A stretch of DNA of 64,000 nucleotides from Salinirubrum litoreum (GTDB taxonomy: Archaea; Halobacteriota; Halobacteria; Halobacteriales; Haloferacaceae), in the NCBI RefSeq assembly GCF_020567425.1, contig NZ_JAJCVJ010000003.1:124001-188000 (forward strand), written 5' to 3'. Below, in pieces: positions 1 through 64,000 of the stretch. Position 1 is the stretch's first letter. Each line of letters begins with the position of its first letter. Position numbers and translations under genes: made by a program. Below the pieces are notes generated by a model. The model had not been told where the DNA came from. It worked only from the letters and a program-made list of their open reading frames with translations, and did no database searches.

Positions 1-92
1 CCGTCGTACGTGACCTTCGCGTTGCGCATCTCGATGATCGGATCGCTCGTCGTCGCCTCTGCCCGTCGTCGTGTCGTCTGATCTGATGCCAT
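1..92 (-). CDS. Partial Opp/Dpp ABC transporter ATPase (N-terminus only)
   Basis: Only the first 30 codons are inside the window; the gene continues past the left edge. The visible N-terminus is a polar lead followed by DPIIEMRNAKVTYD, which matches the opening beta-strands of peptide-type ABC ATPases (compare the two complete ATPases at 17.5 and 46.5 kb). Its ATG at 90-92 directly abuts the stop codon of the upstream permease, so the genes are surely co-transcribed. Walker motifs are not visible because of the truncation, so the call rests on the N-terminal resemblance and on operon position. Confidence 0.7.
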   Translation of the reverse strand, partial: MASDQTTRRRAEATTSDPIIEMRNAKVTYD

Positions 93-1112
93 CTAGAGCA
101 CCTCCGTCAGGCCCGTGTCTTCGTCGTCGGACGCCGTCGACTTCGATTCGCCGGCCATCCGAGTCCGGACGCGGGGGTTGAACACGCGGTCCATCCCCTG
201 TCCGAGCAGGATGAGTCCCAGCGAGAGCCCCATGATCGCCAGCATCGGTGCGAGCAACCAGTGGGCCGCACTCCAGGAGAACAGCGCCCCGCCGCTGTAC
301 GCGAAGTTGAGGGTGACGCCCCAGTTCTGCTTCGAGTACGGCAGGACGCCGAGGAAGAACAACCCGACCGAGGCGAACATGACGTAGCGTGCGGCGAACA
401 CGAAGTTGACCGTCACGTACGGCATGAGGTTCGGGATGATGTCCTTCCAGATGATGCGCGGCGTACTGACGCCCATCGTCCGGGAGGCCTCGACGTAGTC
501 GTTCTGCCGGATGGTGAGCACCTGCGAACGCAGGGACCGACCGAGGCCGGCCCAGTAGCTGATGTTGATGATGACGCCCAGGAGAATCGGGTTCTCCGGG
601 TTCAGCGTCACCGCCAGGATGATCACCAGCGGGAGCCCCGGAATCGCCATCACGAGGTCCGAGAAGGACATCAGCGCCTGATCGACCTGCCCGCCCTTGT
701 AGCCGGCGATGGTGCCGATGGCGACGGCGACGCCGGTCGCCCAGACGGCACCGGCGGTGATCATCAGCAGGATGTCCGGCGTCGAGTAGATGATGAGCGC
801 CGCCAGATCCGTCCCCGAGGCGGTCGTGCCGAGGGGGTAGTTCATGTTCTCGAACAGCATCAGGTAGCGCGGTGCCTGACTCGTCGAGGGTTCTCGCCAG
901 AGACCGAACACCGCGACGAGTGCCATCGCGAGGTACCCCCCGACGATGAGGAGTCCGAACCGGGTCCGCCAGTCGGCCCAGGCGACGAGCAACGGCGTCC
1001 GGACCCCGTCTTCGTACACCTCGCGGAGTCGCTCCCGTCTCGTCACGTCGGGTGCCGACGTGCTCTCGCTTCGCCAGTCGACGCCCGTGTTCTCGCTTTC
1101 AGTATGCTTCAT
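93..1112 (-). CDS. Opp/Dpp-type ABC transporter permease (DppC-like)
   Basis: Inner-membrane channel subunit of a peptide/oligosaccharide-type importer, 339 aa. A soluble N-terminal tail of about 50 residues precedes a first membrane helix. The cytoplasmic coupling motif of binding-protein-dependent permeases is visible as VEASRTMGVSTPRIIWKDIIPN around residues 207-228. The N-terminal half holds the long extracellular loop typical of DppC. It overlaps the upstream DppB-like gene by 14 bases, so the two are translationally coupled, and it is followed without a gap by the ATPase. The C-terminus is a polar, acidic tail. Substrate cannot be told from the permease; the nearby GH3 glucosidase makes a beta-glucoside as plausible as a peptide. 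Confidence 0.93.
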   Translation of the reverse strand: MKHTESENTGVDWRSESTSAPDVTRRERLREVYEDGVRTPLLVAWADWRTRFGLLIVGGYLAMALVAVFGLWREPSTSQAPRYLMLFENMNYPLGTTASGTDLAALIIYSTPDILLMITAGAVWATGVAVAIGTIAGYKGGQVDQALMSFSDLVMAIPGLPLVIILAVTLNPENPILLGVIINISYWAGLGRSLRSQVLTIRQNDYVEASRTMGVSTPRIIWKDIIPNLMPYVTVNFVFAARYVMFASVGLFFLGVLPYSKQNWGVTLNFAYSGGALFSWSAAHWLLAPMLAIMGLSLGLILLGQGMDRVFNPRVRTRMAGESKSTASDDEDTGLTEVL

Positions 1113-2103
1113 CGGAGTCTCCTGCGCTGATCCGCGGATCGATCTTGCTGTAAGTCAGGTCGGCGACGTAGACGCCGAGGACCAGTGCCACGGTGATGAC
1201 GAGGAAGGTCCCCATCATCAGCGGGTAGTCGTTGGACGTGAGCGACGAGAACAGGTAGTAGCCCAGTCCCGTGTACGAGAAGATCTGCTCTAAGATGACG
1301 GTCCCGCCCAGGCGGAACCCGAGCAGGAGCAGAAAGCCCGTGTACATCGGGAGGATGGCGTTCCGGGCGACGTACCGGGTCGCGATCCGCCGGTCCGAGA
1401 GACCACGCAACCGAGCGACCTGGACGTAGTCGTTGCCGAGTACCTGGATGCTGTTCCCGCGCATCGCCAGCGCCTGCCCGCCGATGGCCCCGAGCGTGTA
1501 CGAGACGATGGGCAGGATGCTGTGTTCCAGCGCACTCAACAGGAACGGGACGCTCAGTTCACGTTCCACGCTGGTCCCGACCGTTCCAGCCGTCGGGAGC
1601 CAGCCGAACTGGTACGCGAAGACGTACAGCAGGATGACGGCGACCACGTAGAAGGGCACCGACATCAGAGAGATGGAGATGCCCGACAGCACCTGGTCGA
1701 ACTTGGAGCCTTCCCAGTACGCCTGGAGTGACCCGAGGAAGATACCCACCACGAAGACGAGTACCGTCGAGACCAGGACCACGAATATCGTCCACGGTGC
1801 CGCCTTGGCGATGATCGCCACGACGGGTTCGTTGAGCGCGATAGACTCCCCGAGGTTCCCCTGTGCGAGCGAGAGCATGTAGTTCGCGTACTGCTCGTAC
1901 AGCGGGGCGTCCGGCCGGATGTTCTGCAGGTTGGCGATTCTCGCGTCTACCTCCTCGGCAGGGACGCCCTGCCGGAGGAGTGTCGCGCGCAACTGGGTGA
2001 ACGGACCGCCGGGGAGTAGCCGGATCAGCCCGAAGGTGAGCGACGCCACGAGGAAGATCGTGGCGAACACCCGGGCGGTCCGGCGGACGTAGTAGTTGAC
2101 CAT
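1099..2103 (-). CDS. Opp/Dpp-type ABC transporter permease (DppB-like)
   Basis: First membrane subunit of the same importer, 334 aa. It begins with the classic DppB opening, a short basic stretch (YYVRRTARVF) and then one long hydrophobic helix with PGGPF shortly after it. The coupling motif appears as YVQVARLRGLSDRRIATRYVARN near residues 226-248. About six membrane helices are expected. It lies 12 bases downstream of the binding protein gene and overlaps the following permease gene, the standard SBP-dppB-dppC-dppD order. Nothing looks broken. Confidence 0.94.
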   Translation of the reverse strand: MVNYYVRRTARVFATIFLVASLTFGLIRLLPGGPFTQLRATLLRQGVPAEEVDARIANLQNIRPDAPLYEQYANYMLSLAQGNLGESIALNEPVVAIIAKAAPWTIFVVLVSTVLVFVVGIFLGSLQAYWEGSKFDQVLSGISISLMSVPFYVVAVILLYVFAYQFGWLPTAGTVGTSVERELSVPFLLSALEHSILPIVSYTLGAIGGQALAMRGNSIQVLGNDYVQVARLRGLSDRRIATRYVARNAILPMYTGFLLLLGFRLGGTVILEQIFSYTGLGYYLFSSLTSNDYPLMMGTFLVITVALVLGVYVADLTYSKIDPRISAGDSDEAY

Positions 2104-2115
2104 TGCGTACTGTGT

Positions 2116-3918
2116 TTACTCGTTCTTCGGGGTCAGCTTGCCCTGCTTCGGGAGCCAGTGGGACGGCCACTTGACGCCACGGGCGGGGTCGTCTTCCGAC
2201 GGGACGTTCCAGTTGCCATCCGTGAGCCACGACTGGTCGAGTTTGCCGACCAGCCCGAGCACCGGGATGTTCTGGTTGTGGTGCCACGCGACGCGTTTGA
2301 CGGTCTCGGAGACCTCGCCCTCGTCCTGCGTGGTCGCGACGGTCTGGATCTCTTCGAGCGGGTTCAGGGTCATCTCGCCCGACCCGTCCATCGCGGGGAC
2401 GGTGTGTTCGCCGCTCGGGAAGTTGTGGCCGCCGTCGACGTCCGGGATGCGCATCTGCCAGCGGAGCGGGAAGTACGGGAACGACGAGCGAGCGCCGCCG
2501 GGGAGCCAGTAGAACGCACCCATCGTGAAGTTGGACTCGATGTACGACCCGAAGTAGTCTCCGCCGGGCAGTGACTTGATCTCGAAGTCGAAGCCGAAGG
2601 AGTTCAACTGGTCGACGACGGTGTTGGTCGCCGTCGTCCAGTCGGTCCACCCGGCCGGCGTCACGTAGCTTCCGCCGATGGTGTCGCCGTTCTCGTCTTT
2701 CCACGTGCCGCCGGACTTCGAGTAGCCTGCCTCACGAAGCAGCGAGGCGGCTTTCTCGGACTGGGTCGCGTCCATGCCGTACCCCTCGAAGTCGCCGTAG
2801 GCGTCGCCGAGCCAGCTCTCCTGGTCGCTCGGTGCGATACCGGTGATCTTCGGTGCCGGGTCTTTCGTGCGCGGCCCGGCGTTCTCGGCGACCTGTTGGC
2901 GGTTGATGACGTGTGCGACTGCCTGGCGGACCTTCCGCTTGCCGAAGACGGGGTCGTCGTGGTTGAACATGATCCCGTAGCCCCACTTCGCCGGAAGCGG
3001 GATCTCCTCGACGGAGTCCGGGAAGTTCGCGACGATCTTCGGCGGGGCGAACAGACTCGTGACGACGTCGAGTTCACGACCCATCAGCCCCTGCTGGAGT
3101 GCGGTGTTGTCCTGTCGGTTCAGCAGTTGGTACTCGGTGAACGTGACGTTGTCCGCGCTGTGGAACTCCTCGTTGCGCGAGAGCGTCCACGCCTGATCGC
3201 TCTTCGACTCGTAGCTGAAGGGACCGTTGCCGTGGATGTCCTCCTCCCACTGGAACTGCTGGATCGCAGAGGCCTCCTTGTCGAGGAACTCGTTGAAGAC
3301 CGGCTGGTAGCCGTGGATCCGCAGGTCGCCGTTCGCGAGCGTGTGCTTGATGATCTCCGGGTTCGACGGTCGCTCGAGCGAGATGACGACCGTCTTGTCG
3401 TCCTCGCCCTGTTCGACGCTCTCGGCGAAGTCCCAGAGCGTGGCGTTGGTCTTCTTCATCAGTCGGAACTGGGTGATGACGTCGCCGGCGGTGACGTCGT
3501 CGCCGGTGTCCCACGTCAGGTCGTCGCGGATCGTGAGTGTCACCGTCTCGCCCTCGAAGGACCATGACTCGAGGCCGGCCAGTTCGAACTCCTGCGTCTC
3601 GAAGTTGTAGGCGGCGAACCGCTCGAAGAGGTGGTTCCCGGCGATCCAGTCGTAGTTCTGGGTCCCCATCGGGTTCACGTGCATGTTCGTCGGGACGCCG
3701 TTGTTGGTCGCCCCGACCAGGGTGGCGTCGGAGACACTCGACCCTCCCTCGGTGCTGGTAGATCCGTCGTCCTCGCTCTCGCTCTCGTCCCCGCTGCTGG
3801 TGCCGGCGCCACCACCACCGCTACAGCCGGCGAGGGCTGCTGCACCGGAGACACCAGTTAGTTCGACGAAACGCCGTCGGCTAATCATATCGCTATAGTC
3901 GCCAGTAGGTCCTGACAT
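2116..3918 (-). CDS. ABC transporter substrate-binding lipoprotein (SBP family 5)
   Basis: Extracellular solute receptor of the importer, 600 aa, the usual size for family 5 (DppA/OppA type). The N-terminus has a Tat motif (SRRRFVEL, residues 13-20) and a lipobox ending at Cys32, followed by a Gly/Ser/Asp/Glu-rich linker, so it should be exported folded and anchored to lipid. The mature domain contains the family-5 pattern of a dehydrated 'LTIRDDLTWDTGDDVTAGDV' region. I chose the ATG at 3918 because a TATA-like box (TATTAAAC, 3947-3954) lies about 30 bases upstream; the alternative ATG at 3888 would shorten the leader by 10 residues. Some archaeal family-5 receptors bind oligosaccharides rather than peptides, so the ligand is open. 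Confidence 0.93.
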   Translation of the reverse strand: MSGPTGDYSDMISRRRFVELTGVSGAAALAGCSGGGGAGTSSGDESESEDDGSTSTEGGSSVSDATLVGATNNGVPTNMHVNPMGTQNYDWIAGNHLFERFAAYNFETQEFELAGLESWSFEGETVTLTIRDDLTWDTGDDVTAGDVITQFRLMKKTNATLWDFAESVEQGEDDKTVVISLERPSNPEIIKHTLANGDLRIHGYQPVFNEFLDKEASAIQQFQWEEDIHGNGPFSYESKSDQAWTLSRNEEFHSADNVTFTEYQLLNRQDNTALQQGLMGRELDVVTSLFAPPKIVANFPDSVEEIPLPAKWGYGIMFNHDDPVFGKRKVRQAVAHVINRQQVAENAGPRTKDPAPKITGIAPSDQESWLGDAYGDFEGYGMDATQSEKAASLLREAGYSKSGGTWKDENGDTIGGSYVTPAGWTDWTTATNTVVDQLNSFGFDFEIKSLPGGDYFGSYIESNFTMGAFYWLPGGARSSFPYFPLRWQMRIPDVDGGHNFPSGEHTVPAMDGSGEMTLNPLEEIQTVATTQDEGEVSETVKRVAWHHNQNIPVLGLVGKLDQSWLTDGNWNVPSEDDPARGVKWPSHWLPKQGKLTPKNE

Positions 3919-3946
3919 GCGTACGAACAGACTGTCTGCTACCGTG

Positions 3947-3954
3947 TATTAAAC
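3947..3954 (-). promoter_or_regulatory. TATA box for the first binding-protein operon
   Basis: On the minus strand this reads GTTTAATA, about 30 bases upstream of the ATG at 3918. It is the only A/T-rich element in the GC-rich divergent region between this operon and the DyP-like gene. The spacing fits a leaderless or nearly leaderless haloarchaeal transcript. Confidence 0.5.
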
Positions 3955-4073
3955 ATTTTGGTCAATCATCCACGTTAGCGGCCACGGCCCGACCGGCCTC
4001 GGTTCGGAGTCCTATCGCCGTCTGCTCACAGATCAGCGAAAGAATTATCCATCGTTATTCGTTACCACAGGCA

Positions 4074-5393
4074 ATGCGCCCAGACGAGTCGCAGGGCCTC
4101 CCTCGCCGAAGCTTCGTTCGTGCGGCGGTGGCCATCGGTGGGACCAGCGCCCTCACGGCGTGTCTCGAACAAGAACAGAACAAACTCGCCAGCGACGGTC
4201 AGCAGGTGGCGAGCACCGAGGCGGAACCGGAGTTCCCACGTGGCGACCCCGAGTCCGTGCCCGACGGCCAACATCGGTGGGGCGAGTATCTCGTCCGGGA
4301 CGCACACGGGAACACGGTGCCGCCACAGCAACTCGTCGTCGTCGGTCTCGACTACGAGGGGTCGGCTCCCCCCACGGACGCGGAACGGACACAGGTCGAA
4401 CAGTCGCTCGCCCTCCTCGACCGCGCGTTCCAGTGGGGGACCGGCGGTAACGCGGGCGCGGCGTTCAACCGTGGACTCCTGTTCATGATCGGCTACGCAC
4501 CGAAGTACTTCGAGCAGGTCGGCGCGAGCGTCCCGGAGGGGTTGACGCCTCCAGAGACTGTCCTCGAGTCTGTCGGCGAGGACCCTGCCCACGCAGACAG
4601 CTACGACGCGGTCCTGATGATGACCAGCGACATCGGCTCCGTCCTGCTGGCGGCGGAGTCGGCGTTGTTCGGCGAGGTGGAGACGGTGAACGGGCTGCCC
4701 GTCGAGTCGACGCTCGAGGGCGTCTTCTCGAAGGCCGGCAGACACGTCGGCTACATCGGGAAGGGCCTGCCGGCCGACAAACTCGACAACGAGGACATCC
4801 CGGAGGACGCACCGCTCTCGATGGGGTTCAAGTCCGGCTTCCGGGACAACCTCCCGCCGGAGGACCGGGTCACCATCGACGACGGCCCCTTCGCGGGCGG
4901 GACGACCATCGCCTCCTCGACGCTCCGTATCGACCTCGACCGCTGGTACGACCAGACCCACCAGGAACGGACAGAGGAGATGTTCTGCCCGGCACACACC
5001 TCCGACGAGGTCGGTCCGGTCGGGGAGAAACTCGGCGGCGACAGCGGGATCACCGAGGAGGACGTCGATCGGATCGAAGACGACGCCGAGGAGTACGGAA
5101 AGATCGGGCACACACAGAAAGTCGCTCGGGCGCGCGACGACGACTTCCACGCGAAGATCCTCCGCCGGACCGAAGGGGTGGCCGACACCGTGACCGACGG
5201 CGCGGGCTTCCAGTTCAACTCGATCCAGGAGACGATGGCCGACTTCGTCGAGACGCGCGTGGCGATGAACCCCGACGAGTACGACGACGACCTCCCGGCG
5301 GAGGACCACGGGATCACGGACTATCTGGAGACGCTCCGTCGCGGCAGCTATCTCGCCCCGACGCGTGACGACTGGGCGCTCCCGGTGGTCTGA
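4074..5393 (+). CDS. Tat-exported DyP-type peroxidase-like protein
   Basis: 439 aa. The N-terminus has a Tat motif (RRSFVRAAVA, 11-20) and a lipobox-like LTAC ending at Cys30. The body resembles dye-decolourising (DyP) heme peroxidases in its second half. A GxxD motif appears as GFRDN (255-259), where DyP enzymes have GxxDG. It is followed by GGTTIASSTLRIDLDRWY (275-292), like the GGSYLxxRRIRMDLxxW strand. Then come His346 in GHTQKVAR, at the place of the proximal heme-ligand His, ILRR (362-365), and a GFQFNSIQETMADF segment (378-391) like the DyP 'LxFxxxQxDxxxxF'. The usual distal Arg is not obvious. It may be a diverged peroxidase or a heme-binding relative with another role. It is followed after 2 bases by the CRTAC1 lipoprotein gene, so the two form an operon. 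Confidence 0.72.
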   Translation: MRPDESQGLPRRSFVRAAVAIGGTSALTACLEQEQNKLASDGQQVASTEAEPEFPRGDPESVPDGQHRWGEYLVRDAHGNTVPPQQLVVVGLDYEGSAPPTDAERTQVEQSLALLDRAFQWGTGGNAGAAFNRGLLFMIGYAPKYFEQVGASVPEGLTPPETVLESVGEDPAHADSYDAVLMMTSDIGSVLLAAESALFGEVETVNGLPVESTLEGVFSKAGRHVGYIGKGLPADKLDNEDIPEDAPLSMGFKSGFRDNLPPEDRVTIDDGPFAGGTTIASSTLRIDLDRWYDQTHQERTEEMFCPAHTSDEVGPVGEKLGGDSGITEEDVDRIEDDAEEYGKIGHTQKVARARDDDFHAKILRRTEGVADTVTDGAGFQFNSIQETMADFVETRVAMNPDEYDDDLPAEDHGITDYLETLRRGSYLAPTRDDWALPVV

Positions 5394-5395
5394 CG

Positions 5396-7066
5396 ATGGG
5401 CAGAACGCTACTGACCGTTGCGGTGGTACTGCTCCTGGTTCTCGCTGGCTGTTCGGCGGCCCCCGACTTCGGTAGCGACTCCTCGGAGTCGGAAGCACCA
5501 CGCATCCAGTTCGAGGACGTCACGGCCGACTCGGGACTCCAGTACGAGGCGACCGGCAGCGGGGTGGGGAGCGGGAACTCCGGGGTGTACACCGCCGACG
5601 TGGACGACGACTCGTGGACGGACGTCCTCGCCATCGGCGGAGACGGCCCCACGCTGTTCGAGAACCGCGGGGGACAGTTCACCCGGAGCGACGCCCTGCC
5701 GTCGGTCGAAGCCGACATCAAGAGCGCTGTCTTCGTCGACGTCGACCGCGACGGCTACCCCGACCTGTTCCTGTTCGGCCGCGAGGGGACCGTCCACGCC
5801 TTCCACAACGACGGCGGGACCTTCGAACCGACCGACTACGGCCTCGGGAACCTGACGTACCCGCTCGGGGCGACCGCCGCAGACTACGACGGCGACGGCG
5901 ACACGGACCTGTTCGTCTACCAGTCCGGGTCGTGGCGCGACCGCAAGCCGGCGGGCTACTTCAACCTCCGGACGACGATCGAGTCCGACAACGGCAACCC
6001 GAACTACCTCTACGAGAACGTCGGCGGGGAGTTCCGGCGCGTCGACAGCGAGGCCATCGACGGCGACCACTGGAGTCTGGCGGCGAGTTTCGCCGACTTC
6101 ACCGGCGACGGCCGCCCGGACATCCACGTCGCCAACGACTACAACAACGACACGGTGTACGTCAACCGGGGCGACGGCACCTTCGACCGGCGATCGCTGG
6201 GCGGGTCGACTGCCCGCAACGGGATGTCGTCGGACGTCGCAGACGTGACCGGCGACGGGCGACCGGACGTGTTCGTCTCCAACATCTGGTTCCCCAGCCT
6301 GAAGGCGAACATGGACGACGAGCGATACGACCGCCTGAAGCGACTGCTCGAGTTCGTGATCCACTCGAGTCGGACGAAGGGGAACACGCTCCTCGTCAAC
6401 GGCGGTGACGGGACGTTCCGCGACGCCGCAGACGACTTCGGTGTCCGCCACGGCGGGTGGGGCTGGGCGGCCAGCATGACCGACTTCGACAACGACGGCG
6501 ATCGCGATCTGGTCCACACGACCCAACACGTCGTCAGGATCAACCGCACGGACCCGGTCTACACCTACCCGATGGTGTTCCAGTCGCGGAGCGCGTCGGG
6601 AGGGGAGGCGAGCAACTTCACGCGCGTGAACAAGAGCGTCAACGGCATGCGCGAGACCGACGGGCGCGGCCTCGCGACGCTCGATTACGATCACGACGGC
6701 GCACAGGAACTCGTCGTCGCCACGTACGACGCGTCGTTCGTGGTGTACGACAACGCGGGGACCGCCGACCGCAACAGCGTCCAGTTCCGCGTCACGACGG
6801 AGCGCGGGGCGACGGCACTCGGCGCGGTCGTCACCGTCACGGCCGGCGAGACCGAGCAGGTGGTCGCCCAGACGGCCAACGTCGACTACCTCTCGCAGGA
6901 CTCCCGGGTCGAACACGTCGGCGTCGCCGACCACGAGACGGTGACGCTCCGCGTCCGCTGGCCCGACGGGACCGAACGCGAGTACGAGAACGTCTCTGTG
7001 AACCAGCGACTCAGCCTGACGAAGTCGGGCATCGTCGTCACCGCGACCACGGACTCGGCCGACTAG
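5396..7066 (+). CDS. CRTAC1-family FG-GAP/VCBS repeat lipoprotein with ASPIC/UnbV domain
   Basis: 556 aa. A Sec-type signal with a lipobox ending at Cys19 (VLAGC) anchors it outside the cell. At least seven Ca-binding-like repeats follow, each with a DxDxDGxxD core: DVDDDSWTD, DVDRDGYPD, DYDGDGDTD, DFTGDGRPD, DVTGDGRPD, DFDNDGDRD, DYDHDGAQE. Together they should fold as a beta-propeller. The last 90 or so residues match the ASPIC/UnbV domain (ALGAVVTVTAGE, then LRVRWPDGTEREYENVSVNQRLSLT). The family is widespread but its biochemical role is not established. The start codon lies 2 bases after the stop of the DyP-like gene, so they are made together and may act together at the surface. Confidence 0.88.
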   Translation: MGRTLLTVAVVLLLVLAGCSAAPDFGSDSSESEAPRIQFEDVTADSGLQYEATGSGVGSGNSGVYTADVDDDSWTDVLAIGGDGPTLFENRGGQFTRSDALPSVEADIKSAVFVDVDRDGYPDLFLFGREGTVHAFHNDGGTFEPTDYGLGNLTYPLGATAADYDGDGDTDLFVYQSGSWRDRKPAGYFNLRTTIESDNGNPNYLYENVGGEFRRVDSEAIDGDHWSLAASFADFTGDGRPDIHVANDYNNDTVYVNRGDGTFDRRSLGGSTARNGMSSDVADVTGDGRPDVFVSNIWFPSLKANMDDERYDRLKRLLEFVIHSSRTKGNTLLVNGGDGTFRDAADDFGVRHGGWGWAASMTDFDNDGDRDLVHTTQHVVRINRTDPVYTYPMVFQSRSASGGEASNFTRVNKSVNGMRETDGRGLATLDYDHDGAQELVVATYDASFVVYDNAGTADRNSVQFRVTTERGATALGAVVTVTAGETEQVVAQTANVDYLSQDSRVEHVGVADHETVTLRVRWPDGTEREYENVSVNQRLSLTKSGIVVTATTDSAD

Positions 7067-7085
7067 TCGCGGTGTCCGACCATCC

Positions 7086-7097
7086 AAAATTATAAAT
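7086..7097 (+). promoter_or_regulatory. TATA box for the GH3 gene
   Basis: AAAATTATAAAT lies 24-35 bases upstream of the ATG at 7121 in otherwise GC-rich DNA, the standard distance for a leaderless haloarchaeal promoter. Confidence 0.6.
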
Positions 7098-7120
7098 CCG
7101 AGTGGTAGACTCTACGAAGT

Positions 7121-9352
7121 ATGCAGACTAGTGGCAAGCAACCCTTGTATAGAGACGAGACTGCCGCCACGGCGAAACGCGTCGAAGACCTCCTCGACCG
7201 GATGACACTGGAGGAGAAAGTGGGCCAACTCGTCGGAACCTGGGCCGGCCACCTCGACGGGTTCAAGTCTATCGACGACGTCGCCGACGAGATCAGAGAC
7301 CACGGCGTCGGTGCCGTCGCGTCGTTCGGCTGGGGCGGTGCGGTGGATATGCGTCTCGAGGAGATCGTCGAGGACGTGAACCGCCTGCAGGAAGTCGCCC
7401 TCTCCGAGACTCGGCTGGGTATCCCGCTGTTGTTCAACGTCGACGCGGTCCACGGGCACGCGTACGTCGCCGAGGGGACCGCGTTCCCGAACGGCCTCGG
7501 CGTCGGCGCGATGTGGGACGAACAGGCGACAGAGGAAGCCGCGCGCATCACGGCGACCGAGGTCAGACGCAGCGGTGCCCACCAGAACTACTCGCCGACG
7601 TGTGACGTCGCCCGCGACCCACGCTGGGGCCGAACGTTCGAGACCTTCGGCGAGAGCCCCTACCTCTGCGGGAAACTCGCTGCCGCGAAGGTCCGCGGCT
7701 ACCAGGGCGACGGGATCGAGGACCGGTCGTCGGTGGTCGCCACGGCGAAACACTTCCCGGCGTACAGCGAACCCGCACGCGGCGAGGACGCCGCGCCCGT
7801 CGAAGTCTCCGAGTACCTCCTCCGGAACGTCTTCCTCCCCTCCTTCCTCGACACGCTGGACGAGGACGTCGAGTCGGTGATGCCCTCCTACAACGCCATC
7901 GACGGCGAACCGTCACACGGGTCGCGCCGGTACCTCACGGACCTGCTGCGTGGCACGCTCGGCTTCGACGGTAGTATCGTCTCGGACTGGGGCGGTGTGA
8001 AGATGCTCCACAACGACCACAGGATCACGACAGACCACCGCGAGTCGGTCAGACAGACCCGCGAGGCCGGCCTCGACATCGCCTCCGTGGACGCGATCGA
8101 CCACGCCGAGAACCTCGTCTCGCTGGTCGAAGACGGTGAAGTCGCCGAGAGCGTGGTCGACGAGAGCGTCAGACGCGTCCTCTCACAGAAGTTCCGGCTC
8201 GGACTGTTCGAGGACGCGTTCGTCGACGAGAGCGAGGCGAAGGACGTCGTCGGCTCCGAGACCCACCGCGAGGCGTCGCTCGATGCGGCACGGGAGTCGA
8301 TGACGCTCCTGAAGAACGACGATCTGCTGCCACTCGACGACGACGCGGACGTCCTCGTCACCGGTCCGAACGCGGACGACGTGGTCCACCAACTCGGTGG
8401 CTGGAGCGTCCCGGAGGACGACGGCACCGACGTCGTCACGATCCGAGACGGCATCGAGGGAGTCACGGAGGGCACCGTCAGCTACGAGCAGGGCGCGACG
8501 ATCAACGACGAACTCGACGTCGACGCCGCCGTCGACGCCGCCGAAGACGCGGACGTCGCCGTCGTCGCGGTCGGGGAACCGTGGTACCTCCACGAGTTCG
8601 GCCCGAGCGTGGACACCGGGACCGACCCCGACGAGTTCCCGAACCGCCACTCGCTGAGCCTGCCGCCGGCCCAGCGCGAACTCGTCGAGGCGATCCACGA
8701 AACCGGGACGCCGACGGTCGGCGTGCTCGTCACCGGGCGGCCGCTCATCGTCGACTGGATGGCCGAGCACGTCCCCGCGATTCTGCTGGCGTACTATCCG
8801 GGCACGATGGGCGGCCGTGCCGTCGCCGAGACGCTGTTCGGGGAAAACGAGCCGAGTGGTCGCCTGCCCATCTCGATTCCGAAGTCGACCGGGCACCTCC
8901 AGACCCGGTTCAACCACTTCCCGCACCCCACGCCGATCGGCCAGGAGGAACACCCGTCGTCGTACGACCCACTGTTCGAGTTCGGTCACGGCCTCAGCTA
9001 CGCCGAGTTCGAGTACGGCGACGTGACGCTGAGCGAGTCCACGATCGGCCCACACGAGACGACGACGGTGCAGGTTCCCGTCGAGAACGTCAGCGATCGC
9101 GCAGGCAGCGACGTGGTACAGGTGTACGTCACGAATCACGCGAGCGCACGCGTGACGCCGGTCCGGGAGCTTCGTGGCTTCGACCGCGTCTCACTCGACG
9201 GCGGAGCGACGGCGACCGTGGCGGTCGAACTCGCCGCGACAGAGTTCGGGCAGGTCGGCGCGGACGGCTCCCGACAACCGGACGCCGGCGAGTACTCGGT
9301 CCACGTCGGCGAGCAGACGGTCCCGCTGACGGTCGAGACGACCTACGACTGA
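7121..9352 (+). CDS. Glycoside hydrolase family 3 beta-glucosidase-like enzyme
   Basis: 743 aa with the full GH3 plan. An N-terminal TIM-barrel domain (about 15-345) contains KHF (210-212) and the nucleophile Asp289 in SIVSDWGG. An alpha/beta sandwich domain follows (about 380-620), and a fibronectin III-like domain ends the protein (about 650-740). It hydrolyses terminal beta-linked sugars with retention. There is no signal peptide, so it should work in the cytoplasm on imported oligosaccharides. An A/T-rich stretch (AAAATTATAAAT, 7086-7097) about 30 bases upstream of the ATG is a good TATA box. Its 3' end overlaps the convergent TrmB-family gene by 10 bases, which suggests that TrmB-type protein as its regulator. 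Exact sugar specificity cannot be read. Confidence 0.93.
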   Translation: MQTSGKQPLYRDETAATAKRVEDLLDRMTLEEKVGQLVGTWAGHLDGFKSIDDVADEIRDHGVGAVASFGWGGAVDMRLEEIVEDVNRLQEVALSETRLGIPLLFNVDAVHGHAYVAEGTAFPNGLGVGAMWDEQATEEAARITATEVRRSGAHQNYSPTCDVARDPRWGRTFETFGESPYLCGKLAAAKVRGYQGDGIEDRSSVVATAKHFPAYSEPARGEDAAPVEVSEYLLRNVFLPSFLDTLDEDVESVMPSYNAIDGEPSHGSRRYLTDLLRGTLGFDGSIVSDWGGVKMLHNDHRITTDHRESVRQTREAGLDIASVDAIDHAENLVSLVEDGEVAESVVDESVRRVLSQKFRLGLFEDAFVDESEAKDVVGSETHREASLDAARESMTLLKNDDLLPLDDDADVLVTGPNADDVVHQLGGWSVPEDDGTDVVTIRDGIEGVTEGTVSYEQGATINDELDVDAAVDAAEDADVAVVAVGEPWYLHEFGPSVDTGTDPDEFPNRHSLSLPPAQRELVEAIHETGTPTVGVLVTGRPLIVDWMAEHVPAILLAYYPGTMGGRAVAETLFGENEPSGRLPISIPKSTGHLQTRFNHFPHPTPIGQEEHPSSYDPLFEFGHGLSYAEFEYGDVTLSESTIGPHETTTVQVPVENVSDRAGSDVVQVYVTNHASARVTPVRELRGFDRVSLDGGATATVAVELAATEFGQVGADGSRQPDAGEYSVHVGEQTVPLTVETTYD

Positions 9353-10425
9353 GCGACGCCGTCGAACGAGACCGCCTCGAGTGTCAGTTTTTGCGCCTCG
9401 ATGTCCTCGTAGACCGCCCCCCAGCCACCGACGGACAGAACGTCGTCGCCCGTGTCGATCCACACGATTGCGTACGTCGAGAGTCGTTCGAGCGACGGCG
9501 TCTCGTCGACGAACACGTCGGGGTAGTAGATGTCGGTGAGTGTCCCGGTGACGGTGCGATACTCGCGTGTCGTCGTGTCGATCCCCGAGATGGTCACGGC
9601 GATGTCCGCTCCGTCGTGGTGCAGTGGGGTGATGTCGCGGATGAACTCCTTGAGACTGATGTAGGTCTTCGGCGTCTGCTGGGTCGACGACACCGGGTCC
9701 CAGGCGTACCAGAGACAGGTCTGGAAGTACCAGTGGTTGATAAAGGAGAGGATGTCGTCGTTGATGAGGATGCCGTAGTCCTCTTTGGCCCGTGAGTTGG
9801 GAGCGAAGAACGTCCGATGCCGGTCGAGAACGGCGAGAAACGGGCCGGGAATGTTGACGACGCGCATCTCCAGGCCCGTCTTCGGGAGGTCCCAGGACGC
9901 CGCGCGGCGCTCGAGATCCGGTTCGTAGTAGATGGCGACGTGGACGACGACGCCACGGTTGGCCGCTTTGTACAGATCAGTCTGGAGCGAGTCGAACTGG
10001 TCGGCGGTCAGCGCGACTTCGACCCCGACCTCCGCGTCGCGAATCTCCGACCGGGCGTGCTCGAGGACCGTCTCGGCGTGTTTGACGACCCCGACCCGGT
10101 GGTCCGTGAGGTCCGGTTCCTCCCAGCGGTTCTCGAGTTCCTCGGCGGCGTCGCTGAACAACTCCCCCCGTTCGCGCAGGTGCGTGAGGATATCGACGGG
10201 GTCGGACGGTTCCGCGTGCAGTCGGTCCTGGTCGATCGTCTCGACGAACCCCTTCGTCTCCAGCGAGCGAAGCGTATCGTACACCTGTGAGGTCGGCACC
10301 CCCGACTTCTTCGCGACATCGACGGCAGCGAGGCGACCGTGGTCGACGAGCGTCAGATACGCGTCGGCCTCGTACCCAGTGAGGTCGGCGTTTTCGAGCG
10401 CCTGCTTGAGCGTGTCGCGGTCCAT
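9343..10425 (-). CDS. TrmB-family transcriptional regulator
   Basis: 360 aa from the ATG at 10425 (an ATG at 10446 would add seven residues that are not family-like). The N-terminus MDRDTLKQALENADLTGYEADAYLTL is the canonical TrmB opening. The winged helix-turn-helix runs over about residues 15-75 (LAAVDVAKKSGVPTSQVYDTL, then LETKGFVE). A coiled linker (about 80-105) and a C-terminal TrmB effector-binding region follow. Family members sense sugars and act as repressors or activators of sugar uptake and degradation genes. Here the gene converges on and overlaps the GH3 gene, supporting a sugar-linked role. It may also control the importer at the left end. Confidence 0.9.
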   Translation of the reverse strand: MDRDTLKQALENADLTGYEADAYLTLVDHGRLAAVDVAKKSGVPTSQVYDTLRSLETKGFVETIDQDRLHAEPSDPVDILTHLRERGELFSDAAEELENRWEEPDLTDHRVGVVKHAETVLEHARSEIRDAEVGVEVALTADQFDSLQTDLYKAANRGVVVHVAIYYEPDLERRAASWDLPKTGLEMRVVNIPGPFLAVLDRHRTFFAPNSRAKEDYGILINDDILSFINHWYFQTCLWYAWDPVSSTQQTPKTYISLKEFIRDITPLHHDGADIAVTISGIDTTTREYRTVTGTLTDIYYPDVFVDETPSLERLSTYAIVWIDTGDDVLSVGGWGAVYEDIEAQKLTLEAVSFDGVAQS

Positions 10426-10907
10426 ACACAGTGGCTCACCGTCCACCCTATAATGTCTGTCGCACGTCTTCGCGGAACGTATCCGAAATCGTATCTTTCG
10501 AAGATGTGCAGGCGGCTCAGAAATACTCCGAATTATTACTATTTCGACGAAATTAGCAAGTGTCTTCTGTACGGTCCAGCAGCGTTCTAGCGCGCAACAG
10601 TGTTTTCAGTAGCCACCTAAATAATCATTTTCTGTATGTAACGGCGATCGGTGTGTAGTGACTAGATTAATACTTTGATCGACAACAGCGACTCCGCGAC
10701 ACCGGTCGGACTCCCGTGACTCGACGAGGGCGAGACGCAGTGACGGACGGTCTCCGAGCCAGATACTCCCCGTTCGCCGTCACCGACTCCGACCGAGTGA
10801 GACGTGGTGGTCTCGGCTCTGTCTACGCGACGTGAAGAACGGTTCTCGCGTCGAACGATGTGCAGTGCAGACGCTGCTTGGAACGGCAGGGTCGAGTCGA
10901 CCACGTC

Positions 10908-10927
10908 TTACAGCGCTACAGTTGTAA
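10908..10927. repeat. Palindrome TTACA-N10-TGTAA, copy 1
   Basis: Reads TTACAGCGCTACAGTTGTAA: perfect 5-base arms around a 10-base centre. It lies 62 bases before the second copy, roughly six helical turns. Probably a protein-binding site. Confidence 0.6.
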
Positions 10928-10969
10928 CACTCCCTCTCGGGGCGACGACGCCTCCGCCCGGACCTCGCG

Positions 10970-10989
10970 TTACAGTAGTACGAGTGTAA
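10970..10989. repeat. Palindrome TTACA-N10-TGTAA, copy 2
   Basis: Reads TTACAGTAGTACGAGTGTAA, with a central GTAC that is itself palindromic. Same length and arms as copies 1, 3 and 4. Confidence 0.6.
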
Positions 10990-11280
10990 CGCAGACCTGC
11001 GCCTGTCGGGACGACCCGATCGCTCCGGCTTCGTCTGTGCCTCGGGGTGCCACACGACGACAGCCGACAGATGGTGTCTGCGGACGTCGATCCGCCCGTG
11101 AGTGGGAAGGCCGGTCGTCTCGACTCGCGGGGCTGTCGTCCGTAATCGTCGGATCGAACGCTATCCACACGTCTCGGGCGTAGAGTCCAGGGTAGTGTCC
11201 AAAATCGACCGATATCGTGTGTTTCGTCCAGAAATCCGACTGTTCGTGTGTGTCCACCGTGTCGAGTCGTCTCCCGGCCA

Positions 11281-11300
11281 TTACAGTCGTACGCGTGTAA
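11281..11300. repeat. Palindrome TTACA-N10-TGTAA, copy 3
   Basis: Reads TTACAGTCGTACGCGTGTAA, again with central GTAC. It lies 81 bases from the 3' end of the IclR-type gene. Confidence 0.6.
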
Positions 11301-11380
11301 TCTACCGGCGATGGGTCGCTCGCGGAGCGTGACCGGAGCCGAGTCCGTTGCCGTTCAACAATCTTGGACGCGCACTTCGC

Positions 11381-12142
11381 TCACGAGTAGGAGACGGTAA
11401 TCTCGACGATGTTCGCCGCGTTCTTGACCATCTCGGGGATCTCCTCCTCGAAGCGTTCGTCGTGGATACGACCGACCGGACCCGAGACGCTGAGGGCTCC
11501 GACGACCTCACCGTCTCTCGTGACCGGGGCCCCGATGCACCGGAGCCCCTTCCGCACCTCGCCGTCGTTCACGGCGTAGCCCTGACGCGAGACCGTCTCC
11601 AGTTCGCGCACGAGTTCGTCGCGGTCGGTGATCGTTCTCTCGGTGTGGGCGACGAGGCCGGTCTCGTCGATGATCTCATCGACGCGGTCGGTCGGGAGTT
11701 TCGAGAGGATCGCCTTCCCGGAAGCCCGACAGTGCAGATCGACGTGCTTCCCGATGTGCGACTTCATCGGCATGGCCTGCGCACCACGCTTCCGGTAGAG
11801 GTAGACACCGCGTCCGTGCTCCGGGATCATCATACTCGCGAGCTCCCCGGTCTCCTCGGCGAGTCTGTCGACCTCCTCACGGCCGACCTGGTAGATGAGC
11901 TGCTCCGACCGCGCGTTCTCTCCGATGTCCAGGAACCGCATCCCGATGTGGTACGTCCCGTCCCGGTTCACGGCGTATCCGATCTCCTCCAGTGAGGTGA
12001 GGTACACGTGTGCCGTACTCTTCGGCAGGGACAGCTCGTTCGCGACCTCCGTGACGCCCGCCCCACCCGACCGTTTCAGGTACTCGATGACCTCCGACGC
12101 CGAACGGAGCGATTTGAGTGGCTTCGTCTTGGTGCTGGACAT
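11381..12142 (-). CDS. IclR-family transcriptional regulator
   Basis: 253 aa from the ATG at 12142, chosen because a TATA box (12167-12172) lies about 27 bases upstream. The N-terminal winged helix-turn-helix (about 10-70) reads LRSASEVIEYLK, then GVTEVANELSLPKSTAHVYLTSLEEIGY. The C-terminal IclR effector domain (about 80-250) contains GKAILSKLP, which is typical of the family. IclR proteins usually bind small organic acids or amide/aromatic breakdown products and control an adjacent catabolic operon. The next genes on this side are a creatininase-family enzyme and, divergently, a complete dpp importer, which are the best regulatory candidates. Short dyad symmetry (GCACTGTGC) lies between the TATA box and the start, which may be an autoregulatory site. 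Confidence 0.92.
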   Translation of the reverse strand: MSSTKTKPLKSLRSASEVIEYLKRSGGAGVTEVANELSLPKSTAHVYLTSLEEIGYAVNRDGTYHIGMRFLDIGENARSEQLIYQVGREEVDRLAEETGELASMMIPEHGRGVYLYRKRGAQAMPMKSHIGKHVDLHCRASGKAILSKLPTDRVDEIIDETGLVAHTERTITDRDELVRELETVSRQGYAVNDGEVRKGLRCIGAPVTRDGEVVGALSVSGPVGRIHDERFEEEIPEMVKNAANIVEITVSYS

Positions 12143-12474
12143 ACACGCACTGTGCACACGTACCACATATATCTATCCCCCTTCGCGGGACGACCGTGAG
12201 TCGTCGCTCCCCCGCAGTGGGCGAACCTGCGGGAGGCTGCTCGATCCCCGCCGTCCACGAGTGTTGGACGAACACGCGAGTCACTCGCAGGCAGTGTCTC
12301 AGACGGGCGGCTGTTGGACGCCTCTCTCGATCGGTCTACCGATCACCGCTCTCGATCTCTCTGTCCGGAAGTCAGGAAGTGGACCGCTCGGCGTCCCGCT
12401 TTCTCGAACCTCGACTCGCGGTGTCGCCGTCGCTACGGCGACTGGCGTACGAAAAGAACGCTGTTCCGGCTCTC
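12143..12474. other. Intergenic region between IclR-type and creatininase genes
   Basis: 332 bases without a supportable gene. Apart from the TATA box of the IclR-type gene at its left end I see no terminator, repeat or further promoter. The neighbouring minus-strand genes are therefore probably separate transcription units. Confidence 0.4.
12167..12172 (-). promoter_or_regulatory. TATA box for the IclR-type gene
   Basis: ATATAT, about 27 bases upstream of the ATG at 12142, in a GC-rich context. Confidence 0.55.
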
Positions 12475-13269
12475 CTACTCGTCGTCGGACGAGCGCTGCA
12501 GGGTCTGCACCCCGTCGGTCGATTGTTCGAGGTCCTCCTCGAGGGCGTCGAGGATGCGCTCGGTCGTGTCCGCCACGACCTGTTCCATGAACTCCGCGTC
12601 GGAGTCGCGCGGGTCACCCCGGCCACCCTGCACGGTCAAGTCGGTGTACCACGTGTACTGCCGGGCGTTGAACGACGCTTTCCGTTCCTGGTTCACCTTC
12701 TCGTCGGCTTTCACGAGGTCCGGGTGGTAGAGTTCGGTGACGCTCGTCTCGTGGGGGCCGGCGTGACTCCAGTTCTCACCGAACCGCTCGTTCAACTGCT
12801 CGCGAGCGTAGGACGTCCAGTCGACGAGGTACACCTCGATGTCGTGTTCGCGCTGGAGTCGGTCACCCGCGAGCTTCAGGGGCGCACTGTTCCCGCCGTG
12901 GCAGTTCACGATCAGCAGTCGCTCGGCCCCGTGTTCGGAGATGGACGACCCCAGTTCCCGGACGACCTTCTGGTACGTGTCCGGGAGCAGCGTCAGCGTC
13001 CCCGCACGGGGCATGTGGTGTTCGGAGTATCCGAAGGGGAGTGTGGGAAGCCGGAGCATCGACAGCCCACGGTCCGGTGCCGCCGTGACCAACTCCCGGG
13101 TCAGGTTCTCCGCGCGGAGCGTGTCGACAGAGACCGGAAGGTGCAACGAGTGTTGCTCGATGGCACCCGTCGGCAGGACGACGAAGTCCGCGTCGTCGAT
13201 GGCCGTCTCGGCGTCCTCCCACGTCATGCTCCCGAGGTCGTAGTCTTCGTAGTCCAGCGAGACGGTCAT
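12475..13269 (-). CDS. Creatininase-family amidohydrolase (paralogue 1)
   Basis: 264 aa, the normal size of the family. All metal-binding signatures are present: GAIEQHSLHLPVSVDT (35-50; Glu, His and Asp ligands), NCHGGNS, and HAGPHETS. Family members are metal-dependent enzymes that open cyclic amides or cleave formamides (creatininase, the F420/riboflavin FAPy deformylase ArfB, MftE). This copy lacks the WAGKTY opening shared by paralogues 2 and 3 in this window, so it is the more distant one. It is transcribed away from the dpp operon at 13.7 kb and next to an IclR regulator, suggesting it processes what that importer brings in. Substrate unknown. Confidence 0.9.
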   Translation of the reverse strand: MTVSLDYEDYDLGSMTWEDAETAIDDADFVVLPTGAIEQHSLHLPVSVDTLRAENLTRELVTAAPDRGLSMLRLPTLPFGYSEHHMPRAGTLTLLPDTYQKVVRELGSSISEHGAERLLIVNCHGGNSAPLKLAGDRLQREHDIEVYLVDWTSYAREQLNERFGENWSHAGPHETSVTELYHPDLVKADEKVNQERKASFNARQYTWYTDLTVQGGRGDPRDSDAEFMEQVVADTTERILDALEEDLEQSTDGVQTLQRSSDDE

Positions 13270-13636
13270 CGAGACGCCTCCGGAGTCACGTCGACGTGTG
13301 TACCTACGGCGTTACAGCCCCTTGGGTGGGTCCCTACGGTGGTACTGGCTGGCATCATCTTCTCGACCTACCCCGATGGAGAACAGATATTTATATTTTT
13401 TTACTGTCTAACAACGGTTTGTCTGTCTATCCAGTGGATTCCTCACAGACGGTGGAGGCGAGTCGACCCCACGCTCTCCCGTGATCACCTGTCTCGTGTG
13501 GCCGAACCACGCGTGATCGTGGCCGCGAGACGCTCGAAGGTGAGCCGGAGTCGGTCGGCGTCGTCTCGAAGCGGGGTGAACTCGGCTCGACCACGGAACA
13601 GGTGCGTGAACCTTGGTAACGAGCAACACCCCAAGA

Positions 13637-13644
13637 TTTATATA
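13637..13644 (+). promoter_or_regulatory. TATA box for the second dpp operon
   Basis: TTTATATA, about 40 bases upstream of the ATG at 13681 in GC-rich DNA. Confidence 0.55.
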
Positions 13645-13665
13645 ATGGTATTTCATTGGTGGGGA

Positions 13666-13680
13666 TGCCACACGTTGGCA
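13666..13680. promoter_or_regulatory. Possible operator at the second dpp operon
   Basis: Inverted repeat TGCCA-CACGT-TGGCA directly upstream of the ATG at 13681 and about 25 bases downstream of the TATA box, so it should cover the transcription start. A regulator bound here would block initiation; the IclR-type protein nearby is a candidate. The arms are only 5 bases, so chance is possible. Confidence 0.35.
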
Positions 13681-15438
13681 ATGGAGATACGCCCAGACAT
13701 GGCCAGAAACATCACCGAAATCGACATCAGCAAGCGTCAATTCCTCGCGATGACTGGCACCCTCACGGGTGCCTCCCTGGCAGGGTGTGCCGGGGGCGAC
13801 CCCAGTTCGTCGGGCGGCGGCGACACGGGAGGAAGCGACAGCACGAGCGACGACACTGCCAGTTCCGGCGGGGACCCGGTCCGACTCAACGTCGCGATCG
13901 CCTCCGAACCGTGGAACTTCGATCCCGCACTGTGGGCAGACACGGGATCGAGTGCGATCGGGAGTCTGATCTACGACGAGATCATCGAACTGACGCCCGA
14001 GACCGAACTCGCACCGGGACTGGTCGAAGAGGTCCCGACGCCGACGGACGACGGCAACTTCGAGTACACGCTCCGCGAAGGGATCGAGTTCCACAACGGC
14101 GACCCCGTGACCGTCGAGGACTTCAAGTACTCCGTCGACTGGATTCTGAACCCCGACAACAACTCTCCAATCCGCCGACGGATCCCGAACGTCGCGAGCA
14201 CCGAGATCGTCGGTGACCGGACGCTCCGGTTCAACATGGAGACCACCTTCACCACGCTGAACTGGTGGCTCACACGTGGGATCGAGGGGATCGTCCCCGA
14301 GGGCTCTCGCGGCTCGGCGAAAGAACGTGAGGGCCCGACCGGGATCGAGACGGCGCTGACGACGGACCCGAGCGGCTACGGCACCGGGCCGTTCCAGTTC
14401 GTCGAGTGGAACAGCGGGCAGAACCTCCTCTTAGAGAAGAACGAGAACTACTGGAAAGAGGGCATCCCGAACGTCGACGAGATCAACTTCCAGTTCATTC
14501 CGGAGGATTCCACCCGACTGGCGAACCTGCGGTCGTCGTCGACGGATCTGACCAGTGCGATCCCCGCGAAGGACTTCCAGTCGCTCAAAGATGCACCGGG
14601 CATCGAGGCGACGAGCAAACCGGGGAACAGCACTCAGGTGATCTACATGAACCTCATGGAGGCCGAGGGGAACCCCATGTCGAACGTGAACAACCGCCGG
14701 GCAGTCCAGTGGGCGGTCGACGCCGAGGAGATCCTCGACGAGATCTTCTACGGACTCGGCGAAGTGCAGGCAGGGCCGTGGTACAAGGACAGCGAGTGGA
14801 CCTCGCCCAAACTGAAAGAGATGGAGATGTACGACCCAGACAAGGCCCGGCGAGAACTCGAGAAGGCGGGCAACCCGGACGGGTTCGAGTTCAGACTCCT
14901 CACGACGCAGGGCGGGCACTTCAAAGACGAGGCGGTCGTCATCCAGAACCAGCTCTCGAAGGTCGGCATCGACATGGAGATCGTCGTCCTCGAGAAGTCG
15001 GCACTCTTCGATCAGGTCTACGGCACCACGGACTGGCACGCCGCACTCGAGAGTTGGACGAACGCCGTCCCGGTCGTCACCTACTGGCTCAGTGCCGGGT
15101 TCGTCCCCAACAACAGGAACCACAACAACTGGCACCACCAGACCGACGACCTCGAAGACCCCTTCGAGCCGAGCGGACCGCCGGCCCCGTCGGACGCGGA
15201 GGGTGACTTCTCCAACGGGCACGACTGGTACGTGCAGACGCTCCAGAAAGCACAGCAGACTGCCGACGAACAGGAGCAGAAGGAACTGGTCTACCGGCTC
15301 GAAGAGTACCTCGTCGAGAACGCCATCCAGGTCGACCTGGCCTACACCAGCAAACTCGCGGCGTGGGACGAGTCGGTCTCCGGCTACGGACTCGGATCGT
15401 TCGCCTCGGAGATGCGCTCCGTCTCGAAGGACGCCTGA
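13681..15438 (+). CDS. ABC transporter substrate-binding lipoprotein (SBP family 5), dpp operon 2
   Basis: 585 aa from the ATG at 13681; an ATG at 13699 (579 aa) is equally possible. The open frame continues upstream to 12118, but that part overlaps the creatininase gene antisense and is not coding. The N-terminus has a Tat-like motif with Lys-Arg instead of Arg-Arg (ISKRQFLAMTG) and a lipobox ending at Cys36, then a Gly/Ser/Asp linker. The mature domain is a complete family-5 receptor, with YTLREGIEFHNGDPVTVEDF and the later RRAVQWAVDAEEI region. It heads a gene set of two permeases, two ATPases and a small membrane protein. Confidence 0.92.
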   Translation: MEIRPDMARNITEIDISKRQFLAMTGTLTGASLAGCAGGDPSSSGGGDTGGSDSTSDDTASSGGDPVRLNVAIASEPWNFDPALWADTGSSAIGSLIYDEIIELTPETELAPGLVEEVPTPTDDGNFEYTLREGIEFHNGDPVTVEDFKYSVDWILNPDNNSPIRRRIPNVASTEIVGDRTLRFNMETTFTTLNWWLTRGIEGIVPEGSRGSAKEREGPTGIETALTTDPSGYGTGPFQFVEWNSGQNLLLEKNENYWKEGIPNVDEINFQFIPEDSTRLANLRSSSTDLTSAIPAKDFQSLKDAPGIEATSKPGNSTQVIYMNLMEAEGNPMSNVNNRRAVQWAVDAEEILDEIFYGLGEVQAGPWYKDSEWTSPKLKEMEMYDPDKARRELEKAGNPDGFEFRLLTTQGGHFKDEAVVIQNQLSKVGIDMEIVVLEKSALFDQVYGTTDWHAALESWTNAVPVVTYWLSAGFVPNNRNHNNWHHQTDDLEDPFEPSGPPAPSDAEGDFSNGHDWYVQTLQKAQQTADEQEQKELVYRLEEYLVENAIQVDLAYTSKLAAWDESVSGYGLGSFASEMRSVSKDA

Positions 15439-15540
15439 CCGACTCGGCTGACCGATAGAGCTAAGATACCTTGTTTATCTGCCCTACATAACACAAACAA
15501 TGGTCACAGATACCGTCAGCAGACCGAGGAGTGGTCGCCG

Positions 15541-16506
15541 ATGAGTCTCTGGAGGTACGTCCTGAAGCGCCTGCTTCTGATCGTGCCCGTGCTGTTCGGC
15601 GTGAGCGTCCTCATCTTCGGGATGATGCATCTCGCACCGGGTGGACCGGCGGCGGTGCTCCTCGGTCCGCTCCAGAACGAGCAGATCATCCAGGAGATTC
15701 GCCGGAATCTCGGCTTGAACCAGCCCTTCTACGTACAGTACTGGCGCTGGGCGAGCAGTGCCGTCCAGGGAGACCTCGGTAACTCGTGGACCGTCCAGCA
15801 GGGGACGCCGGTCACGACACTGATCAGCGAGCGACTCCTCCTCACCTTCGAACTGGCGTTGCTGAGTGAGATCCTCGCGGTGTCGATCGGCATCCCGGCC
15901 GGCATCATCGGTGCCGTCTACCAGAACCGGTCGGCGGACCACCTCTCGCGGATCGGCGCGCTGGCCGGCATCTCGATCCCGAACTTCTGGCTCGGCATCG
16001 TCCTCATCATGGTGTTCGGCGTGACGCTCGGCTTCGAGTGGGGTATCGGCGGGTGGGTCTCACCTTTCGACGACCCCGTGAGCAACCTGCAGAACCTGCT
16101 GCTCCCGGTCATCGCGTTGGGGACGGCCCACGCCGCGATCATCCAGCGGATGACGCGCTCGGAGATGCTGGAGACGCTGAATCAAGACTACGTTCGGACG
16201 GCCCGCGCCATGGGGATCAGCGAGCGCGAGGTCATCCTGAAGGACGCGACGAAGAACGCACTCATCCCGGTCGTCACCGTCATCGGGATCAGCATCGGTG
16301 GCCTGCTGAACGGGGCCGTGCTCACCGAGACGGTGTTCAACCTGCCCGGCCTCGGGAAGTTGCTCATCCTGGCGATCAGCCGACGCGACTACAGGGTGAT
16401 CCAGGCGCTGATCCTGTTCATCGCGTGTGTGTTCGTCTTCGCGAACCTCGCAGTGGACATCATGTACGCGTATCTCAACCCACGAATCCGTGAGGGAGGC
16501 GAATAG
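15541..16506 (+). CDS. Opp/Dpp-type ABC transporter permease (DppB-like), dpp operon 2
   Basis: 321 aa. Opens with the DppB pattern YVLKRLLLIVPVLFGVSVLIFGMMHLAPGG (residues 5-34, quoted in part by its features: basic start, one long helix, PGG). The coupling motif is YVRTARAMGISEREVILKDATKN, near residues 217-239. About six membrane helices. It follows the binding protein by 102 bases, with a GAGGAG-like Shine-Dalgarno sequence about 10 bases upstream of the ATG. It directly abuts the next permease gene. Confidence 0.94.
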   Translation: MSLWRYVLKRLLLIVPVLFGVSVLIFGMMHLAPGGPAAVLLGPLQNEQIIQEIRRNLGLNQPFYVQYWRWASSAVQGDLGNSWTVQQGTPVTTLISERLLLTFELALLSEILAVSIGIPAGIIGAVYQNRSADHLSRIGALAGISIPNFWLGIVLIMVFGVTLGFEWGIGGWVSPFDDPVSNLQNLLLPVIALGTAHAAIIQRMTRSEMLETLNQDYVRTARAMGISEREVILKDATKNALIPVVTVIGISIGGLLNGAVLTETVFNLPGLGKLLILAISRRDYRVIQALILFIACVFVFANLAVDIMYAYLNPRIREGGE

Positions 16507-17514
16507 ATGGCGACACAGAACCAGACCGACGCGACCCAGAGCGAGCCGGTACAGGAACACCGATCACAGTTCCAGCAGTTCTGGCGGGAGTTCAAGCGGA
16601 ACAAACTCTCGCTCGTCGGCGCGCTCATCATCGGTCTCGCCCTCTTCGCGGCGATATTCGCTCCGGTCGTCGCACCACACGATCCGGCGACCCAGTACGA
16701 GGCACCCGACGGCGAGCGGAACCCGTTGCCGCCGGGGTCTACCGTCTTCACCGAGACGGAGACGGCAGAACTCGGCGCACCGGTGACGGCGTACCTCGGC
16801 ACGGACAATCACGGACGCGATCTGCTGTCGCGGATGATCTTCGGGCTCAGGACACTCATGGTGATCGCCCTCGGGGTGATCGCCTTCGGCCTGTCCATCG
16901 GTGCGACGATCGGTGCCGTCGCGGGGTATCTGAGCGACACGTGGATCGACGAGACGCTGATGCGCGTGATGGACATCCTGCTCTCGTTCCCGAGTCTCAT
17001 CCTGGCGATAGCTATCGTCGGGACACTCGGTGTCGGCGAGACGGACTACGGCTGGATCGCGGTGCCGAACCTGGCGAAGATCATCTTCGTCATCGGCATC
17101 TCGCGGGTGCCGAGTTTCGCTCGCGTGATGCGCGGTGCCGTCATCAAGGAGATGGAGGAGGACTACGTCGACGCCGCCGAGGCACTCGGCGCGGGCGACA
17201 CGCACATCCTCGTCCGGGACGTGCTTCCGAACACGATCCCCATCGTCGTCGTGCAGGCGACGCTGTACATGGCGACGGCGGTTCTCGCCGCCGCAGGACT
17301 CTCGTTTCTCGGCCTCGGTCTCCAGCCACCGACGGCGAGTCTCGGACTCATCCTGTCGAACGCACGGAGTTACATCTACAGTGGCCACTGGTGGTTCCCA
17401 CTGTTCCCCGGACTGGTGCTCATGATCGTCATCCTCGGGTTCAACCTATTGGGTGACGGTCTTCGTGACGCGCTCGACCCCCGGTACTCGGAGGAGGGTG
17501 CCAATGAGCACTGA
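16507..17514 (+). CDS. Opp/Dpp-type ABC transporter permease (DppC-like), dpp operon 2
   Basis: 335 aa. A polar N-terminal tail (about 1-33) precedes the first helix, then a long outer loop and the core of five helices. The coupling loop reads YVDAAEALGAGDTHILVRDVLPN around residues 219-241. The start codon follows the stop of the DppB-like gene with no gap, and the end overlaps the ATPase gene by 11 bases, so all are translationally coupled. Confidence 0.94.
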   Translation: MATQNQTDATQSEPVQEHRSQFQQFWREFKRNKLSLVGALIIGLALFAAIFAPVVAPHDPATQYEAPDGERNPLPPGSTVFTETETAELGAPVTAYLGTDNHGRDLLSRMIFGLRTLMVIALGVIAFGLSIGATIGAVAGYLSDTWIDETLMRVMDILLSFPSLILAIAIVGTLGVGETDYGWIAVPNLAKIIFVIGISRVPSFARVMRGAVIKEMEEDYVDAAEALGAGDTHILVRDVLPNTIPIVVVQATLYMATAVLAAAGLSFLGLGLQPPTASLGLILSNARSYIYSGHWWFPLFPGLVLMIVILGFNLLGDGLRDALDPRYSEEGANEH

Positions 17515-18544
17515 CGCCGTCCTCGAGGTCAAGAACCTCGAGACCCGGTTCTACACCGAGGAGGGCGTCGTCGAAGCGGTCGACGGCAACTCCTTCACCC
17601 TGGAGGAGGGTGAGATGCTGGGCATCGTCGGCGAGTCCGGATCCGGCAAGAGTGTCACCGCGATGTCGATCATGGGACTCATCGACGACCCCGGTCGCAT
17701 CGAAGCCGGCGAGATTCTGTACCGCGGCGACGACCTCCTGCAGAAGAGCAACAGGGAGATGCGACGCATCCGCGGGAACGACATCTCGATGGTGTTCCAG
17801 GACCCGATGACGTCGCTGAACCCCGTCTTCACCGTCGGGAGCCAGATCTCCCGCATCGTCCAGAAACACATGGGGTTGTCGAAGGCCGCCGCCCGCGAGC
17901 GCACGATCCAACTGCTCGAAGACGTGGGCATCCCCGAAGCAGAGGGACGAGTCGACGACTACCCACACCAGTTCTCCGGCGGGATGCGACAGCGCGTCCT
18001 CATCGCGATGGCCATCTCCTGTGACCCCGACGTCCTCATCGCCGACGAACCCACGACGGCACTGGACGTGACCATCGAGGCGCAGATATTCGAACTCCTC
18101 GAAGACTTGCAGGCGAAGTACGGGATGAGCGTCATCCTCATCACCCACGACCTCGGGGTCGTGGCCGGGACCTGTGACAGGGTCGCGGTCGTCTACGCCG
18201 GCAACATCGTCGAGCGTGCGACCGTGACCGAACTGTTCGAGTCGCCGAGACACCCGTACACGCGCGGGTTGATGCGGTCGATTCCGAAGCTTCGCCGCGA
18301 CGAGGAGCAACTCACGCCCATCGAGGGGAAGATTCCCGACCTGGCAGCCCTCCCATCGGGGTGTTCGTTCCACCCACGGTGTGAACACGCGACCGAGGAC
18401 TGTCGGCAGGTCGACCCCGAACTCCGGGAGATCGCCCCCGGCCGCCAGGCGGCGTGTCTCAACGCCTACGGCTACGACCGGGAGGGACCCGACGGGCACG
18501 CATCGAGCAGAGCGACCACAGACGGAGGTGTGACCGATGAGTGA
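17504..18544 (+). CDS. Opp/Dpp ABC transporter ATPase (DppD-like), dpp operon 2
   Basis: 346 aa from the ATG at 17504; upstream in-frame codons lie inside the permease gene and add a non-homologous leader. Walker A is GESGSGKS (43-50), the signature is FSGGMRQRV, and Walker B with switch follows as [12 protein letters not shown]. The C-terminal peptide-transporter extension carries the four-Cys cluster (CSFHPRC, then C and C at the end). Hydrolyses ATP to drive import. Starts within the permease gene and overlaps the next ATPase by 8 bases. Confidence 0.94.
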
Positions 18545-19667
18545 ACAAGATCCGATCCTCGAAGTCGAGAACCTGACGAAACACTTTGTCCAGAACGACG
18601 GTGTGCTGGACCGCCTCCTCGGTGCGGACAAGACGGTCAAGGCGGTCCAGGACATCTCGTTCGACATCGATCCCGGCGAGACGGTCGGACTCGTCGGCGA
18701 GTCCGGGTCGGGGAAGTCGACGACCGCCCGGAGTATTCTCCACCTCGACCGACCGACCAGCGGGACCGTCACCTACGACGGGACCGACCTCACGGAACTC
18801 TCCAGTAAAGAACTCAAACGCTTCCGAAAGCGGATCCAGATCGTGTTCCAGGACCCGGCGTCGAGTCTCAATCGACGCAAGAGCGTGGGCCAGATCATCC
18901 GCCAACCGATGAAGGTCCACGGCCTCTACAAGGGAGAACGCACCGAACGGGTCGAAGAACTCATGGAACAGGTCGGGCTGTCTCCGGAGTACTCGAACCG
19001 CTACCCACACGAGTTCTCCGGGGGCCAGCGTCAGCGTGTCGGCATCGCGCGGGCACTCGCGGTGGAACCGGAGTTCCTCGTCTGTGACGAGCCGGTCTCC
19101 GCCCTCGACGTGTCCATCCAGGCACAGATTCTCAACCTGCTCGAAGAACTGCAGGTGGAGTACGACCTCACGATCCTGTTCATCGCACACGACCTCTCCG
19201 TCATCAGGCACGTGTGCGACCGGGTCGCAGTCATGTACCTCGGGGAGATCGTCGAGGTCGCAGAGACCGAACAGTTGTTCTCGAGCCCTCAGCACCCCTA
19301 CACGAGAGCGTTGCTCGAAGCGATCCCGGAACCGGATCCGGAACTCGCTCGCCAGCGGAAACCACTCTCGGGAGAGGTCCCCTCGCCGATCGACCCACCG
19401 TCCGGGTGTTCGTTCCACCCACGGTGCCCCAACGCAACCGAGGAGTGTCGCTCTGTCGACCCGGACCTCACCCAGGTGGAGGGGGCGACCGACGGGCACG
19501 CGGCCGCCTGTATCCACGCGGAGACCTTCGAACCCGACAGCGGGATCACCCTCGAATCGTCGATGGGCGACCGGTACGCACCGGAGAACTTCCTCCACGC
19601 AGACGGGCCCGGTCCTCGGTCGGTCGAACCCGCCGAGGAACTGGAGAACACGGAGGCGAGCGAATGA
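18537..19667 (+). CDS. Opp/Dpp ABC transporter ATPase (DppF-like), dpp operon 2
   Basis: 376 aa. Walker [10 protein letters not shown] near residue 57-65, signature [15 protein letters not shown], Walker B FLVCDEPVSALD, and the C-terminal Cys cluster CSFHPRC with two later Cys. A further acidic tail of about 45 residues follows the cluster. Pairs with the DppD-like subunit as the second nucleotide-binding domain. Its stop codon overlaps the ATG of the small membrane protein gene (ATGA), so that small gene belongs to the operon. Confidence 0.94.
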   Translation: MSEQDPILEVENLTKHFVQNDGVLDRLLGADKTVKAVQDISFDIDPGETVGLVGESGSGKSTTARSILHLDRPTSGTVTYDGTDLTELSSKELKRFRKRIQIVFQDPASSLNRRKSVGQIIRQPMKVHGLYKGERTERVEELMEQVGLSPEYSNRYPHEFSGGQRQRVGIARALAVEPEFLVCDEPVSALDVSIQAQILNLLEELQVEYDLTILFIAHDLSVIRHVCDRVAVMYLGEIVEVAETEQLFSSPQHPYTRALLEAIPEPDPELARQRKPLSGEVPSPIDPPSGCSFHPRCPNATEECRSVDPDLTQVEGATDGHAAACIHAETFEPDSGITLESSMGDRYAPENFLHADGPGPRSVEPAEELENTEASE

Positions 19668-19888
19668 TCCGCCTGCGGGACACCGTCCGACCGCTGCTCC
19701 CCCTGGCACTGACGTTCCTCGTCGTCCTGACGTACGACATGTTCGTCTCGATGGTGCTGTCGGGCATCCCCCGCGTCGCCGTGACGATCACACTCTCCAT
19801 CGTGACGTGGTACGTCATCGCACGTCTCCTCTGGGGCGACTCCGAGGGGTTCGTGCCCGCGATCCGAGGACGGAAGGGCGCTCAGTAA
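19664..19888 (+). CDS. Small two-helix membrane protein at the end of dpp operon 2
   Basis: 74 aa. The ATG at 19664 overlaps the stop of the DppF-like gene by four bases, the classic coupling arrangement, so I believe it is translated. It has a short basic N-terminus (MIRLRDTVR), a helix at about 9-33, a second helix at about 38-57 and a basic C-terminus (RGRKG). This is the pattern of a two-pass membrane protein with both ends inside. No known family recognised. It may be an accessory or stabilising subunit of the transporter. Confidence 0.75.
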   Translation: MIRLRDTVRPLLPLALTFLVVLTYDMFVSMVLSGIPRVAVTITLSIVTWYVIARLLWGDSEGFVPAIRGRKGAQ

Positions 19889-19926
19889 CCACCGGGTCGA
19901 CTTCTGCGTGGCTCCCGCGCCCCGGC

Positions 19927-21288
19927 TTACCTGCGTGCGTCCATCATCCGGGTCGCCCCCTCGGCCCAGTCTCCCCAGAGGAACCCGACACACGCGACGA
20001 GTGCCCACCACGCGTACGTGAGAACGATACCCGCGTAGATACCCGGGAGGCCGTAGCCGAGTCGGATCCCCACGAGGTAACTCGCCCCCAGCATGAACAC
20101 CATCGTCCCGGTGAACCGGGCGTAGAAGGGGGTTCGTGTGTCACCCGCGCCCTGCAGTGCACCCGCCAGCGGGAAGAAGAGCCCGAAGAACAGCATCGAG
20201 ACGCCCGAGATCCGAGTGAAGGCGACGGCGTACCGGAGCGTCTCGGGGTCGTCGGTGAACACGGCCGACAGCGGTCCCGCGGCGGCGACCAACGACACCC
20301 CGACCAATCCGACCGTGAGGACACTCAGTGCGGACACCGCACCGCCGACGAATCGGGCTTCCACCGGCTCTCCCGACCCCAGCGACTTCCCGACGAGGAT
20401 ACTCGCCGCCACACTGTACGATCGGTAGAGTGGTCCTGCGAGTTGCTGGTAGATCCGTCGCCCGACGTGGTACGCCGCGTTGACTTCGGTCCCGAAGACG
20501 AGCAGGATCGCGTTGAACGGGAAACTCGCGAGCGAGGTGCTCATCCCTTCCGCGAAGTTCGGGAGGCCGACCGTGAACAGTTGTCTCGTGACGACCGGGT
20601 TCGTCGGTCGGACGAGAGAGAGGTCGATCCGGTCGCTCACGAACAGGCCGACGATCGACAGCGCCTCGAAGCCACGACTGATCGCAGTCGCAGCCCCCAC
20701 GCCGACGATGCCGAGTCTCGGCAGGCCCCAGAGGCCGAGTCCCAGTCCGACGGTGGCGACGATGTTGAGCGCGTTGGCGAGTCCGTTCACGATCATCGGT
20801 GTCCGCGTGTCCCCCGTTCCCTGCAACGCTCGGGCACCGACGATCGCGACGATCCGGAGCGGGGCGACAACGAAGAGGATCGAGAGGTACTGCGCCGCCA
20901 TCCGGACGACGTCGCGGTCCGCCCCGAGGACCTCGATCAGGACGTCCGTGACCGTCACTCCGACGAGGACAATCGGCAGGCCGACGAGGACCCCGATGAG
21001 CATGGCCTGCGTGACCGCTTGATCCCGGCTCTCGATCGCACCACTCGCGGTGTCCTGGCTCGAGATCGCGATAGCACCCGTCCCGAGAGCGCGACCGATC
21101 CGAAACGGGATCTGCGCGTAGAGGTCCGCCAACCCGATCGCGGCGACGGCGGCGGGTGAGAAGACTCCGGTGACGACGACGTCGACGGACCGCATGAGCG
21201 TGTTGAGCAGTTGCTGAACGGCGATCGGCCACGACAGCGAGGCGATCTCCCGCCACGTGTCGGTGAGGCGACGTAGCAACTCTGCCAT
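19927..21288 (-). CDS. MATE-family multidrug/cation exporter
   Basis: 453 aa from the ATG at 21288, which begins MAELLRRLTDTWREIASLSWPIAVQQLLNTL, the usual MATE opening; an upstream ATG would add 30 non-homologous residues. Twelve membrane helices in two similar halves are expected, and GAGDTRTP/GTGDTRTPM motifs appear once per half, as in the family. Exports organic cations or other solutes using a Na+ or H+ gradient. It stands alone, convergent with the dpp operon and divergent from the malic enzyme gene. Confidence 0.93.
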   Translation of the reverse strand: MAELLRRLTDTWREIASLSWPIAVQQLLNTLMRSVDVVVTGVFSPAAVAAIGLADLYAQIPFRIGRALGTGAIAISSQDTASGAIESRDQAVTQAMLIGVLVGLPIVLVGVTVTDVLIEVLGADRDVVRMAAQYLSILFVVAPLRIVAIVGARALQGTGDTRTPMIVNGLANALNIVATVGLGLGLWGLPRLGIVGVGAATAISRGFEALSIVGLFVSDRIDLSLVRPTNPVVTRQLFTVGLPNFAEGMSTSLASFPFNAILLVFGTEVNAAYHVGRRIYQQLAGPLYRSYSVAASILVGKSLGSGEPVEARFVGGAVSALSVLTVGLVGVSLVAAAGPLSAVFTDDPETLRYAVAFTRISGVSMLFFGLFFPLAGALQGAGDTRTPFYARFTGTMVFMLGASYLVGIRLGYGLPGIYAGIVLTYAWWALVACVGFLWGDWAEGATRMMDARR

Positions 21289-21415
21289 CAGTACCGTACC
21301 GACACACAGTGCCGGTTTGAGTCTGTGGGAATCGGCGAATCGAGAGTCGCTCGCGGCCCGGCGAGTGGGTTGAGCCAACCGAAGCGACTATCCTCCCCAC
21401 GAGGCGTGTGTACGC

Positions 21416-23671
21416 ATGACGCTCGAAGACGAGTCGCGTGAGTATCACCGACGGTCACCCTCGGGAAAAGTAGAGATATCGACGACGAAGCCGACCAGCA
21501 CCCAGCGAGACCTCTCGTTGGCGTACTCACCGGGAGTCGCTACCCCGTGTCGCGACATCGCCGAGGACCAGTCGCTCGCGTACGAGTACACCACGAAGGG
21601 GAATCTCGTCGGTGTCGTCTCGAACGGCTCGGCCGTGTTGGGGCTCGGTGATATCGGCCCGGCGGCCTCGAAACCTGTCATGGAGGGGAAAGGGGTTCTG
21701 TTCAAGCGGTTCGCCGACATCGACGTGTTCGACATCGAACTCGACCTCGCAGACCCGGGCGCGTTCACCGAGGCGGTCGCGGCGATGGAACCGACGTTCG
21801 GCGGGATCAACCTCGAAGACATCCGAACGCCCGACTGCTTCAGTATCGAAGCCGCCCTTCGCGACCGACTGGACATCCCGGTCTTTCACGACGACCAGCA
21901 CGGGACGGCGATCATCTCCGGGGCGGCCCTCCTTAATGCCGTCGACCTCGTGGACAAATCGCTCGGTGAGGTCCATGTCGCGTTCGCGGGCGCGGGTGCT
22001 GCTGCGACCGCGACGGCGAGATTCTACACCTCACTCGGCGTCCCTCGCGAACAGATCACGATGTGTGACGTCGACGGGATCCTCTCGGCCTCACGCGCCG
22101 ATGCGGGCGAACTGAACGAGTTCACCGAGCCGTTCGCCCTCGGCGTCGAGGACGGCGACCTCGCGGACGCGATAGACGGGGCGGACGTGTTCGTCGGCCT
22201 CTCGGTGGGTGGTATCGTGAGCCAAGAGATGGTCCAATCGATGGCCGCCGACCCGATCATCTTCGCGATGGCGAACCCCGATCCGGAGATCAGCTACGAC
22301 GACGCGAGAGCCGCCCGCGACGATACGGTCATCGTAGCTACGGGACGGTCGGACTATCCGAACCAGGTGAACAACGTGCTCGGCTTCCCGTTCATCTTCC
22401 GTGGGGCGCTCGACGTCCGCGCGACCGACATCAACGAGGAGATGAAACGTGCCGCCGCCGAGGCACTCGCCGACCTCGCTCGGACGGACGTGCCCGATTC
22501 GGTCGTGAAGGCCTACGGCGACGGACCACTACGGTTCGGGACCGAGTACCTGATCCCGAAACCCCTCGACTCGCGCATCCTCTACGAGGTGACGCCGGCA
22601 GTCGCGGAGGCTGCGATGGACAGCGGCGTCGCTCGGAGATCGGTCGATCTCGACAGCTACCGTGAGGAACTCGAAGCACGCCTCGGCACGTCGCGTGAAC
22701 TGATACGCGTGGTACTGAACAAGGCGACGTCCGACCCGAAACGGGTCGTCTTCGCCGAGGGTGAAGACGAGAAGATACTCCGGGCGGCGAGCCGACTCGT
22801 CGAAGAGGGGATCGCAGATCCCGTCCTCGTCGGGCGATCCGAGCAGATCCTCGGGACGATCGACGAACTCGGTCTCGACTTCGACCCGGTCGTCGCCGAC
22901 CCGGCAGACGGCGAGTGGAGTCACTACGTCGAGTACCTCTACGAGCGTCGCCAGCGGAACGGTCTGACTCGGTCGGCGGCCGCCGAACTCGTCGAGCAGG
23001 ATCGGAACTACTTCGCGAGCGTGATGGTCGCGACCGGTGACGCGGACGCGATGTTGACGGGGCTCACGAACCACTACCCTACGGCGCTCCGCCCGCCGTT
23101 ACAGGTCGTCGGCACGGCACCGGAGACGGACTACGCGGCGGGGGTCTACCTGCTGACCGTCGGGAACCGCGTCGTCTTCTGTGCCGACGCGACGGTCAAC
23201 CTCGATCCGGACGCGGAGGTGCTCGCCGAGGTGACGAAACACACCGCCGACCTCGCCCGACGGTTCGACGTCGAACCCCGTGCGGCACTCCTCTCGTACT
23301 CGGACTTCGGGAGTGTCGACACCGAGGGCGTCGAGAAGCCTCGACACGCGGTCCGAACACTCCGCGAGGACCCGGCGGTCGACTTCCCGGTCGACGGCGA
23401 GATGCAGGCCGACACTGCACTCGTCGCGGAGATGCTCACCGACACCTACGACTTCACGGACCTCGACGCCCCGGCGAACGTCCTCGTCTTTCCGAACCTC
23501 GAAGCCGGGAACATCGGCTACAAACTGCTCCAGCGACTCGGTGGAGCAGAGACCATCGGACCGATGCTCGTCGGGATGGACAAACCGGTCCACGTCCTTC
23601 AGCGAGGCGACGAAGTCCAGGATATCGTCAGTCTCGCTGGTGTCGCCGTCGTCGACGCGCAGAACCGGTGA
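21416..23671 (+). CDS. maeB: NADP-type malic enzyme fused to phosphotransacetylase-like domain
   Basis: 751 aa, the length of the MaeB hybrid. The malic enzyme half (about 1-415) shows YSPGVATPC, the substrate/metal region with FHDDQHGTA, and the nucleotide-binding GAGAAATA; NPDPEI follows. The second half (about 425-751) is a phosphotransacetylase-type domain (VFAEGEDEKILRAA, then a C-terminal VFPNLEAGNIGYKLLQRLGG), which in MaeB proteins is generally regulatory rather than catalytic. Oxidatively decarboxylates malate to pyruvate, supplying NADPH and pyruvate. Monocistronic; a weak hairpin lies just downstream. Confidence 0.94.
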   Translation: MTLEDESREYHRRSPSGKVEISTTKPTSTQRDLSLAYSPGVATPCRDIAEDQSLAYEYTTKGNLVGVVSNGSAVLGLGDIGPAASKPVMEGKGVLFKRFADIDVFDIELDLADPGAFTEAVAAMEPTFGGINLEDIRTPDCFSIEAALRDRLDIPVFHDDQHGTAIISGAALLNAVDLVDKSLGEVHVAFAGAGAAATATARFYTSLGVPREQITMCDVDGILSASRADAGELNEFTEPFALGVEDGDLADAIDGADVFVGLSVGGIVSQEMVQSMAADPIIFAMANPDPEISYDDARAARDDTVIVATGRSDYPNQVNNVLGFPFIFRGALDVRATDINEEMKRAAAEALADLARTDVPDSVVKAYGDGPLRFGTEYLIPKPLDSRILYEVTPAVAEAAMDSGVARRSVDLDSYREELEARLGTSRELIRVVLNKATSDPKRVVFAEGEDEKILRAASRLVEEGIADPVLVGRSEQILGTIDELGLDFDPVVADPADGEWSHYVEYLYERRQRNGLTRSAAAELVEQDRNYFASVMVATGDADAMLTGLTNHYPTALRPPLQVVGTAPETDYAAGVYLLTVGNRVVFCADATVNLDPDAEVLAEVTKHTADLARRFDVEPRAALLSYSDFGSVDTEGVEKPRHAVRTLREDPAVDFPVDGEMQADTALVAEMLTDTYDFTDLDAPANVLVFPNLEAGNIGYKLLQRLGGAETIGPMLVGMDKPVHVLQRGDEVQDIVSLAGVAVVDAQNR

Positions 23672-24092
23672 GTACGGATCGGCGTCGGCGGGCACCCACC
23701 GATCTGTCGTCGTAGAAACGATGTGTCGTTTTATGACGAGCGTCGGAGAACGTCGGGACGGTCGATAGTTCACAGACGGTTTCTGACAGGCCCAAACCAC
23801 GAGATAGATAGTAAAATCGGGACCCACAGTTTCTGCATTTCCTCTACCATTGTTCCCTTTCTCACTCGTATATGCGTCTTCGCCGTGGCGATAATTTTGC
23901 TACGAAAGTAAACTCATGAGTAGTTCTCAAATATCTCACAGTTCGAGTCGGCACCCGGATCACGTGTCGGCAGGGGAGCAGAGAGAGACAGGAGAGAAGC
24001 AGCGGCGACGAGAGACCCCGAGAGGAAGTGGGAAAGAGCGTGGCGTGCGTCGTGACGAGTCGAGACCGGAGAGGCTCTGGACGAGACGGTGG
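23672..24092. other. Convergent intergenic region between maeB and the Sph gene
   Basis: 421 bases between convergent genes. An open frame starting at 23916 runs antisense into the Sph gene and is not convincing. The centre (23800-23930) is A/T-rich with a TTTTGCTACGAAAGTAAAC stretch. The only structure I see is the small hairpin at 23716-23731. Confidence 0.45.
23716..23732 (+). terminator. Possible maeB terminator hairpin
   Basis: AAACGA-TGTG-TCGTTT followed by one more T, 45 bases after the maeB stop codon. The stem is only 6 bases; archaeal termination depends mainly on T-runs, so this is weak. Confidence 0.3.
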
Positions 24093-26036
24093 TCAGATCG
24101 ACTCGACGCGGTTGTACGCCGCGTCCAGTGCCTGTGCGTCTTCGTCGAGGAGGGCCACGACGAGGTAGTCGGGGAAGACCTCGAAGTACTCGACGAGTTC
24201 GGCGATCCGGTCGGCGTCGATGGCCTCCAGCGAGTCCAGGAGCATGAACGGGACTTTCTCGTGGACGTCGTGGACGAGATAGCCGGCCAGCGCGAAGACG
24301 AGACCGGTCACTTCGCGCTCCGACTCGCTGAGGTGGTCCACGGTGTCCTCGTAGGTCGTCCCGGAAGCCGTCGAGCGGACGACGTGCAACTCGAAGAACG
24401 TCTCTATCGACTTCTGCCGCCCGTCACGGACTTCGCGCTGTACTCGCTCGATCCACACCCGGTCGAGGTTCCCGTAGTCGAGCGCACTGAGCACGTCGTC
24501 CATGTGCTCGTTGAAGGCTTCGATCGCCTTCTTCTCGAGGCTCTCGACCCGCGTCCGCAGTTCCGCCACCTGTTCGGCCACCCGGTCACGCTCTGCCTGG
24601 AGTTCCGAGAGCGCTTCGACCTGTTCTTCGATCGTCTCGATTTCGGCCTCGACGCCCTCCCGGTCGTTCTCTAGGCGACCGAGTTCGTACTCCAACCTGT
24701 TGGCCTCCTTGTGGAGGTCGAGTATCTCGTCGAACTGTTCCGACTCCAGGTCCTCGACCTCCGCTTCGAGCGTCTGAATGCGCTCTTCGAGCGTCTCGCG
24801 TTCGTCTCGGAGGCTCTCCAGCCGCGCCTGTCGCTGCTCGATCTCGGCTTCGACGTCGGACAGTTGCTCCTGGTACTGCCGACGCTTGCGCTGCTGTTCT
24901 TCGAGGGAGTCCTTGTCGGCTTTGAGGTCGTCGAGTTCCGTCGAGAGGTCCCGTTTCGTGCTCAGTTTCCCCTCGCGCAGTTCGCGGAGTTGCTCGAGTG
25001 TCGTTTCGATCTCCGAGCGTTCTACTTCCGATCCGCAGGTCCAGCAGACGACGTCGTCGTCCGGGAGCAGTTCGTCCGTCACCGACCCGCCGTCGTCTCC
25101 CTCGATGGCCTGTTGCAGGTCGGATCGCTCGCCGTCCAACATCTCCTCGTTGAACTGGACCGTGCTCTGGAGCGAACTGATCTCGGTGTCCAGGCGCCGC
25201 CGCCGGTCTCGGAGCGTGTGGATGCGGTCTTCGAGTGTCGCCAGTTCGTCTTCGGACGCCTCGGGGAGCGCCTCCAGTTCGGTCTGGAGTGTCGATCGGT
25301 CCTGTTTGAGCGACGTGATGCTCTCGCGCTCGGTGTCGATGTCGTACCGCACGTCCTCGAGTTCGTTGCGTGCGTCGCGCAGTTCGTCGAGTTTCCCCTC
25401 GAGTCGCTCCTGTTCTGTCTGCTTCGCCTCGACGTCGGTGTCGAGGCCCTCGATCTCCGACTCCGTCTCCCGAAGTTCGGTGCGCGTCTCCTCGATCTCG
25501 TCTTCGAGACCGCGCAGTTCGGTCTCCAGGTCCGGGAGGTCCCGCTTCCGCTGTTCGATCGCCTCGATTTGCTGGTCGATGTCTGCTCGTTCGGATTCGA
25601 GTCGCGAGATCTCCGTCTTGATCTCTTCGGTGTCGACCGGCCGCATGATCAGATCGCGGAGGTTCTGCCCGGTCGTGACGGCCCGCCGTGCCTCGTTCGA
25701 CTCCAAGAGGAACGCGAACAGTTCCGCCAGTTCGGGATCGTCGAGATACGGATCGCCGGTCGTGGAGACGGTCCCGTTCTGCCGGACCAACCGCCGCCGG
25801 TACGCCTGCTCTCCCATCGATAGCTCGACGGAGCCCTCCTCGGCGTCACCTTTGAGCGAGGCGTTCTCGCCGCCCATCGCGGCCATGAGTGCCTGGAGGA
25901 ACGACGTTCGGTTGGTCGCGTTGCGCCCGGACAGGACGTTGACACCGGGGTCCAGCGACACGGAGGTCTCGTCGATGCCACCGATGTTCTGCACCTCGAG
26001 GGTAGCACCCCTGTCTACTACTTCCTGTTCAGCCAT
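24093..26036 (-). CDS. Archaea-specific SMC-related ATPase (Sph family)
   Basis: 647 aa. The head begins LEVQNIGGIDETSVSL (about 13-28), then an ATP-loop SGRNATNRTS (36-45) in which the usual Walker A Lys is replaced by Arg. A long coiled coil follows (about 150-560), interrupted near residues 331-334 by CWTC, a zinc-hook-like CxxC as in Rad50. The C-terminal head carries the signature LSESEREVTGLVFALAGYL and a Walker B-like PFMLLDSLEAID. Haloarchaeal Sph proteins are linked to chromosome organisation and cell shape. It lies about 90 bases downstream of the RdfA-type gene, most likely in one operon. Confidence 0.88.
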   Translation of the reverse strand: MAEQEVVDRGATLEVQNIGGIDETSVSLDPGVNVLSGRNATNRTSFLQALMAAMGGENASLKGDAEEGSVELSMGEQAYRRRLVRQNGTVSTTGDPYLDDPELAELFAFLLESNEARRAVTTGQNLRDLIMRPVDTEEIKTEISRLESERADIDQQIEAIEQRKRDLPDLETELRGLEDEIEETRTELRETESEIEGLDTDVEAKQTEQERLEGKLDELRDARNELEDVRYDIDTERESITSLKQDRSTLQTELEALPEASEDELATLEDRIHTLRDRRRRLDTEISSLQSTVQFNEEMLDGERSDLQQAIEGDDGGSVTDELLPDDDVVCWTCGSEVERSEIETTLEQLRELREGKLSTKRDLSTELDDLKADKDSLEEQQRKRRQYQEQLSDVEAEIEQRQARLESLRDERETLEERIQTLEAEVEDLESEQFDEILDLHKEANRLEYELGRLENDREGVEAEIETIEEQVEALSELQAERDRVAEQVAELRTRVESLEKKAIEAFNEHMDDVLSALDYGNLDRVWIERVQREVRDGRQKSIETFFELHVVRSTASGTTYEDTVDHLSESEREVTGLVFALAGYLVHDVHEKVPFMLLDSLEAIDADRIAELVEYFEVFPDYLVVALLDEDAQALDAAYNRVESI

Positions 26037-26127
26037 TGTACGATACGTGACGGCTGTCGCTCAAAAAGATTGCGTCCGGAGTGCGCGACCAGACCGGCCG
26101 GAGAGCGACCAAGACAGGCGGGGGCAG

Positions 26128-26730
26128 TCACTCCTCACGGAGCAGGTCGTACACGTCGTACTGGTCGGCGGAGTCCTGATAGACCACCTGGATGTCGACG
26201 ATGACGTCTATCTCGCCGGCCGGAACGAGCTCCTCGCGCTGGAGACTCTCTATCGCGTCCCCGGTGACTGCCGCAGTCCGATCCTGGAGTTTCTGGACGC
26301 GTTCGAGCGCGTTCTCGCGGCGTTCCTCGGCCGTCTTCGTGGGTTGTTCGACCTCCCGGTGTCTCCGAAGGTACGTGTGGATCGACTGGTGAGAGACGAA
26401 GTCGTCGCGCACTCGGTCGACGTCGACGCCGTTCTGGGCCAGTCGCCGCTCTGTCCGGGTCCGCAGGCCAGCGCTCACGTCGTCACTGGTCAACTGCTCG
26501 TAGAGTCTGTCGACCTCTGTGTCGAGGAGGCTCAGATCGCTGTCGCCGACGGCGCGTTCTAGCACGTGTTTGTTGAAGTAGTCGGCCAGTTGACGAGTGC
26601 TCAGTCCCTCCTCGCCCGTGTCGAGCCACCGGGTTTCCAGGTCCTCGCCGAGACCCGTCAGTCCGTACGCTTCGATGACCCGTACCACCTTGCTCGGCGG
26701 TCGGTCTCCGTCTGAATCGTCGCTACTCAT
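26128..26730 (-). CDS. RdfA-family (rod-determining factor) protein
   Basis: 200 aa, acidic, cytoplasmic. The signature SKVVRVIEAYGLTGLGEDLE (13-32), then RWL, LSTRQLADYFNKHVLERA and FVSHQSIHTYLRRHREV, matches the RdfA family of haloarchaea, in which the Haloferax volcanii member is needed for rod shape and lies next to an sph gene. The same neighbourhood is kept here. Helical throughout; no catalytic motif. A TATA box sits 27 bases upstream of the ATG. The partner is presumably the Sph protein encoded downstream. Confidence 0.85.
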   Translation of the reverse strand: MSSDDSDGDRPPSKVVRVIEAYGLTGLGEDLETRWLDTGEEGLSTRQLADYFNKHVLERAVGDSDLSLLDTEVDRLYEQLTSDDVSAGLRTRTERRLAQNGVDVDRVRDDFVSHQSIHTYLRRHREVEQPTKTAEERRENALERVQKLQDRTAAVTGDAIESLQREELVPAGEIDVIVDIQVVYQDSADQYDVYDLLREE

Positions 26731-26753
26731 GGTCCGACGTTGCCGACCGACGG

Positions 26754-26760
26754 TATAAAT
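26754..26760 (-). promoter_or_regulatory. TATA box for the RdfA-Sph operon
   Basis: ATTTATA on the minus strand, centred 27 bases upstream of the ATG at 26730; good fit to a leaderless promoter. Confidence 0.6.
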
Positions 26761-26870
26761 GGTTGTGGCGTGGTCTCAGTGTACTCACGTCGAAGACGAG
26801 AGAGTGATAGACTGTTCGTGTGCGTCTCCGAACGTCGATGTTGGTGGTGGATGCCGACCGCGGGTAGCGA

Positions 26871-26890
26871 TTACACACGTATAGTTGTAA
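26871..26890. repeat. Palindrome TTACA-N10-TGTAA, copy 4
   Basis: Reads TTACACACGTATAGTTGTAA, about 140 bases upstream of the RdfA-type start codon. Same arms and length as the three copies near 11 kb. Confidence 0.6.
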
Positions 26891-27030
26891 AGTGCGGTCG
26901 GTCGATCGTCGCCGACCAGTTCCGGGCCGTCGATCGGGGAGACTCGTCCCCCTGCCTCCCCGGTGACGACCTCCCGGAAGAGGGACCGGTGGTGACGGGA
27001 GCACACGGCGACTGTCTTCGGTGATAGCTC

Positions 27031-27070
27031 TCGACTATAACGCTTGACTGTAGCACATCGCTATAGTCGA
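27031..27070. repeat. Inverted repeat with 9-base arms
   Basis: TCGACTATA (27031-27039) and TATAGTCGA (27062-27070) around a 22-base spacer. Could be a two-site operator; no gene starts close by. Confidence 0.45.
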
Positions 27071-27181
27071 AATATGTAAACACTGTCACAGCTAGTTTGT
27101 CTACAAGAACGGTAGACACGACACCGATTGTTAAGTAAACGTGACTCGATATCATACACAACTGACTTTACTCAAATCATA

Positions 27182-27210
27182 TCGTGTAGAACATAGACAG
27201 TTCTACACGA
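27182..27210. repeat. Perfect 11-base hairpin
   Basis: TCGTGTAGAAC, loop ATAGACA, GTTCTACACGA. It lies 37 bases past the stop of the PQQ-propeller gene, where a 3'-end structure of that transcript would be. No strong T-run follows on the minus strand, so it may instead be a binding site or RNA-stabilising hairpin. Confidence 0.5.
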
Positions 27211-27246
27211 ACAAGCGAACAGGTGAACGTATCTCTTCGAGCGTGG

Positions 27247-28497
27247 CTATCGAAGTGCGACCACACCGCCGGACGCGTCACCGAAGAGGACGAGGTCGTC
27301 CACCACCGCCGGACTACTCCCCACGCCGACGCCCGGCACCTCGTGTCGCCAGAGTTCTTCGCCGGTCGACGGGGAGACGGCGTAGAGGAAGCCGGACATC
27401 TCCTCGCGAAGCGAGTGCGACCCGACGTAGAGTGCGTCACTGGTCACCGCCGGACTGCTCCCGATCTCGGTGGCGTCCGTCCGGAAGGTCCACTCGCGTT
27501 CTCCGGTCTCTGCGGACAGGCCGACCAACTCGGCCAGTATCTCGTACGGCCGGTCTGCCCCCTCGGGGCTCTCCTTCGGAACCGCCGCCAGTCCGACGTA
27601 GACGGTTCCATCGTGGACGGCCGGCGATCCGGAGATGTACTGTGCGTTCGACGAGAAGACCCACTGCTCCTCACCGGTTTCCGCGTCGAGTGCGTACACC
27701 TGTCCACCCCAGTCGCCGATGTAGACCGTTCCGTCGACGACGGCGGGGGTGCTGACGACGAGTCTGAGCGCCTCGTAACTCCACCGTGGCTCTCCCGTCG
27801 TAGTGTCGAGGGCGTGGACGACGCCGTCACTGCTGGCGACGTACATCGTCTCCCCGTCGATGGCGGGGCTACTGATGACACCCTTCTCGGGTTTGTAGTG
27901 CCACTTGACGTCTCCCGTCGCCGGGTCGAGTGCGAAGACGTCGCCGTGACGCTGTTCGGGGAGGTCACGGGAGCCACCACACTCGAGAATCCGACAGTTC
28001 CCACCGATGTAGAGTGTCCCGTCGACGAGCGTCGGGCTACTCCGAACGTAGCCACCGGTCTCGTGCATCCACTCTCGGGTACCCGTCTCGATGTCGACGG
28101 CGTGGATGTTCCGGTCGAACCCGCCGAAGTAGACGCGACCGTCCGCGATGGCGGGTGTCCCGTCGATGACGTCGTCGGTGGCGTAGCGCCAGATTCGGTC
28201 GCCTGTCGCCGCGTCGAGCGCGTGTAACTCGCCGTCGTAACTCGGGACACAGAGGAGGCCGTCGGAGACGACCGGACTCCCCCAGACCGCACCCATGTCG
28301 GTTCGCCACAGTTCGCTCGGGGTCTCGGTCGGCCCGGTGACCGCGGTGTTGGTCCCGGTACGAACCTGATCGTACTGGAACATCGGCCAGTCGTGGTCGA
28401 ACGATCCAGTAACCTCGTTCTGCGTACACCCGGCCAGGCCGACCGCACCGACTGCCACCGACCCGAGCACTGCTCGGCGGCTCACGTTTCCGTCCAT
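27247..28497 (-). CDS. Tat-exported PQQ-like beta-propeller lipoprotein
   Basis: 416 aa. Tat motif (SRRAVLGS, 6-13) and lipobox ending at Cys24. The rest consists of about seven to eight repeats of the type 'GSPVVSDGLLCVPSYDGELHALDAATG', each with a xxALDxxTG..W strand, as in PQQ-dependent dehydrogenase propellers and BamB. No catalytic dehydrogenase residues are evident and there is no bacterial-type outer membrane, so it is likely a surface scaffold or binding protein. A CRILEC pair in the fourth repeat could form a disulfide. Divergent from the S9 peptidase gene. Confidence 0.88.
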   Translation of the reverse strand: MDGNVSRRAVLGSVAVGAVGLAGCTQNEVTGSFDHDWPMFQYDQVRTGTNTAVTGPTETPSELWRTDMGAVWGSPVVSDGLLCVPSYDGELHALDAATGDRIWRYATDDVIDGTPAIADGRVYFGGFDRNIHAVDIETGTREWMHETGGYVRSSPTLVDGTLYIGGNCRILECGGSRDLPEQRHGDVFALDPATGDVKWHYKPEKGVISSPAIDGETMYVASSDGVVHALDTTTGEPRWSYEALRLVVSTPAVVDGTVYIGDWGGQVYALDAETGEEQWVFSSNAQYISGSPAVHDGTVYVGLAAVPKESPEGADRPYEILAELVGLSAETGEREWTFRTDATEIGSSPAVTSDALYVGSHSLREEMSGFLYAVSPSTGEELWRHEVPGVGVGSSPAVVDDLVLFGDASGGVVALR

Positions 28498-28640
28498 ACC
28501 ACGTTACGTGGGCAGTCGAGCAAAGCTCTTTCCCCGACGAACTCCCTGTGAGCGACGGTGAGACGGCGGAATCGGAGAGACGAGACGCTCACACTGGTGG
28601 ACGGACCCACGCCGTGGTGAGCAGAGTCCGTCGGCACCCG

Positions 28641-28657
28641 AACAGCTATGGGCTGTT
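28641..28657. promoter_or_regulatory. Possible operator upstream of the S9 peptidase gene
   Basis: AACAGC-TATGG-GCTGTT, perfect 6-base arms, 19 bases before the ATG at 28676, in the region divergent to the PQQ-propeller gene. Position fits a promoter-overlapping site; may be chance. Confidence 0.3.
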
Positions 28658-28675
28658 TGTGTCACTATCTGATCG

Positions 28676-30616
28676 ATGCTCGTCGAAGCTAGTGATTACC
28701 ACGACATCGTTACCGCGAGTTCACCGTCACTCTCGCCGGACGGCGAGGCCGTCGCGTTCGTCCGCCGGACGCCCGAAAGTGACGACACCTACGCCGAGAC
28801 CGTCTACGTCGCCTCGACAGACGGTGAGTCCGTGCGGCGATACACACTGCCGACTCACGTGGACGGTGAGCCACGCTGGAGTCCGTCCGGCGAGTCGCTC
28901 GCGTTCGTGAGTGACCGCTCGGAGGGGAGAGAGCTCTGGGTCATGCCCACCGACGGCGGCGAGGCCAGACAGGTGACGGACGTGGTCGGTGCGGTCTCGA
29001 ACGTCCGCTGGAGTCCGGACGGCACGCGCCTCGCGTTCGTCCAGGCGACCACCGAGGCAGAACGGGCCGAGGGGCACGACTGCGCGCAGGACCCGGAGTA
29101 CGAGCGAGAGATGCAGGACCCCCTCGTGACGAGGCGATTCGTCTACCGCGAGCAGGGCGAGTACCGGCAGGGCCAGCGTCGGCACGTGTACGTCGTCGAC
29201 GTCGACGACGACTCGGTGACACGGGTCACGGACGGGGACTACGACTTCGAGCACCCGTCGTGGGGTGACGAGACGACACTCTACTACACCGTCAAGCGGA
29301 CGGGCGACCCCGACGACACCTTGACACACGACATCGTCCGAAACGACCGCTCCGACGGAACCGACGAGACCGTCTGTCGAACGACCGGTTGGCTCCCCAC
29401 GTACGACGTCGACGACCGCGGCCGCATCGCGTATCGCCACAGCCGCGACGAAGCACCCGGTCCGTCGATGTACGCGACGAATCTGAAGGTGTACGATCCG
29501 GCCACCGGTGAGACGACGACCCCGACCCGGACGTTCGATCGACGGCTCTACCGTGACTGTCCCCCACAGTGGGGCCCCGACGGGTCTGTCTACTTCCTGT
29601 ATCCGGACCGTGGGGAGGTGAGACTCGCTCGCGTCGACCCGGACGAGACGAGCCCCGAGACGGTGCTCGCGACCGGGGGACACGTTCAGGAAGTCGACGT
29701 CACACCGCAGGGTATCGCGTTCACGCAGAGCGACTGGGACTACCCGAGCGACGTGTTCGTCGCCGACTTCGACGGGTCGGCCCGTCGGGTGACAGCGCTG
29801 AACGAGGCGTACCTGACGGAGCGGTCGATCGCCGAACCGGAAGAACACTGGTTCGAGTCGGACGACGGCACCCGGATCCAGGGGTGGCTCCTCTCGCCAC
29901 CGCCGGAGGCGCAGACCGACCCGGAGGAGTCACCGCCACTGATCGTCGAGATCCACGGTGGCCCGTCGATCATGTGGTCGACCAGCGGGACCATGTGGCA
30001 CGAGTTCCAGTTACTCGCCGCGGCGGGGTACACCGTCTTCTGGTGTAATCCCCGCGGGTCGACCGGTTACGGCGAGGAACACAGTCTGGCCATCGCCGAG
30101 GACTGGGGTGAGGTCGACTTCGCGGACATCCTGTCGGGCGTCGAGTCCGTCTCCGCGCGGGACGACGTCGGTGATCGACAGTTCGTCACCGGTGGGTCCT
30201 ACGGCGGGTTCATGACCGCGTGGGCGATCACCCACACCGACCGGTTCGACGCCGCCGTCGCACAGCGCGGCGTCTACGACCAGATGGCACAGTTCGGCGG
30301 CACCGACACGTACCACTCGCCGGAACGACAACTCGGATTGCCGTGGGAGGACCCCGAGACGTACTGGGACGCCTCCCCGACGGCCCATGTCGACGGGGCG
30401 ACGACACCGACCCTCCTCATCCACAGCGAGCGAGACTTCCGGGTCCCGATACACAACGCAGAGGCGTTCTACCGTCACCTGAAGAAGGTCGGTGTCGACG
30501 TCGAGTTCGTCCGCTACCCGCGTGAGGGGCACGAACTCTCCCGATCGGGCGAACCGCGACACGTCGTCGACAGACTCGACCGGATCCGCGAGTGGTTCGA
30601 CTCGCACGCCGAGTAA
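28676..30616 (+). CDS. S9-family serine peptidase (acylaminoacyl/dipeptidyl peptidase type)
   Basis: 646 aa. An N-terminal TolB-like beta-propeller (about 10-380; repeated SPDGxxxAF/W motifs) covers a C-terminal alpha/beta hydrolase domain (about 400-645). The catalytic triad is Ser508 in GGSYGG, Asp587 in SERDFRVP and His619 in REGHELSRSG. No signal peptide, so it works in the cytoplasm on short peptides admitted by the propeller. Family members release acylated amino acids or dipeptides from peptide N-termini. The setting among peptide importers suits a role in degrading imported peptides. Confidence 0.93.
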   Translation: MLVEASDYHDIVTASSPSLSPDGEAVAFVRRTPESDDTYAETVYVASTDGESVRRYTLPTHVDGEPRWSPSGESLAFVSDRSEGRELWVMPTDGGEARQVTDVVGAVSNVRWSPDGTRLAFVQATTEAERAEGHDCAQDPEYEREMQDPLVTRRFVYREQGEYRQGQRRHVYVVDVDDDSVTRVTDGDYDFEHPSWGDETTLYYTVKRTGDPDDTLTHDIVRNDRSDGTDETVCRTTGWLPTYDVDDRGRIAYRHSRDEAPGPSMYATNLKVYDPATGETTTPTRTFDRRLYRDCPPQWGPDGSVYFLYPDRGEVRLARVDPDETSPETVLATGGHVQEVDVTPQGIAFTQSDWDYPSDVFVADFDGSARRVTALNEAYLTERSIAEPEEHWFESDDGTRIQGWLLSPPPEAQTDPEESPPLIVEIHGGPSIMWSTSGTMWHEFQLLAAAGYTVFWCNPRGSTGYGEEHSLAIAEDWGEVDFADILSGVESVSARDDVGDRQFVTGGSYGGFMTAWAITHTDRFDAAVAQRGVYDQMAQFGGTDTYHSPERQLGLPWEDPETYWDASPTAHVDGATTPTLLIHSERDFRVPIHNAEAFYRHLKKVGVDVEFVRYPREGHELSRSGEPRHVVDRLDRIREWFDSHAE

Positions 30617-30634
30617 CGTCGCCGCGAGTCCGAT

Positions 30635-32308
30635 CTAGTTGTCGACGCCGACCGTCCCGTACGGTGCGACCAGTCGCGGGTTCCACTGGCCGTACGGGTG
30701 GACACTGTAGTTCTCGACGTAGTCGGAGACGGCCCACGTCTCGCGGAGTCCGTAGACCGGCAGGTGGACGCGATTGGAGAGAATCTCCTCGATCGCCGTG
30801 ATGTACAGTTCCCGGCGGCGCTCGCGGTCGGTGATCTGCCGGGCGGTCATCAGCGCGTCGTCCATCGTCTCGTTCCGGTAGAACGTCCCGTTCGAGACGC
30901 CGATCATCTCGTGGGTGAACAGGTAGTAGAGGATGTCGTCGGGGTCGGCACCGCCTCCCGATCCGAGGACGAACACGTTGTAGGCGTCCGGGTCGCCGGA
31001 GATGTAGTTGTCGAGGTACGCCCCCCAGTCGAGTCGCTGGACGCTCGCGTTGTAGCCGGTCTCGTTGACGCCGTTTGCGATGGAGATCCCGATGCTCTCG
31101 CGTTTGTCGTCCGGCGGGACGATGATCGTGAGTTCGTCGTCCTCGGTGAAGGCGTCGCTCTCGTCGAACAGCCGTTTCGCCTCGTCGATGTCCTTCCCCG
31201 TCGCCATCGACTGCCACTCGTCGAGCGGGAACTCCCACTGCTCTGCGAGCGTCTGTGGAACGGGACTGTACATGCGCTCGCCGGCCGGTTCGATGAAGTT
31301 CTCGACGGCACGATCGAGATCGACCGTGTAGTCGACGCCCTCGCGAACGAGTGCATCGGCGGCCGCGCCCGCCTTGCAGTTGAAGCCGACGTAGTAGTAG
31401 TTCACACCCAGTTGGGACTGGATCTCGGTGTTCTCGATGTTCTCGACGGTCGTCCACGTCTTGGGCGGCACGCCCTGGAACATGTCCACGTCGCCGGTCC
31501 GGAGGACGGTCACCCGGGTCGTCGGTTCGGTGATCGGGGTGAACCGGACGGTCTCGACGTCGGCTGTCGTCCCCCAGTAGTCGTCCCACCGCGTGAGTTC
31601 GACGTAGTCGCCCTGCGTCCAACTCTCGAACCGGAAGGGTCCGGAGCCGATCGGTTCGTCGGTGTTGAACGCCTGTTTGTCAGCCTCGCGGGCGGCCTTC
31701 GGGACGATTTCCCAGACCAGGGCCGTCTGGAACGCTGCGTACGGGTACTTCAGGTCGAACTGGACCGTCTGGTCGTCGACGATCGACACGGCGTCGATCA
31801 TGTTGACCTGTCCCGCGTTCGGTGTCTCCTCGGTGACGGGGACCTCGAAGCTGTACTTCACGTCCGCTGCCGTCACCGGGTCGCCGTTGTGGAACGTCGG
31901 TCCGGACTTCAACGGGACGACGTAACGGCTCCCCTCTCGACTCACCTCGGGAGCGTCGGCGGCGATGTGCGGTACCGGATCGAACCCCTCGCCGAACGTG
32001 TACAGGGGACTGAAGACCCGGCGGAGCACCTGGATCGACGGGATGTCGTTCACGACCATCGGGTCGAACTCGATCGGCCCCTTCGTCTGGCCGATCACGA
32101 GTTCGCCGCCGGACTGGGCTGCGGTCGTCTCGTCGGTGTCGTCGCTCTCCGTCGAGTCTCCGGCCTGATTCGCTCCATCGGTCTGTTCGCCGTCGGGTGA
32201 GTCCCCGCCGGTACATCCCGCGAGGAGTCCTGCCGTTCCGAGGGCACCTGTCCCGTACAGGAGACGTCTTCGACTCACTCGGGGACTGTCGTTATCTCTG
32301 CTTGCCAT
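30635..32308 (-). CDS. Orphan ABC transporter substrate-binding lipoprotein (SBP family 5)
   Basis: 557 aa. Tat motif (SRRRLLYGT, 12-20), lipobox ending at Cys32, acidic Ser/Thr/Gln linker, then a complete family-5 receptor (YVVPLKSGPTFHNGDPVTAADVKYSF). Unlike the other three binding proteins here it has no permease or ATPase gene beside it, so it must borrow a transporter from elsewhere, perhaps one of the three in this window. Convergent with the S9 peptidase gene (18-base gap) and followed upstream by an M32 carboxypeptidase on the same strand. Confidence 0.92.
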   Translation of the reverse strand: MASRDNDSPRVSRRRLLYGTGALGTAGLLAGCTGGDSPDGEQTDGANQAGDSTESDDTDETTAAQSGGELVIGQTKGPIEFDPMVVNDIPSIQVLRRVFSPLYTFGEGFDPVPHIAADAPEVSREGSRYVVPLKSGPTFHNGDPVTAADVKYSFEVPVTEETPNAGQVNMIDAVSIVDDQTVQFDLKYPYAAFQTALVWEIVPKAAREADKQAFNTDEPIGSGPFRFESWTQGDYVELTRWDDYWGTTADVETVRFTPITEPTTRVTVLRTGDVDMFQGVPPKTWTTVENIENTEIQSQLGVNYYYVGFNCKAGAAADALVREGVDYTVDLDRAVENFIEPAGERMYSPVPQTLAEQWEFPLDEWQSMATGKDIDEAKRLFDESDAFTEDDELTIIVPPDDKRESIGISIANGVNETGYNASVQRLDWGAYLDNYISGDPDAYNVFVLGSGGGADPDDILYYLFTHEMIGVSNGTFYRNETMDDALMTARQITDRERRRELYITAIEEILSNRVHLPVYGLRETWAVSDYVENYSVHPYGQWNPRLVAPYGTVGVDN

Positions 32309-32345
32309 TAGTTACCACGCAATCGTGACAATCGGGAATATCGTC

Positions 32346-32352
32346 TATAAAT
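32346..32352 (-). promoter_or_regulatory. TATA box for the orphan binding protein
   Basis: ATTTATA on the minus strand, about 40 bases upstream of the ATG at 32308. Confidence 0.5.
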
Positions 32353-32378
32353 CTATGGGTAAACCCGGAATCCGCCGC

Positions 32379-33878
32379 TTAGAGGCGATAGAGGTCGGCG
32401 TACTTCTCGCGGGCGTACTCAACGAAGTAGTCCGCCGTCAGCGGTTCGCCGGTCGCCCGCTCGATCAACTCGTCCGTCTCGTAGCGCTGGCCGTGGCGGT
32501 GGACGCGGTCGGTGAGCCACTCGTGGATCCGGTCGTACGCGCCCTCGCGAACGAGTCGGTCGATCGGTCCGAGGTCCCGTTCCATCGCCGCAGCCAACTG
32601 TGCGGCGAGGACGCTCCCGAGCGTGTAGTTCGGGAACATGCCGAACGACGTCGTCCAGTGGACGTCCTGGAGACAGCCGTCGGCGTCGGTGGCCGGGCGG
32701 ACCCCGAGCAACGACTCGAAGGTGTCGTTCCAGAACGCCGGCACCTCGGAGACACGGAGGTCGCCCGCGAGGAGTCGTCGTTCCGTCCGGTGTCGGACCA
32801 CGATGTGGAGGTGATAGCTGAGTTCGTCGGCGCTGACCCGTATCGGGTTCGCCGTCTCGACCCGGTTGACGGCTTCGGACGCCTCCCGGGAGGAGACGTC
32901 CTCGAGTGCCGGGACGTGTTCCCGGAGTAGCGGTAGCATCTGTTCCCAGAACGCGTCCGTGCGTGCGACGTGGTTCTCCCAGAACCGGGACTGCGACTCG
33001 TGGACCGCGTGTCCGCGTGCTCGGCCGAGCGGACTGCCGTACTGGTCGTCTGGCAGTCCGAGGTTGTACGTGGCGTGGCCGAACTCGTGGATCGCAGACA
33101 ACAACCCGGCCGTCGGGTCGTCGGTGTCGAACCGCGTCGTGATCCGGGCGTCGTACTGTGTCAGGCCGTCGAAAGGGTGTGGGGCCGTGTCCAGTCGGCC
33201 GCGCTCCCAGTCGTACCCCAGGTGGTCGAGCACCGCCTCACACAGTTCCATCTGCGTGGACTCGTCGACGTCGAGGGCGAAGGTGTCGGCCGGCAGGTCC
33301 CGGTCCGCGTTCCGGATCGACTCGATGAGTGGGACGAGTTCGTCGAGCAGTCGGTCGAAGATGGCGTCGATACGCTCGGCGTCGATGTACGGCGCACCGT
33401 CGGCGAGCAGTACCGTGTACGGATCGGCCGTGGGATCGATGCACTCCGCGCGGTCACGCTGGAGACGGACGTGGTCTCTCAACGCGGGCGCGAACGTCTC
33501 GAACGAGTCGGCCTCCTTCGCCTCGATCCAGGCGCTGTACGCGTCGGACTTGGTCTCCGAGAGTTCTCTGACGAGGGCGTCGGGGACCTGCGCGTCACGC
33601 TCGTACTCGCGTCGGATCTCACGGAGAACCGCCCGTTGGGCGTCGTCGAGCGAGTCGGTGTCGACGGCCCCCAGCAACTCCGCCGTCGTCGAGCCAGCTT
33701 TGAGCGACTGTTTGGCCGACTCGATCGCCGCGAACTGCTGGGCCCGTGCGGGGCCACCCCCCGGTGGCATCGTCACCTGCTGATCCCAGTTCAACAGGAG
33801 TCGGGCGTCTTCCAGAGCGGCGATACGCTCCCAACGGTCGAGGAGTCGCTCGAACGGTGTCGTCTCCGGGCCGGTCAT
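32379..33878 (-). CDS. M32-family metallocarboxypeptidase (paralogue 1)
   Basis: 499 aa, full length for thermostable carboxypeptidase 1-type enzymes. All signatures are intact: HEFGH (264-268), the third zinc ligand Glu294 in HESQSRFWEN, IRVSADELSYHLH and GCLQDVHW. Removes C-terminal amino acids from peptides; helical, soluble, cytoplasmic. It is the first of three M32 genes in the window. A TATA box lies about 28 bases upstream of the ATG. It sits behind an orphan peptide-type binding protein, suggesting use of imported peptides. Confidence 0.94.
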   Translation of the reverse strand: MTGPETTPFERLLDRWERIAALEDARLLLNWDQQVTMPPGGGPARAQQFAAIESAKQSLKAGSTTAELLGAVDTDSLDDAQRAVLREIRREYERDAQVPDALVRELSETKSDAYSAWIEAKEADSFETFAPALRDHVRLQRDRAECIDPTADPYTVLLADGAPYIDAERIDAIFDRLLDELVPLIESIRNADRDLPADTFALDVDESTQMELCEAVLDHLGYDWERGRLDTAPHPFDGLTQYDARITTRFDTDDPTAGLLSAIHEFGHATYNLGLPDDQYGSPLGRARGHAVHESQSRFWENHVARTDAFWEQMLPLLREHVPALEDVSSREASEAVNRVETANPIRVSADELSYHLHIVVRHRTERRLLAGDLRVSEVPAFWNDTFESLLGVRPATDADGCLQDVHWTTSFGMFPNYTLGSVLAAQLAAAMERDLGPIDRLVREGAYDRIHEWLTDRVHRHGQRYETDELIERATGEPLTADYFVEYAREKYADLYRL

Positions 33879-33902
33879 AGCTACCCTGTCCGGGGAAGCG
33901 AC

Positions 33903-33909
33903 ATAAAAC
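33903..33909 (-). promoter_or_regulatory. TATA box for M32 paralogue 1
   Basis: GTTTTAT on the minus strand, centred 28 bases upstream of the ATG at 33878. The other two M32 genes have nearly the same element at the same distance. Confidence 0.55.
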
Positions 33910-34085
33910 CAACTGGCGGGTGCGCCTCGGCCGGTCGGCAGGGTTCACGCCACTCGGCGGGACTCGTCCGAGACGTGTGAACCGCCTCGCCGCTCGGTTC
34001 CGAGACACTCGCCCCGTTCGGCGGGAGACGCCGCTGCAGAACTTAGATTGATATAGTAGTGGCCGAAGTGCTCTACTCGAAGCAC

Positions 34086-35240
34086 ATGTTCGCACACCGG
34101 ATGGAGCACATCCCGTTTTCGGGTATCAGAGACGTCTTCGAGGAGTGTAACCGACTGGAGAGTGAGGGGCGTGACATCGCCCACCTGGAGATCGGCCGCC
34201 CGGACTTCGACACCCCGGAACCGATCAAGCAGGCCGCGATCGAGGCGCTCTCGGCGGGTGAAGTCCACTACACGTCGAACTGGGGGATCGACCCGCTCCG
34301 CGAGGAGATCCAGCAGAAGTTCGAGCGCGAGAACGGACTCGAGTACAGTGCCGACGACGAGATCGTGGTGACGACGGGCGCGACGGAGGCGGTCCTGATC
34401 ACCATCCTGGCGCTGGTGGACGTCGGGGACGAGGTGTTGATCCCCGACATCTGCTGGACCTACGAGCCCGCGATCCGGATGGCTGGTGCCACCCCGGTCA
34501 GATACCGTCTCGACCCCGAACGGGGGTTCCAACCGGACGGCGACTCGCTCTCGGAGGCCGTCTCCGACGACACCGCACTCCTCGTGGTGAACTCGCCGCA
34601 CAACCCGACCGGCAGCGTGCTCACGCCGGAGAGTATCGCGACCATCGCCGACGTCGCCGTCGAGGAGGACCTCTACGTGCTCTCCGACGAGATCTACGAG
34701 AAGATCACCTACGACGAGCCCCACCACAGCCTCGCGGCCGTCGACGGCCTGTACGATCGGACTGTGACGGTGAACGGCTTCTCGAAGGCCTACTCGATGA
34801 CCGGCTGGCGGCTCGGCTATCTGGCCGCACCGAGAGAACTGGTGGACCCGATCATCCGGGTGCGACAGTACACCACCACCTGTGCGCCCTCGTTCGTCCA
34901 GCACGGCGGCGTCAGAGCACTGAACGACGCGTCGCTCTGGCGACCGCTCGTCGACGCGTTCGCCGCGAGGCGCGACCGGGTCGTCGACCGGATCGCCGCG
35001 ATCCCGGAGTTGTCGGTGCCGGAACCGGCGGGGGCCTTCTACGCGATGCCGACCATCCCGGACGAGTTCGAAGACGCCGAGACGTTCACCACGAGACTCC
35101 TCCGCGAGGCGGGGGTCGCGACCGTGCCGGGAACGGTGTTCGGTCCCGGGTCCGAGCGTCGGTTCCGGATCGCCTACTCGAACTCGACCGACCGGATCGA
35201 CACGGCGTTCGATCGGATCGAGGCGTGGCTCCACGACTGA
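34086..35240 (+). CDS. Class I/II PLP-dependent aminotransferase
   Basis: 384 aa from the ATG at 34086, chosen because an A/T-rich box (GATATAGT, near 34050) lies about 35 bases upstream; a GTG at 34059 would start inside or next to that box. Signatures: YTSNWGIDPLREEI, TTGATEAVLI, NSPHNPTGSVL (169-179), DEIYEKITYD and the PLP lysine Lys234 in GFSKAYSMTGWRLGYLAAP. The last segment RRFRIAYSNSTDRI contains the carboxylate-binding Arg. Transfers amino groups between an amino acid and a keto acid; the precise pair is not readable. Divergent from M32 paralogue 1. Confidence 0.93.
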   Translation: MFAHRMEHIPFSGIRDVFEECNRLESEGRDIAHLEIGRPDFDTPEPIKQAAIEALSAGEVHYTSNWGIDPLREEIQQKFERENGLEYSADDEIVVTTGATEAVLITILALVDVGDEVLIPDICWTYEPAIRMAGATPVRYRLDPERGFQPDGDSLSEAVSDDTALLVVNSPHNPTGSVLTPESIATIADVAVEEDLYVLSDEIYEKITYDEPHHSLAAVDGLYDRTVTVNGFSKAYSMTGWRLGYLAAPRELVDPIIRVRQYTTTCAPSFVQHGGVRALNDASLWRPLVDAFAARRDRVVDRIAAIPELSVPEPAGAFYAMPTIPDEFEDAETFTTRLLREAGVATVPGTVFGPGSERRFRIAYSNSTDRIDTAFDRIEAWLHD

Positions 35241-35290
35241 CCGACGCCAGACGGTCGATGTGGTCGTAGAGAGTCACCGACGAGAGTGGC

Positions 35291-36250
35291 TCACCCGAGC
35301 GCCGGGAGCACCTCGTCTGCGAACAGTTCCATGCCGCGCGTGTCGGGGAAGTCGACGAACTCGAGGTCGACCTCGTCGACGCCGATCGCCGCGAACCGCT
35401 CGATGTCGGCCGCGATCTGTGCGGGCGTCCCGATCAGGTTGTGGTAGTCGCTCATCGGATCGTCGTCTGGCGGGTCCCGGAACCGGGGGGCGTCGTCGAG
35501 GAGCGCTTCGACCTCCGCGTCTGACTCCCGGACGAGACAGCGGGCGAACCACGAGACGTCGATCTCCTCGAAGGAGGTCCCGTACGTCTCACAGTGGGAC
35601 GCCAACACGTCGAGTTTCCGTTCCATCACCGACGTCGGCCCCCAGTAGTTCCACTCGTCGGCGTGTTTCGCGGCGATCCGGAGCGTGAACTCCTCGCCGC
35701 CTCCGCCGATCATGATCGGCGGCCCCTGTTCTTGAACCGGCCGGGGTCGGCAGACTGCCCCGTCGAGCGTGTAGTAGTCGCCGTCGTAGTCGACCGCCTC
35801 GCCGGTCCACAGTCGTCTCGTGAGTTCGATCGTCTCCTCCATCGCCCGGAGGCGGTCGGGCGCGTCCGGCCAGTCGTAGCCGAACGCGACGGCCTCGTCC
35901 GCCTTCCACCCCGCGCCCACGCCGAGTTTGAGTCGGCCGTCACTGATCCCGTCGATCGTGGCGGCCTGCTTCGCGAGCAACGGGCCGTGCCGGAGGACGT
36001 CGTTGACGGTCTTCGGGAACAGCGTCACCTCGTCGGTCTCGGCTGCCAGCGCCGTGACCGTCGCGAGACACTCCGTCGTCGCGCCGTCCCCCGTCATCAG
36101 GTGATCCGGGACGCCGAGTCCGTCGAACCCGAGCGACTCGGCGGCGAGGCCGTACGCCCGCTGTGTCGGCCAGTCGATCCCCGAACAGAACGGCAACGTC
36201 GAGTACTCCGACGTCCCACCGCTCGTGGGGACGTTCACTGCGAACCGCAT
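35291..36250 (-). CDS. Luciferase-like monooxygenase / F420-dependent oxidoreductase (LLM class)
   Basis: 319 aa from the ATG at 36250 (the frame runs open much further upstream but that part is antisense to other genes). TIM-barrel flavin/F420 enzyme: MRFAVNVP start, SLGFDGLGVPDHL, TIDGISDGRLKLGVGAGWKADE and PIMIGGGGEEFTLRIAAKHADEWN are all typical. In haloarchaea most such proteins use coenzyme F420. It oxidises or reduces a small organic substrate. Divergent from the creatininase 2 gene and two alpha/beta hydrolases, so it may act in the same pathway. Confidence 0.9.
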   Translation of the reverse strand: MRFAVNVPTSGGTSEYSTLPFCSGIDWPTQRAYGLAAESLGFDGLGVPDHLMTGDGATTECLATVTALAAETDEVTLFPKTVNDVLRHGPLLAKQAATIDGISDGRLKLGVGAGWKADEAVAFGYDWPDAPDRLRAMEETIELTRRLWTGEAVDYDGDYYTLDGAVCRPRPVQEQGPPIMIGGGGEEFTLRIAAKHADEWNYWGPTSVMERKLDVLASHCETYGTSFEEIDVSWFARCLVRESDAEVEALLDDAPRFRDPPDDDPMSDYHNLIGTPAQIAADIERFAAIGVDEVDLEFVDFPDTRGMELFADEVLPALG

Positions 36251-36397
36251 AGACACTCGCCTGGGTCCACCGTTCGGTGGCGTGTCGGTCGTTCGTCGTC
36301 CATCGGCCCGAGATTCTGGTCGCCCCGACATAGTTCTACTCCCGCAGTGGCCCCGGGTGGGGTGAAAGCTAAGAGCCCACTCCGCGCAGTGTCGGGT

Positions 36398-37273
36398 ATG
36401 AGCTACGACGGTCTCAGTGTCGACGACGTCTCGTGGGCCGGGAAGACGTACCCGGAGATCCGGTCGGTCGGCGAGACCGACGGGTCCGTACTGGTCGTTC
36501 CCGTCGGCAGTATCGAACAACACGGGCCCCACATGCCGGTCGCGACCGACATCGTCCTCGCGGACGCGGTGGCGCGCGGCGGAGCGTCTGTCGCGGCCGC
36601 GGAGGACGTGCCGGTCCTCGTGACGCCGCCGGTGTGGACTGGGTCGTCGGACCACCACCTCCACTGGGGCGGGACGATCACGATCGAGGTCGCGACGATG
36701 CTCTCGGTGTTGAACCAGATCGCTCGCTCGGCGCTCCAGAACGGCTTCGACGCCATCTTTTTCCTGAACGGACACGGCGGCAACTCGGCGATCGTCAACG
36801 CCGCGACGAAGACCGTCGGCACCGCACACCCGGCGGTCGAGGTGCTCGCGACGACGTACTACTTCCTCGCCGAACCGATCGCCGAGGAGATCCGGGAGAG
36901 TCGGTACGGCGGCATGAGCCACGCCGGCGAGTTCGAGACCTCGCTGATCCTCCACCTTGCACCCGACCTCGTGCGTGAAGACGAGTACGCCGTCGACTAC
37001 CGCGAGGAACCGAAGGGTGGGTACGAAGGGGCGTTCCACGACTTCTTCAGCCACGGGCCGCTGTCCGTCTACCGGGCCGCAGACGCACAGACCGGCCCCG
37101 GAACGACCGGCGACCCCACCCTCGCGAGCGCCGAGAAAGGGGCGGCCATCTACGAGTTCCTCGTCGAGGAGGTCGGAGCGCTGCTCGGAGAGATCGCGGC
37201 GAACAACGCCGCGAAGGCAGCGTCGGCGGACGGGAATGCCGACGACGACCCGACACACCGTGACGACGAGTGA
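36398..37273 (+). CDS. Creatininase-family amidohydrolase (paralogue 2)
   Basis: 291 aa from the ATG at 36398. Metal-binding signatures intact: GSIEQHGPHMPVATDI, NGHGGNS and SHAGEFETSL. Shares the opening WAGKTYPEI and the late FxSGPLSV-like segment with paralogue 3 at 62 kb, so these two are closer relatives. The C-terminal tail after about residue 265 is Ala/Asp-rich and probably disordered. Likely hydrolyses a cyclic amide or formamide. It begins a plus-strand cluster with two alpha/beta hydrolase genes 66 and 119 bases apart. Confidence 0.9.
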   Translation: MSYDGLSVDDVSWAGKTYPEIRSVGETDGSVLVVPVGSIEQHGPHMPVATDIVLADAVARGGASVAAAEDVPVLVTPPVWTGSSDHHLHWGGTITIEVATMLSVLNQIARSALQNGFDAIFFLNGHGGNSAIVNAATKTVGTAHPAVEVLATTYYFLAEPIAEEIRESRYGGMSHAGEFETSLILHLAPDLVREDEYAVDYREEPKGGYEGAFHDFFSHGPLSVYRAADAQTGPGTTGDPTLASAEKGAAIYEFLVEEVGALLGEIAANNAAKAASADGNADDDPTHRDDE

Positions 37274-37339
37274 CGACGGGCGTGGGTCGCCGGGGGCGGA
37301 AGGTTTAGCACACCGCCTCGCGTCGGTGCTGTCGTTCAC

Positions 37340-38320
37340 ATGACCGACCAGTGGCACGACCTCTTGGACCGGGGCAAGACCGTCTCCGTCGACGGCATCG
37401 AGACGCACTACTACGACGAGGGCGAGGGCGAGGCGCTCGTCCTCCTCCACGGGGGCGGACTCACCTCCTGTGCAGAACTCAACTGGGGCGCGGTGATCGA
37501 CCCACTCGCCGAACACTGCCGGGTGATCGCACTCGATCAGCCGGGGTTCGGCTTCACCGATCCGCGCGGGGAGCGGGACCACCTCCCTCGTGAACGGGCC
37601 GACTTCGTCGCGGCCTTCTGCCGTGAGATCGGCGTCGACTCGATCACCGTCGCGGGGAACAGTCGGGCCGGCTACCAGGCGGTGTATCTGGCGCTCGAGT
37701 ATCCCGACCTCGTCAAGAAACTGGTCGTCGTCAACGCGGGCTCTGCGTCGCGGAAACTCACACCCGAGGAGGTTCCGGGCAGTCTCCGCTCGGAGCAACC
37801 GACGAGGGACGGAGCCCGCGAGTTTCTCGAAGGGTTCCGCGACCACCACCTGATCCGCCCGGAGAACCATCCGCTGTTCAGAGACGGTATCCCCGAGACC
37901 GCCGTCGACCGGGTGTTCGAGATACAACGGCGGAACTGGGAGTGGACGAACGCGCGGAGTGACCGACTCCAGACCTCTGCGGAGTCGCTCAACGAGGCAC
38001 TCTCGTACGGCGGCGAGCACATCACGGCGGCGGCGTCCGACGTCGCGCAACCGGCGTTGATCACCTGGAGCACCCGCCCGTACGAGGGGTGGCCCCGGCG
38101 GCGCGAGGAACCGGCCGACGACCCGGCGAAGAAACTCGTGACCGTGCACCCGGAGACGATAGACGCCTACGAGCGAGACGAAGGGTTCGACATGGGTGTT
38201 CACCTGTTCGAGACGATGCCGACGGCGGAACTCCACGTCTGGCACGACGCCGACCACCACGTGATGACAGATCAGGCAGTCGCGTGGGTCGAGGTCGTCT
38301 CGGGCTTCGTCACGCGGTGA
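37340..38320 (+). CDS. Alpha/beta hydrolase (tandem copy 1)
   Basis: 326 aa. Oxyanion loop HGGG (37-40), nucleophile Ser108 in GNSRAG, and a C-terminal His in HDADHHVMTDQ; an acid residue precedes it. The fold and GNS nucleophile elbow are like C-C bond hydrolases (MhpC/BphD) and related amide/ester hydrolases. Copy 2 follows immediately and shares the same opening (WHDLL/WHELL) and position of Ser108, so they arose by tandem duplication. No signal peptide. Substrate unknown. Confidence 0.9.
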   Translation: MTDQWHDLLDRGKTVSVDGIETHYYDEGEGEALVLLHGGGLTSCAELNWGAVIDPLAEHCRVIALDQPGFGFTDPRGERDHLPRERADFVAAFCREIGVDSITVAGNSRAGYQAVYLALEYPDLVKKLVVVNAGSASRKLTPEEVPGSLRSEQPTRDGAREFLEGFRDHHLIRPENHPLFRDGIPETAVDRVFEIQRRNWEWTNARSDRLQTSAESLNEALSYGGEHITAAASDVAQPALITWSTRPYEGWPRRREEPADDPAKKLVTVHPETIDAYERDEGFDMGVHLFETMPTAELHVWHDADHHVMTDQAVAWVEVVSGFVTR

Positions 38321-38439
38321 CGCCGGTCGCTGCCAGCGGGTCGTGACTCGCCGCGTGACCGGCACCGATCTGCGGCCCGGAACAGCTTAGACACCCGGCC
38401 GTGACGAGGCGTATGCGGTCGATTCACACACACACACTC

Positions 38440-39372
38440 ATGAGCGACGAATGGCACGAACTGCTGGCACACGAACAGTACACCGAGGTAGACGGCGTCC
38501 GAACCCACTTCTACGACGTGGGCGAGGGAACACCGATCGTCCCGATCCACGGGGGCGGACTCACCTCCTCGGCCGAACTCAACTGGGGCGCGGTCATCCG
38601 ACCGCTCGCCGAACACTGTCGGGTGATCGCGATCGACCAACCCGGCTTCGGCTTCACCGACCTCCCGAACGAGGACTTCTTCGAACCGCGAACGCGCGCC
38701 GACTTCCTGATCGACTTTCTGGAGGCACACGACGTCGGCCCGGTCACGCTGGCGGGCAACAGCGAGGGGATGTTCGGCACCATCTACATCGCACTCACCC
38801 GCCCGGATCTCGTCGAGAAGGTCGTCGTCGTGAACTCCCGGACCCCGCGTCCCGAGGAGCCCTCTGGCGATCTCCACACGACCGAACCGACGATGGAGAG
38901 CACCCGGGAGGGGTTGGAGGCGTTCCGCGATCACCACCTCGTCGAACCGGAGAACCACCCGCTGTTCGCCGGGCCCATCACCGACGAGAAGGTCGAGCGC
39001 TTCCACGAGATCGAGTCGCGGTGCTGGGAGTACAACAACGCGCGCCACGAGATGTACACGACCGACCGGTCGGTCAGTTTCTACGAGGACCGACTGATCG
39101 ACTACTGGGCACCGGAACTCGACCAACCCGGCCTGCTGACGTACAGTACGACGCCGGAGATCTTCCCCCGCGTACACTACGAGGACAACGAGGCGAAACA
39201 GCGCGAGATCGAGGCGTACTTCGCCGACATGGAGCAACTCGACGATCCGATGGCGATGTTTCACGACATGAAGGACGCCGAGATCCACATCTGGCAGGAC
39301 GCACTCCACCACGTGATGACAGACCAGCGCGACCGCTGGGTGGACGTCGTCACGGGCTTTCTCGCCGAGTGA
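38440..39372 (+). CDS. Alpha/beta hydrolase (tandem copy 2)
   Basis: 310 aa from the ATG at 38440, which aligns with the start of copy 1 (MSDEWHELL against MTDQWHDLL); in-frame starts at 38401 and 38413 would add a His/Thr-rich leader. HGGG (37-40), Ser108 in GNSEGM, and the C-terminal WQDALHHVMTDQ with the catalytic His. The cap region differs clearly from copy 1, suggesting a changed substrate. Confidence 0.9.
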   Translation: MSDEWHELLAHEQYTEVDGVRTHFYDVGEGTPIVPIHGGGLTSSAELNWGAVIRPLAEHCRVIAIDQPGFGFTDLPNEDFFEPRTRADFLIDFLEAHDVGPVTLAGNSEGMFGTIYIALTRPDLVEKVVVVNSRTPRPEEPSGDLHTTEPTMESTREGLEAFRDHHLVEPENHPLFAGPITDEKVERFHEIESRCWEYNNARHEMYTTDRSVSFYEDRLIDYWAPELDQPGLLTYSTTPEIFPRVHYEDNEAKQREIEAYFADMEQLDDPMAMFHDMKDAEIHIWQDALHHVMTDQRDRWVDVVTGFLAE

Positions 39373-39417
39373 GTGTCGTCGGGCGGGCCGTTCAGTCCCA
39401 CGCCCTCCCCGGCCGGG

Positions 39418-40608
39418 TCAGGCAGACCGAACGATAGCCACGAGGAGGGCAGTCGTCACGAGGAGACAGCCGACGAAGCCGACGAAGGCGGTCACGTAGC
39501 CCGAGACGTCGACGACGACACCGACGTACGCGGGGCCGAGGCTCCCCAGTCCCATGAACACGGTGCGGGTCGCCCCGAAGTCACCACCCATGTCCTGATC
39601 CGGTAACGCGTCCATCAGGTGCGCGTACAGGAGCGGCCAGAACGAGCCGATCCCCGACGCGAGAACCGCGATCCCGGCGAGGACGCCGACGCGGTCGCCG
39701 GCGAGGATGATCACCCCGAGTCCGACCGACCCGACGAGTGGCGTGAGTACCCCGACGCGGGCGTGCCCGAGGCGGTCCCCGAGGCTCCCGACGACGGGAG
39801 TCACGATCGCGGCGACGACGAACAGGACGGCGAAGGCGTTGCTGGCGAACGTCTGTGAGAACTCCTTGTGGACGTGCAGGAAGTCGGGGAGGAAGCCGGT
39901 CACACCCTGCCAGACGAAGGAGAACAACGAGAACGTCACGAGGAGCAGCAGGAGGTCGCGGTTGCCGACCAGTCGACGGGCTGTGCCTCGGACGTCGAGT
40001 CGCGTGCGCGCCAGCGTGACCCGCTCGTCCGACCAGACGGCGAAGGCGAGGATGCCCAGCAGGAGGATGCCCGCGACCGGGACGAAGGTGACTCGCCACG
40101 CACCGAGCGCGAGAACGGCCACGGCGGCGACGGACGCGAGTACGCCCCCGATCTCGGCGGCGGCCGAGTTGACGCCGAAGGCTCTCCCCCGGCGTTCGAC
40201 GAACAGTTCGGTCAGGACCAGGTACTTCGCCGGGATGAACAGACCGGTGCCGACACCGACGATAGCCAGCGAGACGACCAGTTGTGCGTAACCGTCGGAG
40301 AGGGCCAGCATCGTGAAGCCGACCACGTTGGCACCGAGCCCCGCGAGCAGCATCGTCTTTCGAGAGAGCGCGTCCGAGAGCCGTCCCCCGGGGAACTGCG
40401 CGAGGGCGGTGAACGCCCAGAGGACGGTGAGTCCCACGCCCGCCGCGGCTCTGGAGATCTCCAGATCGGCGATGATCGTCGGGAGTAACGGTGAGAGGAC
40501 GAGTCGGCCGAGCGAACCGAACAACGTGACCATCGTGAAGGTCGCGAACATCCGCCCGGAGTACCCGCGGATCAGTGACTCTCGGCTCCCTGCAGTCTCT
40601 AGTGCCAC
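39418..40608 (-). CDS. MFS transporter
   Basis: 396 aa, about twelve membrane helices in two halves. The MFS motif A-like loops are visible: GGRLSDALSRKTMLLAG between helices 2 and 3, and GSLGDRLGHARVGVL at the matching place in the second half. Proton-driven carrier of a small solute, direction unknown. Same strand as the SDR gene just upstream (126-base gap). Confidence 0.92.
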   Translation of the reverse strand: MALETAGSRESLIRGYSGRMFATFTMVTLFGSLGRLVLSPLLPTIIADLEISRAAAGVGLTVLWAFTALAQFPGGRLSDALSRKTMLLAGLGANVVGFTMLALSDGYAQLVVSLAIVGVGTGLFIPAKYLVLTELFVERRGRAFGVNSAAAEIGGVLASVAAVAVLALGAWRVTFVPVAGILLLGILAFAVWSDERVTLARTRLDVRGTARRLVGNRDLLLLLVTFSLFSFVWQGVTGFLPDFLHVHKEFSQTFASNAFAVLFVVAAIVTPVVGSLGDRLGHARVGVLTPLVGSVGLGVIILAGDRVGVLAGIAVLASGIGSFWPLLYAHLMDALPDQDMGGDFGATRTVFMGLGSLGPAYVGVVVDVSGYVTAFVGFVGCLLVTTALLVAIVRSA

Positions 40609-40696
40609 CAGTCCGAGAGTCGGTCGGCCGGGACTTTACTCTATGCGTGGCGGCGTGGTGCGCCGGCGGTCTGACGGCACTCGCGGTGAGGACCGC

Positions 40697-40756
40697 CGAT
40701 CACGACAGCGAACCACCGCCGCGAGGATCGGCGATCACGACAGCGAACCACCGCCG
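40697..40756. repeat. 25-bp direct repeat at the 3' end of the SDR gene
   Basis: The 25 bases at 40697-40721 are repeated exactly at 40732-40756. The second copy is the end of the SDR coding region including its stop codon (last residues GGGSLS); the first lies just beyond the stop. Looks like a local duplication of the gene's tail. Confidence 0.8.
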
Positions 40757-41475
40757 TCGACGTTCACGACGCTGCCGGTCATGTACGACGCTCCGGGGCC
40801 ACAGCAGAACTCGATCACGCGGGCCACCTCGTCCGGATCGCCGACTCGTTCGAGGGGGAGGGTCTCCTCGAACTCGGCGATCCCCGCTGCGTCCCAGAGG
40901 CCGGACTCCGACATCAGCGGCGTGTCGATGAGACCGGGGACGACACAGTTGACCGTGACGTGCGGGCCGAGTTGCTTGGCCAGTCCCTTCGTGAGTCCGA
41001 AGACCCCCGCTTTGGCCGCAGAGTAGTGGACGCCGCCACTCGCGGAGCCACGCTGACCCGCCCCGCTCGAAACGTTGACGACGGAGCCCGCTTCCCGCTC
41101 GAACATCGGCGGTGTCGCGTGTCGGGCGACGTTGTACTGGCCGGTGAGGTTCACGTCGAGGATCCGGTCCCACTCGTCCGGTTCGAGGTCGCCGATCCAG
41201 AAGTACCGACTCGTGCCCGCGTTGTTCACGACCGACAGGATGTCGGCGTCGGCTTCGACCTGCTGGACGACGTCGCCGACCGCGTCGTGGTCGGCCACGT
41301 CACACTCGTAGGGGTGCACGCTCGGCCCGATGTCGTCGCGCAGGTCGTGGACCGCCGGGTCGAGGTCGAGACAGGCGACGACTTCGTGTCTGTCGTCGGC
41401 CGCGAACCGTCTTGCGACGCACTCGCCGATCCCACTCGCCGCGCCGGTCACGAGTGCGGCTGTCTTGGCTGTCAT
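40735..41475 (-). CDS. Short-chain dehydrogenase/reductase (SDR)
   Basis: 246 aa from the ATG at 41475. Cofactor motif TGAASGIG near the N-terminus, NNAG, catalytic Ser region (VVNVSSGAG) and YSAAK (Tyr/Lys pair), ending in the usual C-terminal VVNVDGG. NAD(P)-dependent oxidation or reduction of an alcohol/ketone; substrate unknown. Its 3' end is duplicated immediately downstream. Divergent from the M28-like gene. Confidence 0.92.
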   Translation of the reverse strand: MTAKTAALVTGAASGIGECVARRFAADDRHEVVACLDLDPAVHDLRDDIGPSVHPYECDVADHDAVGDVVQQVEADADILSVVNNAGTSRYFWIGDLEPDEWDRILDVNLTGQYNVARHATPPMFEREAGSVVNVSSGAGQRGSASGGVHYSAAKAGVFGLTKGLAKQLGPHVTVNCVVPGLIDTPLMSESGLWDAAGIAEFEETLPLERVGDPDEVARVIEFCCGPGASYMTGSVVNVDGGGSLS

Positions 41476-41663
41476 AGCCCGATGGTCGTCGCCCGGTGTC
41501 AAAGGTGTTGTTCCGCCAGCAGTGTGGAGCGCGGCTCGATCTCTCCGATACGCGACGAGTCCCGAGAGGGCCACCGACACCGACGCCGAGTGTCGCCGCA
41601 ACAGGCGTCGATCGAGACCACAGCAGACGGACGTTTATACCGTCTCCTCACGCAGAGTGTGTC

Positions 41664-43409
41664 ATGTTCGAGGCCATCGACAGGGAGACGGGGTCGGAAC
41701 TGATCGACCGTATCGACAGGGAGCGGCTGGTCGCACACGTCGACGAACTCGCCGACCTGACCCGCCACTCCGGCAGCGAGGCGGAACGGACGGCGGCGGA
41801 CTACGTCGCCGCTCGACTCCGGGAGTACGGAGTCGACGTGGAGGACGGGGAGTACGAGGCGTACATCAGCGATCCCGACGACGCGGCGATGACCGTCTCG
41901 GGGGCGAACGAGTGGCAGGTCCCCGATGACGAGATCATCACCGTCTCGTTCGGTGGGGAGACGCCACCGGCCGGCGTCCACGGAGAGGTCGTCTTCGTGC
42001 CCGACGTGACCGACGCGGCGCTCGCCACGGCAGAACTGGAGGGGCGGATCGCGTTCACGACTGGACTCCCGACACCCGGCCCCGTCGAACGACTGGCCGA
42101 GGCGGGTGCCCGGGCGGCCGTCTTCGAGTCACCGACCGAGGGCCACTGCCACGAGATGATCGTCACGCCGATCTGGGGGACGCCCGGCGTCGACGACGCA
42201 GAGCACATCCCAGCGCTTCCGGTCGTCGAGATCTCACAGTCGGCCGGTAGCCGACTCCGCACGCACCTCGACCGCGACCGGGTCACCGCGACCGTCGAGA
42301 CGGAGGTCACGACCCGGCGAGCGACCCTCCCGTGTCCCGTCGGCCGGATCGAGGGGCGTGCGAGTGACCGCTACTACGTGATCGGGAACCACGTCGACTC
42401 GTGGCACGAGGGCGTGACGGACAACGCGACCGCGGTGGCCGCGACGCTGGAACTCGCCCGCGTGTTCGCCGACCGCGAGGAACCACCGCGTCGCGGCCTG
42501 CTGTTCGGGTTCTGGACGGCCCACTCGTTCGGACGGTACGCCGGGAGCACGCGGTTCGTCGACGACCACTTCGGTGATCTCCGCGCGAACGGCCTCGCGT
42601 ACATCCACCTCGATCTGAACGGACTCAGGGGCGCGACGCGGCTCTGGTATCAACACATGGCCGCGATCGAAGACGAACACCGAGACGCGCTCGCGACGGT
42701 CCCGGACCTGTCGCTCCCGGACGAGACGGGCGAGTCGTCGGTGCTCGGCGACGACCGACCGGGCCGAAACTCCGATCAGTCTTTCTGGGGAGCGGGGCTC
42801 GTCTCCTTGCTCTCGGGTGCCAGACTCACACCGGAGACGCCCGAGGGTGGGCCGGTCGGGGGTGGCTGGTGGTGGCACACGCCCGCGGACACACGCGACA
42901 AGGTCGACCCTGCGGTCCTGCACGAGGAGACGAAGCTGTACGCGGCACTCGCCGCACGGATCTGTGAGTCGCCCGTGGCTCCGTTCGATCACGCGAAGTC
43001 CGCCGCCGCGGTCGGCGACGCACTCGACGAGTTACGCTTCGAGCACCCCGCCTTCGACGACCTCCGGCGGCAAGCGGGCGAACTGGAACGACTCGTCACC
43101 GAAGCCAATTCGATCGTCGACGACGCCGGCGATCCCACGGTCGTCGACGCGTTCGAGGACCTCCAGGTCGAACTGGGGAACCGGCTCGTCCCGGCGCTGT
43201 ACAAGGCCCGCCCGGACCACCGACACGACAGCGCACTCCCCCAGGGCAGGCTGCCAGGGATCGCCAGCGTCGGCGACCCGGACGACTACGCTGGACGGGA
43301 CCGCCTGTTCGCCGAGACGTCGCTCCGGCGCGAGACGAACAGAGTCGGGGAGTTGCTCAGAGAGAGCGCCTCGGCAACCGAAGCCTTCCTCGACGCCTTC
43401 GGTGCGTGA
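41664..43409 (+). CDS. M28-like peptidase family protein with altered active-site pair
   Basis: 581 aa from the ATG at 41664. Layout follows glutamate carboxypeptidase II: N-terminal part, PA-like insert (about 100-215), M28 core (about 235-430) and helical C-terminal domain (about 440-580). Metal ligands His243 and Asp253 (GNHVDSWHEGVTDNATA), Asp317 (LDLNGLRG) and His405 (WWHTPADT) are kept. Where active enzymes have Glu-Glu (catalytic base and ligand, as in DAEEFG) this protein has His287-Ser288 (TAHSFG). It may bind only one metal, use a different chemistry or be inactive. No signal peptide. RidA gene follows after 73 bases. Confidence 0.85.
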   Translation: MFEAIDRETGSELIDRIDRERLVAHVDELADLTRHSGSEAERTAADYVAARLREYGVDVEDGEYEAYISDPDDAAMTVSGANEWQVPDDEIITVSFGGETPPAGVHGEVVFVPDVTDAALATAELEGRIAFTTGLPTPGPVERLAEAGARAAVFESPTEGHCHEMIVTPIWGTPGVDDAEHIPALPVVEISQSAGSRLRTHLDRDRVTATVETEVTTRRATLPCPVGRIEGRASDRYYVIGNHVDSWHEGVTDNATAVAATLELARVFADREEPPRRGLLFGFWTAHSFGRYAGSTRFVDDHFGDLRANGLAYIHLDLNGLRGATRLWYQHMAAIEDEHRDALATVPDLSLPDETGESSVLGDDRPGRNSDQSFWGAGLVSLLSGARLTPETPEGGPVGGGWWWHTPADTRDKVDPAVLHEETKLYAALAARICESPVAPFDHAKSAAAVGDALDELRFEHPAFDDLRRQAGELERLVTEANSIVDDAGDPTVVDAFEDLQVELGNRLVPALYKARPDHRHDSALPQGRLPGIASVGDPDDYAGRDRLFAETSLRRETNRVGELLRESASATEAFLDAFGA

Positions 43410-43482
43410 GCGTCGGCCTCGTGTCGGCCGGGAGTCGATTGCGGAGGGATCGATTTAAGCGGCCCGCAGTCGCGTACCGAGT

Positions 43483-43869
43483 ATGGCGCGAGAAGCCTAC
43501 AGCCCAGCGGAGCTATCGGACACGTCGTACAGCCACGCGGTCGTCGAGAACGGGCAGTTCTACATGGCCGGACAGGTCGCCCGCGACGCAGACGGCGAGA
43601 TCGTCGGCGACGACCTCGAGACGCAGAGTCGGAAGGTGTTCGAGAACATCGGCGTCCTCCTCGACAAGGTCGACAAGGACTTTGACGACGTCGCGAAAGT
43701 GACCGTCTACGTGATCGGCGATCACGACTCGCTGGCGGGGTACAAGACCGTCTACGACGAGACGTTCTCTGCGCCGTACCCCTGTCAGACCGTGATCGGG
43801 ACGCGACCGCTCGGCGACTCTCCCGTGCTGATCGAGATCGAAGCGGAAGTACCGATGGGAGACGCATAA
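43483..43869 (+). CDS. RidA/YjgF family protein
   Basis: 128 aa, the normal RidA length. Core YMAGQVARDADGEI, QSRKVFENIGVLLDKV, KVTVYV and the C-terminal PCQTVIGTRPLGDSPVLIEIEAEV. The Arg in GTRPLG lies at the place of the conserved Arg that binds the imine carboxylate in active RidA. Such proteins hydrolyse reactive enamines/imines, and one subgroup (RutC) acts in pyrimidine-ring breakdown. Forms a trimer in the cytoplasm. Confidence 0.92.
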   Translation: MAREAYSPAELSDTSYSHAVVENGQFYMAGQVARDADGEIVGDDLETQSRKVFENIGVLLDKVDKDFDDVAKVTVYVIGDHDSLAGYKTVYDETFSAPYPCQTVIGTRPLGDSPVLIEIEAEVPMGDA

Positions 43870-43954
43870 CTGTCCGCAGAGAGCGTCACTCACGTCGGAT
43901 AATGTCCCGAGTGAAGTGAGAGAACCACCCGAGAGGGTGGAACAGCGGTCGCGG

Positions 43955-45007
43955 TCAGTCGGTCCGTTCGACCGTGATCGTCTCGGTCACGCCGTCTCCG
44001 GCAGGCCCGTTCACCAAGAGGCGGTACACCTCCCGGAGTTCGGTCACTTCGAGGTCCACGATCCCGAGGCCCACGTAGTAGCTGTGAATCGCCGGGAACG
44101 CCGGTACCTCACCGGTGAGGCGCAACCGGAGGACCGGGCCGGCCCCGAGTCGGTGGATCGGCGTACACTCGTCGGTCCCCTCGAGTTCGACCCACGAGTC
44201 GATCTCACCGTCGTCGTTCCGGCGAGCCAGTGCCGGCGTCAGACTCGTACCGTCAGGCGTGTCGACCGTGTAGCGCAGCGCCGCCATCGCCGCGTACTTG
44301 CCGTCGCGAAACTGCTGGGGGCGAGCGAACGCCGGGTCGGGGTCGGCGCTGAACCCGGCGAGCGTCGGGAGCCAGGCGTCGGTGTGGAGGTGGAGTGCCT
44401 CCTCGACGAAGTCGATGGCAGCGTGGTCGTCTCCGGCCCAGTGGTGTGCCCACGCCGTCAGCGTGCGTGCCGTCACAGAGCCGTCCCCGGTCTTTGCCTC
44501 GTCCGTGGCCCGGGTGAACGCCTCGGCGGCCGCCTCGAACTCGCCGGCTTCGCTGAGACGCGCTCCGTCCTCGACGTGGTCGCCGACCGCCTCCGGGAGA
44601 TCGAGCCCGGTCAGTCGGGTCGCGTCCCTCGTCATCGTGAAGTCGTACACGGCCGTCTCCACCGGGTCGGCCGGGATCGGGACCTCGTGATCGACGGTGA
44701 CGCGAGTTCCCGCCGCCGTCAGGTGGTCGCGGACGGCGTCGACGACGGTATCGACCGCCTCACGGGAGTCGGCGTTCATCTCGCCGGTCGTCCGGAGCCG
44801 CCCGATCACGTCCCGGAAGCGCTCACGTTCTGCAGCGGACGTCGCGTCGGTCAGGGCCTGTCCGACGATCGCATCGGACGCCTCGTCTGCGAGTACCCGC
44901 CGCTCGTCGCTGGCGACGTCCGCCAGCGCGTTGAGGAGGACAGGGTCGATAGCCCGCTCCGGGCGCTCGGATCTGTGCTGCGGTCGTGAGTCGGAGTTTC
45001 GAGTCAT
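43955..45007 (-). CDS. Unrecognised 350-aa acidic protein at the end of dpp operon 3
   Basis: 350 aa from the ATG at 45007 (a GTG at 45013 directly after the ATPase stop is possible). I do not recognise a family. The N-terminal part (about 20-150) is helical. The middle has a TPR-like helix pair (GARLSEAGEFEAAAEAFTRA, then WAHHWAGDDHAAIDFVEEAL, about 145-205). The last 110 residues look like a beta-rich domain (VLRLRLTGEVPAFPAIHSYYVGLGIVDLEV). No signal peptide or membrane helix. The coding frame is well kept and it follows the ATPase without a gap, so it should be co-expressed with the transporter, perhaps as a cytoplasmic partner. Confidence 0.78.
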   Translation of the reverse strand: MTRNSDSRPQHRSERPERAIDPVLLNALADVASDERRVLADEASDAIVGQALTDATSAAERERFRDVIGRLRTTGEMNADSREAVDTVVDAVRDHLTAAGTRVTVDHEVPIPADPVETAVYDFTMTRDATRLTGLDLPEAVGDHVEDGARLSEAGEFEAAAEAFTRATDEAKTGDGSVTARTLTAWAHHWAGDDHAAIDFVEEALHLHTDAWLPTLAGFSADPDPAFARPQQFRDGKYAAMAALRYTVDTPDGTSLTPALARRNDDGEIDSWVELEGTDECTPIHRLGAGPVLRLRLTGEVPAFPAIHSYYVGLGIVDLEVTELREVYRLLVNGPAGDGVTETITVERTD

Positions 45008-45013
45008 ACTCAC

Positions 45014-46474
45014 TCAGTCGTCCTCCGACCCCGTCGCTGTTTCGTTCGCGATCACGCGCTCGCTCGCACCCTGCGGCGCGCCGGGGAGGTCGTCGTCGTA
45101 GCGGTGACAGACCGTGACGTGGCCCGCCGTCGTCTCGATACGCTTTGGTTCGGTCGTCGCGCAGACCGACGTGTACCGATCGTCGAGCGCCTGTACGGCG
45201 GCGGCCTGCCGACCGTCGACGAGCGTCGCGAGGGCGTCACGGACGAGCGTCTCCACCTCGTCGGGGAGCAGTTCCGTGGCCTCTGTGTCGTCGGGCGTCC
45301 CGTCGTCGTCCGACGTCAGATCGGTCGCCGACCAACCGCCCACGTGTTCGTCGTACAGTGCGTCGATCACCGCGTCGTCGGTCGCACTCTCGCGGATCGA
45401 CTCCAACTCCTTGCGCATCGCAGCAGGCTGGATCGTCCCGTTCGCCAGCCGCGTCTTGAACCGGAGGAAGCGCCGCCAGGCGTCGTGTTCCCACTCCCAG
45501 TTCTCCGGCGGGATCACCTTCGGACAGCGCGGGTGGAACGAACATCCGGACGGCGGATCGATCGGCGTCGGGACGTCTCCCTCGAGGGGGATCCGTTCGC
45601 GAACCGCGTCCGGGTTCGGGATCGGGATGGACGACATCAGCGCCTGGGTGTAGGGGTGTTCCGGCGCGTCGAACAGCGGTTTCGTCGGCGCGATCTCAGC
45701 GATCTCGCCGAGGTACATCACCGCGACACGGTCGCAGATCCGCCGGACGACAGAGAGGTCGTGCGTGATGAACAACACGGTGAGGTTCATCTCCCGCTGG
45801 AGCTCGAAGATCAGGTTGAGAATCTGTGCCTGCACGGAGACGTCGAGTGCCGAGGTCGGCTCGTCGGCGACCAGGAGGTTCGGCTCGACGGCCAGTGCGC
45901 GGGCGATCGCGACCCGCTGTCGCTGGCCGCCGGAGAACTCGTGTGGATGCCGATCCAGGTGTTCCTCGCCGAGGCCGACGCGTTCGAGCAACTCGACGGC
46001 TCGCCGAACCCGATCACGTTTCGACTCGCCAATGTCGTGAACCGCCATGGGTTCCGTCAGCGTGCGCCGGACCGTGTACCTCGGGTTCAGCGACGCGAAC
46101 GGGTCCTGGTAGATCATCTGTGCTTCGCTGCGGAACGCCCGAAGCTGAGAGCTGGAGTACTCCGTGATGTCTTCGCCTCTGTAGTAGACGCTCCCGCTCG
46201 TCGGATCGAGGAGGTGCAACAGTGTCCGCGCGAGTGTCGACTTGCCACAGCCCGACTCCCCGACGAGACCGACGATCTCTCCCTGTGCCAGGTCGAGGTC
46301 GACCCCGTCGACTGCCCGGACGGTCTTGACCGTCTTGTCCGGTCTGAGGCGGTTGATCCAGGTGTCACCTTCGGCGAAGTGCTTCGTCAGCCCCTCGAGA
46401 CGGAGTAACGTCTCGTCGTCCGTTCGGTGAGTGTCCGCGACGGGGCTCCCGTTCGTCGTTGCGTCGGAGCTCAT
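45014..46474 (-). CDS. Opp/Dpp ABC transporter ATPase (DppF-like) with C-terminal insertion, dpp operon 3
   Basis: 486 aa from the ATG at 46474, which overlaps the stop of the previous gene by four bases. Walker [10 protein letters not shown], signature [16 protein letters not shown] and Walker [13 protein letters not shown] are intact. The usual C-terminal Cys cluster is split: CSFHPRC comes near residues 310-316, but its other half (VCATTEP, then [11 protein letters not shown]) comes only near 438-458. The insert of about 120 residues between them is acidic and helical (beginning [14 protein letters not shown]). This makes it about 110 aa longer than the DppF-like protein of operon 2. Confidence 0.92.
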
Positions 46475-47532
46475 AGTGGGTCCTCCCAGATGCAGGCACT
46501 GTAGTGGTCGTCGTCGACCTCCCGGAGTCGGGGATCGTCGGTCTGGCACTGCTCCGTCGCGTACGGACACCGTGGAGCGAAGTTACACCCCTCGGGGGTG
46601 TCGGCCAGACTGGGGACGTTCCCGGTGATCGGGTGGAGGTCCTGTTCGTCTCTCGTCGGGTCGGGAACCGCGTTGATCAGTCCCTTCGTGTAGGGGTGAC
46701 GCGGATCGTTGAATATCTCCTCGACGGTGCCGTACTCGACGATCCGGCCGGCGTACATCACCGCCACCCGGTCACACGTCCCGGCGACGACGCCGAGGTT
46801 GTGCGTGATCAACAGGACGGACATCCCGAGTCGGTCGTTGAGTTCGCGGATCAGATCGAGGATCTGCGCCTGGATCGTCACGTCGAGTGCGGTCGTCGGT
46901 TCGTCGGCCACGAGCAGATCCGGCTCACAGGCCAGCGCCATCGCGATCATCGCGCGCTGGCGCATCCCGCCGGAGAACTGGTGGGGGTAGTCGTCGATGC
47001 GGTCTTCGGGGCTGGGGATCCCGACCCGGCGCATCAGTTCGATCGCCTCCGTGCGGGAGGCGGACCGACTCATCTCCTGGTGGATGCGCAGTGGTTCACC
47101 GACCTGCCAGCCGATGTCGAAGACGGGGTTCATCGCCGTCATCGGCTCCTGGAAGATCATCGCCATCCGGTTGCCGCGGATGCGGCGCATCTCCTCTTTC
47201 GTCTTCGTCGCGAGGTCCTCCCCTCTGAACATGATCCGGCCGTCCGCGATGTAGCCGGGACGCTGGAGTAGTCGCATGATCGAGAGGCTCGTGACACTCT
47301 TGCCACACCCCGACTCGCCGACGAGTCCGAGGATCTCTCCCTCTTCGATCTCGAAGGAGACCCCGTCGTCGGCCTTGACGGTCCCCTCCTCGGTGTCGAA
47401 GTGGGTGCGGAGGTCCTGCACCGAGAGGATCGGCTCGCCGTCTCGGCGGATCAACTCGAACTCTTCCTCGTCGCTGGCTTCGGTGTACGCGCCGTGTTCG
47501 CCCGTCCGCTCGGACGCGACTCGTTCGCTCAT
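46471..47532 (-). CDS. Opp/Dpp ABC transporter ATPase (DppD-like), dpp operon 3
   Basis: 353 aa. An acidic, likely disordered N-terminus (about 1-33) precedes the ATPase core: Walker A GESGCGKS, signature [16 protein letters not shown], Walker [13 protein letters not shown], then the C-terminal Cys cluster [14 protein letters not shown] with a last Cys in YSACIW. Four-base overlaps (ATGA type) on both sides couple its translation to the permease and to the second ATPase. Confidence 0.94.
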
Positions 47533-48440
47533 GCGCCCGGCCCTCCCTCGGTCGCCGACCGTGGGTCGAGTTCGTCGCGCAGGCCGTCACCCAGCAGGTT
47601 GAACGTCATGACCGTGATCATGATCGCGATCCCCGGGAAGGTGGAGATCCACCACTGATCGGGGAGGTACCCCCGCCCGTCGGCGATCATCACGCCCCAC
47701 GTCGCCGTCGGGGGCTGGACGCCCAGTCCCAGGAAGGAGAGGGACGCCTCGAAGATGATCGCGGTCGCGACGTGGAAGGTCCCCTGGACCAGCACCGGCG
47801 TGAACGCGTTGGGGATCACGTGTTTGAACAGGATCTTCGCGTCTCCGAGCCCGGTGTTCTCGGCGGCTTCGACGAACTCCTCTTCTTTCACGGAGAGGAC
47901 GCTTCCGCGTATGAGTCGGGCGTACTGTGGTGTGTACACGATCCCGATCACCAGGATCACGTTCCGGAGGTTGGGTCCCAAGGCCCCGACCAACGCCAGT
48001 GCGAGCACCAGCGAGGGGAACGACATCATGATGTCCATCAGCCGCATCAGCGTCTCGTCGACCCAGCCGCCGATGTACCCGCCGACTGCGCCGATGGGGA
48101 CGCCGATCGCGACCGCCATCCCGACGGCGAAGACTCCCACCAACAGCGACACACGGGCACCGAACAGGATCCGTGAGAACACGTCACGGCCGGTCAGGTC
48201 GGTCCCGAGCGGGTGGTCGGAAGACGGCCCGGCCAACGACGCGTCGTAGTCCGGTTCTGCGGGGCCGTAGGGCGCAATCAGTGGAGCAGAGATCGCCAGG
48301 ACGATGATCGCCACGACGATCCAGAGCGATACTTTCGCACTCGTGTCGAGGCGGCCGTAGATGTCGATTGCACGCTCCAGGGAGTCCTGTGAGCGTTCGA
48401 CGATCGACCGTTCCTCGTAGGTAGATGTTTCAGTAGCCAT
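47529..48440 (-). CDS. Opp/Dpp-type ABC transporter permease (DppC-like), dpp operon 3
   Basis: 303 aa. Polar N-terminal tail to about residue 35, then the first helix (VSLWIVVAIIVLAISAPLI), a DPPC-like outer loop with HPLGTDLTGRDVFSRI, and the coupling motif FVEAAENTGLGDAKILFKHVIPN. About six helices. Three bases after the DppB-like gene and overlapping the DppD-like gene. Confidence 0.94.
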   Translation of the reverse strand: MATETSTYEERSIVERSQDSLERAIDIYGRLDTSAKVSLWIVVAIIVLAISAPLIAPYGPAEPDYDASLAGPSSDHPLGTDLTGRDVFSRILFGARVSLLVGVFAVGMAVAIGVPIGAVGGYIGGWVDETLMRLMDIMMSFPSLVLALALVGALGPNLRNVILVIGIVYTPQYARLIRGSVLSVKEEEFVEAAENTGLGDAKILFKHVIPNAFTPVLVQGTFHVATAIIFEASLSFLGLGVQPPTATWGVMIADGRGYLPDQWWISTFPGIAIMITVMTFNLLGDGLRDELDPRSATEGGPGA

Positions 48441-48443
48441 TGT

Positions 48444-49415
48444 TCAGTCGTATTTGATCCGCGGGTCGAGAAGCGCGTACGTCAGGTCGACGAGGAGGTT
48501 CATCATCACGAACACACCCGCGATGAACAGGACCAGCCCCTGTATCAGTGGCATGTCGTTCGTCTGTACTGCCTGGTAGAGCAGTCGGCCGATCCCCGGC
48601 CACTGGAACACCTGCTCGACGACGACTGCGCCGTTGAGCAGAAAGCCCACCTGGAGGCCGACGATGGTGACGACCGGGATCAGCGCGTTCCGAAGCGCGT
48701 GGACCAGGATCAGCGCCGACTCTTTGACACCCTTCGCGCGGGCGGTCCGGACGTAGTCCTCGTTGAGCACTTCGACCATCGCCGACCGCGTCAACCGTGT
48801 CACGATGGCGGAGAAGCCGACACCGAGCGTGATGCCGGGGGGCAACGCGGCGTTCAACCAGTCGCCCAGTCCCTCGCTCGGTGCCACGTAGCCGCCGGCC
48901 GGGATCAGGCTCTCCCCGAACCAGTTCTGCCAGAACAGCGCGAACACGAGGATGACCATGATCCCGAGCCAGAACGACGGGACGCTGATGCCGGTGAAGG
49001 CGATGACGCGGCTGAGGTGGTCGACCCAGCCGTCCTTGTACACCGCACTCAGAATCCCCAGCGGGACGGCAATGAACAACGCCACGACGAAGGCGATGAT
49101 GGAGATCTGGATCGTGGGCCAGAGCCGCGAGAGGATCATGTCGGTCACCGGCTGGCGCGTGGCGAACGACCGTCCGAGGTCACCCTGCAGGGCGTTTCCG
49201 AGCCACTTCAGATACTGGATGTAGATCGGTTGATCCAGGCCGAGTCGCGCCTCCAGTTCCGCGACGGTCTGTGGGTCCCTGGCTCTCGGTGGGAGGAGTG
49301 CCGAGACTGCGTCGCCGGGTGCGAGCTTCAACAGCAGGAACACGGCTGCGGTGACCCCGATGAACACCGGGATGAGCAGCAGGATCCGCTTGAGGGTGTA
49401 GTTACCGAGTCCCAT
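48444..49415 (-). CDS. Opp/Dpp-type ABC transporter permease (DppB-like), dpp operon 3
   Basis: 323 aa. Opening YTLKRILLLIPVFIGVTAAV with LAPGDAV after the first helix, and the coupling motif YVRTARAKGVKESALILVHALRN. Separated from the binding protein gene by 233 bases that hold a short stem-loop (CACAC/GTGTG at 49615-49631) and an A/T-rich TTTTAACC box. The permease-ATPase part could therefore have its own promoter or be made in lower amount than the binding protein. Confidence 0.94.
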   Translation of the reverse strand: MGLGNYTLKRILLLIPVFIGVTAAVFLLLKLAPGDAVSALLPPRARDPQTVAELEARLGLDQPIYIQYLKWLGNALQGDLGRSFATRQPVTDMILSRLWPTIQISIIAFVVALFIAVPLGILSAVYKDGWVDHLSRVIAFTGISVPSFWLGIMVILVFALFWQNWFGESLIPAGGYVAPSEGLGDWLNAALPPGITLGVGFSAIVTRLTRSAMVEVLNEDYVRTARAKGVKESALILVHALRNALIPVVTIVGLQVGFLLNGAVVVEQVFQWPGIGRLLYQAVQTNDMPLIQGLVLFIAGVFVMMNLLVDLTYALLDPRIKYD

Positions 49416-49648
49416 CGGTATGCTCCCCTGACGCTGTCGGGCTAGTCAGTGATTGCATCTGTCGGTAGGTTGCTGTACGTCTTGGCATGGTGTGTTGGAT
49501 TCTCTCATGGGTTAAAACATTTCTGCACCCCCACTTCTTCCACCGGGTACGTCGAAAGCAGATCGACAGTCGCTGCGTGTCGACTATCGACGTGACGGGG
49601 ACGTTCGGGTGGGCCACACTGAAATGGTGTGTCGGTGGGAGGGCGGTG

Positions 49649-51469
49649 TCACTCCATCCAGACGGCATCGAGGTCGAAGCGGAACGAACTCCGCTTGACC
49701 TGATAGTTCTGGACGGACTCGCTGACGCCCTGGTTCACGTACGGCCAGCAGATGCCGTTCATCGGGACCATGTCGGTGACGATCTCCAGTGCGTCGCCGT
49801 ACAGTTCCTTGCGCTCCTCTTGATCGGTCGTCTCCTGTGCCCGCTGGATCAGGTCGTCCGACTCCGGGTGTCCGAAGAAGCAGTAGTTGATGCCGTTCCC
49901 GCCGAGGACCTGCGCGAAGTAGTCCGCCGGGTCGAGACCGCTGCCGATGTCCTCGAAGTGGCTCTCGTAGCCCGTGTCGTCGTGGCTGACACCGTTCGTG
50001 TCCCAGTTGCCGATGACCGGCCCCCAGACGGCGGACTTCTCCTTCGGTAGCACTTCCATGCTCATCCCGGCCTGACTGACCGTCTGCTGGACGATGGTCG
50101 CGGTGTCGACGAACCGGGGCTGGTTGGTCGCCCACGCGGTGAATTCGAAGCCCTCGTTGCCGGTCTCCGAGAGGTACTGCTGGGCCTGCTCGGGGTCGTA
50201 CGGGTACTTCGTGATCCGGTCTTCCTGGTAGGACCAGTCGAACGGCGGGACCGGTGCCCACTTGGCACTCGCCTTCCCGTCGAACTTGGTCTGGATGACC
50301 TGCTCGTGGTTGGTCGCCAGTCGGAGCGCCTTCCGCATCTTCTTGCCGTCCTCGTCGATCGTCCCGTAGGCCGGCGACTCCGCGTCGGGTTGGTAGTCCT
50401 CCTCGTAGAGGCGGAACGGCTCGAAGCCGCGAATGTTCATGTAGTGCTCCAGGTGGGAGGCACCCGGCTTCGAGATGGCTCTGAGTCCGTCGGTGTTGTC
50501 GATGTCCTCGACGTTCTGCGACGGGATCGTCTCCGCGAGGTCGATGTCGCCGGTCTGGAGGTTCGTCACCCGCACCGACGACTCGGGGATGATACGGAAC
50601 GTCACCGAGTCCATGTACGGCAGTTGGCCGTTCTCGCCCTCCTTGAAGTAGTTCGGGTTCCGCGTGAGGGTGTAGGAGTCACCCGCCTGCCCCGAGTCGT
50701 ACATGAACGCGCCGGTGCCGTACGTCCCGAAGTCGACCGCACCGATCTGGTCGGGGTTCTCCTCGTAGGCCTCCATCGGCACGATGGAACACTGGCCGAT
50801 ACTGACCAGCGCCGGGAACGCGGCGTTCGGCTTCGCCAGTTCGAAGGTGACCTCGTAGTCGCCCGACGCGTAGACACGCTCCTCGCTGTCGATGCCCTCG
50901 CCCCAGAGCAGTCCGGGGAACGGCCAGCGGCCGGCCGTCGGGTAGTCCTCGTAGAGACTCCCTTCGGTTTTCTCTGCCAGGATCGACGGGTCGAGGATCG
51001 CGTGCCAGTTCTTGACGACGTCCTCGGCCGTCACCTCACGGTCGTACGGTTCGTGGAACTGGACACCCTCGCGGATCTTGAACGTGTACGTCTGGGCGTC
51101 GTCCGACTCGGGTGGTCCCTCCGCGAGGTCCCCCTCGAGTTCCCCGTCGGCGTTGACGTACGTCAGGGTGTTCATCATCTGCCGCATGAACGCCGCGCCG
51201 GTGGCGTCGGACGACCAGTGGGGCCACAGTGGGTCCGTCCGGTCGGCCTGCATCCCGATGACCATCTCGCCGCCTGCGCTGGCGTTGCTCTCGTCGGCCG
51301 TGGTGGTGTCGGTGTCGTCGTCGCCGCTCCCCTCGGTTTCGGTCGTCGTCGTGTCGCCGTCTCCGCCGGTACACCCCGCCAGCATCGACGTCGCGCCGAC
51401 GACACCGGTGCCTCCGAGGAACTTCAGATAATCTCTACGCTCTAGCTTGTTGGGCTGGCTACTAGCCAT
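49649..51469 (-). CDS. ABC transporter substrate-binding lipoprotein (SBP family 5), dpp operon 3
   Basis: 606 aa. Tat-like motif (ERRDYLKFLGG, 10-20), lipobox ending at Cys33, then a Thr/Glu/Asp-rich linker and a complete family-5 receptor (YTFKIREGVQFHEPYDREVTAEDV in part). First gene of the third importer operon. A TATA box lies about 29 bases upstream of the ATG, fitting a leaderless transcript. Ligand unknown. Confidence 0.93.
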   Translation of the reverse strand: MASSQPNKLERRDYLKFLGGTGVVGATSMLAGCTGGDGDTTTTETEGSGDDDTDTTTADESNASAGGEMVIGMQADRTDPLWPHWSSDATGAAFMRQMMNTLTYVNADGELEGDLAEGPPESDDAQTYTFKIREGVQFHEPYDREVTAEDVVKNWHAILDPSILAEKTEGSLYEDYPTAGRWPFPGLLWGEGIDSEERVYASGDYEVTFELAKPNAAFPALVSIGQCSIVPMEAYEENPDQIGAVDFGTYGTGAFMYDSGQAGDSYTLTRNPNYFKEGENGQLPYMDSVTFRIIPESSVRVTNLQTGDIDLAETIPSQNVEDIDNTDGLRAISKPGASHLEHYMNIRGFEPFRLYEEDYQPDAESPAYGTIDEDGKKMRKALRLATNHEQVIQTKFDGKASAKWAPVPPFDWSYQEDRITKYPYDPEQAQQYLSETGNEGFEFTAWATNQPRFVDTATIVQQTVSQAGMSMEVLPKEKSAVWGPVIGNWDTNGVSHDDTGYESHFEDIGSGLDPADYFAQVLGGNGINYCFFGHPESDDLIQRAQETTDQEERKELYGDALEIVTDMVPMNGICWPYVNQGVSESVQNYQVKRSSFRFDLDAVWME

Positions 51470-51494
51470 GTCGTCTATCCAACTCAGGCCGTAC

Positions 51495-51502
51495 GGTAAA
51501 TA
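51495..51502 (-). promoter_or_regulatory. TATA box for dpp operon 3
   Basis: TATTTACC on the minus strand, centred about 29 bases upstream of the ATG at 51469. Confidence 0.55.
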
Positions 51503-51725
51503 GCTATCTCATGATCTCTCGACAAAATGTGTGAAATGTACTCATACACCACACGCCCGTTCGCTCGGGAACGGCCGTCAGACCGACCGATGCGCCACCG
51601 CTGGCGACGGCCGGGCAGAGACACGTCGACGATACCGAGAATAGAGACACGTCGACCCCGCCGAAAGTCGGGACAGGTCGACCTCGCAGACTCGTCGTGC
51701 GAGGTCGAAACCACGGGAGGGCGGG

Positions 51726-53246
51726 CTACAGTCCGTAGAGCGAGCCGAACTTCTCGGTCACGTACTCGACGAACGGGTCGGCCGTGATCTCCCGGCCCGT
51801 CGCTCGCCGGACGAGTTCCTGCGGTCGGTACCGCTGGCCGTGGCGGTGGATCGACTCGGTCATCCACTCGTGGATGGGGTCGAACTCGCCCTCTCGGACG
51901 AGGGTGTCGACGTCGCCGACGTCGTCGGCCATCGCCGCCCAGACCTGCGCCGCGAGGACGCCGTGACCGAGTGTGTAGTTGATGAAGCCGGGGACGTTGA
52001 CCGCCCAGTGTGGATCCTGCAGCGGCCCGTCGCGGTGCGACGTGGGCCGGACACCGAGATACTCTTCGTACTTGTCGGCCCACACCTGCGGGACGTCCGC
52101 GACGGCCAACTCGCCCGCGATCAACGCCTGTTCGATCTCGGTCCGGACGATGATGTGCATGTGGTACGTCAGTTCGTCGGCCGCGGTCCGGATCCGACTC
52201 TCGTCCTGGACGGTGTTGACCGCCTCGTAGGCGTCGGCGGCCGAGACGTCCTCCAACTGGGGGAACTCGGCGCGCAGTTCCGGCATGATCAGTTCCCAGA
52301 AGGCGCGGGACTTGGCGACGTGGTTCTCCCAGACCCCGGACTGCGAGCCGTGGATCGTCAGTCCGCGTGCCCGCGCGAGCGGGGTCCCGTACTCCTCGCG
52401 GGGCAACCCGTGGTGGTAGGTCGTGTGACCGAACTCGTGCATCGTCGCCGTGATCGCGTCGACTGGGTCGGACTCGTCGAACCGGGTCGTCAGTCGGACG
52501 TCGTACGGATTACCGTACGAGAAGGGGTGCGGTGCTTCGTCGAAGCGCGCGTGCGAGCGATCCAACCCGACGACGTCGAGGACGCGTCGATTCACGCGCA
52601 TCTGGCCGGCCGAGTCGTACGGCGCCCGGTCCGAGAAGGCGTCCGACGCGAGATCGACGTCGCTGTCGTGGATCGACGCGATGAGTGGCACGAGTTCGTC
52701 GCGCACCCGGTCGAACACGCGGTTCACCGTCGAGAGGTCGATGAAGGGCTGTGACTCGTAGCCGAGTTTGTTCTTCCAGAGCACTTCGTAGGGGTCACCG
52801 TCGGGATCGACGTGTGCCGCCCACTCCCGCCGTAACTCGATGTGACGCTCGAAGGCGGGCGCGAACTCCGCCCAGTCGTCGTGCTCTTTCGCCCGTTTCC
52901 ACGCCTCGTGTGCGTCGGCCGTCACCTCGGCGAGACGGCGGTTCAGGTCCCGCGGGACGCTGCTGGCGACCTCGTGCTCCCGACGGATCTCACGGACGAT
53001 CGCCTCGTCGCCGCCGGCCAACTCGCTCCCGGCGAGGTCGTCGAGTGCACGACCGAGTGCGTCGCTCGACCGCAGATCGTAGATGGTCTTCGAGAGCGTG
53101 GACCGCTGTCTGCTCCGGGCAGTCGTCCCGCCCGTGGGCATCATCACGTCCGAGTCCCACCGCAGGAGGTGGTCGGTCTGTTCGAGGTCGTGGATCCGGC
53201 CGGCGTACTCCAGGACTGTCTCTCTGGACTGCTCGCTGGGAGCCAT
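51726..53246 (-). CDS. M32-family carboxypeptidase paralogue 2, third zinc ligand replaced
   Basis: 506 aa. Overall a full-length M32 protein: HEFGH (270-274), IRTAADELTYHMH and GPLQDPHW are present. However, the HESQ motif, whose Glu is the third zinc ligand, reads HGSQSGVWEN: residue 300 is Gly (codon GGC), and the following Arg is also changed to Gly. Zinc binding and activity are therefore doubtful, although the rest of the frame is intact and under no sign of decay. Closer to paralogue 3 than to paralogue 1 in its N-terminal region (TxxLxRWDSDVMMPxGG). Located upstream of dpp operon 3 on the same strand. Confidence 0.92.
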   Translation of the reverse strand: MAPSEQSRETVLEYAGRIHDLEQTDHLLRWDSDVMMPTGGTTARSRQRSTLSKTIYDLRSSDALGRALDDLAGSELAGGDEAIVREIRREHEVASSVPRDLNRRLAEVTADAHEAWKRAKEHDDWAEFAPAFERHIELRREWAAHVDPDGDPYEVLWKNKLGYESQPFIDLSTVNRVFDRVRDELVPLIASIHDSDVDLASDAFSDRAPYDSAGQMRVNRRVLDVVGLDRSHARFDEAPHPFSYGNPYDVRLTTRFDESDPVDAITATMHEFGHTTYHHGLPREEYGTPLARARGLTIHGSQSGVWENHVAKSRAFWELIMPELRAEFPQLEDVSAADAYEAVNTVQDESRIRTAADELTYHMHIIVRTEIEQALIAGELAVADVPQVWADKYEEYLGVRPTSHRDGPLQDPHWAVNVPGFINYTLGHGVLAAQVWAAMADDVGDVDTLVREGEFDPIHEWMTESIHRHGQRYRPQELVRRATGREITADPFVEYVTEKFGSLYGL

Positions 53247-53270
53247 ACAGGATGCGCCCGGTGTGAGCGC

Positions 53271-53277
53271 ATAAATC
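53271..53277 (-). promoter_or_regulatory. TATA box for M32 paralogue 2
   Basis: GATTTAT on the minus strand, centred 28 bases upstream of the ATG at 53246. Confidence 0.55.
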
Positions 53278-53381
53278 TATGCACGACCCCGAGTTCCCGG
53301 TCGGCGGCGGCAGACTCGGCGGCGGGGGGCCGGGGCCACCCGGTCCGAAGGCTTATTCCCCGACCTTTCGACTGGTTCCAC

Positions 53382-54341
53382 ATGTCGAACGCGAGTGCAG
53401 ACCTGACGCTTCCGGCCAGCGACGACGACTTCCAGCGCGAGTGGAACAACGACCTCGACCCGATCGCCACGGTAGCGTCCGGCGCGGTCGTCCACTTCGA
53501 GTGTCCCGACGCCCGCGAGGGGCAGTTCGACCTCGACACCACGCTCGAAGACGTCCAGCAGATGGATCACGACCGGGGCATGCCACTCGTCGGGCCACTG
53601 GCGATCGAGGGCCTCGAAGCCGGTGACGTCCTGGAGATCGAGATCCTCGACGTCGCCCACGGTGACGTCGGGTGGACACTGTTCTACCCGGGCGAGCGCG
53701 GCTTCGGCCTCCTCCCCGAGGAGTTCCCCGACTGGGGGTTACACGTCTGGGACCTCTCTGCGGGCGTCGGCGAGTTCGTCGACGGGATCGAGGTTCCCTT
53801 GGCCCCGTTTCCCGGAACGATCGGTCTCGCACCCGCCGAGTCCGGATCGCTCAGTACGACGCCGCCGCGGGCGGTCGGTGGGAACATGGACACGAAGTAC
53901 CTCACGGAAGGGGCGACGCTGTACCTCCCCGTCGAAGTCGACGGCGGACTCTTCGCCGTCGGCGACGGACACGGCACGCAGGGAGACGGTGAGGTCTGTG
54001 GCGGGGCGATCGAGACGGCGATCGACGTCACCTGTCGGTTCGAGCGTCGGACCGACCTCTCGATCGACCAGCCACAGTTTCGGCCGGGGAAGCGACCGGA
54101 GGACTCGCGTCGTCCGACGTCGACCTACGCGACGACGGGTGTCGCGGACGATCTCATGGTCGCGGCGAAGCGCGCCGTCTCCGGGATGGTCGAGCATCTC
54201 CACGACCACCACGGGCTGACACGGGAGCAGGCCTACATCCTCTGTTCGGTCGCCGGCGACCTGACGATCAACGAGATCGTCGACGAACCGAACTACGTGG
54301 TCTCGGTCCACGTCGACGAGGCGCTCCTCTCCGAAGCGTGA
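53382..54341 (+). CDS. Acetamidase/formamidase-family amidohydrolase
   Basis: 319 aa from the ATG at 53382; the frame is open further upstream but that part is antisense to M32 paralogue 2. Family signatures: GPLAIEGLEAGDVLEIEILD, PRAVGGNMDTKYLTEGATLYLPVEVDGGLFAVGDGH, and a C-terminal SVAGDLTINEIVDEPN. Hydrolyses short amides such as formamide or acetamide to ammonia and the acid. Cytoplasmic. Its presence with an amidase and three creatininases supports an amide-nitrogen theme. Confidence 0.92.
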   Translation: MSNASADLTLPASDDDFQREWNNDLDPIATVASGAVVHFECPDAREGQFDLDTTLEDVQQMDHDRGMPLVGPLAIEGLEAGDVLEIEILDVAHGDVGWTLFYPGERGFGLLPEEFPDWGLHVWDLSAGVGEFVDGIEVPLAPFPGTIGLAPAESGSLSTTPPRAVGGNMDTKYLTEGATLYLPVEVDGGLFAVGDGHGTQGDGEVCGGAIETAIDVTCRFERRTDLSIDQPQFRPGKRPEDSRRPTSTYATTGVADDLMVAAKRAVSGMVEHLHDHHGLTREQAYILCSVAGDLTINEIVDEPNYVVSVHVDEALLSEA

Positions 54342-54398
54342 TCGGACGAAGCTGTGCCCCGACAACCTATTAGCCCCCCGTTCGTCTGAGAGCGTGGT

Positions 54399-54923
54399 AT
54401 GCTGAACCACCCGTCACCCCGGCCGGGATCAGAGGGCGACGTTCTGGGCCGCCGGATCGCCGCGACGATCATCGACACCGTCGTCGTCTTCGTCGTCTAC
54501 TACGCCGGACTGCTCGCACTCGCGGGCGTCCTCTCGCGGGGACTCGGGCCGCCGCTTCAGGTGATCAACTACCTGTTCTGGTTCGTCCTCAACGTGTTCG
54601 GCTTCGCACCGATCCTGACGCTGCACGGCGAGTCGTGGCTGTGGTTCCTCACGGCGGCGGCCGTCTGGGGTGGCTACGCCGCAGTCTTCGAGACACTGCG
54701 CGGGCAGACGATCGGCAAGGCGATCACGGGGATCGTGGTGATCCGAACCGACGGCACGCCCGTCGGTCCCCTCCAGGCAACACTCAGGAACCTCACCCGA
54801 GTCGTCGACGGCCTCCTGTACTACTTCGTCGGCCTGATGCTCCTCTCGCTCTCTTCCGACCGACAGCGCCTCGGGGACCGCCTCGGCGGAACCCTCGTCG
54901 TCGGTGTCCGCGACCGCCTCTGA
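54399..54923 (+). CDS. RDD-family membrane protein
   Basis: 174 aa. Begins with a polar stretch, then GRRIAATIIDTVVVFVVYYAGLL (the RDD-type first helix, with R and D positions), two further helices (about 60-85 and 90-105), GQTIGKAITGIVVIRTDG, and a last helix followed by DRQRLGDRLGGTLVV. Small integral membrane protein of unclear function, in some archaea/bacteria linked to ion exchange. 57 bases after the acetamidase-type gene on the same strand. Confidence 0.88.
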   Translation: MLNHPSPRPGSEGDVLGRRIAATIIDTVVVFVVYYAGLLALAGVLSRGLGPPLQVINYLFWFVLNVFGFAPILTLHGESWLWFLTAAAVWGGYAAVFETLRGQTIGKAITGIVVIRTDGTPVGPLQATLRNLTRVVDGLLYYFVGLMLLSLSSDRQRLGDRLGGTLVVGVRDRL

Positions 54924-54939
54924 CCTCGCACTCGCGCGG

Positions 54940-55944
54940 TCAGTCTCTCCCGGTCCGACTCGCGTCGACGTGATCGATCACCGCCTGCTCACGTGCGCGG
55001 TCGATCTCGTGCTTGCCGCCGCCGACCTCGGTCGCGAAGTGAGCCTCGACCGTGTCGGCGATCGCCGCGTCGAGCGGTGTCGACTCCCAGCCGAGCGCCG
55101 CGAGTTTCGCCGTCGAGAGGACGTGTGTGTAGTCGCGGTAGCAGACGAAGTCGTCGACCGAGAGGTCGCCCGCCGCGAGATCACGCGGGAGTGCGTGGAC
55201 GAACTCCACGTCGCGGTCGAGAGCCGTCGCGATCGTCTCGAGGAGCGTCTCGAGGTCGTCGAGGTGCCGGTCGGCGGCGTTGTACGCCTCCCCCGGCGTG
55301 CCGCGTTCCGCGACGAGTCTGAAGGCTCGCGCCAGGTCCCGGACGTAGACCCGGTGAAAGAGGTGCTGGCCGTCGCCGGGGACGACGACCCGGTCGAATC
55401 GCTCGATTCGGTCGATCCAATAGTCGAGTCGCTCGGTGTAGTCGTGCGGCCCGTAGACGAGACACGGTCGGACGCTCGTCGCCGCGACACCCCGCTCTGC
55501 GGCGCGGGCGACCGCACGGTCACCCTCCGCCTTCCGGTTCCCGTACGTCGATTGGTCCTCGTCGACGGCCTGTTCCTCGGTACACGCACGGATCGGCGTC
55601 TCGGCTTCGCGTTTCGGATTCGACGCGTCGGGATAGACGCCGCTCGAGGAGACGTAGACGTACGCGTCGACGTCGGCGAAGGCGCGGGTCGCCGTCTCGA
55701 CCTCGCCGGGGTGGTAGGCGATACAGTCGACGACGACGTCGGGGTCGACACGCTCTGCCAGCGCGAAGATCGCATCGTCGTCCGTCCGGTCGCCGGTCAC
55801 GTGAGAGACGCGGTCGTCGTCGGCGAACGGGTCCGGCCGGTTCCCCCGGGTGAACGTCGTCACGGTGTACCCCTCGGCGCGGAACTCTTCGACGGTCGCC
55901 CGCCCGATAAAGCGGGTGCCGCCGAGGACTAACAGGTGAGCCAT
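54940..55944 (-). CDS. NAD-dependent epimerase/dehydratase-family protein
   Basis: 334 aa from the ATG at 55944 (MAHLLVLGGTRFIG); an ATG five codons upstream is less likely. Rossmann motif GGTRFIG, D in VVVDCIAYHPGEVE, YVSSSGVYPD, and a substrate region YGNRKAEGDRAV where the Tyr/Lys pair (YxxxK) is visible. Extended SDR type, acting on a nucleotide-sugar or related NAD-linked substrate. Convergent with the RDD gene. Confidence 0.88.
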   Translation of the reverse strand: MAHLLVLGGTRFIGRATVEEFRAEGYTVTTFTRGNRPDPFADDDRVSHVTGDRTDDDAIFALAERVDPDVVVDCIAYHPGEVETATRAFADVDAYVYVSSSGVYPDASNPKREAETPIRACTEEQAVDEDQSTYGNRKAEGDRAVARAAERGVAATSVRPCLVYGPHDYTERLDYWIDRIERFDRVVVPGDGQHLFHRVYVRDLARAFRLVAERGTPGEAYNAADRHLDDLETLLETIATALDRDVEFVHALPRDLAAGDLSVDDFVCYRDYTHVLSTAKLAALGWESTPLDAAIADTVEAHFATEVGGGKHEIDRAREQAVIDHVDASRTGRD

Positions 55945-56119
55945 GCCATCGCTTGGCACTCGGGCTCGAAGTATCCACGGGAGGCGGCAGTGCGGGCTGA
56001 CGCCGCCCGTCCGGCCGAAGTGGTCGGTGAGTGTTACGAATCGATATATCTAAGCGGGCACCACGTGAGCCGTCGCACGGTGCAACAGACGGACGACCGA
56101 CCGACGTCGAGGGGGAGAG

Positions 56120-57403
56120 GTGAGTAGCGTGAGCCGTGGTCCCGACGCCGGTGGTCGATCCGACTCCGACGTGAACATCCGGTACGTCGTCGCGAGCCTC
56201 GTCGCGGGCGTCTTCTTCGGGGGGCTGGGCGGGGGCGTCGCGTACCCCACGCTCCCCAACCTCGGCCCCATCCTCGGGATCACGCCCTTTCTCGTCGGGA
56301 TCATCCTCTCGACGAACGGCTTCGTCCGCCTCGTGGCGAACACGCCCGCCGGACAGATCATCGACGCGATGGGGTCGCGGCGACCCATGATCGCGGGGTT
56401 CCTCGTCCAGGGGCTGGCCCCGTTCGGGTACGTGCTCGCGCTCCACCCCGACCTGGTGCCGCTGCTCGACAGTGCCGGCATCTTCCTCGTCGCGCGGGCG
56501 ATGTGGGGGCTCGGCTCCGCGTTCGTCTTCGTCGGCGCGTTCTCGACGATCACACACGTCACCACGCGGGAGAACCGGGGGAAGTGGGTCGGCTACATGC
56601 GCGGCGGGCAGTCGCTCGGCTTTCCGACCGGGACGGTCGTCGGGGGGCTGGTCACGGACACCTTCGGCTACGAGGCCGCCTTCCTCGTCGCCGGCACCTT
56701 CGGACTGCTCGCGGCCATCGTCGCCGTCGCGGTGCTACCGAACATCGTCGCCGACGTGAGCACTGCGGCACGCCTCCGGGACTTACCCGCAGTCGTCGCG
56801 AGTGACCCGCGGATCCTCTCGATCGGCGGGGTGAACTTCGTCGTCCGGTTCGTCTACGTCGCGATCCTCTCGACGATCGTCGTCTTCGCAGGCAACTACG
56901 GGATCAGGATCGGGTCGTTCTCGGCGGTCGGAGTGAGCGGCGCGATGATGGCGGTCAGCGTCCTCGCGATGAGCGTGACGACGCTCGTCACGGGGCGCTA
57001 CTCCGACACACTCTCCAGACGCGGGCTGGTGACGCTCCCGGCACTCGGTGCGCTCGCACTCGGACTCGCGATCGTCGGCCTGTTTCCGACGCTGTACACG
57101 ACGCTCCTCGGGATGGCGTTGATCGGTGCGGGTGTCGGCGGGACCAGCCCACCGCTGCTCGCACTGCTCGGCGACATCAGCCCGGACGATCAGGTCGGCA
57201 AACTCGGCGGCGTCTACAACGTCTTCGGCGACCTCGGCGCGACGCTCGGCCCGGTCGTCGCCTTCCCGGTCGGTGCCGCGATCGGCTACGACCTGAGCTA
57301 CCTCCTCTCGACGGTGTTCGTGTTCGTGGCCGTCGCCAGCGTCGTGGTCACCCTCCTCGGCACGGAGACGGGAGCAGAGGACACGACGACCAGCGCGGAC
57401 TGA
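56120..57403 (+). CDS. MFS transporter (drug-exporter type)
   Basis: 427 aa, GTG start with GGGGGAGAG immediately upstream; a second GTG nine bases later is possible. Twelve helices expected. Motif A appears as NTPAGQIIDAMGSRRPMI after helix 2, and GRYSDTLSRRGLVTLPAL in the second half. Also RENRGKWVGYMRGGQSLGFPTG (helix 5 region, as in exporters). Proton-coupled efflux of an unknown compound. Divergent from the epimerase gene. Confidence 0.9.
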   Translation: MSSVSRGPDAGGRSDSDVNIRYVVASLVAGVFFGGLGGGVAYPTLPNLGPILGITPFLVGIILSTNGFVRLVANTPAGQIIDAMGSRRPMIAGFLVQGLAPFGYVLALHPDLVPLLDSAGIFLVARAMWGLGSAFVFVGAFSTITHVTTRENRGKWVGYMRGGQSLGFPTGTVVGGLVTDTFGYEAAFLVAGTFGLLAAIVAVAVLPNIVADVSTAARLRDLPAVVASDPRILSIGGVNFVVRFVYVAILSTIVVFAGNYGIRIGSFSAVGVSGAMMAVSVLAMSVTTLVTGRYSDTLSRRGLVTLPALGALALGLAIVGLFPTLYTTLLGMALIGAGVGGTSPPLLALLGDISPDDQVGKLGGVYNVFGDLGATLGPVVAFPVGAAIGYDLSYLLSTVFVFVAVASVVVTLLGTETGAEDTTTSAD

Positions 57404-57427
57404 GACCGAGGCAGACGGACCGCTCGC

Positions 57428-58957
57428 TTACAGATCGTACAGTGCGCCGTACTTCTCGCGAGCGTACTCGACGAAGTAGTCGGCCGTGAGCGACTCGCCG
57501 GTCGCCTGCCGGACGAGTTCGTCGGCGCGGTAGTACTGGCCGTGTCGCTGGACGTTCTCGGTCATCCACTCGCGGATCGGGCCGACGCGCCCCTCGCGGA
57601 TCAGATCGTCCACGTCGGCGTCCAGGTCTGCACGCATGGCGGCGTCGAGTTGTGCGGCGAGGACACTCCCGATCGTGTACCCGATGAATCCGGGGAGGCT
57701 CTGCGACCAGTGGGGGTCCTGCAAGCAGCCCTCGTTGTCCGTCTCGGGGCGGATCCCGAGGTACTCCGCCATCTTGTCGTTCCAGAGGGCCGGAATCTCC
57801 TCGGCGTCGATCCGGTCGTGGAACAGGTCGCGTTCGATCTCGGTCCGGAGGATGATGTGCATGTGGTAGGTGAGTTCGTCGGCGTCAACCCGGATGTAGT
57901 TGTCGTCGAACACCTGATTGACACACTCGTACGCATCGCGAGGACTGACGTCCGCGAGCGCCGGGAAGTGCTCTCTCACCGTGGGCGTGAAGAACTCCCA
58001 GAACGCCTCCGTCCGGCCGACGTGGTTCTCGAAGAACCGCGACTGCGACTCGTGGATGCCGACCCCTCGTGGCTCGCCGAGCGGCGTCCCGTAGTGCTCC
58101 TGTTCGAGTCCGTGCGCGTAGGCGGTGTGCCCGAACTCGTGGATCGTCCCCGTCAGTGCCTCGGTGAGGTCGGACTCGTCGTACCGGGTCGTCATCCGGA
58201 CGTCGTAGGGGTGCCCGAACGAGAACGGGTGCGGCGCGACGTCGAACCGGGTGCGGTCCCAGTCCAGTCCGAGGGCGTCGAGGGCGGCCCGGTTCAGTTC
58301 TTTCTGCGTCTCGACGTCGAAGTCACCGTCCGCACTGTGGAGGGCGTCGGTGGCGAGGTCGACGTCGCTGTCCTGGATCGACGCGATCAGCGGGACGAGT
58401 TCCTCGCGGAGTTGCTCGAAGATGTCGTCGACCAGTTCCAGCGGGAGGTGTGGCTGTGCGAGATAGCCCGTCCGCTGGCTCCAGACGACCTCGTAGGGGT
58501 CTGCGTCCGGGTCGACGTGTGCCGCCCACTCCTTTTTCGCCGCGAAGTGTTCCGCGACGACTGGACCGAACTGCGACCAGTCGTCGTCCTCGCGGGCGGC
58601 CTTCCACCCCTCGTGGGCGCGGGAGTTGATGTCGCTGATCCGGTCGTTGAGCGCGTCGGGGACGCTGGCGGCCGTAGTGTACTCCCGGCGGACCTCTCTG
58701 ACGACGGCCGCTCGTTCGTCGTCGAGGTCGGCGTCGGCCAGCACGTCGAGCGCCGCACCGAGGTCGTCGTCGGTGAGATACCGGTGACGGGCCGCCGACA
58801 GTGTCGTCCGCTGACTGGCCCGCGCGGGCGCGCCGCCCGGCGGCATCATCACGTCCGAGTCCCACCGCATCAGTTGGTTCGTCTTCTCGAGATCCAGCAC
58901 GCGATTGGAGTGTTCGACGACCGTTCGGTACGCCTGCTCGACTGACTCACTCGCCAT
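57428..58957 (-). CDS. M32-family metallocarboxypeptidase (paralogue 3)
   Basis: 509 aa from the ATG at 58957, which has a TATA box 29 bases upstream; the upstream ATG would add a leader of 18 residues. HEFGH (273-277), Glu303 in HESQSRFFEN, IRVDADELTYHMH and GCLQDPHW are all intact, so it should be active. Its N-terminal half resembles paralogue 2 more than paralogue 1. Convergent with the MFS gene. Confidence 0.94.
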   Translation of the reverse strand: MASESVEQAYRTVVEHSNRVLDLEKTNQLMRWDSDVMMPPGGAPARASQRTTLSAARHRYLTDDDLGAALDVLADADLDDERAAVVREVRREYTTAASVPDALNDRISDINSRAHEGWKAAREDDDWSQFGPVVAEHFAAKKEWAAHVDPDADPYEVVWSQRTGYLAQPHLPLELVDDIFEQLREELVPLIASIQDSDVDLATDALHSADGDFDVETQKELNRAALDALGLDWDRTRFDVAPHPFSFGHPYDVRMTTRYDESDLTEALTGTIHEFGHTAYAHGLEQEHYGTPLGEPRGVGIHESQSRFFENHVGRTEAFWEFFTPTVREHFPALADVSPRDAYECVNQVFDDNYIRVDADELTYHMHIILRTEIERDLFHDRIDAEEIPALWNDKMAEYLGIRPETDNEGCLQDPHWSQSLPGFIGYTIGSVLAAQLDAAMRADLDADVDDLIREGRVGPIREWMTENVQRHGQYYRADELVRQATGESLTADYFVEYAREKYGALYDL

Positions 58958-58982
58958 ACGCACACCGACCCTGTGGCCGCTG

Positions 58983-58989
58983 ATAAAAC
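58983..58989 (-). promoter_or_regulatory. TATA box for M32 paralogue 3
   Basis: GTTTTAT on the minus strand, centred 29 bases upstream of the ATG at 58957. Confidence 0.55.
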
Positions 58990-59032
58990 TACTGACGGGG
59001 GCGGTCGGCACACGGTCCCACCGCCGGTCTGC

Positions 59033-59386
59033 TCAGTCGTCGTCGACGCGGTCGGTCCAGAAGTCGAAGCCGCGGCCCGGCGCGAAGACGTCGAGTCCGA
59101 CGGCGAGGTCATCACCCTCGTTTGCGACGCGGTGCGACTCCCAGGAGTCGAGCCAGACGGAGTCGTACTGTTCCAGCGTCACCTCGTCGTCTTCGGTGTA
59201 CAGGGTGAGTTCGCCGCTGAGACAGATACAGACCTGTTCGTTCTCGTGGTCGTGCATCGGCGAGGAGTGGCCGGACGGTTTCTCGAACCACTCGAAGGTG
59301 AACTGATCGCTCCCGGCCATCGACACGCGTCGCCAGCCGTCTTCCGGTTCGTACGTCTCCGCCTCGTCGAAGTTGACGGGCTCCAT
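59033..59386 (-). CDS. Small cupin-domain protein
   Basis: 117 aa from the ATG at 59386. Single cupin barrel: motif 1 HDHENEQVCICLSGELTLY gives two His and a Glu for metal binding, and motif 2 WLDSWESHRVANEG gives the last His. May bind a metal and act as a small oxygenase/isomerase or sensor. Divergent from the SDR gene (about 150 bases between the starts). Confidence 0.88.
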   Translation of the reverse strand: MEPVNFDEAETYEPEDGWRRVSMAGSDQFTFEWFEKPSGHSSPMHDHENEQVCICLSGELTLYTEDDEVTLEQYDSVWLDSWESHRVANEGDDLAVGLDVFAPGRGFDFWTDRVDDD

Positions 59387-59533
59387 ACTACGCTGCTCCG
59401 CAGGCCAGTTAATCAATCTTCGGGATGGCCACTCCCACAGGGAGGGAGTAGTGCTCGTCCGCAGCGGCGAAACCCACCGACTCGGAGCCGTGATCGCCGC
59501 AAGCTATTCGTCACTCGCCGGTGGGGTCGAACC

Positions 59534-60313
59534 ATGGACCTCTCAGACAGGACCGCACTCGTCACGGGTGGAGCCGCCGGCATCGGTCGGGGAATCGCGA
59601 TCGAACTGGCCAGAGGCGGCGCGAACGTCGTCGTCGCGGACGTCCGCGCGGAGCCGAAACTCGCGGACGAGCAGGCGGCCGGGACGACCGTCGAGGTGAT
59701 CGAGGGACTCGACGGTGATGCGGGTGCCGAGTTCGTCGACTGCGACGTCGCCGACGAGAGAGACGTCGAGACGGCCGTCGCCGCGACTGCCGACCGCTTC
59801 GGCGGCCTCGACATCCTCGTGAACAACGCCGGCGTCTCGGTGCGTGGGTCGGTCCACGAACTCGACCGCGACGAGTGGGAGCGGAGCCTCGACGTGAACC
59901 TCACCGGCGTCTACCTGGCGACGAAACACGCCGCGTCGCACCTCCGGGAGAGCGAGGCCGGTCGGATCGTCAACCTCGCCTCGACGGCGGCGTTCGAGGG
60001 CGGCCCGCGAGCGGCCGGCTACTGTGCGACGAAAGCGGCTGTCGTCAACCTCACTCGCCAGATGGCAGTCGATTACGGGCCGGACGGCGTCACGGTCAAC
60101 GCGCTCTGTCCGGGGCCGATCTACACCAGTATGTCGCAGGGAACCTTCGACGACCCCGAGCGCCGGGAGATCTACGAGGAACACGTCCTCCTGCCGTACT
60201 TCGGTGAGCCGTCTGACGTCGGCGAACTGACGCGGTTCCTCGCGTCCGACGCCGCCAGATACGTCACGGGGACCGCGATCCCGATCGACGGCGGGTGGCT
60301 GGCCAGCCGATAG
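59534..60313 (+). CDS. Short-chain dehydrogenase/reductase (SDR), second copy
   Basis: 259 aa from the ATG at 59534; the open frame upstream is antisense to the cupin gene. TGGAAGIGRG (cofactor), NNAGVS, VNLAST and YCATKAA (Tyr/Lys), and the C-terminal IPIDGGW. Generic 3-ketoacyl reductase-like or sugar-type oxidoreductase. Not close to the SDR at 41 kb. Convergent with the amidase gene. Confidence 0.92.
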   Translation: MDLSDRTALVTGGAAGIGRGIAIELARGGANVVVADVRAEPKLADEQAAGTTVEVIEGLDGDAGAEFVDCDVADERDVETAVAATADRFGGLDILVNNAGVSVRGSVHELDRDEWERSLDVNLTGVYLATKHAASHLRESEAGRIVNLASTAAFEGGPRAAGYCATKAAVVNLTRQMAVDYGPDGVTVNALCPGPIYTSMSQGTFDDPERREIYEEHVLLPYFGEPSDVGELTRFLASDAARYVTGTAIPIDGGWLASR

Positions 60314-60350
60314 GGCGGGTCGTCTCGGACGACGCCACGACGGTCTCAGA

Positions 60351-60427
60351 CCGCCTCGACGGACGACCGTCTTCTATTCTTCACACCGTCTCGACGGACG
60401 ACCAGCCTCTGTTCTCACACCGTCTCG
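60351..60427. repeat. Tandem repeat of 34-35 bases at the 3' end of the amidase gene
   Basis: Two imperfect units (60351-60385 and 60386-60419) and the first 8 bases of a third (60420-60427). Each unit begins CCG(C/T)CTCGACGGACGACC and ends with TCACA, and the last unit boundary lies over the amidase stop codon. Resembles the duplication seen after the SDR gene at 40.7 kb. Confidence 0.75.
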
Positions 60428-61878
60428 TACAGGTGTGCCCACGGCCGCGCCCGTTCCAGCGCGGCCCCGGCCGCGAGCACGAGTTCGTCGTCGAACCGCT
60501 GTCCGGCGATCTGTAGCCCGACCGGAAGCCCGCCGTCGGTCGTCCCTGCGGGAACCGACAGGGCCGGCGGCCCGCCGAAGTTGAACGGGAACGTCAGGAA
60601 CCAGTCGGTCGCGGGGTCGACCGCCTCCCCGTCGATCTCGGTCGGTCCGATCGTTCCGTTCTCGACGCCGGCGACAGAGAGCGTCGGCGTCACGAGGAGA
60701 TCGTACTCGTCGAACACCGACTGGAGCGCGTCGTAGATCCGGGTGTGCGGGAGGTTGACGAGTTTGTACGAGACGGCGTCGGTCTCGTGGCCGTCGGCGA
60801 CGGACTGCGCGAACTCCTCGCCGACCACCTCCGGGTGGTCGGTCAGATCGATCCCGTGTTCTCGCTCGACGTGTTCGGCGAGGACGGCGGTGTGAACCGG
60901 GCCCCAGCGGTGGTACTTGGGTTCGACGAGTTCCGCGAGCGTCATGCCGAAGTCCACCTCGACGTGGGCGAGCGTCGCGGCCGTGGCGTCGGCGAGATCG
61001 GCGGCCGCATCCGCGACGATCCCCTCGACGCGGTCGGCGACCGGGAAGACACCGAGATCGGCACTGTAGGCGATCGAGAGGCCGTCCGGGTCAGTGTGGG
61101 TCGCGTCGAGGTAGTGTCCACCGGGTCTGGACCCGTCGGCCGGCAGACTGAACGGGTCTGCGTGATCGGGACCCGCCACCACGTCCAGCGCGAGTGCGGC
61201 GTCGGGGACGGTCCGGGTCAGCGGCCCGGCGTGGTTCCCCCGTGCGTGCGCGAACGCGTCTGGGCGTGCGGTCCAGGGGATGCGGCCGAACGTCGGTTTG
61301 AAGCCGACGACACCGCAGAGCGACGCCGGGATCCGTATCGACCCGCCGCCGTCGGTGCCGTACCCGATCGTGGCGAGTCCGGCGGCGACGGCCGCCGCCG
61401 ACCCACCCGACGAGCCACCGGCGTTGTAGCCGGCGCCGAACGGGGTCGAGGCGTATCCCGCCAGATCACTCTCCGTGACCGCGCTCCGGGCGAACGGTGG
61501 GGTGTTCGTCTTCCCGAGGACGATTGCCCCGGCGTCACGCAGTCTGGCGACCGCCGGATCGTCACTCTCAGCGACCTCGTCGGCGAGCAACGACGTGCCC
61601 TGGGAGGTCGGGACGCCCGCGACGTCGACGAGGTCCTTGATGCCGACGGGGACACCCGCGAGCGGGCCGGGATCACCGCCCTCGGCGACGGTCTTCGTGT
61701 GAGCTTCGGCGGCCGCGAGCGCACGCTCTCGGGTGACGGTGACGTACGCGCCGAGGTCGTCGTCTCGTCGGTCGATACGGTCGAGGTGTGCACGGGTGAC
61801 GTCGACCGGCGAGACGTCGCCGGCACGAACGCGCTCGGCGATCGTCACCGCTGGCAGGAGACACAGGTCGTCGGCCAT
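60415..61878 (-). CDS. Amidase (amidase-signature family)
   Basis: 487 aa from the ATG at 61878, 27 bases after a TATA box. The amidase-signature Ser-cis-Ser-Lys triad is visible: Lys81 in GIKDL, Ser156/157 in GGSSGGS and Ser180 in [11 protein letters not shown]. Hydrolyses amides to acid and ammonia; family includes GatA, acetamidases and acylamidases, and the absence of GatB/GatC neighbours argues against GatA. Cytoplasmic. Divergent from the creatininase 3 gene, which could share substrates. Confidence 0.93.
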
Positions 61879-61901
61879 GCCACCGACTCCGACGGCCGAC
61901 C

Positions 61902-61908
61902 GTATAAA
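61902..61908 (-). promoter_or_regulatory. TATA box for the amidase gene
   Basis: Within CGTATAAATC; centred 27 bases upstream of the ATG at 61878. Confidence 0.55.
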
Positions 61909-61973
61909 TCGCGCCCCCGGTGGGGCGGCGGGTGCCACGAACGCTTATGGACCCCTCACTCGTCGGGCCGTGC

Positions 61974-62777
61974 ATGTACGAGTGCCTCGGCAGTCAGCCG
62001 ACCGCGTGGGCGGGGAAGACGTACGGCGAGATAGAGGCGATCGCAGACCGGGACGGCTCGATTCTCGTCCAACCGGTCGGCAGTATCGAACAGCACGGTC
62101 TCCACCTCCCGGTGTCGACAGACACCATCTGTGCGGACGCGCTGGCACACGAGGGGGCGGCGACGGTCGCCGACGAGGTACCGATCGTCGTCGCCCCGGC
62201 GCTCTGGGCCGGCAACTCACCGTACCACGTCTCCTTCCCCGGTCGGATCGACGTGGAGTTCACGACGCTCGTCGACGTCTACGCGCAACTGGCCGCCTCG
62301 GCACTCGAGACGGGGTTCGACGCGCTACTGTTGCTCAACGGCCACGGCGGTAACCACAACGCGATCGGCGGCGCGAGCAAGGCGATCGGCCTCGAACACC
62401 CGGACGTGGAGGTGCTGGCGATGACCTACTTCGGACTCGCCGCCCCGATCGTCGACGAGATCCGCGAGTCGGAGCCGGGCGGCATGAACCACGCCGGCGA
62501 ACTGGAGACCTCGCTGATGCTCCACCTGCGACCCGACCTCGTCCGGGAGGACCTGATCGAGGGGACTCACCTCGACGAACCGTACACCCACGCGTACGAC
62601 GACATGTTCGTCTCGGGGCCGCTCTCGGTCCACCGCCTCGAAGAGGAGTACTCCGAGACCGGCGCGGTTGGCGATCCACAGTTCGCCAGCGCGGAGGCGG
62701 GCGAGACCATCTTCGAGTATCTCTGTGGGGAGATGGAGCTACTCCTGACCGAGATTCACGAACAGACCACTGGCTGA
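61974..62777 (+). CDS. Creatininase-family amidohydrolase (paralogue 3)
   Basis: 267 aa from the ATG at 61974, which aligns with the start of paralogue 2; the ATG at 61947 lies in a GCTTATGG box that looks like the promoter. GSIEQHGLHLPVSTDT, NGHGGNH and NHAGELETSLML are intact. WAGKTYGEIEAI at the N-terminus is shared with paralogue 2. Likely opens a cyclic amide or cleaves a formamide. It lies divergent to the amidase and convergent with a phosphotriesterase-family gene, itself an amidohydrolase-superfamily enzyme. Confidence 0.9.
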   Translation: MYECLGSQPTAWAGKTYGEIEAIADRDGSILVQPVGSIEQHGLHLPVSTDTICADALAHEGAATVADEVPIVVAPALWAGNSPYHVSFPGRIDVEFTTLVDVYAQLAASALETGFDALLLLNGHGGNHNAIGGASKAIGLEHPDVEVLAMTYFGLAAPIVDEIRESEPGGMNHAGELETSLMLHLRPDLVREDLIEGTHLDEPYTHAYDDMFVSGPLSVHRLEEEYSETGAVGDPQFASAEAGETIFEYLCGEMELLLTEIHEQTTG

Positions 62778-62809
62778 CCTGCGGCGGACGACGCCGCGTC
62801 CGCCGGCCG

Positions 62810-63889
62810 TCACTCCGGCGCGCTCACGGTGAGCAGTCGCTGCGGGTTGTCCGTGAGGATGCGATCGATCGCGTCGTCCGGCACGCCCGCGCCCGCGAAC
62901 ATCGGGAGGACGTTCGTGAGGACGTGGGCGTACCCGTGCCCGCCGTACCGTCGCAGGAGGTGTTTGAGGAAGATGTCGTGTGAGACCAGCAACTGGTCGG
63001 TGTAGCCGTCCGCGACGAGGTCGGCGACGTAGCCCGCCCGGTCGACGTCGGAGGGCTGGGCGTCCTCGGCGTCGGGGAAGTACAGTTCGTGGCCGAACAG
63101 GTCGAACTCGACGAAGGCACCCCGATCCAAGATCTGTCGCTGGTACTCCATCGACCCGCCGAGCCACTTCGACTGATCCATGTGACAGATGGCGACGCGG
63201 TCGAGCGGGAGTCCCTCCGCTGCCAGAATGTCGAGGATCTGGAGCGCGCGGCGGGACGGTGGCCACTCCGGATCGCGATCCGACGGCGGGTGGACGCTGA
63301 CGGGGACGCCGGTTCGCAACGACGCCCGCGCGCCGGCCCGCAACACCTTCGCCTCCTGTTCGTGGATCTCGCCGCTCGTCCCGATCTCGCCGAGGATCCC
63401 GGCTCGCACGTCCGTCTCGCCGATGCCGTCTCGCACGTCGGAGACGAACTCGTCTGCGATCTCGTCGGCGGTCATGTCGTCGATCCGATCGGGGTGTGCG
63501 TCCCGAGTGTAGAAGGCCGTACCGTGGATCGCAGTGACACCCGTCTCACGTGCGACGCCACGGACCCGCGCGGGGTCGTTCGCGGTTCCCTTCGGCGTGA
63601 CGTCGACGATCGTGTCGCCGCCGGCCCGGTAGTAGTCTCCGACCTCCGCGACGGCGTCCGCGAACGACTCCATCCGGAGGTTCGCCCGGTGCCGGGTCGG
63701 GTTCCGGCGGACGTACCAGAGGTTCTCCAGCGAGATCGGTTCGCGCGCGAGTTTCCGCTCGTACGCCGAGTCCGGGGGCTCGAACTTCCCCGACCACGAG
63801 GAGAACAGGTGCTCGTGTGGGAGCGTGACGCCGAGCGTCTCGGGGGCGACCGGCCCCTCGACGGTGATGGCACTGCCAACGTCTGACAT
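62810..63889 (-). CDS. Phosphotriesterase-family hydrolase
   Basis: 359 aa from the ATG at 63889. Amidohydrolase-superfamily barrel with metal ligands His25 and His27 (LPHEHLF), Glu168 (GILGEIGTSG) where true phosphotriesterases have a carboxylated Lys, His200 (VSVHPP), His236 (ICHMDQS) and Asp305 (VSHDIF). A Glu at this place is known in PHP-type homologues. Ends HGYAHVLTNVLPMF, typical of this branch. Likely a lactonase/esterase or related hydrolase. Cytoplasmic. Possible promoter box TTAAGC near 63920. Confidence 0.91.
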   Translation of the reverse strand: MSDVGSAITVEGPVAPETLGVTLPHEHLFSSWSGKFEPPDSAYERKLAREPISLENLWYVRRNPTRHRANLRMESFADAVAEVGDYYRAGGDTIVDVTPKGTANDPARVRGVARETGVTAIHGTAFYTRDAHPDRIDDMTADEIADEFVSDVRDGIGETDVRAGILGEIGTSGEIHEQEAKVLRAGARASLRTGVPVSVHPPSDRDPEWPPSRRALQILDILAAEGLPLDRVAICHMDQSKWLGGSMEYQRQILDRGAFVEFDLFGHELYFPDAEDAQPSDVDRAGYVADLVADGYTDQLLVSHDIFLKHLLRRYGGHGYAHVLTNVLPMFAGAGVPDDAIDRILTDNPQRLLTVSAPE

Positions 63890-64000
63890 GGCAGATCCGT
63901 GTCGCCGCGACCGCTTAACTGTGAGTGTCTCGTGGACCGGCACGGCCGTCGGAGGGGCTCGCCACGGCGACGGGGACGAGTCTGCTGGAGTGGAAACGCA

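Follow-up and report, generated by a model that had tools for sequence, protein, structure and literature searches.

Conserved pairing of a predicted DyP-superfamily lipoprotein, DUF7405, with a CRTAC1 propeller in haloarchaea

The described proteins closest to the gene pair analyzed here are the DyP peroxidases, including the EfeB deferrochelatase (PF20628, TIGR01412), and the CRTAC1/ASPIC-UnbV FG-GAP proteins. In bacteria, a survey of hydrazine-synthase homologues places a CRTAC1 FG-GAP gene beside their cytochrome-c-peroxidase-like heme genes (PMC12758564). Like the haloarchaeal locus, these clusters join a CRTAC1 FG-GAP protein to a heme protein (a putative one in our case), with ABC substrate-binding genes near one clade; unlike it, their heme proteins are bacterial and of the c-type, not DyP (PMC12758564).

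In the window (the whole stretch of DNA analyzed, 64,000 nucleotides from Salinirubrum litoreum), the first protein of the pair is a clear member of the Pfam family DUF7405 (PF24152), scoring 372.9 bits against a curated cut-off of 27.1 in a profile search, but within that family its clade is a distinct one, linked to CRTAC1. With DyP and EfeB it shares a full-length profile alignment, the proximal His, the distal Arg pair, an F...Q motif near the C-terminus and Tat export; it differs in the loss of the GXXDG Asp, in being a predicted lipoprotein, in the remoteness of the similarity and in having no EfeU/EfeO partner in view. The second protein has the FG-GAP repeats and C-terminal UnbV_ASPIC domain of other CRTAC1/ASPIC-UnbV proteins, and is set apart from them by its steady partnering with peroxidase-superfamily lipoproteins.

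The two co-directional reading frames are separated by 2 bases, the TGA at 5391–5393 being followed by the ATG at 5396, as given in the preliminary description. That description had also recognized a Tat signal on the first protein, which is real (R11 R12), and had overlooked the lipobox that follows it; 65 of the 66 non-redundant relatives have the lipobox Cys30, and we predict from these N-terminal features that the DUF7405 protein is a Tat lipoprotein. The CRTAC1 protein begins with a lipobox of its own (LAGC), and profile searches assigned it FG-GAP_3 (7e-45, six stretches) and UnbV_ASPIC (4e-14), in agreement with its earlier reading as an FG-GAP/ASPIC-UnbV propeller. The signals on the two proteins support the export proposed for both.

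Coordinates of the gene pair, its neighbors and related features. Positions without a locus prefix are those of the window.
Feature	Position	Strand	Remarks
DUF7405 protein, DyP-superfamily, predicted Tat lipoprotein, 439 aa	4074..5393	+	H346, R364, R365 kept; Ser254 for GXXDG Asp
CRTAC1 FG-GAP/UnbV_ASPIC propeller, predicted lipoprotein with LAGC lipobox, 556 aa	5396..7066	+	
Family-5 ABC solute-binding protein (SBP_bac_5), divergent from pair	2116..3918	-	conserved context
ABC permease (BPD_transp_1)	1099..2103	-	conserved context
ABC permease (BPD_transp_1)	93..1112	-	conserved context
GH3 glycosidase, N-terminus without visible export signal	7121..9352	+	conserved context
TrmB-family sugar regulator	9343..10446	-	conserved context
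Vanadium-haloperoxidase-like protein beside CRTAC1	L126:10913-12382		Tat and lipobox-like N-terminus
Vanadium-haloperoxidase-like protein beside CRTAC1	L127:10752-12143		Tat and lipobox-like N-terminus
Vanadium-haloperoxidase-like protein beside CRTAC1	L171:9063-10358		Tat and lipobox-like N-terminus
Vanadium-haloperoxidase-like protein beside CRTAC1	L172:4338-5696		Tat and lipobox-like N-terminus
Solo DUF7405 of the window genome	L095:9284-10828	-	
ZIP metal transporter of the window genome	L095:8362-9219	-	
HEAT-repeat protein	L101:7554-8462		near pair or its transporter
HEAT-repeat protein	L107:12126-13034		near pair or its transporter
HEAT-repeat protein	L108:7105-8115		near pair or its transporter
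HEAT-repeat protein	L112:11610-12482		near pair or its transporter
HEAT-repeat protein	L118:7246-8196		near pair or its transporter

The pair had been put forward as a possibly unknown complex; its first gene is catalogued, DUF7405 being present in 261 of the 293 genomes of the order, while the idea of a conserved partnership is supported. The clade to which the window copy belongs is patchily distributed (31/293 genomes), and a CRTAC1 gene of the window type, found in 38/293, is present in all 31 of these genomes; the hypergeometric p for this co-occurrence, ~10^-35, ignores shared ancestry and serves as an indication of scale only. The two genes are adjacent in 30 of the 31 genomes. The exception is G013 (locus L125), in which CRTAC1 lies ~7 kb off and the DUF7405 protein falls inside the paired clade on the tree.

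At the 33 independent paired loci that were fetched, which take in named records besides the 293 genomes, the genes are arranged in tandem at 24, convergently at 8 and divergently at 1, a plasmid record. Adjacency is thus kept across all three orientations while the other neighbors change, which makes it better evidence for partnership than an operon in a single genome. We consider the DUF7405–CRTAC1 pairing well supported, and this neighborhood survey rejects the possibility, raised in the preliminary description, that the genes are neighbors in this genome alone. On the tree, paired and solo DUF7405s fall into cleanly distinct groups. Where a genome has both paralogues, CRTAC1 lies beside the paired copy only; in the window genome the paired and solo proteins share ~41% identity. 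The paired/solo split, the linkage to sugar loci and the alternative partner reported below all go beyond what was first noted.

Searches with single sequences and with profiles were near-silent or weak (a single DUF7405 sequence found no meaningful match among PDB chains, and the DUF7405 profile matched DyP structures at E 0.17), so profile–profile comparison was needed to relate the family to the DyPs. Alignment of 31 DUF7405 proteins with 12 bacterial DyP/EfeB proteins by hhalign gave Prob 98 and E 2.5e-13 over 362 columns, bearing out the remote homology suspected from the window sequence, and removal of the signal region still left E 1e-11. The match emerged once twelve DyPs were used, a single EfeB sequence as target giving no success. 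The Pfam model Dyp_perox_C scored above its curated cut-off at six genomic loci, tied to DUF7405 by comparing coordinates, including the paired one in G026. These comparisons strongly support, at the level of sequence, the membership of DUF7405 in the DyP superfamily. The EfeB equivalog TIGR01412 gave 10.9 bits against a threshold of 428, and the annotated neighbors of the window pair include ABC, GH3 and TrmB genes instead of efeU or efeO. An AlphaFold model of the DUF7405 protein built from three sequences had a pLDDT of 31, too low for its fold to be compared with DyP structures, and a scan of viral contigs found no relatives.

Conservation counted over the 66 non-redundant DUF7405 sequences shows that H346, R364, R365 and F381 are invariant (66/66) and Q385 nearly so. 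In the hhalign alignment R364 falls on EfeB R347. The path around H346 is shifted by a few residues, and its assignment as the proximal His therefore rests on invariance and spacing, the 18 residues from H346 to R364 being the same as those from H329 to R347 in EfeB. The motifs G255-F-R-D-N259, H346 and I362-L-R-R365 occur where the preliminary description placed them, and its claim that DyP landmarks are retained is borne out by the proximal His, by both distal Arg residues and by the F...Q motif. It does not hold for GFRDN, which had been listed among those landmarks but is not the DyP GXXDG motif: the profile alignment puts G251-F-K-S254-G255 on EfeB G232-F-K-D235-G236, four residues earlier, and D258 of GFRDN is Asp in just 29/66 relatives. 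In the true slot, position 254 is Ser in 41/66 and Ala in 25/66 sequences, and the catalytic Asp is absent from all of them. Some DyPs stay active without this Asp, Arg being essential.

The window pair lies between a divergent group of three ABC transporter genes and genes for a glycosidase and a sugar regulator, and identical gene order is found in Halomicroarcula rubra and Halapricum hydrolyticum. Window-type ABC transporter genes occur within ~10 kb at 23 of the 33 paired loci, with GH3 at 17, a HEAT-repeat protein at 13 and TrmB at 10 (totals counted by hand); five solo loci inspected over 20 kb contained no ABC transporter, GH3, HEAT-repeat or TrmB genes of these types. The pair is plasmid-borne in several species; on a Halobaculum plasmid it sits amid xylan and glucuronate genes, and in Natronosalvus it adjoins glycosyl hydrolases. 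The Halapricum locus comes from strain HArc-curdl7, which grew on curdlan; credit for this was given to GH81, GH161 and GH3 enzymes (PMC9726719), among which the GH3 of the pair locus may or may not figure. No one substrate is common to all paired loci, and since 10/33 have no window-type transporter genes nearby, the sugar link is a tendency.

A peroxidase-superfamily protein stands next to CRTAC1 in 34 of the 38 CRTAC1-bearing genomes. In four of them (G028, G030, G122 and G223) the slot is filled by a homologue of the vanadium-dependent haloperoxidases (PDB 4cit, E 6e-13), enzymes unrelated to DUF7405 in cofactor and family. The copies read keep the vanadate-binding K-x6-RP and SRxxxGxHxR motifs and have Leu for the acid-base His of PSGH. 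With the acid-base residue lost in both alternative partners of CRTAC1, the chemistry need not be of the classical peroxide type; the missing Asp and the missing His argue against classical peroxide activation. Such a protein may be a non-catalytic binder of heme or vanadate, or may catalyze a reaction that does not require the acid-base residue.

Our preferred model, proposed tentatively and with slightly less than even confidence, is a linked pair of surface lipoproteins, a heme-bearing DyP-fold protein and a CRTAC1 propeller, that carries out a redox step supporting glycan uptake. The DUF7405 protein is predicted to bind heme via H346; its distal residues would include R364, and Ser254 takes the place of the usual Asp there. 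The propeller would hold it on the outside of the membrane, most likely as a scaffold, as a maturation factor or by feeding it substrate. The pair would be deployed with the family-5 ABC transporter, the probably cytoplasmic GH3 glycosidase and the TrmB regulator. The extracytoplasmic step itself could be a modified peroxidase or oxidase chemistry, or the heme could serve in redox protection or sensing; in either case it would most likely support the uptake of oligosaccharides from plant- or alga-derived glycans.

An unlikely reading, though one to be taken seriously, is that the DyP fold is non-catalytic, binding heme or being heme-free, and that its role with CRTAC1 is to bind glycans outside the cell, to present them or to sense the redox state, without any peroxide chemistry. 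The replacement of the GXXDG Asp by Ser or Ala throughout the family fits this reading, as does the vanadium-haloperoxidase-like partner, likewise devoid of its acid-base His. The invariant proximal His, distal Arg and Arg365 would, however, be unexpected around an unused cofactor site, and the activity of some DyPs lacking the Asp also speaks against it.

The other chief functional alternative to a redox step in glycan uptake, prompted by the solo DUF7405 clade and the likeness to EfeB, is the acquisition of iron or heme: an EfeB-like DUF7405 protein would strip iron from heme or oxidize Fe2+ at the surface, with CRTAC1 as its docking partner. Solo copies (loci L003-L032, L130 and L131) adjoin P19-like Fe2+-transport/DUF7350 or SCO1-like genes at 23/30 loci and are candidates for a system in haloarchaea equivalent to the EfeB/P19 iron systems. 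In the window genome, the solo copy is followed 64 bases downstream, on the same strand, by a ZIP metal transporter gene, a further point in favor of the iron reading. No P19-, SCO1- or DUF7350-like genes were found in the 20-kb paired loci, however, where family-5 ABC, GH3, TrmB and HEAT genes recur, and the low EfeB equivalog score also weighs against it; for the paired clade we judge iron acquisition improbable. Shared horizontal transfer on sugar-utilization islands, with no direct functional partnership, would account for the patchy distribution, the plasmid-borne copies and the company of sugar-uptake genes, but is very unlikely given that adjacency survives in tandem, convergent and divergent layouts while other neighbors vary.

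Each component of the surface pair belongs to a catalogued family. Within a literature search that left most subscription journals outside its scope, we found no paper on DUF7405, no link of CRTAC1 or FG-GAP proteins to haloperoxidases, and no report of DUF7405 as an altered DyP family, of its conserved pairing, of the division into paired and solo clades or of the swap with a vanadium-haloperoxidase-like partner. That dozens of related species keep the pair suggests an undescribed surface redox partnership. More speculatively, and with considerable doubt, CRTAC1 lipoproteins may serve extracytoplasmic proteins of the peroxidase superfamilies as a general partner module. In haloarchaea, a propeller of this family would then join a lipoprotein with either a heme DyP fold or a vanadate haloperoxidase fold, each with its acid-base residue altered, in undescribed surface oxidation complexes that condition polysaccharides, or the products of their breakdown, for import.

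These comparisons provide a first functional hypothesis for two uncharacterized groups. In it, DUF7405 figures as a family of altered DyPs divided into two lineages, one associated with Fe2+-transport-like genes and the other with CRTAC1 and sugar uptake. For propellers of the CRTAC1 type it proposes a function open to experiment, that of partnering peroxidase-type proteins. Should the pair prove active, halophiles would have in it a surface redox system for the use of glycans. The HEAT-repeat protein encoded near the pair or its transporter at several loci is a possible third component. Locus L128 (genome G025) holds several CRTAC1-like genes without DUF7405, interleaved with PQQ-type beta-propeller genes in a different propeller-rich island.
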